Origin: a bacterium
GTDB lineage: Bacteria > Armatimonadota > UBA5829
Length of the DNA: 40,903 nucleotides
Direction of reading: 5' to 3'
NCBI GenBank assembly: GCA_021373255.1
Contig: JAJFTD010000191.1
Span: 1-40,903, forward strand
Both the position numbers and the translations under genes were made by a program. The notes beneath the pieces are model-generated. The model was not told where the DNA came from, did not search any database, and worked only from the letters and a program-made list of their open reading frames with translations. Shown here in pieces: positions 1-40,903 of this stretch. Positions within the stretch are counted from its first letter, which is position 1. Every line of letters starts with the position of its first letter.

Positions 1-1
1 C

Positions 2-250
2 ACCGTGGAGCAGGGGCTGGACGAACTTCAGATTAAAACTTTGCCCGGCAATATTCCTTCAGCAATAGAAGTTGACACTACTGACCTTGAGCCAGGCCAC
101 GCGATCAAAGTTAGTGACCTGAACCTCGGTGAAGGCGTTGAAGTTCTCAGTGATCCTGACTCCGTAGTCGTGACACTCAGACTAAGCCGTGCTCCAATAG
201 AACTTGAGGAAGAAGCACCCGCTGCTGAGGGAGAAGGAGAGTCAGCTTAA
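2..250 (+). CDS. rplY: Ribosomal protein bL25 (CTC family), C-terminal part
   Basis: This is the 3' end of a gene that begins before the window, so no start is visible. The 82 visible residues match the C-terminal beta domain of the bL25/CTC family. Typical elements are the segment LPGNIPSAIEVDTTDLEPG, the block IKVSDLNLGEGVEVLSDPD and a final strand VVVTLR, followed by an acidic Glu/Ala-rich tail ending in GEGESA. In CTC-type proteins the N-terminal domain binds 5S rRNA in the large ribosomal subunit, and this C-terminal domain is an extra beta domain. The acidic tail is common in the family. The gene ends with TAA and converges on the minus-strand gene at 377-1816. The family call is confident; the gene is incomplete only because of the window edge. 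Confidence 0.88.
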   Translation, partial: TVEQGLDELQIKTLPGNIPSAIEVDTTDLEPGHAIKVSDLNLGEGVEVLSDPDSVVVTLRLSRAPIELEEEAPAAEGEGESA

Positions 251-376
251 CTCCCATTCCTCGTAATCGGATCGAATCGAAGAATGTGATACCGCTTCTA
301 GTGGTATTGACCTACAGTGGCTAGAACTCAGAGATCAGAGAGGTGATACCACATCCTTCGATATATCCGGTAAAGA

Positions 377-1816
377 TCAGGCTGCCAGGTCGAAGTTGGT
401 ATCTACGTCCGATGCACGTGTCACTGATTCTCTGGAAAGCGCGTTGGCAATAGCGGGCGTAGCGGTAGTGGCGATAATTGCGAGGAGTCTGAGGCGCTGC
501 CTGGTTAATAGCCGGCTTTCGGAGAAGTATAGATTAAGAACGCCTATTGTGCGCTCCTGATCGACCAGTGGTAGTGAAACCGCACAGCCATCATCGGCAG
601 CGATCATTCTCCACGGCACAAACTCCACGTCCACAAATACATCATTAGCAATTTGTGGTTCACCCGATGTAAAAGCCTTAACTGTGTGGCCTGTGTGGAA
701 CCCGGGGCGTTGGCCTTCACTGAATAGCGGGAATTTAGTTCCGACAGGTGCGGGAGAATCTTCAGGACCACGGTGGGCACAAACCTCCAAGGTTGAACCA
801 CAATCATCAGCTAGATACACCGACGCAATTTTTGCACCCAACTGATCTATGTGGGTTGCGGCGAAGAGGTCCAGCAGTTCACAGACCGATCGAGCACCAA
901 CAATCGACCACGACACGTGATGCAACGCATCGAGTTCTTGGAGGCGGTCCTGGACTTCCTTTTGCATGATCGCATTTTCCATCCCAAACCCCCAAACCAA
1001 CGCAATCCATCCAAACAAGAACAGGACTTGGCTCAAGGAGGACCAGCCGTCGTACCAACCACTCGCCAACACCTTAACAGGAATTGCCAAAACACACGGC
1101 ACAAAGAAGAAGCACAGCAGGCTTGATATACGATCACCAGACATTTGGCTATGCCTGTAATGCCCGTGCAGCGCAGCAATGGTAAGTGTGAAAGCAACTG
1201 CTGCAACAATCAGGCGAATTGCATGAGAGACTAACGGGCTGTCGGGTGGATACCACAGGTCGGTGAGCGGATTATCGCGGAGAACGAGCATCAGTGAGAG
1301 CAAAGGAAATATGAGGACAGCCAACAGCGCCAGACCGGATTGTGCCACCGCCTTGGCACGGTTTCCACAATAGCACGATACATTAGCACGTGGGGATACC
1401 GCGAACAGAGCCGCCGATACAACCCAAGTAACAGTTGCCACTAACCCGCTCGCTGCAACATCGGGCCTGGCGTAAATTGCGACAACTTGCGCCACCGCAC
1501 CACCGCCCATTGAAGAAAGCGCCACAGCAGCCAGCACACTCCGAAGTTCCCAGGATAAAACAAATCGGGCAAGGAAGTATGCTGTACCAGCCAACCCAAC
1601 GATGGAGCCGATCACCATTATTGAGGCAGAAGCGACCTTAGGCAGCGATGCGGCTTCACTAGACAAGATCAGCCTGCACATGACTACACCTACGGCAAGA
1701 ACAGCCGCCCAAATCAGCAGACGGCGACACAGGGCTTCTCCTGTTGCAAGCACTGCTCGCTCCAGGAGTGACTTAGCATGCGGGTCTGCACTACGAATTC
1801 CCTGCTCTGTCGCCAA
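377..1816 (-). CDS. Polytopic membrane protein with C-terminal GAF domain
   Basis: The protein has 479 residues from the start chosen here. The first 300 or so residues hold about eight hydrophobic segments, for example WAAVLAVGVVMCRLIL and LALLAVLIFPLLSLMLVL. A GAF-like sensory domain fills roughly residues 300-460; typical features are VSWSIVGARSVCELLDLFAA near its start and the strand pair CAVSLPLVDQERTIGVLNLYF near its end. No kinase, cyclase or helix-turn-helix output domain follows, so this is a membrane sensor without a recognisable effector. The start is placed at TTG 1816 because GAGGTG lies six bases upstream. An upstream in-frame TTG at 1879 would add 21 residues but would run through a perfect inverted repeat (1830-1860). 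The signal sensed is unknown. The domain reading is firm, the role is not. Confidence 0.75.
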   Translation of the reverse strand: MATEQGIRSADPHAKSLLERAVLATGEALCRRLLIWAAVLAVGVVMCRLILSSEAASLPKVASASIMVIGSIVGLAGTAYFLARFVLSWELRSVLAAVALSSMGGGAVAQVVAIYARPDVAASGLVATVTWVVSAALFAVSPRANVSCYCGNRAKAVAQSGLALLAVLIFPLLSLMLVLRDNPLTDLWYPPDSPLVSHAIRLIVAAVAFTLTIAALHGHYRHSQMSGDRISSLLCFFFVPCVLAIPVKVLASGWYDGWSSLSQVLFLFGWIALVWGFGMENAIMQKEVQDRLQELDALHHVSWSIVGARSVCELLDLFAATHIDQLGAKIASVYLADDCGSTLEVCAHRGPEDSPAPVGTKFPLFSEGQRPGFHTGHTVKAFTSGEPQIANDVFVDVEFVPWRMIAADDGCAVSLPLVDQERTIGVLNLYFSESRLLTRQRLRLLAIIATTATPAIANALSRESVTRASDVDTNFDLAA

Positions 1817-1829
1817 ATACTTCACCTCG

Positions 1830-1860
1830 TAAGGGCGTAAAAGCCATGGCGCGCCCTTAC
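1830..1860 (-). promoter_or_regulatory. Leader hairpin next to the GAF-protein ribosome binding site
   Basis: A perfect 9-bp inverted repeat (GTAAGGGCG at 1830-1838, CGCCCTTAC at 1852-1860) ends one base from the GAGGTG Shine-Dalgarno (1823-1828) of the minus-strand GAF membrane gene. In the mRNA the stem would sit immediately 5' of the ribosome site. It might influence translation, or it might simply be a remnant of a repeat. No U tract follows, so it does not look like a terminator. Confidence 0.45.
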
Positions 1861-1947
1861 AATGGCCGGAAACCACCAATCATTATTTTTGGCTGATAAT
1901 TAGATAAGCTGCATGGGTTATTTTTAGAAATGTTTGGGGACAGGGGA

Positions 1948-1996
1948 AATGCGTCGGGCGTCAAGTGTTGTGAGCCTTGCGTCAAGGGGACGAGTG
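1948..1996 (+). repeat. Degenerate 7-bp tandem array (NNNGCGT type)
   Basis: Between the GAF membrane gene and the small lipoprotein gene the sequence can be cut into heptamers: AATGCGT, CGGGCGT, CAAGTGT, TGTGAGC, CTTGCGT, CAAGGGG, ACGAGTG. Three of the seven end in GCGT. The array at 18924-18970 has the same phase and the same GCGT ending. It has no coding content. Confidence 0.5.
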
Positions 1997-2031
1997 GGTA
2001 TGGACGAAGAGATACGTTCAGATACCTTTAA

Positions 2032-2475
2032 TCACTTTTTCTTCTGATAATAAATGTCCATGTCATCATCCACGGTTATCCAGATCCGATTGCCACGCCT
2101 GTTAACAGGTGCAGACATACCTTCATATTGGGGATGAGTAGCTAATTGGTCATGCCATTCGTTCAGATATTGTCCAGCGTGCTCAAGCCACAGATTCGGT
2201 TCGTTATAGTCCTGCTCCAACCTCCATGTTCCAGTATTCTTTGACACACGTCCACAACTCGTGACAAAGATCTGTTGGTAAGTCCCATTAGATCTCAGGG
2301 TCAGCGTTTCGTGGCCGAGATACCGTCCTCGATATGGCTCATACCTTACATAGTAACTACCCACCAGGTCGCGCTTAGTTACTGATTGGCTCGGCAAATA
2401 ACTCGGTCCGCACCCGCAACATAAACTTATGATGCTGATTGTGCCCATAATCAACCACCAATTAACTCTGGTCAT
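2032..2475 (-). CDS. Small predicted lipoprotein, unknown function
   Basis: The protein has 147 residues starting at ATG 2475, chosen because GGAG lies seven bases upstream. A longer in-frame start at 2529 lacks such a site and would put 18 non-hydrophobic residues ahead of the signal. The N-terminus is a lipoprotein-like signal: MTRVNWWLIMGTISIISLCC, with cysteines at 18, 19 and 21 as candidate lipidation sites. The mature part has a beta-rich look with the segment SYYVRYEPYRGRYLGHETL and a motif NGTYQQ...NTGTWRLE, reminiscent of small lipocalin-like domains that score a growing polymer or signal, but I cannot name a family. The gene follows the ankyrin gene on the same strand, separated by a strong hairpin, so it is probably transcribed separately. 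Confidence 0.6.
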   Translation of the reverse strand: MTRVNWWLIMGTISIISLCCGCGPSYLPSQSVTKRDLVGSYYVRYEPYRGRYLGHETLTLRSNGTYQQIFVTSCGRVSKNTGTWRLEQDYNEPNLWLEHAGQYLNEWHDQLATHPQYEGMSAPVNRRGNRIWITVDDDMDIYYQKKK

Positions 2476-2530
2476 ATGCTTTCTCCAGATTCCATGCTGT
2501 CTCATATCACACCAGAGACTTTCTATCACG

Positions 2531-2573
2531 AAAACAGGTACTGCTTACGCATTTCGTAGGCAGTACCTGTTTT
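2531..2573. terminator. Bidirectional hairpin terminator
   Basis: A 14-bp perfect inverted repeat (AAAACAGGTACTGC at 2531-2544 and its complement at 2560-2573) continues inward through a T-G wobble and four more pairs to a 5-base loop. Each strand ends the stem in UUUU. It lies just downstream of the ankyrin gene (2596-3594, minus) and is the likely terminator of that gene. Confidence 0.75.
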
Positions 2574-2595
2574 CAGAATAAAAAGCTGGCTTATT

Positions 2596-3594
2596 TTATT
2601 CTTTCGCACCATGGCGAAGAAGAATTCTGCGAACGCCGTACCAATCATACTTACCTAAATCATCTGATTGTGGATGAGATGCCAAATGATCTCTTTTGCC
2701 ATTACTGGCTGCCTGAAGAATGGACACACCGGCTTTTGTACGCACATCTGCCTTTGCACCCTTTGAGATCAACAGCTTTACAACATCCACTACTCCCGAG
2801 TATGCAGCCAGGAATAGAGGGGTTCTGCCTTCGTTATCAGCAATATTCACCTTTGCCTTGTTATCTATCAGGAGCTTCACTTCTAATAGATCCCCCCGGC
2901 CCGCAGCGAGGTGCAGAGCAGTCTGGCCGTCTTTCTTTTGGCTGTTTATAACCGCCTTGTGATTAACCATTACCTTTGCCGCTTCGTATTTCCCCTGGCT
3001 GATTGCAATGCGCAGAGGTTCGCTGTTGTCATAGTTAACATCAGCCCCTTTGGAGATCAAAAGCTCGATCATATCCGGTTGGCCGTGGTAAGCAGCTGTG
3101 CATATCGGTGTCCATCCATCCGTTCGCACAGCGTTTACATCCGCTCCGTGGTCAATCAGCAACCTGATTATATCTTTGTTCTCATTCCTTAGCGCTAGAT
3201 GCAGAGGATACCATCCCCAACCGCTGAAACCACCATCGCGAGAATGCTCTTTAACATTCACATTTGCACCATTATCGAGGAGCAGTTTCGTGGTGCCATA
3301 ATGATCATGCAAAACCGCAAAATGCAGTGCTGTTCGGCCGTCCTCATCTATAGCATTTACGTCCTGACCATCCTTGATCAACTCCGCAACCTGTTCGGGG
3401 TTATCAACAACAGCCCAGGGGAGATGAGTAGCCCTATAAGCCTTGCGATCTGCCTCAACCGAAGATGCGGTAATGGGAGTATCCAGGCTTACCTCATCAC
3501 AAAAAACCGGGCATGACATAACGAGCGCCATTACCGAGAAGCCTAGCGTAATCCATGTAGCTTTTGACGTTACACGTAACACACATTTTTGCAT
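2596..3594 (-). CDS. Secreted ankyrin-repeat protein
   Basis: The protein has 332 residues. A signal peptide occupies about residues 1-32 (basic MQKCVLRVTSK, then a hydrophobic stretch through VMALVMSCPVFC). From about residue 55 to 310 there are seven or so ankyrin repeats with the usual features: DGRTALHFAVLHDHYGTTKL, LLDNGANVN, DGWTPICTAAYHGQPDMIEL, GRTPLFLAAYSGVVDVVKLL. Ankyrin stacks bind other proteins and have no enzymatic activity of their own, so here the repeat stack would act outside the cytoplasm. ATG 3594 is preceded by GGAGG at eight bases. Nearby genes give no partner, although some secreted ankyrin proteins in bacteria pair with catalases or effectors. The function is unknown beyond the fold. 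Confidence 0.85.
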   Translation of the reverse strand: MQKCVLRVTSKATWITLGFSVMALVMSCPVFCDEVSLDTPITASSVEADRKAYRATHLPWAVVDNPEQVAELIKDGQDVNAIDEDGRTALHFAVLHDHYGTTKLLLDNGANVNVKEHSRDGGFSGWGWYPLHLALRNENKDIIRLLIDHGADVNAVRTDGWTPICTAAYHGQPDMIELLISKGADVNYDNSEPLRIAISQGKYEAAKVMVNHKAVINSQKKDGQTALHLAAGRGDLLEVKLLIDNKAKVNIADNEGRTPLFLAAYSGVVDVVKLLISKGAKADVRTKAGVSILQAASNGKRDHLASHPQSDDLGKYDWYGVRRILLRHGAKE

Positions 3595-3710
3595 TCTGTT
3601 ATCCTCCAGCGCACAAAGCAGGTTGATGATTTACTCTTCTCTTAATGCAACCGACACTCCTTCGTACATATTGGAACAACTATAGGTTGTATTGGGCGGA
3701 GTTAGGGATT

Positions 3711-5282
3711 TTAGGGTGTAGAGAACGGGGTCACACGTTGATATATCTGGAAGAGCGTGTAATTATAGACTACCTTGTAATTTCGCTCGATGTAAGCTAC
3801 GAGAATTTTTGGCTGATGGTTAGGCTCGATGGTGAAATAGCCGTTATCAAAATCCCACTCATGCGATCTCACGAAATACCGGACATGATTATGCTCTATG
3901 TCCTTTATTATCGTCCGTTGGACTTTGGGAGTATCGGTCAAGCAGGGGTGAGGTTCGTAATAGCGAGTACCGGGGTCACGTCCGGCGATGAAGTAGATAA
4001 TCGGAGCGCCGCATAGAATCCTCTCTGAGGGAGACGTGATTTCTCTGACCTTTGCACAGGTCACAGCTAGAACCTCAGCGTGACCACTTGCAGCACATAC
4101 CCCACCTGTCCCGGCGATGGCACTGGTTGCGTATGAACGATGAGCCCAGACTGTGTATATCGCAAACGGCGCATAAGCAACCAACGATATGGTAAGTAAA
4201 ACTGCCGAGGCTAACCGCAAGCCTCGGCTCGGCCACGAAGAACATGCCGCAAACGCCACCAAGCTCATTGCTACACTGGCCCCAATGCGAGCACCTGACG
4301 GCCGAACTCCCACGAGAAGAAACAACACAGTGGCGATACAGAATAAGGCTACTTGAGGCAGAGCCTCGCGATCATAGCCACTTCGGACCAGCCTCCGGAC
4401 TGACAGCAGGGTCAGGATTATAAGTGCCGCAGGCAGGATGTAGAAGGCAGTAAGTTGGTATAACGCCGAGATTAACACAGGAGCACTATACTGACCGATC
4501 ACTAACACTTCGTTCCATGGCATAGGGTATGGCATTGGACGCGAGTGTGGGAATACGAAAAGCGAGAAATAGAGAGTGTCCTTGATCATCGGCGCAAGCG
4601 CGTTATGAGCAGCGAAATATGCTATAGCCGACCCAACAGTCAGGATCATAGGAATAAGTGGCTTCGCCAACAAAGGCAGTGGTTTCTCGCGGAAGCTGAC
4701 AGCAGTCCAGTAGATAACGAGCAGCGTAGCAGATGTGAGATACAACCCCGCATCTTGCCTGATGAGGATAGTGATACCAAGGAAAAGGCCGCATATATAC
4801 AACCAGCACGACTTAGGGTTCTCAATAACCCCGATCAGCGAGTAAATGGCAGCCAGACCAGGGGTAACCCAGCAGCCCAGCATTCCAATAGGCATATAAA
4901 CCAGATAGCAGGCAGCAGCCGCGACTCCAAAGAGATTATTGCGGCAGGTTCGGCGCAGGATTCCATATAAAAACATAGCCTGCACGCCATTGAGCAGCAG
5001 CCCCATGAGTCTGATTGATATCAGCTTGCCACCAAAGATTGCAAGCCCCAGAGCATTCACATAATAGCTGCCGGGAGAGTAGATGGTCCAGAAATCCCTA
5101 TACGGAACCTCTCCCTGGAGAACAAGTCGCGCACCCTCAGCGGCTACTCCGTCATCATAAGACGTGAAGCCGCGATCATATAAAAGAAACCCCACACGCA
5201 GCGCCAGGGCTACAAATACGAGTAATGGAACCCAGGAAGGAAGCGTCAGTTGCTGTGCAGAGATGTTTGGTTTTGCCTTCAT
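3711..5282 (-). CDS. GT-C-type membrane glycosyltransferase (PMT/GT39-like)
   Basis: This is a polytopic protein of 523 residues with about ten hydrophobic segments and a soluble C-terminal part. The first extracytoplasmic loop carries the signature of dolichyl-phosphate-mannose or undecaprenyl-linked sugar transferases: YDDGVAAEGARLVLQGEVPY followed by RDFWTIYSPGSYYVNALGLA. The acidic pair DD is the expected catalytic or metal region. Such enzymes move a sugar from a polyprenyl carrier to a protein or glycan outside the membrane. The acceptor is unknown. The start is uncertain: ATG 5282 is used here, and an in-frame TTG at 5309 with AGGA just upstream would add nine residues. No other glycosylation genes adjoin it. 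Confidence 0.75.
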   Translation of the reverse strand: MKAKPNISAQQLTLPSWVPLLVFVALALRVGFLLYDRGFTSYDDGVAAEGARLVLQGEVPYRDFWTIYSPGSYYVNALGLAIFGGKLISIRLMGLLLNGVQAMFLYGILRRTCRNNLFGVAAAACYLVYMPIGMLGCWVTPGLAAIYSLIGVIENPKSCWLYICGLFLGITILIRQDAGLYLTSATLLVIYWTAVSFREKPLPLLAKPLIPMILTVGSAIAYFAAHNALAPMIKDTLYFSLFVFPHSRPMPYPMPWNEVLVIGQYSAPVLISALYQLTAFYILPAALIILTLLSVRRLVRSGYDREALPQVALFCIATVLFLLVGVRPSGARIGASVAMSLVAFAACSSWPSRGLRLASAVLLTISLVAYAPFAIYTVWAHRSYATSAIAGTGGVCAASGHAEVLAVTCAKVREITSPSERILCGAPIIYFIAGRDPGTRYYEPHPCLTDTPKVQRTIIKDIEHNHVRYFVRSHEWDFDNGYFTIEPNHQPKILVAYIERNYKVVYNYTLFQIYQRVTPFSTP

Positions 5283-5485
5283 ACTTTTATTCTTAGCTAT
5301 TGGGAGCAATTATCCTATAGATTACCTGATCTTCTTGCTTCAATGTTCTGAGATTTGAGGAGCGCGGACTACTGTGGCAACGATGCTAATTGATCACCCG
5401 CTCCGGAAATCCCGGAACCGCCGAGTGTACAGTCTATGGGTTTGTAGGCGATAAGCCAACTCCCTCGTCTCTTCGCAGCTACATG

Positions 5486-5571
5486 AGTGTGTTTCGGGAC
5501 TTCCGGCGCGGAGCCATGCGTAAACACACTAACCGCGCAGGGTTGCCGCGCCTCAAGTCCCGAAACACACT
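5486..5571. repeat. 86-bp element with 17-bp terminal inverted repeats
   Basis: The left end (5486-5502) and the right end (5555-5571) are perfect complements over 17 bp, with core GTTTCGGGACTT against AAGTCCCGAAAC. After a short mismatch the pairing resumes inward with GGCGCGG against CCGCGCC. The inner part holds another AGTGTGTTT-like sequence. It lies ten bases from the end of the large lipoprotein gene (5581-7713, minus) and could act as its terminator. It also has the shape of a small REP- or MITE-like element. No target duplication was identified. Confidence 0.6.
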
Positions 5572-5580
5572 ATATTACAA

Positions 5581-7713
5581 TCATTTCGTCAATATGTGAT
5601 ATAGTAGCATCCTTTGAATATCCTCTGTGGCTTGAGCTTCATTATGGAATGTGGTGTAGTGCACTTTTCCCTTTCCGTAAGAAAATGTCACACTAAGTGG
5701 TAATTCACCAAGGCTCCGGGAATTTGACCCTAATCTTGAGCCCGTTGAAGAATGCCAATGAATACCAGTTGACTTGGATGTTTCTGGTAGACCTAATACT
5801 GATCCATATATATCAACATTGACATCAGCGGCTACTGACCTTATGGGAACCCATCCGCTTAGATCATAGACTATACCAAGAGAGTTCTTTCCAAGATACT
5901 GGGCAAGAGATGAATTCACCACTCTCCCAGACACAGTCTGCTCATTGCCTATCTTTGCATCTTCAAAGAATGTCAGCATATCTGGGAATGCGTCTCTGAC
6001 AATCTCGTAAGCCCAATCTGAACAGTAAAGAATGCCACCTAGATTAACAAAATTTCTGAGTCGGCTAGCACCTTCACTAGTCATCGGGCTAATATCGTAA
6101 GAACAGTTTACACACACAATATCATACCCCGCTAAGCCAGACCAGTTCAAGATATCGTTCATATTAACGGTATCATAAGAAACGCCGACACGAACGAGCA
6201 GACTTCCTATATCATCATAACAAGCAGGTGTAACAGCAACTTGGCGGCTAGATACCTCATCAGAAGCTGAGATCGTACGCGAGGCACCAGCAGTTAGGCT
6301 AAAGCTAGACAGCGACGTTGGTTTCAGAACTGTTCCATTCGAAACTATCAGATCAAACGTCCCGCTAGGGAAACTCGTAGGTTGGCCAGGTTTAGTCTCA
6401 ATAAGAACTAATTTTCCTTGAGCTGTTTCAATTCCCCAGATATATTGTTTACCATTCTTGCTGATAAACTGCAAAGCATCTTTTACTTCAGTAATCAACG
6501 TACCTAAGCCTGACCAAATCCCATTTAGTCCATCACCTATAAGGTTGGCACCTTGACTCTCATACGTACCGATTATAACATCTTTGCCCGCCCCCACCAC
6601 ATCTTGGTTAAATGGACTATTTGGATTTGCAGTCAAATAAGCTGTCACTACATTATTGTACATGTAATAGGCATCGTCTCCAAAATCATTCCTTATCTCC
6701 TGAAGCGATGAATAACTACCAATCGGGTTCTGGGCTAACCAAGCGTTTACCTCTGGAACATCTTCACCTGCAAATACACGGTTTTTCAACTCAATACTCT
6801 CGTCAGCGCCCTTGCTAAATCGACTAGCGTTAGCGCCGAAATCCAGCCAGCCAAATAGGCCCCGCGAACCCGCTTGGTCATTATATTCAGAAACAGCCAT
6901 TAAGACATTTGCTAAAGCTCTACTGGCTTGCAGAGTTGCAGACAAATCCATATCAGCTTGCGCAGCCCTAGTTAGCTCCTCTATGCGGCGCGATCCTTCT
7001 TGAATGTTCACTGTTGATACTCTCATCGCAGATAAAGCTGTCCGCAGAGCTGAGGCTGCTTGGAAAGCCTGTTCAGAGTATTCCTGGAATGTAGCATCGC
7101 CCAGATCATTTGTATTTGGAATTAGATACCAAGTATACTGCGGTATTTCTGCTGATAAAACACTTGCTGACAACGCTTCGTATCCACTCTTTGTGATAGA
7201 AACCCATTGAACACCACTGCTCACACCTGTTGCCACAATACTACCATCAGATTCACTGGTGTATTGCCTATCAGCAATCTCAACTGCTGCTTCAGCAATA
7301 GGTTCACCAGTGAGCACATTAATCACACGGCCTTGGATAGTGACAGGCGTATCCTTGTGTAGCACAATGGACTTGTTAGTAGAACTATTTAGCGGTACCA
7401 TGACCGCAGCAGTTCTAGTATCTTGTCCATCGGAAGTTTCTAATGTCACTTGTCCGGAACCAACTCCCTTCAGAGTATAGGATCCATCCGACCCAGTCTT
7501 AACAGCCATACCAGTGCTCAACACACTCACCTGTGCATTGGCAATCCCTCGCCCGCTTCTTCCGTCTATTATTAGTCCAGTTATATCTCCCGTACCAGTT
7601 GAACCAACTCCATGATGTCCTCCGCCACCACCGCATCCAGCAAAGAACATCATGCAGAATGCAGCAACCAGCACTAATATAACAGCTTTGCTTTTTATAA
7701 CCTTTATTAACAC
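5581..7713 (-). CDS. Large lipoprotein with two carboxypeptidase-regulatory-like domains
   Basis: The protein has 710 residues. The start is GTG 7713 with AGGAGG eight bases upstream. A lipoprotein signal covers the first 27 residues, with a lipobox ending FFAGC and then a run of glycines. Two beta-sandwich domains of the carboxypeptidase regulatory type follow at about residues 42-115 (ITGLIIDGRSGRGIANAQVS) and 126-198 (IQGRVINVLTGEPIAEAAVE). A central helical part of about 220 residues is not recognised. The C-terminal 220 residues contain an alpha/beta segment (GYDIVCVNCSYD, FVNLGGILYCSDWAYE, GKGKVHYTTFHNEA) resembling glutamine-amidotransferase-like or ThuA-like folds used in surface proteins. 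It is probably anchored outside the cytoplasmic membrane. The gene reads AT-richer than the clpC region beside it. Confidence 0.75.
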   Translation of the reverse strand: MLIKVIKSKAVILVLVAAFCMMFFAGCGGGGGHHGVGSTGTGDITGLIIDGRSGRGIANAQVSVLSTGMAVKTGSDGSYTLKGVGSGQVTLETSDGQDTRTAAVMVPLNSSTNKSIVLHKDTPVTIQGRVINVLTGEPIAEAAVEIADRQYTSESDGSIVATGVSSGVQWVSITKSGYEALSASVLSAEIPQYTWYLIPNTNDLGDATFQEYSEQAFQAASALRTALSAMRVSTVNIQEGSRRIEELTRAAQADMDLSATLQASRALANVLMAVSEYNDQAGSRGLFGWLDFGANASRFSKGADESIELKNRVFAGEDVPEVNAWLAQNPIGSYSSLQEIRNDFGDDAYYMYNNVVTAYLTANPNSPFNQDVVGAGKDVIIGTYESQGANLIGDGLNGIWSGLGTLITEVKDALQFISKNGKQYIWGIETAQGKLVLIETKPGQPTSFPSGTFDLIVSNGTVLKPTSLSSFSLTAGASRTISASDEVSSRQVAVTPACYDDIGSLLVRVGVSYDTVNMNDILNWSGLAGYDIVCVNCSYDISPMTSEGASRLRNFVNLGGILYCSDWAYEIVRDAFPDMLTFFEDAKIGNEQTVSGRVVNSSLAQYLGKNSLGIVYDLSGWVPIRSVAADVNVDIYGSVLGLPETSKSTGIHWHSSTGSRLGSNSRSLGELPLSVTFSYGKGKVHYTTFHNEAQATEDIQRMLLYHILTK

Positions 7714-8174
7714 CGCATCTTCCTCCTCACATAATGATCTTATATTGCCCTGCCTAATCTTGACTCCACATCATACAGATATTAGTGATAATGCATATTT
7801 AAGACCAGCCTGTACAATATCTAAACATGCGGATCTTTTAAGCATGCCGCAATAGCCATCATATGCCAACCCTCACCTTACATCGCCAGTTCTCTTATTC
7901 GGTTTACTCCCTTTAACTTGATACTGTATAGGGTTGTTTAGCAAGCCAATAACTCCACAATGTATCCCTTACTAACAACAGTTGGTATCTTTTCACATTG
8001 TATTCAGTTATTCAAGACCATACTTTGAGTGCATCATAAAGTCTGCCTGATGTTATCACCTGTAATATAACCATCTACGAACAATCTGTCAACTATAGTC
8101 ACGAGAGTATGCATTGTTTTTGTAAGGTTTGATGGTTGTTTAGAGTGGTGTGGTCAGAAGAGGGTCTGATGTAC
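7714..8174. other. AT-rich intergenic region without a recognised gene
   Basis: About 460 bases lie between the start of the large lipoprotein gene and the clpC terminator. I see no coding region with a ribosome site, no tRNA and no clear palindrome. The 7714-7740 part holds the Shine-Dalgarno of the lipoprotein gene, so its promoter should lie close by, but no convincing -35/-10 pair was found. Confidence 0.5.
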
Positions 8175-8210
8175 AAAAAACACCCCGCACCGAAGCGCAG
8201 GGTGTTTTGG
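8175..8210 (-). terminator. Rho-independent terminator of clpC
   Basis: Read on the minus strand, the stem AACACCCTGCGC pairs with GCGGGGTGTT around a UUCGGU-type loop and is followed by a T run. It lies 22 bases after the clpC stop, so transcription of the mcsA-mcsB-clpC group should end here. Confidence 0.85.
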
Positions 8211-8231
8211 GTTTGTTGTTATTCAGTCGTT

Positions 8232-10703
<2,472 letters not shown>

Positions 10704-10897
10704 TTATCGTTTTCCCCCCTTTGCTTATAGGCTTGCCAAAGGATCTTTCATGCCACCACTATCGGCAGCGAATTTTATGCAACATTCCGAACCGCATCAG
10801 CGGCTCATCCTGGTATTATTATCAGTACTTCTTAGACGCCACTTCAGGCCGTCTCGTTCGGAAATATCAAAAACAAGCCCGAATTCTTATACCCGAG

Positions 10898-11938
10898 CTA
10901 GTTGTATATTATACGTGTATCAGCCAACTTATTCTTAAGCAGGCTCGCGCGTTCAATGCTCGCCTTGCCATCGTCCCCCGCAACCACCTGCATTCCTGCA
11001 AGCAATTCGTTCAACAACCTGCCGGGACAGTTCTCGACAAGTCCGAGCGCCGCCGCTAATCTGATCGGCGACATAAGTGCTATAGCCTCTTGAGGCTTAA
11101 CCGACATCGCGCCCAGTAGCGAATCAAGCGACCGGGTCGCATTTTCCAACAAACGACTTCGTTGTTCCGCTAAGAGTTCCCTTCGTGCCAGTCGCTCTTC
11201 TGTCAACAGATATCCAGCGACCGACCGGACCCTCTCAGTTATCTCCCGCTCAGTGAGCCCCAGGGTCTTCTCATTGGAGACCTGGAAAAGATCACCCGTC
11301 CAATGGGTTCCTTCCCCAAACAGCCCCCTTACCGACACCCCGAGGTCGTAAGCGGCTCTCAACTGCATATTCAGCTTCTTCGTTATCGCAAGGCCCGCGA
11401 GGTGCATCATCGCCGACACTCTCAGGCCCGTACCTACATTTGTCAGGCTCGCTGTCAGATACCCATATCTGTTCGAGTATCCATATTCCAGCTTCGCCGA
11501 GAGCACATCATCCGCCCAATCGACAAGCCTCCAAGCCTCTTCACACATCAGCCCCGGCATCAAACACTGAAGCCTGATGTGATCTTCTTCATTTATCATT
11601 ATGGACAATCGGGCCCCAGACTCCAGTATAACAGCGCGACCTTCTCCGCCGTTTACCTGTTCTACGCTCGCAACATGCGAATCCAGGAGAAAACTTTTCT
11701 GCTCCCGACTCAATTTGTCCATACTAACCAGCTTCAGCCCCGGAAATCTTCCTAACAAGCCCGCGCTGGCTTCGCGAACTTTTTGCACTACCATGGATAA
11801 ATCTTCCCCGGAAGCGCGTGATGGAAACGGGAAATCGGCCAAGCTCCGAGCCAGCCTGGCCCTGGTGGAGATTACAATGTCATTATCAGGGCCATCGCCC
11901 TTAACCCACTCCGGAACCTGCTTGCCGCTCGTCATCAC
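10898..11938 (-). CDS. mcsB: McsB, protein-arginine kinase
   Basis: The protein has 346 residues, close to the family norm. It belongs to the phosphagen-kinase fold and transfers phosphate from ATP to arginine side chains, marking proteins for ClpC. Visible family motifs are STRARLARSL near the N-terminus (phosphate contacts), the loop INEEDHIRLQ that replaces the creatine/arginine-kinase substrate segment, NVGTGLRVSAMMHLAGL, and GDLFQVSNEKTLG with the conserved Asn near the C-terminal half. The gene starts with adjacent GTG and ATG codons (11938 and 11935), overlapping the mcsA stop, so the two are translationally coupled. GGAG lies eight bases before the GTG. Order mcsA-mcsB-clpC is the same as in Bacillus, without ctsR ahead of it. 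Confidence 0.95.
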   Translation of the reverse strand: MMTSGKQVPEWVKGDGPDNDIVISTRARLARSLADFPFPSRASGEDLSMVVQKVREASAGLLGRFPGLKLVSMDKLSREQKSFLLDSHVASVEQVNGGEGRAVILESGARLSIMINEEDHIRLQCLMPGLMCEEAWRLVDWADDVLSAKLEYGYSNRYGYLTASLTNVGTGLRVSAMMHLAGLAITKKLNMQLRAAYDLGVSVRGLFGEGTHWTGDLFQVSNEKTLGLTEREITERVRSVAGYLLTEERLARRELLAEQRSRLLENATRSLDSLLGAMSVKPQEAIALMSPIRLAAALGLVENCPGRLLNELLAGMQVVAGDDGKASIERASLLKNKLADTRIIYN

Positions 11939-12300
11939 CCTTGGGGCTCCTTGCCGACATGACTGGTGCAGCCCTGAGCATTCTCAACGGCCTGTTCCAC
12001 CTCACCCGCAAAGCGTGTGTAGCACCCGCAGCACCCCAGTTTACCGTCTACAACCACATCGGCCAGCGTCGTCCCGCAAAACCTGCAGCTATAAGGCGCC
12101 GTTTTACCAGCGTTCTTACTATCAATACGCGCCACGATTCGGCCAAGGTCCACACTTGTACCTGAATATAGCCGTGTGCGCTCGGCAGCACACTCGGGGC
12201 ACACAAACGTTCGATAAATATCCTCGCGCCGCCGACGAAACACAACAAGTTTCGCCGGACGGCTAGAGCATATCTCGCAAAGAATTACGTCGTTGATCAA
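11935..12300 (-). CDS. mcsA: McsA-like zinc protein, short form without UVR domain
   Basis: The protein has 121 residues and is the activator of McsB. Four cysteine pairs make the two expected zinc sites: CEIC (8-11), CPEC, CRFC and CGCY. Between and after them the McsA pattern is plain: ILCEICSSRPAKLVV, then TLADVVVDGKLGCCGCYTRF and a terminal THVGK-like segment (TSHVGKEPQG). Family members usually continue for about 50 more residues into a UVR coiled-coil; here the gene stops directly after the second zinc site and overlaps mcsB by four bases. The start is TTG 12300 with GGAG nine bases upstream. Function as McsB activator is well supported by position; loss of the UVR part could change how it binds McsB or ClpC. 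Confidence 0.85.
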   Translation of the reverse strand: MINDVILCEICSSRPAKLVVFRRRREDIYRTFVCPECAAERTRLYSGTSVDLGRIVARIDSKNAGKTAPYSCRFCGTTLADVVVDGKLGCCGCYTRFAGEVEQAVENAQGCTSHVGKEPQG

Positions 12301-12318
12301 AGAAAGCTGCTCCGGATG

Positions 12319-12426
12319 GGTCAGAATGTCATAAGGTCAGAAAGTCAAAAGGTTAGGATAGCTCGAAATGGCGGGTTCACCCGCACCATTCGCATCCCAA
12401 CCTTCAGACCTTATAACTTTAGGACT
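12319..12426. repeat. Inverted pair of 8-bp tandem arrays around a hairpin, upstream of mcsA
   Basis: On the plus strand 12319-12358 divides into five octamers: GGTCAGAA, TGTCATAA, GGTCAGAA, AGTCAAAA, GGTTAGGA. On the minus strand 12426-12395 divides into AGTCCTAA, AGTTATAA, GGTCTGAA, GGTTGGGA. The two arrays point at each other and enclose a hairpin whose core is GCGGGT (371-376 of kb 12) and ACCCGC (379-384), extended by CGAAATG against CATTCG. The element lies between ilvE and mcsA, 18 bases from the mcsA start. It could terminate ilvE or regulate mcsA, or be a selfish repeat. Confidence 0.6.
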
Positions 12427-12439
12427 TTTAACACAGTGA

Positions 12440-13306
12440 TTATGCAAGACTCTTAATATAATTGTAGAACTCTTGTATCAATCTCTTGGTAAGAGGTCCA
12501 GGTTTGCCGTCGCCGATATTGCGGGCATCCAGCTTGACCATCGGAATGACTTCCGCTCCGGTTCCGGTCAGGAACGCTTCGTCAGCGCTATAAATATCAA
12601 ACCGGGTAAAGACGCCTACATTAACTTTCACACCTATCTTCTCGAGCAGTTCAATGACTGTCTCACGGGTGATTCCCTCAAGTATTCCGAGGTATGCGGC
12701 CGGGGTATTTACCACACCGTTCTTCACGAAGAACAGGTTGTCGCCGGTGCACTCAGCTACATGGCCATCTTCGGTGAGCATCAGGCCTTCGCCCGCGCCC
12801 ATCTGGTTTGCTTCCAGCTTCGCCTGAATATTAGCCACATACTTGCCGAGCGATTTTATGCGCGGCTCAAGCACCTGCGGGTTTGCAACCCTCGTGGCAA
12901 CCGTCACGACTTCAAGGCCGTTTTCATACATCGACTTCGGGTAAAGCGACAATTTGTCGGTAGATACAACCACTGTCGGCTCACCCTTGATGTTCCTCGG
13001 GTCCAGACCCAGCGCCAGTCCGCGACTTATCGTCACACGGATGTAGGCATCTTTAACCTCGTTCATCTCAAGCAATTTTTCAATGTACCCGGCGAATGTC
13101 TCGGCACTATACGGCATCTCGATGTAGAGTGCGTGGAGCGAATTATATATTCGTTCGACATGTCGTTCCAGCTTGAACGCGCGGCCGTTGTAGGCACGAA
13201 TACCTTCAAATGCCCCATCACCATACAGAAAACCGTGGTCGTAGATGGAGACGTGCGCCTTTTCTGAGGGCACGAACTCACCGTTGAGGAAAACCCACTT
13301 ATCCAT
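12440..13306 (-). CDS. ilvE: Branched-chain amino acid aminotransferase
   Basis: The protein has 288 residues and belongs to PLP fold type IV. It interconverts leucine, isoleucine and valine with their 2-oxo acids using glutamate/2-oxoglutarate. Visible features are the N-terminal FLNGEFVPSEKAHVSIYDHG, GDGAFEGIRAYNG, the PLP lysine in RIKSLGKYVANIQAK, and GLMLTEDGHVAECTGDNLFF with TGTGAEVIPM near the end, which binds the PLP phosphate. The start is ATG 13306 with GGAG eight bases upstream; the GTG just before it is possible but less well placed. D-amino acid transaminase or aminodeoxychorismate lyase are relatives, but the FEGIRAYNG and length favour IlvE. The gene stands alone before mcsA. 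Confidence 0.9.
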   Translation of the reverse strand: MDKWVFLNGEFVPSEKAHVSIYDHGFLYGDGAFEGIRAYNGRAFKLERHVERIYNSLHALYIEMPYSAETFAGYIEKLLEMNEVKDAYIRVTISRGLALGLDPRNIKGEPTVVVSTDKLSLYPKSMYENGLEVVTVATRVANPQVLEPRIKSLGKYVANIQAKLEANQMGAGEGLMLTEDGHVAECTGDNLFFVKNGVVNTPAAYLGILEGITRETVIELLEKIGVKVNVGVFTRFDIYSADEAFLTGTGAEVIPMVKLDARNIGDGKPGPLTKRLIQEFYNYIKSLA

Positions 13307-13441
13307 CACAATAGCTCCTCGTGTTAAAGTATATCATAGTCACATCTTCGATGCAAACAAACAAACACCGGCCCAAGTGCGTCACATAATCACAGCGCTG
13401 TAACGACTTCTCCAGCCAGTCTCAAACATCTTACTTACCAA

Positions 13442-14770
13442 TTATGTGGTAAAAAATGGGATCAACCGAGGCTGCACGGCCTCAGGATCAAAATCAGTAA
13501 CCGGGCGATGCCAGTGCGCCGACAGGAAATCCAGCAAGTCCGGGTAGAACTTCAACATCACTTCCCTACCCTCGGGTGTATCCGCGATATTGTTGTTCTC
13601 ACGAGGATCGGCGGACATGTCGTAGACCTCATCTACGCATTTTCCATCTACCCGACGGTGTATCCACTTATACCCCTCGTTTCTGCACACTTGCCCGCAG
13701 CCCAGGCTGCTGTATATCCAGTCCCTGTGCTTATCAGAGTCGCCTTTGAACACGCTCAACGCCGACTTTCCAGAGCAAGGCATCGGCGGAGCATCAAGCG
13801 CCTCGATAATCGTCGGGCCAATATCCGTTAACTCGATCAAAGCATCCGACACGGCCCCTTCGGGTAATGTTCCAGGGCACGATACCAGCAACGGAACCCC
13901 TATCGACGGCTCATAGCCATAACCCTTGACATAGAGCCCCTTGTCCCCGAGCATCTCTCCGTGATCACTCGTATAAACGATCATCGTATCTTCGGCGATG
14001 CCCAAACGGTCGACTTCATCAAGGATCATTCCCACACAGGCATCCACGGTGCTTATCATTCCGTAGTAGCCTCTGACGATGCGGTTATAACGATCCTGCG
14101 TAACTCCCTCAAAGCCCAAACGCTTCGACCAGTTCTCGATAATGTCCTGTGGAGAAAGCGTATCCTCGGGCATAGGGATATCAAGCCCCTCATACATAGA
14201 CCAATAAGGCTCCGGCGGAGTTAGCGCTCCGTGCGGCGCCAGATAGCCGACATACAGCGCAAACGGCTCTTCTCCACGATGCATCTCGCGAAGAAAACCA
14301 AGCGCAGTTGATGTAATAGCAGTCTCGTAGTAATCCTCGAAAGAAGCATCACTGGGGCCGACATACGCATCTTCTCGCCAGAACGCCTGCATCTTATCGT
14401 CGTGGCAGTTCATAGGATAACTGCGACCGGACGGAACCCTTATAACACTGCCAAAACCTTTATCTATGTGGTGGGTGCGCCCCACTGCCACAGTCTGCCA
14501 ACCGTGCTCGTCCAAATGCCCCGGCCAAGTTCGCTCATGCCTGCCAAGGATAGTGTCATTGCTAACCATCCCGGCTTCTTCGTTATACCTGCCGGTAAGA
14601 ATATTCGCTCTCGACGGCACGCAAGCCTGCGCAGCACAAAAGCAGTTATTGAACCGCACGCCACGGGCAGCCAGCCGGTCCAGGTTCGGAGTGCGCACGA
14701 GTGGGTTCTCCCACCCTACAGCATCCCACCTATGCTCATCCGCAAGAATGAATATTACATTACGAGGCAT
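13442..14770 (-). CDS. Sulfatase (alkaline-phosphatase superfamily)
   Basis: The protein has 442 residues and no signal peptide. The sulfatase signature CVPSRANILTGR begins at Cys50, the residue converted to formylglycine. Other elements are the metal-site start FILADEHRWDAVG near residue 10, where Glu replaces the more usual second Asp, and YTSDHGEMLGD near residue 265. The C-terminal region contains YKWIHRRVDGK and DMSADPRENNNIAD, a block common in sulfatases. It hydrolyses a sulfate ester, probably of a sugar, choline or similar molecule; the substrate cannot be read. No maturase gene is present in the window. Its upstream neighbour is a sugar isomerase-like gene on the same strand, which suggests a carbohydrate role. 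Confidence 0.85.
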   Translation of the reverse strand: MPRNVIFILADEHRWDAVGWENPLVRTPNLDRLAARGVRFNNCFCAAQACVPSRANILTGRYNEEAGMVSNDTILGRHERTWPGHLDEHGWQTVAVGRTHHIDKGFGSVIRVPSGRSYPMNCHDDKMQAFWREDAYVGPSDASFEDYYETAITSTALGFLREMHRGEEPFALYVGYLAPHGALTPPEPYWSMYEGLDIPMPEDTLSPQDIIENWSKRLGFEGVTQDRYNRIVRGYYGMISTVDACVGMILDEVDRLGIAEDTMIVYTSDHGEMLGDKGLYVKGYGYEPSIGVPLLVSCPGTLPEGAVSDALIELTDIGPTIIEALDAPPMPCSGKSALSVFKGDSDKHRDWIYSSLGCGQVCRNEGYKWIHRRVDGKCVDEVYDMSADPRENNNIADTPEGREVMLKFYPDLLDFLSAHWHRPVTDFDPEAVQPRLIPFFTT

Positions 14771-14782
14771 TACGGTTTCTCT

Positions 14783-14825
14783 GCGTAGTACGTTATGCGT
14801 TAATGCGTTGCGCGTTGCGCGTTAG
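14783..14825 (+). repeat. 7-bp tandem array (GCGTTNN type)
   Basis: Just upstream of the sulfatase start the sequence reads as units GCGTAGT, ACGTTAT, GCGTTAAT, GCGTTGC, GCGTTGC, GCGTTAG. Two units are identical and one has eight bases. It occupies the gap before the sulfatase gene. Confidence 0.6.
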
Positions 14826-14940
14826 CTAGGTCCGTTCACATTGTGCGCTCGGCGGCTTCGGCTCTCGATTTCCTTCGGAAACGCTGTCGCCCGAGGGGCA
14901 GCTTCGCAGTCCGAAGCAACATATGTTATCTCTTCGTCTC

Positions 14941-14972
14941 TTTTCGCGTTTTCGCACTGTCGCGCTTTCGCG
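14941..14972 (+). repeat. 8-bp tandem array (YTTTCGCG type)
   Basis: Four octamers in a row, TTTTCGCG, TTTTCGCA, CTGTCGCG and CTTTCGCG, end nine bases before the stop of the sugar isomerase gene (14982, minus). No stem with a T run is formed, so a terminator role is not evident. Confidence 0.6.
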
Positions 14973-14981
14973 ATTAAATAA

Positions 14982-15944
14982 TTACGCCCACCACATTTCG
15001 CCGGCAGACTCCGTAACCATAACTTCTTTAAGGAATGACACGGCTTTCTGGAAGCCTTCGTTCACCGACATCAGGCCGTCTTCATGCTCGATTGAGAGCA
15101 CTGAGTCGTAGCCGATCATCTTTAGCGTGCTTATCATATCTTTCCAGACCTGGTAGCCATGGCCATATCCGACTGTGCGGAAGATCCAGCTCCGGGTCAG
15201 CACATCGCCGTAGTGTTTGGTATCATTACATCCATTCACTGCGACGTTATATTTATCCACCTTGCAGTCTTTAGCATGGACGTGGAAGATTGCATCTCCG
15301 AGCGTGCGAATGGCTGCGACTGGGTCTACACCGTTCCAGAACAGGTGGCTGGGATCGAAATTGCAGCCCAGGTTCTCACCTACGGCATCGCGCAGCTTGA
15401 GCATTGTGTCTACATTATATACACAGAACCCCGGATGCATCTCAAACGCAACTTTGACCCCGTTATCCTCAAGGAATTTGCTCTGCTCTTTCCAATACGG
15501 GACCAATACTTCTTCCCACTGCCACTTCAGGGTGTCAGTGAAATCCGGCGGCCATGCGCAGGTAACCCAGTTCGGGGTCTTATCGTCCGGACTACCACCG
15601 GGGCAGCCGGAAAAGGTTACGACAGTATCTACACCCAACTCTTTAGCAAGCTGGACGGTCTTTCTGAACGTCTCATGATCCCTTGCGGCAAATGCTTTGT
15701 CAGGATGGACCGGGTTTCCGTGGCAAGAGAGGGCGCTGATGCTAAGCCCTCTAGACTCTACCGCATTCAGGAATTCCTTTTGAGCGGAAGCATTACCAAG
15801 CAGCTTATCCGGGTCGCAATGTGCATTACCGGGATAGCCTCCAGTACCAAACTCCACCATCTGGACCCCGGATTGAGCAATATAATCCAGCGCGCGTTCC
15901 AACGACTGCTGGGCGAATAATACAGTAAATACGCCAATCTTCAT
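14982..15944 (-). CDS. Sugar phosphate isomerase/epimerase-like TIM-barrel enzyme
   Basis: The protein has 320 residues and belongs to the AP-endonuclease-2/xylose-isomerase-like family. Metal ligands are visible on successive strands: Glu in VKVAFEMHPG, Asp and His in GCNFDPSHLFW, His in FHVHAKDCKV and Glu in VLSIEHED. These enzymes isomerise or epimerise sugars or inositol derivatives; the N-terminal segment FTVLFAQQSLERALDYIAQS and GLSISALSCHGNPVHPD resemble that group. ATG 15944 is chosen because AGGAGG lies ten bases upstream; an upstream start at 15977 would add 11 unlikely residues. The gene lies next to the sulfatase on the same strand, about 210 bases apart. Confidence 0.85.
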   Translation of the reverse strand: MKIGVFTVLFAQQSLERALDYIAQSGVQMVEFGTGGYPGNAHCDPDKLLGNASAQKEFLNAVESRGLSISALSCHGNPVHPDKAFAARDHETFRKTVQLAKELGVDTVVTFSGCPGGSPDDKTPNWVTCAWPPDFTDTLKWQWEEVLVPYWKEQSKFLEDNGVKVAFEMHPGFCVYNVDTMLKLRDAVGENLGCNFDPSHLFWNGVDPVAAIRTLGDAIFHVHAKDCKVDKYNVAVNGCNDTKHYGDVLTRSWIFRTVGYGHGYQVWKDMISTLKMIGYDSVLSIEHEDGLMSVNEGFQKAVSFLKEVMVTESAGEMWWA

Positions 15945-16036
15945 AAGGCTCTGTCCTCCTGGTTCGATGATGGACATGACAAACTGCCATTCTTAAGGGG
16001 CATTATAGTTCTTTTACGCGTCGAAATCAAGAGACG

Positions 16037-16134
16037 GTCCGAGCTGTCCAGAAGTCCGTGGGTCCGAAGATCCGGGGGCAGTCTACTCCAACCCTCATTC
16101 CCCATCTCCCAGCCCCACACCATCTCCCAGCCCC
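16037..16134 (+). repeat. Short direct repeats: 8-bp GTCC phase and an 18-bp period pair
   Basis: GTCC or ATCC recurs at 16037, 16046, 16054, 16062 and 16070, an octamer phase with one extra base. Then CCATCTCCCAGCCCC occurs twice, at 16102 and 16120, with an 18-bp period. This fills the gap between the sugar isomerase and the duplicated TPR segment. Confidence 0.5.
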
Positions 16135-16460
16135 TATCATTGACACTGAACAGTCCGGTGGATATACTGAGCTTGAGTGGTTGCTCTTGCCGCTACTCTT
16201 ATTGCAGGTGACGTTCAATGCCTGATACTGCGGAACAATATAAGCTTGAAGTAGAGGCTTTTAAGGCTGGAAACACCGACACGGCCATTGAAGAGGTGAC
16301 TCGTCTCGACCACCAGAATCACAGGACATTCAGCTACCTTGGCGCGGCTTATCAACACAGCCATTGGGGCATTCAAGCAGGCTGAACAGATAGCACCCCG
16401 TGTAGCCAGCATCCATTTCAACATCGCCCAGAACTATGAAGCAAGTGGCATACCCAACGA
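16135..16460 (+). repeat. Direct repeat copy A (leader plus broken TPR gene)
   Basis: This segment matches 18476-18825 over its full length, including about 80 bases upstream of the TPR start codon. It starts with ATCATTGACACTGAA in both copies and ends at CCCAACGA in both. Copy A carries internal deletions. The repeats flank the exported STN-like gene 16470-18383. Confidence 0.85.
16218..16460 (+). pseudogene. Truncated copy of the TPR gene at 18557-18925
   Basis: The copy keeps the ATG, the ribosome site AGGTGA and most of the first two TPR units. Two deletions separate it from the intact gene: nine bases lost in the segment encoding AIEALEEV (now AIEEV, in frame), and 17 bases lost after GAAYA, which shifts the frame and brings a TGA at 16383. 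Homology carries on out of frame to CCCAACGA at 16460, where it ends abruptly nine bases before the next gene's start codon. A translated product would be about 55 residues and would lack the third repeat. I read it as a relic of a duplication, not a working gene. Confidence 0.85.
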
Positions 16461-16469
16461 GAGGTTATC

Positions 16470-18383
16470 ATGTATCGTAAAATAGGCTTTACGCTCACTC
16501 TGACTCTTGCAGTGTGCTTTGGATGTTGTAATGCTTGGGGAGTTGGTAAAATAACAACTGACCCGAATGCATCGAATCCGCCTAGTACGGAGGTGAGCAT
16601 GGGCAATGATGATGCCAGGCTATCTCAGAAAATTTCCTACTGTGCAACTCACAAAAGTGTATTATCCATACTAACCAACCTTTCGGATATAAGCAAAGTT
16701 AAGTTGAGAGCTGGCTTGAACAATAACGATTGGCAGGTTAGAGATCGCAGGATGAATATCTATGCAAAAGATACGACTCTTGCAGATCTGATGAATTCTA
16801 TCGCTTCGGTTATGAAGTTCACATGGAGCAAAAATAGTGAGTCTAATCCTCCTTCGTACCGGCTTTATATGAAGAGAGCTGATGTAATTGCTGTTGAGAA
16901 CAAGGCTTTAGCTGAAGCACAGAAATACACCGAGAAAAAAGAGGCCATACTCGAGAAGCTCGACGATGCATCTGAGGTGTCACCGGACGCATTGGACAAA
17001 TTGAAGAATGATAATCCTTATCTGTATGCGCAGACCGTGAGCGGAGCGTACAACGCCCTAAAAGATTTCTTTGGTGCATATCCTCCGGCGAAAGAGGCGT
17101 TTTTGTCCGGACAAGAGGTTAGTATTGCAGCTGTTACTCTGCCGGAAGCCGCTAGAAATGCTCTTTACGAACTACTGAGTGCGAACTGGAAGATTAATCC
17201 TATGGCTGATGGTGATTTTCCTGAAGGTGAGGCAAACAATTTCGCATTTAAAACACTGGTAATAGAAGGAGCGAATTCTAGACTTCAGTATAGAGGAGTG
17301 TATAAAACAGCTAGTGGTGACTTGAATGGTATGATGATGAATGCAAACATATATGATCCTTCCAGCGATAAGGCAAAAGTACAAGGGCTCTGTCAGATAG
17401 CGGCGCTGGAAGGAAAGTCGAGGGAAGAAATCTTTGCCGAGTTTGATATAATCCATGACAAAGTTAGAATTGAGAGTACAGCCAGACAGAGTGGTGATTC
17501 CGACAAATCATCTTCAACAAGCGACACGGAGCCATTAAAGGATGATTTTATCACTTCATCCTCGGATGATCCTGCGCTTAAGAAACTGGTTGAGTTTATG
17601 ATCGACAGTAATACAGATCATTGTGGTTTGTTGTCGGATTATTTGAAAGCTATTGCCGACATATCTGGTTTTGCTGTTGTGTCTGATTCTTTTCCTAACG
17701 CAGAATATAGAGCTAATTTCCCCAAAAATGAGCTTGAAGTAAAGCAGATTATAGATAAGATTGCCCTGGAAAACTCGTATAAGTGGAAGAAGCACAACGG
17801 TGTAATAGAATTTCGAGACAACGATTGGTATAAGAAACGGAGTCTTCAGATCCCCGACGCGTGGCTAAATGAATGGAAAAACGAGTGCATAAATACGGGT
17901 ACTCTTGATATTAAGTCACTTACTGAGATTTCAGCCTTAACAAAAGAACAGTTTGATTTCAACTTTCATAATGATGAAGTTCTACGATGTGTGCTGATTA
18001 GATATCCTGATGCTGATATGAATGCATTTATGGAATTCTATAATGCTCTTGATAATGACAAACTTCGTGTTGCCAGCAGCAAGTCAGGGCTCGATATTAA
18101 TATTCTTAACCAGGATGAAATGTCGAAGCTTACAAAGATGATTGGGATCGGAGCGAATTCGTGGATTCTTGAGCGGATGAAAAAGTATCCGGATAAAATC
18201 ATGCTTAGGTTGGATAGACAGCTACCGAGTTCTGGGCATTCTATTACATACAGATTTCTTGGATTAATACCGTGGTTATTTACTATCGATTATGTTCCAT
18301 CTCCAGGAGTAAACTTTGGATATTTATTTACTCCTGAATATATAAAACCAAAGCCAGATAAGCAGTTGATGAACAATCAATGA
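16470..18383 (+). CDS. Exported protein with two STN-like domains
   Basis: The protein has 637 residues. A signal peptide covers about residues 1-24 (MYRKIGFTLTLTLAVCFGCC, then NAWG). Two related modules are visible. The first, at about 50-135, reads SVLSILTNLSDISKVKLRAG...MNIYAKDTTLADLMNSIASV; the second, at about 365-450, reads LLSDYLKAIADISGFAVVSD...NELEVKQIIDKIALENSYKW. This pattern is that of secretin/TonB short N-terminal (STN) domains, which act in the periplasm. A helical, Lys/Glu-rich region (140-160) and a Ser/Asp-rich linker (about 345-365) separate them. No secretin channel follows. ATG 16470 follows AGAGG at five bases. The gene sits between two copies of a TPR gene segment and reads AT-richer than its neighbours. 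Its role is unknown. Confidence 0.75.
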   Translation: MYRKIGFTLTLTLAVCFGCCNAWGVGKITTDPNASNPPSTEVSMGNDDARLSQKISYCATHKSVLSILTNLSDISKVKLRAGLNNNDWQVRDRRMNIYAKDTTLADLMNSIASVMKFTWSKNSESNPPSYRLYMKRADVIAVENKALAEAQKYTEKKEAILEKLDDASEVSPDALDKLKNDNPYLYAQTVSGAYNALKDFFGAYPPAKEAFLSGQEVSIAAVTLPEAARNALYELLSANWKINPMADGDFPEGEANNFAFKTLVIEGANSRLQYRGVYKTASGDLNGMMMNANIYDPSSDKAKVQGLCQIAALEGKSREEIFAEFDIIHDKVRIESTARQSGDSDKSSSTSDTEPLKDDFITSSSDDPALKKLVEFMIDSNTDHCGLLSDYLKAIADISGFAVVSDSFPNAEYRANFPKNELEVKQIIDKIALENSYKWKKHNGVIEFRDNDWYKKRSLQIPDAWLNEWKNECINTGTLDIKSLTEISALTKEQFDFNFHNDEVLRCVLIRYPDADMNAFMEFYNALDNDKLRVASSKSGLDINILNQDEMSKLTKMIGIGANSWILERMKKYPDKIMLRLDRQLPSSGHSITYRFLGLIPWLFTIDYVPSPGVNFGYLFTPEYIKPKPDKQLMNNQ

Positions 18384-18418
18384 CCAAGAGGAGAAAGTAA
18401 CCCTCCCGAATATTGCAT

Positions 18419-18453
18419 AACCTCCAGAGTGATGTGAAGTTAGCTGGAGGTTT
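18419..18453 (+). terminator. Hairpin terminator after the STN-like gene
   Basis: AACCTCCAG (18419-18427) and CTGGAGGTT (18444-18452) are perfect complements with a 16-base loop and a short T run. It lies 36 bases after the stop of the STN-like gene. Confidence 0.6.
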
Positions 18454-18475
18454 ACACATAATTCAGGGCACCCCC

Positions 18476-18825
18476 ATCATTGACACTGAACACCCAGGCG
18501 GATATACTGAGCTTGGGCGGTTGCTTCGACGCTACTCTTATTGCAGGTGACGTTCAATGCCTGATACTGCGGAACAATATAAACTTGGAGTAGAGGCCTT
18601 TAAGGCTGGAAACACCGATACGGCTATTGAAGCCCTTGAGGAAGTGACTCGCCTCGACCACCAGAATCACAGGGCATTCAGCTACCTTGGCGCGGCTTAT
18701 GCCGCAAAAGGCAGGTTCAATGCAGCCATTGGGGCTTTCAAGCAGGCTGAACAGATAGCACCCCGTGTAGCCAGCATCCATTTCAACATCGCCCAGGCCT
18801 ATGAAGCTAGCGGCATACCCAACGA
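18476..18825 (+). repeat. Direct repeat copy B (leader plus intact TPR gene start)
   Basis: This is the second copy of the 16135-16460 segment. It is 24 bases longer because it lacks the deletions seen in copy A. It contains the leader and the first 90 codons of the intact TPR gene. Confidence 0.85.
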
Positions 18826-18925
18826 AGCCGAATATGAGTATGAGCGCGCGCTTGAAATCGATCCCAACTACACACGGGCTCGCGAAGCACTGGATGTGCT
18901 GAAGAAGAAGTTGGGGCATGTCTGA
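18557..18925 (+). CDS. Small TPR-repeat protein
   Basis: The protein has 122 residues, almost all of it three tetratricopeptide repeats: EQYKLGVEAFKAGNTDTAIE, then HRAFSYLGAAYAAKGRFNAA, then ASIHFNIAQAYEASGIPNEA, followed by a capping helix. The canonical TPR pattern (W/L-G/A-Y-A-P) is clear in the second and third units. There is no signal peptide, so it acts in the cytoplasm as a protein-binding adaptor. ATG 18557 is preceded by AGGTGA at seven bases. An inactive copy lies 2.3 kb upstream. It converges with the prenyl synthase gene, and the 45 bases between them form a heptamer array. Confidence 0.85.
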   Translation: MPDTAEQYKLGVEAFKAGNTDTAIEALEEVTRLDHQNHRAFSYLGAAYAAKGRFNAAIGAFKQAEQIAPRVASIHFNIAQAYEASGIPNEAEYEYERALEIDPNYTRAREALDVLKKKLGHV

Positions 18926-18970
18926 CGCGTCGGGAGTTGTGCGTCTGGGCGTCACGCGTCACTCGTCGGG
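18924..18970 (+). repeat. 7-bp tandem array (NNNGCGT type) between convergent genes
   Basis: Units GACGCGT, CGGGAGT, TGTGCGT, CTGGGCGT, CACGCGT, CACTCGT and CGGG fill the space between the TPR stop and the prenyl synthase stop almost exactly. The unit type matches 1948-1996. Confidence 0.55.
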
Positions 18971-19975
18971 TTAGGCTACACGGTTAATTACGAACTCGGC
19001 CAGGGATTCCAGGGCTTGGGTGTAAGCTGAGGTCGGGATTGTCGCTAACTGCTCGCAGGCCTTGTGGGCGCAATTACGGGCTGATTCTCTGGCTTTCTCT
19101 ACCGCTCCGCAGTCGGCTACCACATTCGCCACTTCACACGCCTGATCCGGCGTCAACTCGCCCCTTCGGAGCAAAGACAGAATGTCTTTGCCGACTCTAG
19201 CGTCCTGGATTGCCAGGAGCACGGGGAGCGTGAACTTTCCGTGAGTGAGGTCAGAGCCTATATCCTTACCGGTTTCCAGTGGATCGCCAACTATATCCAA
19301 CACATCGTCAGTAATCTGAAAAGCGGTGCCGATCTGCAAGCCGTATTCAACGAGGCTATCGCGGGTTGACGCGTCCGCTCCGGCAACCATCGCGCCGCAC
19401 TCACAGCACGCACTCAAAAACGATGCCGTTTTGCCCCGGATGATCCGCCAGTAGTTCCTCTGCCACGCGTCTATATCGCCCTCACTCTCTGCCTGCAGCA
19501 TCTCGCTTTCACCCATCCCAATCGCCATGGACGAAAGCACGCGCATGATTTTGGAATCGCTGTCAGCAGCGAGCAGCGAGAATGCTTTGGACAACAAGAA
19601 ATCGCCGCCAAGCACGCTCATCTTGTTGCCCCACATGAAGTTAGCAGTCTTTACGCCCCTGCGTTCACTCGTTTCATCAACAACATCATCGTGAATCAGT
19701 GACGCAGTGTGCACCAGTTCGGTTGCGGCGGCAAGGTTCACAACCCTGCATTCATCAGCCTCAGCATTCGATGCGAGAGCCGACAACAGCACAAGCGCCG
19801 GTCGGACTCGCTTTCCACCAGCCGAAAACATATATATCGAGAGATCAAACGCGGTCTGGATATCTGAGGTGGAGACAGACTCCAGCTTTCGTTCCACCAG
19901 ATCAAGCTGAGTCTCGACCGGCGCGACCCACCCAGGCTGTGTTTCTTCTCTCGTATGTAAAGCGTGAGCGTTCAT
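18971..19975 (-). CDS. Polyprenyl diphosphate synthase (long-chain)
   Basis: The protein has 334 residues, all-alpha isoprenyl synthase fold. It adds isopentenyl diphosphate units to an allylic diphosphate to make the side chain of menaquinone. Visible motifs are GGKRVRP (53-59), the first Asp-rich motif DDVVD (96-100) followed by ETSERRG, and the second Asp-rich motif QITDDVLD (220-227) with the GKDIGSDLTHGK segment. The residues just before the first Asp-rich motif are ELVHTASLIH, small enough for a long product; the exact chain length cannot be read. ATG 19975 has GGAG six bases upstream. The next gene upstream (MenG/UbiE) is on the same strand with 27 bases between, so the two are probably co-transcribed. 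Confidence 0.9.
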   Translation of the reverse strand: MNAHALHTREETQPGWVAPVETQLDLVERKLESVSTSDIQTAFDLSIYMFSAGGKRVRPALVLLSALASNAEADECRVVNLAAATELVHTASLIHDDVVDETSERRGVKTANFMWGNKMSVLGGDFLLSKAFSLLAADSDSKIMRVLSSMAIGMGESEMLQAESEGDIDAWQRNYWRIIRGKTASFLSACCECGAMVAGADASTRDSLVEYGLQIGTAFQITDDVLDIVGDPLETGKDIGSDLTHGKFTLPVLLAIQDARVGKDILSLLRRGELTPDQACEVANVVADCGAVEKARESARNCAHKACEQLATIPTSAYTQALESLAEFVINRVA

Positions 19976-20002
19976 TACTAACTCCAGGACTTTGGTTACC
20001 TT

Positions 20003-20734
20003 CTACCCAACCAACTGCGGCTTTGTACCGATGTGGATACAGACCGCTCCAAACATAAGATCATGAAAACAGACATCAATAAGGCCGCTCTTTTCAAATT
20101 CGGCGGCCAGTTCCTCGCGTGATATAAATTCCTTGACCGACTGCGGCAGATACTCGTATGCGCTTCGTTTCGCTCGGAAGAACGACGCTAAATACGGCGT
20201 AAGCACATAAAAATAGAGTTTCCACGGCAGCAGCAAGACCCTTGACCGGACCCGGCTTATCTCCAGACACACCACCCTGCCCCCAGGCTTGATTACCCTG
20301 GTCATCTCAGAAACCGCCTTTGGCAGATCGGCTACATTACGCAGACCAAACCCGACAGTGACGCAATCGAATGAGTTATCATCAAAAGGCAAGCCGCAAG
20401 CATTGCCGGTCTGGAAGCTCACAGAACTCAGCCCCAGCTTTGAGGCCTTTTGCCGGGCTAATTCGACCATCGGCTCCGAAAAGTCGACACCGACCACGCC
20501 ACCATTCTCCCCCACCCTTCGAGCGAGCTCAAAAGCAAAGTCACCCGTGCCGCAGCACACATCCAGCGCCCGGTCACCCGGCTGCAGGCCCGACATCGAG
20601 ACGGCAAACCGCCTCCACGCCCTGTGCCTGGTCAGGCTCATCACAGAGTTGAGGAGATCATATTTAGGCGCAATTGTCGAGAAGAGGCGCTCAACATAAG
20701 CCTCTTTCTCCGCTCCGGTAGGGATGTTACTCAT
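20003..20734 (-). CDS. menG: Demethylmenaquinone methyltransferase (MenG/UbiE)
   Basis: The protein has 243 residues, class I SAM methyltransferase fold. It methylates the ring of demethylmenaquinone in the last step of menaquinone synthesis. Family marks are KYDLLNSVMSLTRHRAWRRF near the N-terminus, the SAM loop ALDVCCGTGDFAFELARR, the acidic end of strand 2 in VVGVDFSEPM, and FDCVTVGFGLRNVADLPKAV, which is diagnostic for UbiE/MenG. ATG 20734 is chosen because MSNIPTGAEKEAYVERLF is the usual N-terminus; no strong ribosome site is seen, and further in-frame starts up to 20923 would add non-homologous sequence. It precedes the polyprenyl synthase gene on the same strand. No ubiquinone genes are present, so menaquinone is the expected product. 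Confidence 0.9.
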   Translation of the reverse strand: MSNIPTGAEKEAYVERLFSTIAPKYDLLNSVMSLTRHRAWRRFAVSMSGLQPGDRALDVCCGTGDFAFELARRVGENGGVVGVDFSEPMVELARQKASKLGLSSVSFQTGNACGLPFDDNSFDCVTVGFGLRNVADLPKAVSEMTRVIKPGGRVVCLEISRVRSRVLLLPWKLYFYVLTPYLASFFRAKRSAYEYLPQSVKEFISREELAAEFEKSGLIDVCFHDLMFGAVCIHIGTKPQLVG

Positions 20735-20837
20735 AATAAATAGCGCCGCCAACTCCCCAGCGACTGAGGCATTATATCCAAAAATGAGGTCGGCAGTCAA
20801 CGTATGGGACAGTGTGGGTGCATGCATGTGTGATTGC

Positions 20838-20865
20838 TTGATACAAAGTCGGCGTATGTTATAAT
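20838..20865 (+). promoter_or_regulatory. Sigma-70-type promoter of the acetolactate decarboxylase gene
   Basis: TTGATA (20838-20843) and TATAAT (20860-20865) stand 16 bases apart. Transcription would start near 20872, about 64 bases ahead of the gene at 20936. The site lies between two divergent genes. Confidence 0.65.
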
Positions 20866-20935
20866 GGCTGCCTGTTGTAATGACGCAGGTAAAGTCCTGG
20901 AAACAGTGACTACATAAAGGCATGGTGCAGTTTGT

Positions 20936-21742
20936 ATGAAGATAATTGGATGTATGAATAAGATCTTATGCCCTATCGCGGTTCTCTTACTGCTCTCGAT
21001 TCTATCCGTTCCGGTCACAGCCGACTCTGCGAGAGACGTGCTTTACCAGGTATCAACCATAGATTCACTTATGGCGGGTCTGTTTGATGGTTGGGCAAGC
21101 ATTGATCAACTAATGAAGCACGGCGACTTTGGGCTCGGTACGTTCAACAGGCTCGACGGAGAGATGGTGGTAATGGACGGTATAGCCTACCAAATCACTT
21201 CGGATGGTATCGCACACAAGCCAACTGCCAATGTGACCACGCCATTTGCCGCAGTCACATTCTTTGATAAAGACAAAGCTGTGACCATCCCAAATGAGAT
21301 GACTCTCCCAAAGCTCCAGGAATACCTGGACAGCCTGCTGCCCTCGAAAAACCTGTTCTACGCGATCAGAATCGACGGTACATTTACACAAGTCAAGACT
21401 AGAAGCGTTCCCATACAGAGTAAGCCCTACCCGCATCTGGTGGATGTAACGGCGAAGCAGCCTGTGTTCGAGTTAACGAATGTGAGTGGCACCATAGTTG
21501 CCCTCAGGTGCCCGTATTTCGTCAAGGGAGTGAACGTGCCTGGATACCACATGCACTTCATTACCTCAGATCGAAAGCGAGGCGGCCATCTGTTGGATTG
21601 CAACATGAAGAGCGGAGTGGCAGTGATTGATATCACACCAGAGTTCAACCTTTCCTTACCGAAGGACGAGAGCTTTTACCACGCAGACTTTGAGGCAAGC
21701 AATCAAGAGGATTTGAAGAAGGTTGAACAGGGCAACCGATAA
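20936..21742 (+). CDS. Alpha-acetolactate decarboxylase with signal peptide
   Basis: The protein has 268 residues. It decarboxylates 2-acetolactate to acetoin, using zinc. Family segments are clear: TIDSLMAGLFDGWASIDQLM, KHGDFGLGTFNRLDGEMVVM (46-80) with Glu76, TPFAAVTFF, FYAIRIDG with Arg145, and PGYHMHFITSDRKRGGHLLD (202-221), which holds the zinc ligands His205, His207 and His218. An N-terminal signal peptide (about residues 7-29, hydrophobic core PIAVLLLLSILSV, end VTA) suggests export. Secreted forms are known from Brevibacillus, while most are cytoplasmic. No acetolactate synthase or butanediol dehydrogenase is in the window. Two starts are possible, ATG 20936 and ATG 20954; both keep the signal peptide. 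Confidence 0.9.
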   Translation: MKIIGCMNKILCPIAVLLLLSILSVPVTADSARDVLYQVSTIDSLMAGLFDGWASIDQLMKHGDFGLGTFNRLDGEMVVMDGIAYQITSDGIAHKPTANVTTPFAAVTFFDKDKAVTIPNEMTLPKLQEYLDSLLPSKNLFYAIRIDGTFTQVKTRSVPIQSKPYPHLVDVTAKQPVFELTNVSGTIVALRCPYFVKGVNVPGYHMHFITSDRKRGGHLLDCNMKSGVAVIDITPEFNLSLPKDESFYHADFEASNQEDLKKVEQGNR

Positions 21743-21928
21743 AGACAATGGCTACAGGAAAGCTTCGTTGTTTCAGCAGTAGTGAACTCTATTCTACCTC
21801 TCAACTTCATCTCATCCGCACTGCCGAAGCCGCCTAAAAGTTGTTGCGGGTGACGCATTGCAAGATATAGAATCTTTATAACAAGAGCCAATAAGTAGAT
21901 ATATTTACACTTAAGAGATGGAGCCCAA

Positions 21929-22660
21929 GTGTTGGATAAAATAGGCGAATCAAAGAGGCTAGCAGACTACTGCCTGATGCGAATGATGCTCAAGTGGGCC
22001 GGATACTTAGTCATCTACATGGGCGTTTTTACTGTGATCAATAGTATTGTTGTTTTCAAAACAATTCCTAGAGACGGTGTTCAACTCATAATAGGTTTCA
22101 TAGTGCTGATTTTGGGAATCTTGCTTATCAAAGCACCTTCGGCAAACATAATGCTTGCCGTGGGTTGTTTTTTCTTTTTGATCTTAATCTGGAATGGTTA
22201 TACATTCACACTTAAAACTTTTACCGCCGGCCAACATTTTAACCAATGGCCGATGGCCATTCTTGTTTGTGTCGTTTCAGGATGCATATTCATCAAATAT
22301 TATAAGCGGTTCGTTTGTCTCAGGGATTTTGAACCATCTCAACAGGCAGTCGCTGACATGGACAAGTTGATAACCAACACAGTCAAAGGCGACCCTGAAA
22401 AAGATAACGATCTTATTGAGTTCTTCACGCATAAAATGCACTGGAAAAGCAGGCTGATGGAAGATGCTGCTCTTATTGTAGAAACCAGACGCATTGATCT
22501 CGCATATACCGGCAGAGATCAATTCAACATAACAGACAATGGCAATAAGTTCATGAGCAAGTTCAGGAAGATCACAGTTTATACGGATGATCGCAAATTG
22601 ACTGGGCAGATAGCTCCAGAGCAGTTAGAGAAATACCAGACTTGGAAAGACCGTATTTAG
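21929..22660 (+). CDS. Four-helix membrane protein with C-terminal cytoplasmic domain, unknown
   Basis: The protein has 243 residues and I do not recognise its family. Residues 15-120 hold four hydrophobic segments (AGYLVIYMGVFTVINSIVVF, VQLIIGFIVLILGILLI, NIMLAVGCFFFLILIW, WPMAILVCVVSGCIFI). The remaining 120 residues are soluble and mixed alpha/beta, with the segments AALIVETRRIDLAY and KITVYTDDRKLTGQIAPEQL. That part may hold a small YcxB- or PH-like beta domain, but this is only an impression. The start is GTG 21929, with GGAG five bases upstream; TTG 21932 follows directly. It stands alone between the acetolactate decarboxylase and a convergent UroD-like gene. Confidence 0.6.
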   Translation: MLDKIGESKRLADYCLMRMMLKWAGYLVIYMGVFTVINSIVVFKTIPRDGVQLIIGFIVLILGILLIKAPSANIMLAVGCFFFLILIWNGYTFTLKTFTAGQHFNQWPMAILVCVVSGCIFIKYYKRFVCLRDFEPSQQAVADMDKLITNTVKGDPEKDNDLIEFFTHKMHWKSRLMEDAALIVETRRIDLAYTGRDQFNITDNGNKFMSKFRKITVYTDDRKLTGQIAPEQLEKYQTWKDRI

Positions 22661-22678
22661 TTGCATAGATTTCAAGCA

Positions 22679-23689
22679 TTAACTGCGAAGTGATCTCGCC
22701 GCCTTGCTATATGCTTTGAAGTTCTCGACACTTGTGCCGAGAGGGATTTCACATCCTGCTGAGACTATTCCTCTGCCAGCGGTTTCCATATGGCACTTCT
22801 TTACACTCGCCATTATCGTGTCACCTGTACCTCTCATCACTACCTCGACCGGGTCACTGTTTCCCGAGAGGACCTGGTGATCTCCGAGGAGAGGGGTAAA
22901 TATGAACATGTCAGCCACGAGATGGTCTACATCGATGATGTCGGCTCCAGTAGATATCATATCAGGAAGTATCGCTGTGGTGTTGCCGCAAATGTGCAGC
23001 TTTACCATCGCGCCGAGGGAGTGAGTGTAGTCTACCAATTCACGCTCTCTATTATGGACATAGTGCTTATAAAAATTGGGGCTGATCTGGGAACATGCAG
23101 CGTCACCTATTCCTATGCAGCGAGCTCCAGCATCGACCTGCGCCCGAATGAGATTCATTGCATTCTCAATTATTATGTCGAATGCCTGGTTCACCTCAGT
23201 CTCATGGTCATAAAGATCGAGACATGTATCCGTGAGGCCGCGTAGATCGGCATATTCCGCCAAAGGTCCTTCCGCCCATCCGACTATGAAGTACTTCTCG
23301 CCCACCTGCTGATTGAACAATTCAATTTCTTTCACCCTGTTCTGCATTCTTTGAGATTCGCAGAACTCTGGTACTTTGAGGTTCTTAACATCGGATATAT
23401 CATTTATCAGGAGGCCAACGTTGTGTGGAAGGGAGTTCTTTGGATATGCGACTTGCAACCCAAACCCATCCGCTTCTACATAGGGATCTGACATCACCGT
23501 CACCCAGTCAAGATTAAAATGGTCGGCACACTCTATCATCGCGTGCACTTTCTTCTCCGGCTTCAGGCAGAAATCACAGTAATCAGTCCCTGCGTAATCT
23601 GCAGCAAACTGCATGATAATTGGGTGAAATGGAGGCACATCTGTCATTCGGCCTGAGATGAAATCGAGCGTTCTCTGCAATGATGTCAA
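22679..23689 (-). CDS. UroD-like methyltransferase (uroporphyrinogen decarboxylase family)
   Basis: The protein has 336 residues, TIM barrel of the uroporphyrinogen decarboxylase/cobalamin methyltransferase family. The zinc-binding motif of the methyltransferase branch (HxC plus a distant Cys) is visible: KLHICGNT and, about 90 residues later, SAGCEIPLGTSVENFKA. The uroporphyrinogen-binding Arg pattern of true HemE is not seen. The likely reaction is transfer of a methyl group from a corrinoid protein or a methylated compound to a thiol. No corrinoid protein or MtaB-type partner lies nearby, so the substrate is unknown. The start is TTG 23689 with AGGAGG nine bases upstream. The gene stands alone and converges with 21929-22660. 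Confidence 0.85.
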   Translation of the reverse strand: MTSLQRTLDFISGRMTDVPPFHPIIMQFAADYAGTDYCDFCLKPEKKVHAMIECADHFNLDWVTVMSDPYVEADGFGLQVAYPKNSLPHNVGLLINDISDVKNLKVPEFCESQRMQNRVKEIELFNQQVGEKYFIVGWAEGPLAEYADLRGLTDTCLDLYDHETEVNQAFDIIIENAMNLIRAQVDAGARCIGIGDAACSQISPNFYKHYVHNRERELVDYTHSLGAMVKLHICGNTTAILPDMISTGADIIDVDHLVADMFIFTPLLGDHQVLSGNSDPVEVVMRGTGDTIMASVKKCHMETAGRGIVSAGCEIPLGTSVENFKAYSKAARSLRS

Positions 23690-23759
23690 CTAACAAAACC
23701 TCCTGGCTAAACTATACACAACAAAACTATCAAAAGCATACTATAGGTAGTCATCTGTT

Positions 23760-23783
23760 CCCTAACTTTCTGACCTTGTGACC
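23760..23783 (-). repeat. 8-bp tandem array (GGTCAGAA type)
   Basis: On the minus strand the units are GGTCACAA, GGTCAGAA and AGTTAGGG, two bases past the TldE stop. GGTCAGAA is the same unit that occurs twice upstream of mcsA (12319 and 12335). Confidence 0.55.
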
Positions 23784-23785
23784 AA

Positions 23786-25105
23786 CTAAAACTCTGTCGC
23801 GCTGGAAAACCTGAACTTGCCTACTTTGAGCGCGGGGGCCAGGACGCCGTCTTCCAGTTTGGGCTCGGAACCTATCATGTCCACGTTGGACAGGGCCTCG
23901 GTTATGCTTTGCGTGAAGCGGAGGTTTTTGACAGGACCGACTATTTTGCCGTCCTGGATCAGGAATGTGCCGTCGCGGGTCATGCCGGTGATGCTGGCGG
24001 TCATTAGGTGGGCGACATTGGTGTAGTGGAATCGGGTGACCATTACGCCGAAGCGGGTATTAGCGATCATCTCGGGGATGGTGGCATCACCTGACGCCAT
24101 TATGAGGTTGCTTCCGCTGGCGTGGCCTGTGGATTGCTTGCCTTCTCGGTGGGCGGTATAGGAGTCGTAGAGAAGCCCGCAGGCATAACCTTTCTTTATA
24201 AGGTCTACGTGCTGTTTTGCCACGCCCTCGATGTCGAACGGTGTGGGTATGGTGCGTGGGTCGCGGCCGTCGTCCCAGATGCTCACTTTATCGCTTACGA
24301 CCTGCTGGCCGAGTTTGCCGCACAGGAAGCTGCGTCCTTCTTGAAATCCCAGCGCATTGAAACCGAGCCATCTCATGAAATTAAGCATATCGCACACAGC
24401 GTAGGGCATCAGAATGCATTCATAATCACCAGGCTCCAGGTCTACGGGGTGACGACTCTCGAATGCACGTCCGGCAGCTTCGGCGCCAATGGCTCCGGCG
24501 TGGATATCATCGACGCTTTGAGCTGTGGCTGATGCGTAGCCAAACCCACCACTCGGGCCTGTCACCACGGTCACGAGGTTAGCGGATGTTCCGCGATAAT
24601 AGTCATCAACACCTAAAGTGTTCATTACTGCACGCTCAAATGATCGCACAGAGTATGAACCTGCAGCGGTGCCGTCGATGCGGTCGGCTTCTGAGATAAT
24701 TTCACCCACCGCCGCAGCTCTTGCTTCGGGAGTGATCTCTGCAGTATGAGGGGACCATGCCTGAACTTCGGGAACACGTGCGGTAGCTTCGGGCAAAGAC
24801 TTGAAATCCGGGTTCTCATCACGCATTCTAGCCATAGTAGTGACTTTATCGACAAGCTCGCGGATGCCCTGTTCGTCGATGCAATTGGTGGTCCCCGCAG
24901 CCATCTTCTTGCCGAACACGGCGCGCACTCTGATCTCAGCGTTCTCAAAACCCATGTTCTGGTGGATAGTTGAGTTGGCGAAGCGCGTGAGAGCGGATTT
25001 GCCTGTAACTATACCAGCCTCGGTCTGCTCGGCGCTCGAGTGCTCCAGTGCAATTTTCAGGAGCGAGCGGATTTTTCTTTCGCCCATCATGATGTCAGTG
25101 CTCAT
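23786..25105 (-). CDS. pmbA: TldE/PmbA-type subunit of the TldD/TldE metalloprotease
   Basis: The protein has 439 residues. In the TldD/E heterodimer this subunit lacks the catalytic histidines and helps to form the substrate channel; the complex trims peptides, for example microcin B17 leader and CcdA. The C-terminal half shows the family pattern: GLLYDSYTAHREGKQSTGHA and SGSNLIMASGDATIPEMIAN, then VTRFHYTNVAHLMTASITGM and DGTFLIQDGKIVGPVKNLRF. No HExxxH motif is present at the position where TldD has it. ATG 25105 overlaps the TldD stop by four bases and has GGAGG seven bases upstream, so the genes are coupled. No peptide precursor gene was seen next to them. Confidence 0.92.
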   Translation of the reverse strand: MSTDIMMGERKIRSLLKIALEHSSAEQTEAGIVTGKSALTRFANSTIHQNMGFENAEIRVRAVFGKKMAAGTTNCIDEQGIRELVDKVTTMARMRDENPDFKSLPEATARVPEVQAWSPHTAEITPEARAAAVGEIISEADRIDGTAAGSYSVRSFERAVMNTLGVDDYYRGTSANLVTVVTGPSGGFGYASATAQSVDDIHAGAIGAEAAGRAFESRHPVDLEPGDYECILMPYAVCDMLNFMRWLGFNALGFQEGRSFLCGKLGQQVVSDKVSIWDDGRDPRTIPTPFDIEGVAKQHVDLIKKGYACGLLYDSYTAHREGKQSTGHASGSNLIMASGDATIPEMIANTRFGVMVTRFHYTNVAHLMTASITGMTRDGTFLIQDGKIVGPVKNLRFTQSITEALSNVDMIGSEPKLEDGVLAPALKVGKFRFSSATEF

Positions 25106-26562
25106 TGTGCTCCCTCCGTCTTCACGTTTCGGAACCGCGACGCCGCGACCCCATGCCCGACATGCGCACTTTGCATAGGTTCACCCTTGCCGCAGTTCGG
25201 CACTCCCCACACGTGCCATTCGTCCTCGTTGCAAATAGCGTCGCAACTGTTCCAGAACTGCGGCGTGATCCCGGAGTAGATTGGGTTCTTAAGCACCCGC
25301 CCCAGCGAGCCATCCTTGATTTCCCACGCAATCTCAGTGCCGAACTGGAAGTTGAGCCGCTTGTCGTCTATGCTCCAGCTCTTTACCTCCACCATGTAGA
25401 GTCCATCGGGGGTGTCGGCTATGAGTTCATCAAAATTCCAATCGCCAGGAAGCAGGTTGATGTTGGTCATGCGGATAATGGGGATGCGGTCCCAGCCATC
25501 AGCACGCATAGCCCCCCCACTGGTCCAGCCCATCTCGGCAGCGGTTTCGCGTGAGGTAAGGTAGCCGTTGAATACACCCTGGTTCACAATCTCCACACGC
25601 TGCCCGGGTACGCCCTCATCATCGAATGCAAAGCTGCCCAATGCGCCTGGGATAGTGGCATCGGCGGTAATATTGACTACATCTGAACCATAATGGAATG
25701 TGCCTAGTTTGTCAGTGGTAAGAAAACTGGTGCCTGCATAGGAAGACTCCATTCCGAATACACGATCAAGCTCAATAGGGTGGCCGCAGGACTCGTGCAC
25801 CTGCAGCGCCAGCATTCCTGAGTCTAATATAATAGTATGCTCCCCGCTGGGACAAACCGGTGCGCTGAGCAGCGACGCGGCTTCGTTGGCGACTTGTTCA
25901 GCGTGTTCTATCAGTTCCAGGGACTTCACGAACTCGTAGCCTGCGGCACGGTAGTCACCACCCATTGCACCGGGGTATGACCTGGTCTGGACCTCGGACC
26001 CCTCGATTGCCGTCGCTGATATACCCGCCCCGCTCTCGACCTTGCTCTGCTCGATATATGAGCCATCTGTGCTGGCGAAGACCTGATTGAACTTCCAAAA
26101 CTCCATCGTGCAGTCGGTTACCTTGATCTTCTCATTCTGCCGGATGATGGAGTCGGCGTCTTTGAGCAGGCCTATCTTTTCGTCCAGTGGAACGTCGAAT
26201 GGGTCAATCTCTAGGTCGGACTTGAATGTGCCCTCGTATACATCCACTGGGGCCAATTTCACATCCTGCCGCTTAGTAGATGCCGAGGCTCGTGCGATAC
26301 GCACAGCCTCATCCGCCACACGCAAGCCATCCTGATCATCAACCCTCGGGCTGCTGGAGAACCCCCACGCACCATCATAGAGCACGCGCACGCCGAAGCC
26401 GTAATCGGACGTGCTTTCCAGGTTCTCGACCTTACCGGTCTTCACCTGCGTATATTCAAAATCCCTATGGACAATGCGAATGTCGGCATAATCCGCGCCC
26501 AGGCTCTTCGCGTGAGCCAAGACTTTATCACAAAACACTCTGGGGTCAACGGAGTTTTCCAC
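25102..26562 (-). CDS. tldD: TldD metalloprotease catalytic subunit
   Basis: The protein has 486 residues. The zinc motif is clear in LQVHESCGHPIELDRVFGME, of HExxxH type, with the later GTEIAWEIKDG and NPIYSGITPQFWNSCDA segments typical of TldD. With TldE it forms a heterodimeric peptidase of the cytoplasm. The N-terminal half has the usual YADIRIVHRDFEYTQVKTGK and GFGVRVLYDGAWGFSSS. The start is GTG 26562, with AGGAGG four to five bases upstream, rather tight; an in-frame start at 26625 would add 21 residues without homology. A heptamer array (26583-26610) lies directly upstream. TldE follows with a four-base overlap. Confidence 0.93.
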   Translation of the reverse strand: MENSVDPRVFCDKVLAHAKSLGADYADIRIVHRDFEYTQVKTGKVENLESTSDYGFGVRVLYDGAWGFSSSPRVDDQDGLRVADEAVRIARASASTKRQDVKLAPVDVYEGTFKSDLEIDPFDVPLDEKIGLLKDADSIIRQNEKIKVTDCTMEFWKFNQVFASTDGSYIEQSKVESGAGISATAIEGSEVQTRSYPGAMGGDYRAAGYEFVKSLELIEHAEQVANEAASLLSAPVCPSGEHTIILDSGMLALQVHESCGHPIELDRVFGMESSYAGTSFLTTDKLGTFHYGSDVVNITADATIPGALGSFAFDDEGVPGQRVEIVNQGVFNGYLTSRETAAEMGWTSGGAMRADGWDRIPIIRMTNINLLPGDWNFDELIADTPDGLYMVEVKSWSIDDKRLNFQFGTEIAWEIKDGSLGRVLKNPIYSGITPQFWNSCDAICNEDEWHVWGVPNCGKGEPMQSAHVGHGVAASRFRNVKTEGAQ

Positions 26563-26582
26563 GGTCCCTCCTTTGGGAATAG

Positions 26583-26610
26583 GCTGAGAGCTGAGAGTGG
26601 AGAGCAGAGA
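26583..26610 (+). repeat. 7-bp tandem array (GYNGAGA type)
   Basis: Four heptamers, GCTGAGA, GCTGAGA, GTGGAGA and GCAGAGA, follow each other 20 bases upstream of the tldD start. Two are identical. Confidence 0.6.
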
Positions 26611-26649
26611 GCCTACTATTTGCACATTATGTTACCCAAATCACTGGGA

Positions 26650-26679
26650 TTGGCAGCAAGCTAGCATTGACATTATTCT
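26650..26679 (+). promoter_or_regulatory. Possible promoter of the TMEM175-like gene
   Basis: TTGGCA (26650-26655) and TATTCT (26674-26679) are 18 bases apart. Transcription would start near 26687, some 50 bases before the gene at 26739. The match is moderate. Confidence 0.35.
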
Positions 26680-26738
26680 ATGTTGATGGGTCGAAATCCT
26701 GCATATAGATGGAATGTGCGCCAGGAGGAGAGAACGAC

Positions 26739-27323
26739 ATGGGCAAGGGGCGAGTCGAAGCATTTAGTGACGCTGTTCTCGCCATTATCATTACAGTTAT
26801 GGTGTTGGAGATGAGGGTGCCGCACGGAGCGGACGTCAACGCGCTGCGCCCTATGCTGCCTGTGATTTTGAGTTATGTGCTGAGCTTCATCTACCTTGGC
26901 ATCTATTGGAACAACCATCACCATATGTTCCACGTCACCGAGCGCGTCAGTGGAAGCATTCTGTGGGCGAACCTTCACTTGCTTTTCTGGCTGTCACTGA
27001 TACCGTTCACGACTGGATGGATGGGAGAAAACAACTTCGCACCCGCTCCGACATCTCTCTACGGCGTGGTGCTGTTGATGGCTGCCATTGCATATTCGAT
27101 TCTGCAATGGGTGATTATTAAGAGCCACGGGCGGAGTTCGCTGCTTGCCGCAGCAGTCGGGCACGATCTAAAAGGCAAGCTATCTATATTCTGTTATGCA
27201 GTTGCGGTTCCGTCAGCTTTCGTAAGCCAGTGGATTGCAGGTGCGTTGTATGTAGGGGTTGCCCTGATGTGGCTGATTCCTGATCGACGGATAGAGAGGG
27301 TGATTTATCAGCGGAGGGAATGA
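26739..27323 (+). CDS. TMEM175-family potassium channel (DUF1211)
   Basis: The protein has 194 residues and six hydrophobic segments. The signature RVEAFSDAVLAIIITVMVLE at the N-terminus, with the FSD motif on the first helix, is diagnostic of the TMEM175 family, whose bacterial members are potassium-selective tetramer channels. A second family trait is YLGIYWNNHHHMFHV between helices 2 and 3. The family name was once DUF1211. The start is ATG 26739, where AGGAG is nine bases upstream; the in-frame codon at 26709 has no such site. The gene converges with the PhnP-like gene, with four bases between their stops. Its physiological role here, potassium or resting potential control, is an inference from the family. 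Confidence 0.9.
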   Translation: MGKGRVEAFSDAVLAIIITVMVLEMRVPHGADVNALRPMLPVILSYVLSFIYLGIYWNNHHHMFHVTERVSGSILWANLHLLFWLSLIPFTTGWMGENNFAPAPTSLYGVVLLMAAIAYSILQWVIIKSHGRSSLLAAAVGHDLKGKLSIFCYAVAVPSAFVSQWIAGALYVGVALMWLIPDRRIERVIYQRRE

Positions 27324-27327
27324 TGGG

Positions 27328-28086
27328 CTAAATCGTCAACCGCAACCCATCGTAAGCCAGCCGTATATTATCTGGAAGCATGCGGTTAGTGGACTCGTGG
27401 TCCAGGCGGTGGGTTATGTGGGTGAAATAGGTTTGGTGGGGGGTGAGTTTTTCTGCTATCTCGATGCCCTGGTTTACGCAGAGGTGGGTTTCGTGGGGTT
27501 CGTGGCGGATTACACCCAGGACTAGTGTGTCCAGGTCTGAGAGGAGTTCCATTGACTGCTCGGGGATTTGGCTGCAGTCGGTGACGTAGGCGAAGTTGCC
27601 TATGCGAAAACCGAATACTTTGATGCGTCCGTGGAGGACGGGAATCGGGATTACGGGCACGCCTGCGGCTTCGAATGGGCTATCGACTTTGATAAGATCG
27701 AGTTTGGGTTTGCCACCGCCGATTTGGGTGGGTCTGAAGACGTAGTCGAATGCACGGCGGATGGTTGTCAGGGTCTGCTCGCTGCCGTAGCAGGGCATCG
27801 CGCCGTTGGAGATGTCATTGAACCTGCGGACATCGTCCAGGCCGAAAACGTGGTCTGCGTGGGCGTGGGTGAAGAGAATGGCGTCTACGTGGGTGATACC
27901 TTCGCGAAGCGCCTGGATGCGCATTTCGGGGCCGGTGTCGATAAGGAGCCGGACGCCATTGACTTCAATCAGTGCTGATGAGCGCGTGCGGTTGTTGTGT
28001 GGGTCGTCGGATGTGCACACGGGGCAGTCGCATGCAATCATGGGGACGCCGTGGGACGTGCCGGTGCCGAGGAATGTAACTATCAC
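27328..28086 (-). CDS. PhnP-like metallo-beta-lactamase-fold hydrolase
   Basis: The protein has 252 residues. The fold is a metallo-beta-lactamase of the PhnP/RNase Z branch. The start FLGTGTSHGVPMIACDCPVC carries the CxCxxC site of PhnP-type proteins, and the metal motif THAHADHVFGLDDVRRF supplies HxHxDH. Further ligands are VLHGR, YVTDCSQIP and THITHRLDH. PhnP itself is a phosphodiesterase acting on cyclic sugar phosphates; outside phosphonate operons the substrate is unknown, and no phn gene is here. The start is GTG 28086, with GGGAG nine bases upstream, overlapping the stop of a 49-residue gene by four bases. The two are therefore translationally coupled. Confidence 0.88.
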   Translation of the reverse strand: MIVTFLGTGTSHGVPMIACDCPVCTSDDPHNNRTRSSALIEVNGVRLLIDTGPEMRIQALREGITHVDAILFTHAHADHVFGLDDVRRFNDISNGAMPCYGSEQTLTTIRRAFDYVFRPTQIGGGKPKLDLIKVDSPFEAAGVPVIPIPVLHGRIKVFGFRIGNFAYVTDCSQIPEQSMELLSDLDTLVLGVIRHEPHETHLCVNQGIEIAEKLTPHQTYFTHITHRLDHESTNRMLPDNIRLAYDGLRLTI

Positions 28087-28232
28087 AACACGTTTCTCCC
28101 GCTGTCTTCTTCCTCATGATACTCGTCGATGCGCTCGGAGAGAGCCCGTGCACTACGCCTGGCGTGACGAGCGAGCAGCACAATCAACGGTATAGATATA
28201 ATAACGAGGACCCACCTGATAATTTCCAGCAT
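28083..28232 (-). CDS. Small membrane protein coupled to the PhnP-like gene
   Basis: A 49-residue reading frame not obvious at usual size limits. Its sequence begins MLEIIRWVLVIISIPLIVLL, one transmembrane segment, followed by a basic ARHARRSARA stretch and an acidic tail (IDEYHEEEDSG) ending in NVL. The ATG at 28232 has AGGAG seven bases upstream. Its TGA overlaps the GTG of the PhnP-like gene, as in translational coupling. A strong ribosome site, a membrane helix with positive-inside flank and the four-base overlap together support a real gene. No known family is recognised. It might anchor or recruit its neighbour at the membrane. Confidence 0.65.
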   Translation of the reverse strand: MLEIIRWVLVIISIPLIVLLARHARRSARALSERIDEYHEEEDSGRNVL

Positions 28233-28281
28233 ACCAGCACTCCTACCCACATGCTAACGAGCGCACGGGCTGGTGTCAAAT

Positions 28282-28313
28282 GGTTGGATGGCTCGATGGT
28301 GTGATGGTTTGAT
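28282..28313 (+). repeat. 8-bp tandem array (GGTNNGAT type)
   Basis: Four octamers, GGTTGGAT, GGCTCGAT, GGTGTGAT and GGTTTGAT, stand in a row between the small membrane gene and the next gene's stop (28349). They do not form a stem. Confidence 0.6.
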
Positions 28314-28348
28314 GGTGAAGGGAATGGGTTCGACACCATTACAGTGTT

Positions 28349-29674
28349 TTACCTTACTTTCCAGACTATGTCACCGGTCATTGTTTGGTCTTTATTCTTG
28401 AGTGGAGCTACTCCACCATCGTCGCGTAGATTTGCGCCAATGCTGTAGATTAGATAGCCATTCGGCTTCGGCTTGTATATGAACGGCTTGCCGGAGAATG
28501 GATCGGTTGGAATTGGCATGGCTAGTTTGGCCTTAAGTTCGTTGAGGCTGGCCGGGTATGAGCTGTATCTGTTGTGGTAGATGTGCAGGGCGAGGGCGAT
28601 TCGGCAGCCTCGGAGTTCGGCTTCGGCGCGATCACGATTAATCTGTGTTTGGATGAATACCGGCGACATCATTCCAGATATGATTGCGTATTTCGGTGGG
28701 TTTGAGTTGGTAAGCCAGCCGGGATTATGCTTCTTTAGATCGAAATATGATTCGTTGGCATGGGCTATATAGCCTTGCATCTGTTGCAGGCAATATCTCT
28801 CGTCATAATACATCCAGATTGAAGTAAACGCATTAACCTTATGGGGCATGCCAGGAACAGGATAGCCTAGAGATGCTGGGTTGCGACGTAACGTATCATA
28901 AGTATATATCTGCATCGTCCGCTCTCCCTGGAATGCAGTAACTAGCCCATTCGATAGATCGATTGGCTGAAGTGAATTGGCGAGATACTTCGCCTGTGCC
29001 TCTGTAAAAGAAGTGTACCCCATCACATCACGCATGGTCCGAGTTGCAATATTAATCAATGCAAGCCGCAGAAGAAAGGATATCAATGTAGGCTCGTCTT
29101 TAGTCGAATTGCTTATTTTGATATCCAGGTTCAAAAGTCGCATAGCTTCGCCTGAATTGCCGTCACGCGCAGCAAGCACAGCACCGGCACGCAAGAAACG
29201 AGAGAGACTTCTGAGCCTCGCGTAGTGTGGAAATGGAACATTCATCCCCTGCTGCCACTGCACTGGAAAACGGCAGGATGGACAAGTGGTTGCCTGTTCA
29301 AGCAGAAGAATTACCTTTTTGTGTCGAGCAAGAGCGGCTCTTCCATCGGCTAGTTGCTGAGATGTAGCGGGGGGATCCGACGACGCCACTGCATCAATAG
29401 CCTTCTCGTCCGCTGAAGACTTGGCAGGCATTGCTGCGAAGACTTTCGCATAAATAGTGGCAGCATTCTCATTGGGTGGGATGGATGGGCCCGCGAGGTC
29501 TTGCATGGTGGTGGGTTCACCGGCAGCCTTGATTCGGGCAATCTCAGCACGCACCTGGCGGCCCGGAGTGGTCACGACGGCTACGAGCGCAGCCATTCCA
29601 AGAAGAAATACGGCAATGATTGAGAGAGCGATAATCCATCTGGTGCTGATCTTGCCGGTGTTTTTGAGCTTCAT
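28349..29674 (-). CDS. Membrane-anchored exported protein with pseudopilin-like C-terminus
   Basis: The protein has 441 residues. One N-terminal membrane helix (about 13-37, WIIALSIIAVFLLGMAALVAVV) anchors a large extracytoplasmic part. The middle is helical with a CPSC pair (TTCPSCRFPVQW). The C-terminal 70 residues read ALALHIYHNRYSSYPASLNE...PTDPFSGKPFIYKPKPNGYL followed by IYSIGANLRDDGGV. That pattern is the C-terminal region of type II secretion pseudopilins, also used as a domain in many planctomycete and armatimonad proteins. There is no type II system nearby, so its job is open. ATG 29674 has GAGGA five bases upstream. It is a single gene on the minus strand. Confidence 0.7.
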   Translation of the reverse strand: MKLKNTGKISTRWIIALSIIAVFLLGMAALVAVVTTPGRQVRAEIARIKAAGEPTTMQDLAGPSIPPNENAATIYAKVFAAMPAKSSADEKAIDAVASSDPPATSQQLADGRAALARHKKVILLLEQATTCPSCRFPVQWQQGMNVPFPHYARLRSLSRFLRAGAVLAARDGNSGEAMRLLNLDIKISNSTKDEPTLISFLLRLALINIATRTMRDVMGYTSFTEAQAKYLANSLQPIDLSNGLVTAFQGERTMQIYTYDTLRRNPASLGYPVPGMPHKVNAFTSIWMYYDERYCLQQMQGYIAHANESYFDLKKHNPGWLTNSNPPKYAIISGMMSPVFIQTQINRDRAEAELRGCRIALALHIYHNRYSSYPASLNELKAKLAMPIPTDPFSGKPFIYKPKPNGYLIYSIGANLRDDGGVAPLKNKDQTMTGDIVWKVR

Positions 29675-29791
29675 GTGCGTCCTCGTAGGGATTGCTACAC
29701 TACTATTCTATGTCGGCTCGGAGGTTCCTCTTTGTTCCGTTTGCCGGGGGCGGATTCGGAAATGGGCACCCATTCTAGACCGCGAGGTTGC

Positions 29792-29834
29792 GCCCTCACC
29801 CTAGCCCTCTCCCCCTGGGCGAGGGAATTGGGTT
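29792..29834. repeat. CCCTCACCC...GGGCGAGGG dispersed hairpin repeat
   Basis: An imperfect inverted repeat (CGCCCTCACCCTAGCCCTCT against GGGCGAGGGAATTGGG) of the type found scattered between genes in many bacteria. It lies between the divergent 28349-29674 gene and miaA. Confidence 0.5.
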
Positions 29835-29857
29835 AGCTGTTTGGCCAACCCTTACCA

Positions 29858-29892
29858 ATTCTTCATTCTTAATTCTTAACTCTTAACTTCCT
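29858..29892 (+). repeat. 7-bp tandem array (ATTCTTA type)
   Basis: Units ATTCTTC, ATTCTTA, ATTCTTA, ACTCTTA and ACTTCCT follow each other. Two are identical. It ends 30 bases before the -35 box of the miaA promoter. Confidence 0.6.
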
Positions 29893-29921
29893 TCCCCTTT
29901 CTTAAAATTCGGGTTCGCGCC

Positions 29922-29950
29922 TTGCCGGTGATAGGTAGTTATGTTATACT
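29922..29950 (+). promoter_or_regulatory. Sigma-70-type promoter of miaA-hfq-dapF
   Basis: TTGCCG (29922-29927) and TATACT (29945-29950) are 17 bases apart. The expected start point near 29957 leaves a short leader before the miaA ATG at 29982. Confidence 0.65.
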
Positions 29951-29981
29951 CTTACGATTAGCATTGGCATGGGAACATGAT

Positions 29982-30923
29982 ATGTATACCGCGAGAGCGG
30001 ACGTTATAGCTATCGTCGGGCCTACGGCTGTTGGAAAGACGGCAGTGGCGGTTGAATTGGTGGGGCTTCTCGGTGGGGAGATTGTCTCGGCGGATTCGAT
30101 GGCCGTATATAAAGGTATGGACATCGGCACCGCTAAGCCTACTTTTGAGGAACAAGAGAGGGCTAAGTTTCATCTAATTGATGTAGCCGATCCCGCCGAA
30201 CCATTCAGCGTGGGCGAGTTTCAACGCCTTGCACATGATGTGATAGATGATATACTCCGGCGCAACCCACCGGCTGTGGTGGTGGGAGGCAGTGGTTTGT
30301 ACGTACGGGCCGCCATCGACGGGTTGGATATGTCGATGCCGGGAGAGAATGCGGAACTTCGCCAAAGGTTGGTTGAGGAAGCGCGTGTTTATGGGAATGA
30401 ATATGTGCATTCCAAACTTGCAGCTGTGGATGTTGAATCAGCCCAACGCATTCATCCAAATAACCTGAAGCGCGTAATCAGGGCACTTGAGATACACGAG
30501 GCAACGGGAACGAAGCCTTCTCAACTTTTTGAGCAGGACTCAAAGCGGGAACCGCGTTACCCGGAGGCGCGATTCTTTGGTCTTACAATGGACCGGGAGG
30601 CGCTTTACGCACGCATAGAACAGCGTGTGGACGTGATGATTCGACAGGGCCTTGTGGAGGAAGTTGAAAATCTTGTCCGGCAGGGTGTAGACCCATCCGG
30701 CATAGCAATGCAGGGACTTGGCTACAAGGAAATTGCCGGTTACCTGCGTGGGGGATACGGTCTCGATGAGGCTGTTGACCTGTTAAAGAAGAACACCAGG
30801 CGGTTTGCCAGGCGCCAATACACTTGGTTCCGAGCTGACTCGCGAGTCGAGTGGATTGATGTTGACAAACTAACCGCCAGCCAACTCGCACGAGACGAGA
30901 TATTGCCACGTTTATGTAATTGA
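29982..30923 (+). CDS. miaA: tRNA dimethylallyltransferase
   Basis: The protein has 313 residues. It transfers a dimethylallyl group to the N6 of A37 in tRNAs that read UNN codons. The P-loop GPTAVGKT is at 13-20, followed by GEIVSADSMAVYKGMDIGTA and KFHLIDVADPAEPFSVGEFQ, the catalytic and tRNA-binding blocks; VVVGGSGLYVRAAIDGL and HPNNLKRVIRALEI are also typical. The C-terminus carries GLGYKEIAGYL and NTRRFARRQYTWFR. ATG 29982 is chosen because the family starts just before the P-loop; GGGA lies seven bases upstream, so the site is modest. Longer in-frame starts back to 29922 would overlap the promoter. Hfq follows 85 bases later, the same pairing as in many bacteria. Confidence 0.95.
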   Translation: MYTARADVIAIVGPTAVGKTAVAVELVGLLGGEIVSADSMAVYKGMDIGTAKPTFEEQERAKFHLIDVADPAEPFSVGEFQRLAHDVIDDILRRNPPAVVVGGSGLYVRAAIDGLDMSMPGENAELRQRLVEEARVYGNEYVHSKLAAVDVESAQRIHPNNLKRVIRALEIHEATGTKPSQLFEQDSKREPRYPEARFFGLTMDREALYARIEQRVDVMIRQGLVEEVENLVRQGVDPSGIAMQGLGYKEIAGYLRGGYGLDEAVDLLKKNTRRFARRQYTWFRADSRVEWIDVDKLTASQLARDEILPRLCN

Positions 30924-31008
30924 CACGCGGGCGAAGTTGGCGAACAGTGCGATCAAGTTCGCATAAAGCAAGGTGTCAAGAAAAGACAAAGAAGGAGTCT
31001 ACTTACTG

Positions 31009-31272
31009 ATGAATAAAGCACAGATGAACCTGCAGGACACTTTCCTGAATCACGTCAGAAAAGAAAATATGCCTGTTACCATATACCTCGTGAGTGGTGT
31101 TCAGCTCAAGGGAATGGTGCGTGGATTTGATTCTTTCACCGTGCTCCTTGAAACCCCCGGCAAACCGTCGCAGCTTGTATATAAGCACGCGATGGCCTCG
31201 GTGGTCCCGGCCAGGCTTGTGAACCTCAGAGAAGAATCAGCCCCACCGGCTGAGAGCCAGCCGCAGGAGTAG
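31009..31272 (+). CDS. hfq: RNA chaperone Hfq
   Basis: The protein has 87 residues, one Sm-like domain with a short C-terminal tail. It forms a hexamer ring that binds small RNAs and mRNAs. Sm1 reads [20 protein letters not shown] followed by SFTVLL; Sm2 reads [14 protein letters not shown], close to the classical YKHAIST. The N-terminal [18 protein letters not shown] matches the family. The 15-residue tail ([14 protein letters not shown]) is short compared with enterobacterial Hfq. ATG 31009 has AAGGAG eleven bases upstream; a GTG at 30973 would add 12 residues without a ribosome site. The gene lies between miaA and dapF, five bases before dapF. Confidence 0.95.
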
Positions 31273-31277
31273 GAAAG

Positions 31278-32147
31278 TTGAAATTCGTTAAGATGCACGG
31301 CGCGGGAAATGACTTTGTGGTCATTGACAGCGCAAAAGAAGAGATTGTTGAAGAGCAGCTACCGGCAATTGCCAGGAATGCATGTGATCGAAACTTGGGG
31401 ATTGGTGGAGACGGTATTATAATGGTAATGCCGTCCCGCCAGGCCAACTTCAGGATGCGGATGTTTAATCCGGACGGCAGCGAGGCTGAGATGTGCGGCA
31501 ACGGCATCCGGTGCTTCGCCAAGTACGTCTTCGACCGCAAGATGCACCAGGATGTTATTATGACCGTCGAGACGATGGGTGGCATCAAGACTCTGAAGCT
31601 CAACGCTGCGGGTGGTAAAGTGCAGACGGTACGCGTAGATATGGGCGAGCCCGGGCTGCTGCGATCTGAGATCCCTATGAAGGGAACTGGGAGCGATAAG
31701 GTTGTGGCGGAGCCATTGAAGGTGGCGGGCAAAAAGGTGGAAATCACCTGCGTGTCCATGGGTAACCCGCACTGCGTTACCTTCATCGACCACGTGGACG
31801 ACTTCCCTGTGGAGAGGATTGGGCCGGAGATAGAAAACCATCCCAACTTCCCCCAGCGGACGAATGTGGAGTTCGTGGAAGTGATCAACCAGCAGGAGAT
31901 CAAGATGCGCGTGTGGGAACGCGGCGCGGGCGAGACGCTGGCTTGTGGCACCGGGGCGTGTGGAGCTGCGGTGGCCTCGATGCTCAATGACAAGGTCCAA
32001 CGCAAGGTCACGGTGCACCTGCGTGGCGGAGACCTGTTCATCGAGTGGTTGGGAGACAACAAAGTCTTCATGACAGGGCCGGCTGAGGAAGTATTTGAAG
32101 GTAGAGTAGGCCCTGCGGAATTTAAGAAATGGGTGTCGGACATCTAG
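31278..32147 (+). CDS. dapF: Diaminopimelate epimerase
   Basis: The protein has 289 residues. It converts LL- to meso-diaminopimelate for lysine and peptidoglycan. The two active-site cysteines are Cys73 in EMCGNGIRCFAKYV and Cys223 in ACGTGACGA. The N-terminus MKFVKMHGAGNDFVVID and the segment MGNPHCVTFID are typical. The start is TTG 31278, with GGAG eight bases upstream. It begins five bases after the hfq stop, so they share a transcript. The hairpin terminator at 32171 follows, and dapL is next. Length and residues are normal for the family. Confidence 0.95.
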   Translation: MKFVKMHGAGNDFVVIDSAKEEIVEEQLPAIARNACDRNLGIGGDGIIMVMPSRQANFRMRMFNPDGSEAEMCGNGIRCFAKYVFDRKMHQDVIMTVETMGGIKTLKLNAAGGKVQTVRVDMGEPGLLRSEIPMKGTGSDKVVAEPLKVAGKKVEITCVSMGNPHCVTFIDHVDDFPVERIGPEIENHPNFPQRTNVEFVEVINQQEIKMRVWERGAGETLACGTGACGAAVASMLNDKVQRKVTVHLRGGDLFIEWLGDNKVFMTGPAEEVFEGRVGPAEFKKWVSDI

Positions 32148-32170
32148 CGCCGACGGCTGATTGATTTCGA

Positions 32171-32198
32171 GCCGTCCGGCAGAGCCGGGCGGCTTTTT
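32171..32198 (+). terminator. Rho-independent terminator after dapF
   Basis: GCCGTCCGGC (32171-32180) pairs with GCCGGGCGGC (32184-32193) with one wobble around an AGA loop and is followed by TTTTT. It separates dapF from dapL, which starts 28 bases later, so it may act as an attenuator or partial terminator. Confidence 0.8.
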
Positions 32199-32226
32199 GT
32201 TCGATTGTGTACTATGGAGGAATTCG

Positions 32227-33408
32227 TTGGATAGAGCAAAGAGACTTGATAAGATCCCCCCTTATCTTTTCGGTGAGATAGCCAGGTTGAAAGCTGGTGC
32301 TATCGCAGAGGGGAAGGATCTGGTCGATTTGGGAATAGGCGATCCGGACCAACCCACTCCGCAGGCTGTAATAGACAGGCTGTGCGAGGCGGTGAATGAC
32401 CCGGAGACGCATCGATATGATGAGTCTGAGTCGGGGTGGCCGGTGTTTCTCGATGCCGTCTCAAGATGGTATAAGAAACGCTTTGATGTGGACATCGATG
32501 CAAAGAGCGAGGCTATGCTCCTTATCGGCTCCAAGGACGGGCTCGCACACCTTTGCTGGGCGATGATCGACCCCGGTGATGTAAGCCTTGTGCCTGATCC
32601 CGGCTACACTGTCTATAAAGTCAACACGATGATGGCTGGCGGCGAGGCGGTTACCATGCCTCTGCTAGAGAAAAATGGCTTCGTGCCCGATCTTACCGCG
32701 ATCTCAACAGATGCGGCGAAGAAAGCTAAGCTGATGTTTCTCAATTACCCGAACAACCCGACGGGAGCCATCGCATCGCTTGACTTTTACAAGGATGCAG
32801 TGCGGTTCGCCAAGGAGTATGATATCGCGATATGCAGTGACCTTGCTTACTCCGAAGTGACCTACGATGGCTACGACGCACCCAGCATGCTTCAGGTGGA
32901 AGGCGCGAAGGATGTTGTGATCGAGATGCACTCTCTTTCCAAGACATTTAACATGACGGGGTGGCGCATTGGTTACGCAGTGGGTAATAAGGACGTGGTG
33001 GGACATCTGAACAAGCTAAAGTCCAATCTGGACTCGCGGCAGTTCCCGGCGATCGACCTTGCGGCGGCTTATGCTCTGGAAACTGTATCAAACCAGTCCA
33101 CCCTGGATCTTTACACTCGCAGGCGCGATATACTGGTTGATGGACTTAACGAGATTGGTTGGAAGGTAAAGAAGCCTGTGGCGTCGCTCTATGTATGGGC
33201 GAAGGTCCCCGAGGGGTTCACATCCGCCGAATTCTCGAAGCTCCTGCTCACTGACGCGGGCGTGTTGGTGATACCGGGCAACGGCTACGGTGAATATGGT
33301 GAGGGCTACGTTAGAATGTCTCTTACGGTGTCCGGCGATAAGGACGGCGACCGGATGGCTGAGGCTGTCCGCAGGATCAGAGACAATATTAAGATAGATT
33401 GGAAATAG
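32227..33408 (+). CDS. dapL: LL-diaminopimelate aminotransferase
   Basis: The protein has 393 residues, PLP fold type I. It makes LL-diaminopimelate from tetrahydrodipicolinate and glutamate in one step, bypassing the succinylase route. Family features are the N-terminal KRLDKIPPYLFGEIARL, DLGIGDPDQPTPQAVIDRL, and the PLP lysine in HSLSKTFNMTGWRIGYAVG. Segments YPNNPTGA (Asn) and the C-terminal VRMSLTVS (Arg) bind substrate and cofactor. Its product feeds the dapF enzyme just upstream, which supports the DapL name over a general aspartate aminotransferase. The start is TTG 32227, with GGAGG six bases upstream. An extension to 32161 would run through the terminator hairpin. Confidence 0.88.
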   Translation: MDRAKRLDKIPPYLFGEIARLKAGAIAEGKDLVDLGIGDPDQPTPQAVIDRLCEAVNDPETHRYDESESGWPVFLDAVSRWYKKRFDVDIDAKSEAMLLIGSKDGLAHLCWAMIDPGDVSLVPDPGYTVYKVNTMMAGGEAVTMPLLEKNGFVPDLTAISTDAAKKAKLMFLNYPNNPTGAIASLDFYKDAVRFAKEYDIAICSDLAYSEVTYDGYDAPSMLQVEGAKDVVIEMHSLSKTFNMTGWRIGYAVGNKDVVGHLNKLKSNLDSRQFPAIDLAAAYALETVSNQSTLDLYTRRRDILVDGLNEIGWKVKKPVASLYVWAKVPEGFTSAEFSKLLLTDAGVLVIPGNGYGEYGEGYVRMSLTVSGDKDGDRMAEAVRRIRDNIKIDWK

Positions 33409-33439
33409 GTTGCGGCCTGCAACCTTGTGAGGTGCATCC

Positions 33440-34705
33440 ATAGACGACACTCATGATCAAGATAAAGCGGTTCTAGTAGTCATCGATCCACGTGATGACA
33501 GGGAAGCTGAAGCCAACACGGTGGAGCTTGGACTGTTGGCTGAAAGTGCGGGGCTGCTGGTGGTGGACGAGATGCACCTCCACCGCTACGAGCCCGACCC
33601 ACGCTACTTCATCGGCAAAGGTAATGCCGAAGAGGTCTATATGCGTGTGCAAGATGCCGGGGCTGATGTGGTTATAGTGGGCGAGGATCTCTCCCCCACC
33701 CAACAACGCAACCTCAGCGACGCTGCAACCGTGGAGGTAATCGACCGAACGCAGCTTATATTGAACATTTTCGCTCAGCGCGCTCGAACAGCCGAGGGCA
33801 ACTTGCAGGTGGAACTTGCACAGCTCCAGTATTTATTGCCAAGGTTGACGGGGCGTGGGACGCAGATGTCCAGGATAGGTGGCAGTGGCGGTGGGTTGGC
33901 TACACGCGGGCCTGGTGAAACCAAGCTGGAAACCGACCGGCGCAGGGTGCGAAGCCGGATAGCGGCACTCAACAACGAGCTTGACGAAGTGGTCCAGCAC
34001 AGACAAGTGCAGAACCGTTCACGAAGAAAACTGCTGGTGCCAAGCGCATCGCTGGTAGGTTACACATCGGCGGGTAAATCAACACTTATGAACCTGCTCG
34101 CGGGAACTGATGTATCGGCTCATGAGCGGTTATTCGAGACTCTGGACCCTACTACCCGCCGGGTTGAGATGGAGGGGCAGTGCACGCTGATGCTGTCGGA
34201 TACGGTTGGGTTCCTGCGGAACTTACCGCACCATCTGATCGCTGCGTTCAGAGCTACACTGGAAGAGGTGACGGAAGCTGATTTCCTGATACACGTGGTC
34301 GATGCCAGCCACCATTTCTTCCAAAAGCAGCATGAAGCGGTCTTGGAGGTGCTCGACGAACTCGGAGTCAAAGGCAAGCCGGTCATCACCGTATTCAATA
34401 AGAGTGATTTGATTCACGATCAATATGAATTGCGAAGGTTGGTCGCCGATACACCGAACGCCTGCTATATGTCAGCCCACACAGGTGAGGGCTTGAAATA
34501 CCTGCAGAGGTTGATCTGTAAAGTTATCGGTGAAATGATGAACCGAATCGAAGCGATCATCCCCTACGAACGTGGCGATCTGCTTGCAATGTGTCATGAC
34601 AGGGGCCGTGTGATTGCGCAGGAGTATCTCCCAGAGGGTATATACGTGCAGGTGGAAATCTCGCCTGATCTAGCAGATAAGATTACACCTTACGCAATTG
34701 ATTGA
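33440..34705 (+). CDS. hflX: HflX ribosome-associated GTPase, possibly starting at ATA
   Basis: About 421 residues. It is a GTPase that splits stalled 70S ribosomes. The N-terminal domain has GKGNAEEV and QYLLPRLTGRGTQMSRIGG with GPGETKLETDRR; the G domain has G1 GYTSAGKST, G3 DTVGF, G4 NKSD. Homology to the family begins at KAVLVVIDPRDDREAEANTV, upstream of the first GTG at 33521. In that frame the only start-like codon before a TGA (33428) is ATA 33440, which has GAGGTG five bases upstream. A start at GTG 33521 would delete the first beta strand and has no ribosome site. The ATA may be genuine or an error for ATG. The gene follows dapL by 31 bases and joins miaA-hfq as in Escherichia coli. 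Confidence 0.88.
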   Translation: MDDTHDQDKAVLVVIDPRDDREAEANTVELGLLAESAGLLVVDEMHLHRYEPDPRYFIGKGNAEEVYMRVQDAGADVVIVGEDLSPTQQRNLSDAATVEVIDRTQLILNIFAQRARTAEGNLQVELAQLQYLLPRLTGRGTQMSRIGGSGGGLATRGPGETKLETDRRRVRSRIAALNNELDEVVQHRQVQNRSRRKLLVPSASLVGYTSAGKSTLMNLLAGTDVSAHERLFETLDPTTRRVEMEGQCTLMLSDTVGFLRNLPHHLIAAFRATLEEVTEADFLIHVVDASHHFFQKQHEAVLEVLDELGVKGKPVITVFNKSDLIHDQYELRRLVADTPNACYMSAHTGEGLKYLQRLICKVIGEMMNRIEAIIPYERGDLLAMCHDRGRVIAQEYLPEGIYVQVEISPDLADKITPYAID

Positions 34706-34731
34706 CCATGTAGGCTCGGAGATGGTATAAT
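34702..34731 (+). promoter_or_regulatory. Promoter of tRNA-Lys
   Basis: TTGACC (34702-34707) and TATAAT (34726-34731) are 18 bases apart, overlapping the hflX stop. Transcription would begin near 34738, about 14 bases before the tRNA. Confidence 0.7.
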
Positions 34732-34751
34732 CTCATGCTAGAGTTTCATGC

Positions 34752-34826
34752 GGGTCGGTAACTCAGTGGTAGAGTATCGCCCTTTTAAGGCGAGAGTCCT
34801 GGGTTCGAATCCCAGCCGACCCACCA
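34752..34826 (+). tRNA. tRNA-Lys (anticodon TTT)
   Basis: The acceptor stem GGGTCGG (34752-34758) pairs with CCGACCC (34816-34822), followed by discriminator A and an encoded CCA. The anticodon stem TCGCC/GGCGA closes the loop CTTTTAA, anticodon TTT. The T arm is CTGGG-TTCGAAT-CCCAG. All arms are intact. Confidence 0.95.
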
Positions 34827-34831
34827 CATAG

Positions 34832-34874
34832 ACAAAAATGGGCAGAAACCGTTTTGGTGACTGCCCATTTTTGT
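34832..34874. terminator. Bidirectional terminator between tRNA-Lys and the secreted deacetylase-like gene
   Basis: ACAAAAATGGGCAG (34832-34845) and CTGCCCATTTTTGT (34861-34874) are perfect 14-bp complements with a 15-base loop. Both strands end the stem in a T run, so it can terminate the tRNA from the left and the 34883-36571 gene from the right. Confidence 0.85.
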
Positions 34875-34882
34875 GTACGATT

Positions 34883-36571
34883 TCAGTTTAGTGCCATCTC
34901 AATGGATTGTATATCTGCTGTAGCCCCGGCAATTGAGGTGGTGGAAATTATACTGAGCATTCCTCCACGGGACCACGATGGAACTCCGAAATTAGCAAAG
35001 TAGGTCTGGTAAGAATCCGTGATGCTGATGGGGGGAAGGTAGAATCTCAAATACTTCCTGCTTCCGCCTACATTAATACCGTATGATAGTTGCGGCATCA
35101 GAGATACACCGCTCTGGCTCGATGCCTTAGCTTTGATGCGCAACTTATAAGTTCGTCCCCCAGACAAGGCTTGGAATGGCTGATTTATGAGCACCCAATT
35201 ACCCTTGAGCCTTGCTGCCTTACCCTGATCATCCTGAATAATTTCCGCCGTTCCGGACTGATAAGAGAACCAACCACCATTGTTTGATGAGGACATATCG
35301 CCAGTTGTGCTCAGCTCAAAGTCCGCATTGTTGAGCCCGCCCCACATACTCATCGGCTGCATAATACCTGAGCGGAGTGTGCTATCGGATACACAGATTA
35401 TCTTACCTGCATCTTGAGCCGCCGCAAGCGCATCTATGGTTGCTTTCCATTGTGTCATTGACTGCGTGGCGCTCGGTTGATCGCCAAGAATCTGTACCCT
35501 TGTGCCGGGACTAATCATTGAAACACTGAAACTTTCAATAGAAGCCCATCCTGTATCCGGCCCCACAGAGAAGCCGCTGCAGCTCAGTCCAGCATTCCCA
35601 TAGAGGAGAGCCCAATCATATGTACTTAAAATCGCCTGGCCTAGCCACCCCTCGTGCACTTCCGCTCTATCCAAACTCGAATCCGGCGATGTGTTCCAAT
35701 TCCCAGGGTTACTGAACCCCCGGCACGCCAGACCTAATCGTTGAATATATGGCTCACTGAAGTTGGTATCACTGGGGTAGGTTGGGAAGCCTTCGGGCCT
35801 GCTTGTCGTAGAAAATGTGGTGAAAAGTGACTCTATAAAAGGCTTTTGGCTAATAACCTCATCATATACTGTTTGTGGCGTTACGCTGCTATGTGTCTTG
35901 CTTTGAGAGACAAACTCACACCCGGCCATAAGAAATAATGACCGGATATCGTTTATGGTCATGTATCCCGGCTTGCCAACCCAATCGCCAACAATACCGT
36001 GGCTGACAGGAACGCCTTTCCTCGCACAGTAAAGCGCAGGGCTGATGCCACCTAGAACGCTCGACGGCGTCACCCATTCACTGCGGATGTCATCCGAATG
36101 ATATGCCACCATAGTTGTATTGTATGGAACAGGTGTCAGTGATGATCTGGGCTGTGGAGCAGATACAGTGCTGGCCGCAACAAGTGCAAAAGGCACTGAT
36201 GCGAGTTTTACCCGAGGTGATAATGGGGCGAGTGGAGTGCCAACCCACGTTTCCAGCCATACCTCACTCTTACCCGCGAGATTCGAAGTGCTGATTGGCC
36301 TGATTTGGGTGGAAAATATACCCGCATTTGTTGATACGGTCTGCTCCTGGGAGGTCCAGAATGGATTAGCTCCAGAAGCGTCGGTATACATTTTGAACTG
36401 GACCTGGTAGGTTCCATCCGGCACCGGTGCTCCTGACTGGTCAGTAAGTTTGCCCTGGTAGCTTATGCCATCCGGCACCGACTGCGCCGCGCAATAAAAT
36501 GAACTGCATAGAACTAAGACAACTACTGCGATTATGACTCGTGCCACATCTAATCTCCTCAGCAGGAACAT
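34883..36571 (-). CDS. Secreted polysaccharide-deacetylase-like protein with C-terminal carbohydrate-binding module
   Basis: The protein has 562 residues. A signal peptide spans about 1-30 (RRLDVARVIIAVVVLVLCSS, then FYCAAQ). Residues 31-125 form a beta domain found in other secreted proteins of this type (ISYQGKLTDQSGAPVPDGTY). The core (about 150-290) resembles the NodB fold: MVAYHSDDIRSEW, ALYCARKGVPVSHGIVGDWV, YMTINDIRSLFLMAGCEFVS followed by QSKTHSS. The DD pair and the SxSKTH stretch stand where deacetylases have Asp and HxxxH, but one histidine is missing, so activity is uncertain. Residues 430-562 look like a CBM4/9 sandwich. ATG 36571 is used; GTG 36613 would add 14 residues ahead of the signal and has no ribosome site. 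It may be controlled by the regulator upstream. Confidence 0.7.
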   Translation of the reverse strand: MFLLRRLDVARVIIAVVVLVLCSSFYCAAQSVPDGISYQGKLTDQSGAPVPDGTYQVQFKMYTDASGANPFWTSQEQTVSTNAGIFSTQIRPISTSNLAGKSEVWLETWVGTPLAPLSPRVKLASVPFALVAASTVSAPQPRSSLTPVPYNTTMVAYHSDDIRSEWVTPSSVLGGISPALYCARKGVPVSHGIVGDWVGKPGYMTINDIRSLFLMAGCEFVSQSKTHSSVTPQTVYDEVISQKPFIESLFTTFSTTSRPEGFPTYPSDTNFSEPYIQRLGLACRGFSNPGNWNTSPDSSLDRAEVHEGWLGQAILSTYDWALLYGNAGLSCSGFSVGPDTGWASIESFSVSMISPGTRVQILGDQPSATQSMTQWKATIDALAAAQDAGKIICVSDSTLRSGIMQPMSMWGGLNNADFELSTTGDMSSSNNGGWFSYQSGTAEIIQDDQGKAARLKGNWVLINQPFQALSGGRTYKLRIKAKASSQSGVSLMPQLSYGINVGGSRKYLRFYLPPISITDSYQTYFANFGVPSWSRGGMLSIISTTSIAGATADIQSIEMALN

Positions 36572-36649
36572 ACCTGTCTCTGGGGTTTGCACCTTAGTAA
36601 AGTGCAGTGGCACTGGAAAGTTGTACTACACTCTGTCTTGTTACACTCG

Positions 36650-36736
36650 TGTTGTCACCACTTTGTGAATGATCACAACATTCCACATGCAACACACAAC
36701 CCGCTAGTGTTGTTCCCACTCATCACAAACAACACT
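36650..36736. promoter_or_regulatory. Cluster of palindromic operator-like sites upstream of the deacetylase-like gene
   Basis: AGTGTTGTT (36706-36714) and AACAACACT (36728-36736) are perfect 9-bp complements 13 bases apart. TTGTGA and TCACAA (36663-36668 and 36673-36678) form another. A TTGTCA half-site is at 36652. These fit binding by a dimeric regulator such as the GntR-LacI protein encoded next door. This is an inference from shape and position. Confidence 0.5.
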
Positions 36737-36839
36737 GCTTGGCTGGTCTCGTCAGAGTAAGCACCTGTTATTAGTAGTAAACTGTATCGCAGCAAGAATC
36801 GCAAGACAATAGCAACCAGTTAAGACAAAACTGTGCTTT

Positions 36840-38009
36840 CTATTTGTTACCCACCCCCTCTTCAGACACCTCAAGCATTCCAGATCTGGCTGTTGCGAAA
36901 GAGGACAGGTTATGAATAGTCAGCTTTGGCTTCAGAACGATCTGCTGGAGTTCGGTGTTGCCATTGATCTTAGCCATTGCTATCTGAACTGCCTTGGTGC
37001 CCATTTCTGCAAAAGGCTGATCGACTTCGAAATAGCATCTGTCGGTTGTCCCCTTCATCGGCGAAGTGGGATCGAAATGTCCAAGAATTATCTGGTCATT
37101 AGGAATTTCCAGATTCTCGATTACGGAATGAACGACCGCATTAATGATGGGATTTACCGAAAACACCGCGGCTGGAAGCTTAATACCATCGAATGTCTTC
37201 AGCAGACACATGTATTCACCCGAATTTGTGTCGACCGTCAGGTAATCTTTGCCCAGAATAAGTTCTATGCGAGAGTAAACCACATTGCATGACAAGCCAA
37301 ATGAATTCACTGCGGCTGTGTAGCCGAGCATTCTGTCCTTCACACTCGTTACTTGATCAATATTTGAAACGAAATATATGTTGTCAACACCCAACTCCGC
37401 AATTGCGCTTACCGCATCGTATGTACCGGCGAAATTATCTGTTACTGCATAGTCCGGGTTAGCTATCCCGGCATATCTATCGATAAACACAACAGGAATG
37501 CCGGATTTACGCAGTTCATCTAGGACATCTAAATTGTAATGTTCACCCATGTATTGGATGATTACCGCATCAACCCGGCGATCTATTGCATTCTTGATGT
37601 TTTCTCGCTCAATCTCGCGGTGATCAAAGCCGCAGGTATTCACAATGACATCCGCATTGTGTAATCGTGCTTCAGCAATAACAGCCGACACCATCGGTGG
37701 CACAATATTAATTGTGCACTTATCAGCATCTTCTTTATGAATATCGGGAAACAATGCTGCAATGGTATAACGTCGCTTCTTGTTTGATGCAACATACGTT
37801 CCACTGCCTTGAGCATGTGTCAGTTGTCCTTCGCTGATCAGCAACCCAATAGCTTCTCGAACAGTGCTCCGGCAACAGCCCATTAACGTAACCAGCTTGG
37901 TCTCTGATAAGAACCTATCACCAGGCTTATACTGCCCGGTTTGCAGCATATCTAATATCTTTCTTCTGACTTCATCTTTTTTATTTGTTTGCTTTTTTGC
38001 TGGGCTCAT
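36840..38009 (-). CDS. Transcriptional regulator, GntR-type HTH with LacI/periplasmic-binding sensor domain
   Basis: The protein has 389 residues. Residues 10-75 are a GntR winged helix: KDEVRRKILDMLQTGQYKPG, then CRSTVREAIGLLISEGQLTH and QGSGTYVAS. The remaining 300 residues are a LacI/periplasmic-binding type domain with YTIAALFPDIHKEDA, RRVDAVIIQYMG, GIPVVFIDRYAG, DYAVTDNFAGTYDAVSAIAE and ILGHFDPTSPMKG. This arrangement is that of AraR-type repressors, whose ligand is a sugar. The ligand here is unknown. The gene lies between two secreted glycan-associated genes and its upstream region holds a perfect palindrome (38132-38152), which suggests self-control. ATG 38009 has only a weak ribosome site (GTGAG). 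Confidence 0.9.
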   Translation of the reverse strand: MSPAKKQTNKKDEVRRKILDMLQTGQYKPGDRFLSETKLVTLMGCCRSTVREAIGLLISEGQLTHAQGSGTYVASNKKRRYTIAALFPDIHKEDADKCTINIVPPMVSAVIAEARLHNADVIVNTCGFDHREIERENIKNAIDRRVDAVIIQYMGEHYNLDVLDELRKSGIPVVFIDRYAGIANPDYAVTDNFAGTYDAVSAIAELGVDNIYFVSNIDQVTSVKDRMLGYTAAVNSFGLSCNVVYSRIELILGKDYLTVDTNSGEYMCLLKTFDGIKLPAAVFSVNPIINAVVHSVIENLEIPNDQIILGHFDPTSPMKGTTDRCYFEVDQPFAEMGTKAVQIAMAKINGNTELQQIVLKPKLTIHNLSSFATARSGMLEVSEEGVGNK

Positions 38010-38061
38010 AAATTAGCTCACTTTACTAAGCGAATAATATTGCTTGGCTTTATCAGGTGCA

Positions 38062-38086
38062 CTGACAATCCTGGCATAGTTGTCAG
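38062..38086. promoter_or_regulatory. CTGACAA/TTGTCAG inverted half-sites
   Basis: CTGACAA (38062-38068) and TTGTCAG (38080-38086) are perfect complements 11 bases apart, 53 bases upstream of the regulator start. The core TTGTCA recurs at 36652 ahead of the deacetylase-like gene. Confidence 0.5.
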
Positions 38087-38131
38087 ACAGTGTACAGCCT
38101 GTTGTTCGCACTATATCATGGGAACAGATAT

Positions 38132-38152
38132 CTGTCAACAGATTGTTGACAG
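38132..38152. promoter_or_regulatory. 21-bp perfect palindrome, candidate operator
   Basis: CTGTCAACA (38132-38140) and TGTTGACAG (38144-38152) flank a three-base centre (GAT). Size and symmetry suit a dimeric regulator. It lies between the regulator and the lectin-like gene, so it could serve both. Confidence 0.6.
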
Positions 38153-38208
38153 CATAGAATTATGTTTAGATAGTTGACATATGGCATTATCTATGTGATG
38201 CAAATGCC

Positions 38209-38247
38209 GAGTGTGCAACTGCGAGTGTGCAATTGCTGTTGACAACA
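38209..38247. promoter_or_regulatory. 14-bp direct repeat followed by TGTTGACAACA
   Basis: GAGTGTGCAACTGC (38209-38222) and GAGTGTGCAATTGC (38223-38236) are adjacent with one mismatch. TGTTGACAACA (38237-38247), a perfect 11-bp palindrome, follows at once. It shares TGTTGACA with the 38132 palindrome. Confidence 0.45.
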
Positions 38248-38525
38248 AGGAGTTCTCATGCTATGTTTCACTTTGTGTGTAAACAAGCAAACGTCAGACG
38301 TCAGATATTTGTCTGACTAATTTTACCTCTAAATTGTTGTGTAAATTCTTTTTGATTACAATGCGGACTCAGTGCAAACTGGCCGCATAATTTGTGAAAA
38401 TGGGTGTTGAGGCATCCATGACGTGATGTTGGCCTGGCATGAGCTTACGCCCAACACTCGTCTTCGAAGGAAGATTAACTATCACGCCAAATAATGCCAC
38501 TACCTGAAAATGGAGAAAAGGGATA

Positions 38526-40903
38526 ATGATGCAAAAACGCCGGATAATCTACTCTGGGATCACTTGCGCAATCTTAATGATCTTATCTGTTGTCGGTTTA
38601 TATGCCGCAAACATGGTAACAGATCCTAGCCTAGAAAGTTATACTGTGGGCACAGTTAAAACTACGGACTTCCAATTAGGTGATTGGCTGTTCACTGCCT
38701 CAAGCGGGTCTGGTGGGCGTTTGGAGGTAGTCTCTACAGCTCAGAGTGGTTCTAAAGCTATAAAATTATCGAGAACATCAACCTCCGGCGACCCCGCATT
38801 TGGTAATTGGCACACATCAGACCATTCACATCAGATTCCTGTTGTGGGCGGGCATCGTTATGTTGTAAGGGTATGGGCAATGTCACCTGATGGAGCAACT
38901 ATGAAGTTTCAGGTGGCATCTTTTAATGACGGTACCACAAATGGTGGCTGGCTTGGCGATACTATATACGCTGATAATCTCGCCACACAAACAAAATGGA
39001 CCGTATACCAGATGACGTATACGGCTCCGTCAAATGCATTATATGCAGGTCTGGCTGTTCGAGTAAAGAATGCCAACACAAACCTCTACATCGACAGCTT
39101 TTCGCTGGAAGATGTAACCGCGATGACCGGCAATCTCTACCCCGACCCCAGCTTCGACAGCTTCATTGCCGGTAACACCTATACCACCGGCTCATACATA
39201 GGCATGTTCAACTTCTTCTCTACAGTAGCCGGCAATGGGGCTCTGAGTGTAATCACTCCGGGACAGGATGGCGATACTGCTATTAGGCTCTCACGCCTCA
39301 CAACAAGCGGAGATACCGGATTTGGTTTACAGACCACCTATATTGACCCAAGGATACCTGTTATAGCTGGGCATACCTATAGAGTCAGCTTCTGGGCTAG
39401 GTCGGATGTTTCCAGTGATATGCAATGGACAATAAGCAGCTATCCGGTCACTGGATCTGCGACTTATACGAATTACACATATACTCCATCCGCTGCATGG
39501 ACTCAGTATTCCGGGACGTATACTGCTTTGAGTGACGCAGTGTTATGGAATATTGGATTCCGCTCAATCGCAGTTAGGAGTGTTGATATTGATAATATGT
39601 CGATTACGGATGTTACTCCCAGCACCCTTACCGGTACGGTTGCAAATTCGCAGACCGGTAGTGCAATCTCTAACGCGACTGTTTCCATTACGCCCGTATC
39701 CGGCGGCACGACTCTCAGCACAACAACCAATGCGAGTGGAGTATATACATTCAGTGGACTATCTCCCGCCGACTATAATCTGACTGCCAGTGCTAGTGGT
39801 TATGTCACATATAGCGCATCTGCTATTACAGTGCTTGGAACAGTAACGAAAAATGTCTCAGTAACATCTAATGCAGATGTCTGGAACATAAATTACAGCA
39901 GCTTCACGAGCACTACTGGATTGAACCTGATGAACTCGGCTTCATTATACAACTCTTACCTGAGGCTGTGTACTGATTACGCCGATGGCAGCAGCAGCAC
40001 CGGTTCCAGCGCGCAGGCTTGGACTACCAATAAGTATGCTACATCCGCTGGATTTATAACTGAGTTTCAATTTAAGATCGTCAATACCACTGGATCGACA
40101 GCGGATGGGTTTGTATTCGCAGTACAAAACGCAGGCAGTTCTGCTTATGGATGGGCATCCGGTCCATCCAACTCTGTGTGTCTGCGATTCGATACATTCC
40201 AGAACACCGGTGAGCCAAGCAACGGTTACATGGCCGTCTACGCAAGCAGCACAGGAGACCTCGCACGGGTAGACTTAAAATCTCTTGGCATAAATATTGC
40301 CGATGGGAGCCTGCACACTGCCAGAATCGAATATGGCAGTGGCTTTATGAATGTCTATTTCGATGGCACGCTCCGAATCAGCAAGCTGCCCATTAACATC
40401 TCGAATTACTCTGCCGTGGATGCCTCAGGCAATTCATATTTAGGCTTCAGCGCCGGAACCGGAGGTGCAGCCGAAACCAACTATATAGCCTCATGGAAAT
40501 TTAAATCGGGCTATCAGATGCCTGCCGAGACACCGGTCTTTACCCCCGACGGCGGCAGTTACGCAACGTCAAAGAACGTTACAGTAACATGTGAAACAAC
40601 AGGCGCTGAGATTCATTATACGACCGATGGCAGCACGCCAACTGCGTCAAGCCCTGTTTACAGTGCACCGGTAAGTATGTCTAACGGCACTTTAAAAGCT
40701 ATAGCATTTGCACCCGGATTTACCTCCAGCCAGATAAAGACTGCAACTTACACGCTCTCCGGGTCTGTAACCAACATCGGTGATGTAAAATCGATAGCAA
40801 ACAACACTCATGTGGCTTTCAGTGGAATAGTGACCGGAGCGTTTGCAGACGGAATGGTGTTTGTAGAAAACGAAAACAGGACTTGCGGCATTGCACTGAC
40901 TGA
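38526..40903 (+). CDS. Large secreted modular protein with CBM-like, lectin-like and chitobiase-C-like domains (partial)
   Basis: The frame is open to the window end: 792 codons are visible. A signal peptide covers about 1-29 (RRIIYSGITCAILMILSVVG). Two related CBM4/9-like sandwiches follow (30-197 and 203-361; MVTDPSLESYTVGTV and NLYPDPSFDSFIAGN, both with a HxYxVxxWAxS-type strand). Then come a carboxypeptidase-regulatory-like domain (365-446, LTGTVANSQTGSAISNATVS), a legume-lectin-like domain (about 450-663, GFITEFQFKIVNTTGSTADG, SVCLRFDTFQN, HTARIEYGSGFMNVYFDGTL), a chitobiase C-terminal-like domain (668-743, VFTPDGGSYATSKNVTVTCE) and the start of an OB-like domain. It probably binds glycans outside the cell; no catalytic domain is visible. 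ATG 38526 follows GGAG and AGGG. Confidence 0.8.
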   Translation, partial: MMQKRRIIYSGITCAILMILSVVGLYAANMVTDPSLESYTVGTVKTTDFQLGDWLFTASSGSGGRLEVVSTAQSGSKAIKLSRTSTSGDPAFGNWHTSDHSHQIPVVGGHRYVVRVWAMSPDGATMKFQVASFNDGTTNGGWLGDTIYADNLATQTKWTVYQMTYTAPSNALYAGLAVRVKNANTNLYIDSFSLEDVTAMTGNLYPDPSFDSFIAGNTYTTGSYIGMFNFFSTVAGNGALSVITPGQDGDTAIRLSRLTTSGDTGFGLQTTYIDPRIPVIAGHTYRVSFWARSDVSSDMQWTISSYPVTGSATYTNYTYTPSAAWTQYSGTYTALSDAVLWNIGFRSIAVRSVDIDNMSITDVTPSTLTGTVANSQTGSAISNATVSITPVSGGTTLSTTTNASGVYTFSGLSPADYNLTASASGYVTYSASAITVLGTVTKNVSVTSNADVWNINYSSFTSTTGLNLMNSASLYNSYLRLCTDYADGSSSTGSSAQAWTTNKYATSAGFITEFQFKIVNTTGSTADGFVFAVQNAGSSAYGWASGPSNSVCLRFDTFQNTGEPSNGYMAVYASSTGDLARVDLKSLGINIADGSLHTARIEYGSGFMNVYFDGTLRISKLPINISNYSAVDASGNSYLGFSAGTGGAAETNYIASWKFKSGYQMPAETPVFTPDGGSYATSKNVTVTCETTGAEIHYTTDGSTPTASSPVYSAPVSMSNGTLKAIAFAPGFTSSQIKTATYTLSGSVTNIGDVKSIANNTHVAFSGIVTGAFADGMVFVENENRTCGIALT

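Follow-up and report, generated by a model that had tools for sequence, protein, structure and literature searches.

The window, the 40,903-nucleotide stretch of DNA that was analysed as a whole, belongs to G000, a genome of 4.19 Mb in 201 contigs, and carries a gene for a TPR protein whose start is present twice on the same strand. The two copies of that start, copy A (16131-16460) and copy B (18471-18825), are direct repeats with 86.5% identity over 356 alignment columns (E 6.6e-102); 2340 bases separate the start of one from the start of the other, and a single long gene, here called the cargo, lies between them. The features of the locus are as follows.

16003..16032, no strand: left flank of the ancestral site, also conserved in G001 and G002, upstream of their single TPR gene (GGCATTATAGTT...AAATCAAG)
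16131..16460, forward strand: copy A, comprising promoter, leader and a truncated, frameshifted TPR start (repeat alignment)
16140..16168, forward strand: putative copy A promoter, sigma-70-type, TTGACA-N17-TATACT (pattern scan; like the promoter ahead of TPR in relatives)
16218..16385, forward strand: disrupted 55-aa TPR frame within copy A (9- and 17-base deletions)
16461..16464, forward strand: Shine-Dalgarno-like GAGG at the cargo edge, directly 3' of repeat A (sequence)
16470..18383, forward strand: cargo gene, 637 aa, with a signal-peptide-like N-terminus and two STN/N0-like domains at residues ~50-135 and ~360-450 (ORF, predicted fold)
18419..18452, forward strand: hairpin (z -2.5) lying 3' of the cargo stop and 5' of copy B, with a stem of 9 bp (AACCTCCAG/CTGGAGGTT) and a weak T tail
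18471..18825, forward strand: copy B, comprising promoter, leader and codons 1-90 of the intact TPR gene (repeat alignment)
18480..18508, forward strand: putative copy B promoter, TTGACA-N17-TATACT (same boxes as copy A)
18557..18925, forward strand: complete TPR gene (122 aa), orthologous to the one that relatives carry in single copy (~67-77% identity, nine aligned)

The duplicated TPR start

A sequence-only reading of this DNA had proposed that the start of the TPR gene is duplicated around an STN-like gene. The duplication is real, as judged by the strength of the alignment and by the finding that neither the segment nor its promoter has a third copy elsewhere in the 4.19-Mb genome. Both copies were placed correctly by that reading, apart from a start set 4-5 bases too late: the match already begins in a CCCC run immediately 5' of the -35 box. 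Alignment of the copies bears out the 9-base and 17-base deletions assigned to the first of them, as well as the end of its match at CCCAACGA (base 16460), nine bases 5' of the ATG at 16470. The duplicated part is thus the promoter and the first two thirds of the TPR gene. Pairs of this type are rare in the 483 kb of loci from G000 and its relatives that we scanned: apart from A and B, the same-strand repeats of at least 100 bases were one intergenic repeat in G001 and, in G003 and G004, STN-family members arranged in tandem.

The copies differ at 25 of 329 ungapped columns (7.6%). In copy A, the 9-base deletion is in frame and the 17-base deletion causes a frameshift, and three conserved TPR residues that copy B retains, Gly11, Ala40 and Ala81, are altered (G11E, A40T and A81N). 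Each promoter matches 11 of the 12 consensus positions, each copy starts a few bases 5' of TTGACA, and a promoter with the same boxes precedes the TPR gene in all nine relatives aligned. Between A and B, 0 of the 12 box bases have changed (~0.9 expected). Copy A has therefore decayed as coding sequence with its promoter-like boxes intact. The copies also share identical runs of 60 and 53 bases, the latter extending from the leader into codon 9, and this run and the unchanged boxes may hint at selection on copy A. Recombination between the two copies could possibly delete the cargo.

The single-copy site and the age of the event

To the left of the duplication lies a sugar-isomerase-like gene (14982-15977; Pfam AP_endonuc_2), and to the right a gene for a polyprenyl synthase. 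The single-copy arrangement that the sequence-only reading proposed to look for in relatives is present in three genomes of the same family (G006, G010 and G013), where both flanking genes surround one TPR gene with no insert; an insert common to all relatives, which that reading had named as evidence against itself, was sought and not found. In G002, a member of the same genus (contig record DJHI01000205.1, Armatimonadetes bacterium UBA5829), the left neighbour of the TPR gene is retained. The three empty sites, together with the left flank in G002, indicate that the single-copy arrangement is ancestral. In G000, copy A lies beside the ancestral left neighbour and copy B beside the ancestral right neighbour, and GGCATTATAGTT...AAATCAAG occurs ahead of copy A only.

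At third codon positions, copies A and B differ at 10 of 81 sites (12%), compared with 52-59 of 89 (~60%) between copy B and the relatives. Divergence of the copies is far below that between species, which dates the event after G000 had separated from every relative sampled. Should the second TPR segment stem from a diverged strain, some of the 7.6% difference would predate the event.

The cargo gene, its family and its origin

The cargo reading frame (16470-18383) is open throughout and has its own putative ribosome-binding site; the edge of the cargo coincides exactly with this Shine-Dalgarno sequence. The hairpin downstream (18419-18452) was absent from the terminator calls of a pattern scan and, because its T tail is short, might at best possibly act as a terminator. 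The encoded protein has no Pfam or NCBIfam match and no hit to an STN model up to E = 1, and the profile of its family gives a weak hit to the PilQ N0 domain (E 0.056). Two STN/N0-like domains appear in the structures predicted for the full-length protein (pLDDT 80) and for residues 360-637 (pLDDT 83). Residues 55-135 resemble 4m0n (Z 6.8, 1.6 A over 73) and the second domain resembles 3gr5 (Z 9.2, 2.3 A over 84) as well as DotD, PilQ and FpvA, these being moderate Z scores obtained with predicted models. The label "STN-like" given to the gene from its sequence is thus backed by predicted fold, not by Pfam or NCBIfam. The predicted layout is that of an exported protein of ~640 aa with a largely helical region between the two domains. 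In having two such folds, the cargo protein would be similar to STN and secretin N0 proteins (PilQ, EscC, FpvA and the C-terminal domain of FecR-type anti-sigma factors); unlike these, it has no recognised secretin pore or TonB receptor barrel and no Pfam match.

Predicted exported proteins of ~640 aa with two STN/N0-like domains form a family that is widespread in this Armatimonadota class (16470-18383 and L012-L018), with eight members in G000. When 151 genomes of the phylum were sampled, matches to the family profile were found in 20 of the 21 class genomes listed (G000 counted) and, at lower strength, in 26 others. Most aligned members carry the motif GKxTVDPN straight after the signal peptide. 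In the family tree the cargo sits on a long end branch with no ortholog, and its G+C content (0.408, and 0.39 at third positions) is the lowest among the members examined, the others lying at 0.45-0.55. As A+T-rich gene sequence occurs elsewhere in the window (5581-7713, third positions 0.353), composition is a weaker sign of transfer. A further A+T-rich frame (21929-22660, 243 aa, G+C 0.41) has hydrophobic stretches and is without a Pfam match.

No ortholog of the cargo was found in relatives, and no donor among the named genomes or among 28 genomes of the class, in which the best matches, covering most of its length, reach 35-38% identity; identity to the nearest full-length relatives is ~30-38%. 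The genomes and collections searched contained no donor molecule with the cargo beside TPR sequence. An origin from a phage, plasmid or virus was considered and rejected, there being no match in phages, plasmids or viral contigs. The sequence-only reading had called the gene foreign. It is indeed compositionally odd and has no ortholog, but its family is resident in G000 and in the clade. The cargo is either an odd resident of this family that has changed place or one gained from a relative outside the sample.

Formation of the locus

We consider this locus to be, probably, a genuine insertion-duplication specific to the lineage, and we favour with moderate confidence the reading in which the TPR promoter was captured ahead of the cargo. 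A 2.0-kb segment comprising the ribosome-binding site, the cargo gene and the hairpin would have entered the TPR locus together with a second ~350-bp TPR copy. This could have occurred through one crossover with a circular or circularised fragment carrying 350 bp of TPR DNA, or through a template switch at a replication fork followed by return. The intact TPR gene has kept a complete promoter in copy B, and the original promoter, in copy A, now lies ahead of the broken TPR fragment and then the cargo. Because the copy A promoter is on the same strand and upstream, the cargo is placed for transcription from it, and we infer that it is so transcribed. The suggestion that the cargo stands behind a copy of the TPR leader and promoter holds well, in that a full copy with the conserved boxes TTGACA-N17-TATACT is present, and the single-copy arrangement in relatives supports the earlier proposal that the duplication captured a gene between its two copies. 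Several recombination routes would give the same final order, each leaving the cargo behind a second TPR promoter and the TPR gene whole behind its own, such that the product does not tell the route; what we say of the route, and of any benefit, we infer.

Both elements of this reading have precedents. In E. coli, circularised non-replicating DNA integrates by a single crossover with flanking duplications of 109-950 bp (PMC3240628), and, as in those products, the insert here lies between direct duplications of the target, of which one is truncated and the other runs into the intact gene. Unlike those products, the TPR-locus case is natural and older (copies 7.6% apart) and lacks plasmid sequence, and the genomes searched yielded no donor for it. 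A spontaneous duplication that captures a promoter is known to switch on transferred genes (Cit+ in E. coli; TDAH) (PMC11111574). There too, a duplicated promoter segment and a truncated gene lie ahead of a gene able to use the promoter; in contrast to the TPR locus, which has one cargo copy and is read from sequence alone, the cargo in those cases is also tandem-duplicated. The TPR locus represents a known route of gene relocation and control change, not a new system, and is of an ordinary kind, neatly preserved.

An identical final order is predicted if the cargo first lay just upstream of the TPR promoter and a 2.36-kb unit (cargo, promoter and TPR codons 1-90) was doubled, after which the first cargo was lost. 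Such tandem duplications form without homology and capture promoters (PMC11111574), and the distance from AAATCAAG to the copy A -35 box, ~107 bases compared with ~28 in G001 and G002, is possibly a scar of the loss. However, one additional deletion is required, and the extra 80 bases have no meaningful match to the cargo or elsewhere in G000; a remnant of the first cargo was looked for left of copy A and none was found. We regard this history as somewhat unlikely. It is less probable still, to the point of being doubtful, that two independent events were involved, the TPR start having long ago undergone a partial tandem duplication and the cargo having inserted between the copies afterwards. 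Such partial duplications in tandem are common, and the cargo family has tandem copies in G003 and G004, yet the cargo edges are the repeat edges on both sides, which is simpler under one event, and no relative examined has a tandem TPR duplication.

The behaviour of the family also bears on the idea of the STN gene as a mobile element or cassette in its own right, one whose insertion would duplicate the target. The family is scattered and differs in size between genomes (1-21 matches in each genome that has it), with no widely recurrent gene neighbours for most members. Against this, tight long flanking direct repeats were found at none of ~30 other members examined, suggesting that the family does not travel by target duplication. 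Nor is there a transposase or recombinase frame between copies A and B, where the one long reading frame has no transposase match; the cargo edges have no exact terminal inverted repeat of at least 9 bases and no pair of attC cores (RYYYAAC, GTTRRRY), no such core occurs from the cargo stop to copy B, and phages, plasmids and viral contigs gave no hits. We therefore consider a mobile element very improbable. An apparent second repeat-flanked case at L078 was rejected: the repeat there (1923-2122 and 8984-9183; G001) is an intergenic 200-bp element of stacked hairpins, with copies 81% identical, situated 2-3 kb from the gene. Finally, an assembly artefact or strain chimera would be favoured by the fragmentation of G000 (201 contigs), which is probably a metagenome bin. 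The copies nonetheless differ by 25 substitutions and two deletions with one-sided decay, and both flanks are the ancestral neighbours, when a chimeric join should leave one hybrid copy; to an artefact we attach next to no probability.

Under the favoured insertion-duplication, the locus shows in nature, and in datable form, how a gene came to stand behind a duplicated promoter, and the unoccupied site can be read alongside the intact and the decayed copy. A further point of interest is a large family of predicted exported proteins in Armatimonadota, with two STN domains, that falls outside Pfam and NCBIfam models. A bolder and rather improbable idea is that these are fast-diversifying exported adaptors or receptors whose new members would gain constitutive control through captured housekeeping promoters, the TPR locus being the fossil of one such step.

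Several other features of the family were observed. Tandem members in G003 and G004 (L082:4821-8631 and L090:1-2250) contain DNA stretches that are 76-85% identical, which shows that family members have duplicated locally. Short palindromes with the core GG[CT]ATTC[CT]TGCC are absent from the G000 loci and occur in G003 and G004, mostly near STN genes (L067, L069, L087, L092, L095 and L097), and hairpins of the form CCTCCAGGTA...CTGGAGG are recurrent in G004. In the same genome, one family member (L088:4283-6430) has a C-terminal extension resembling TPR repeats, which may connect TPR proteins with the STN family.
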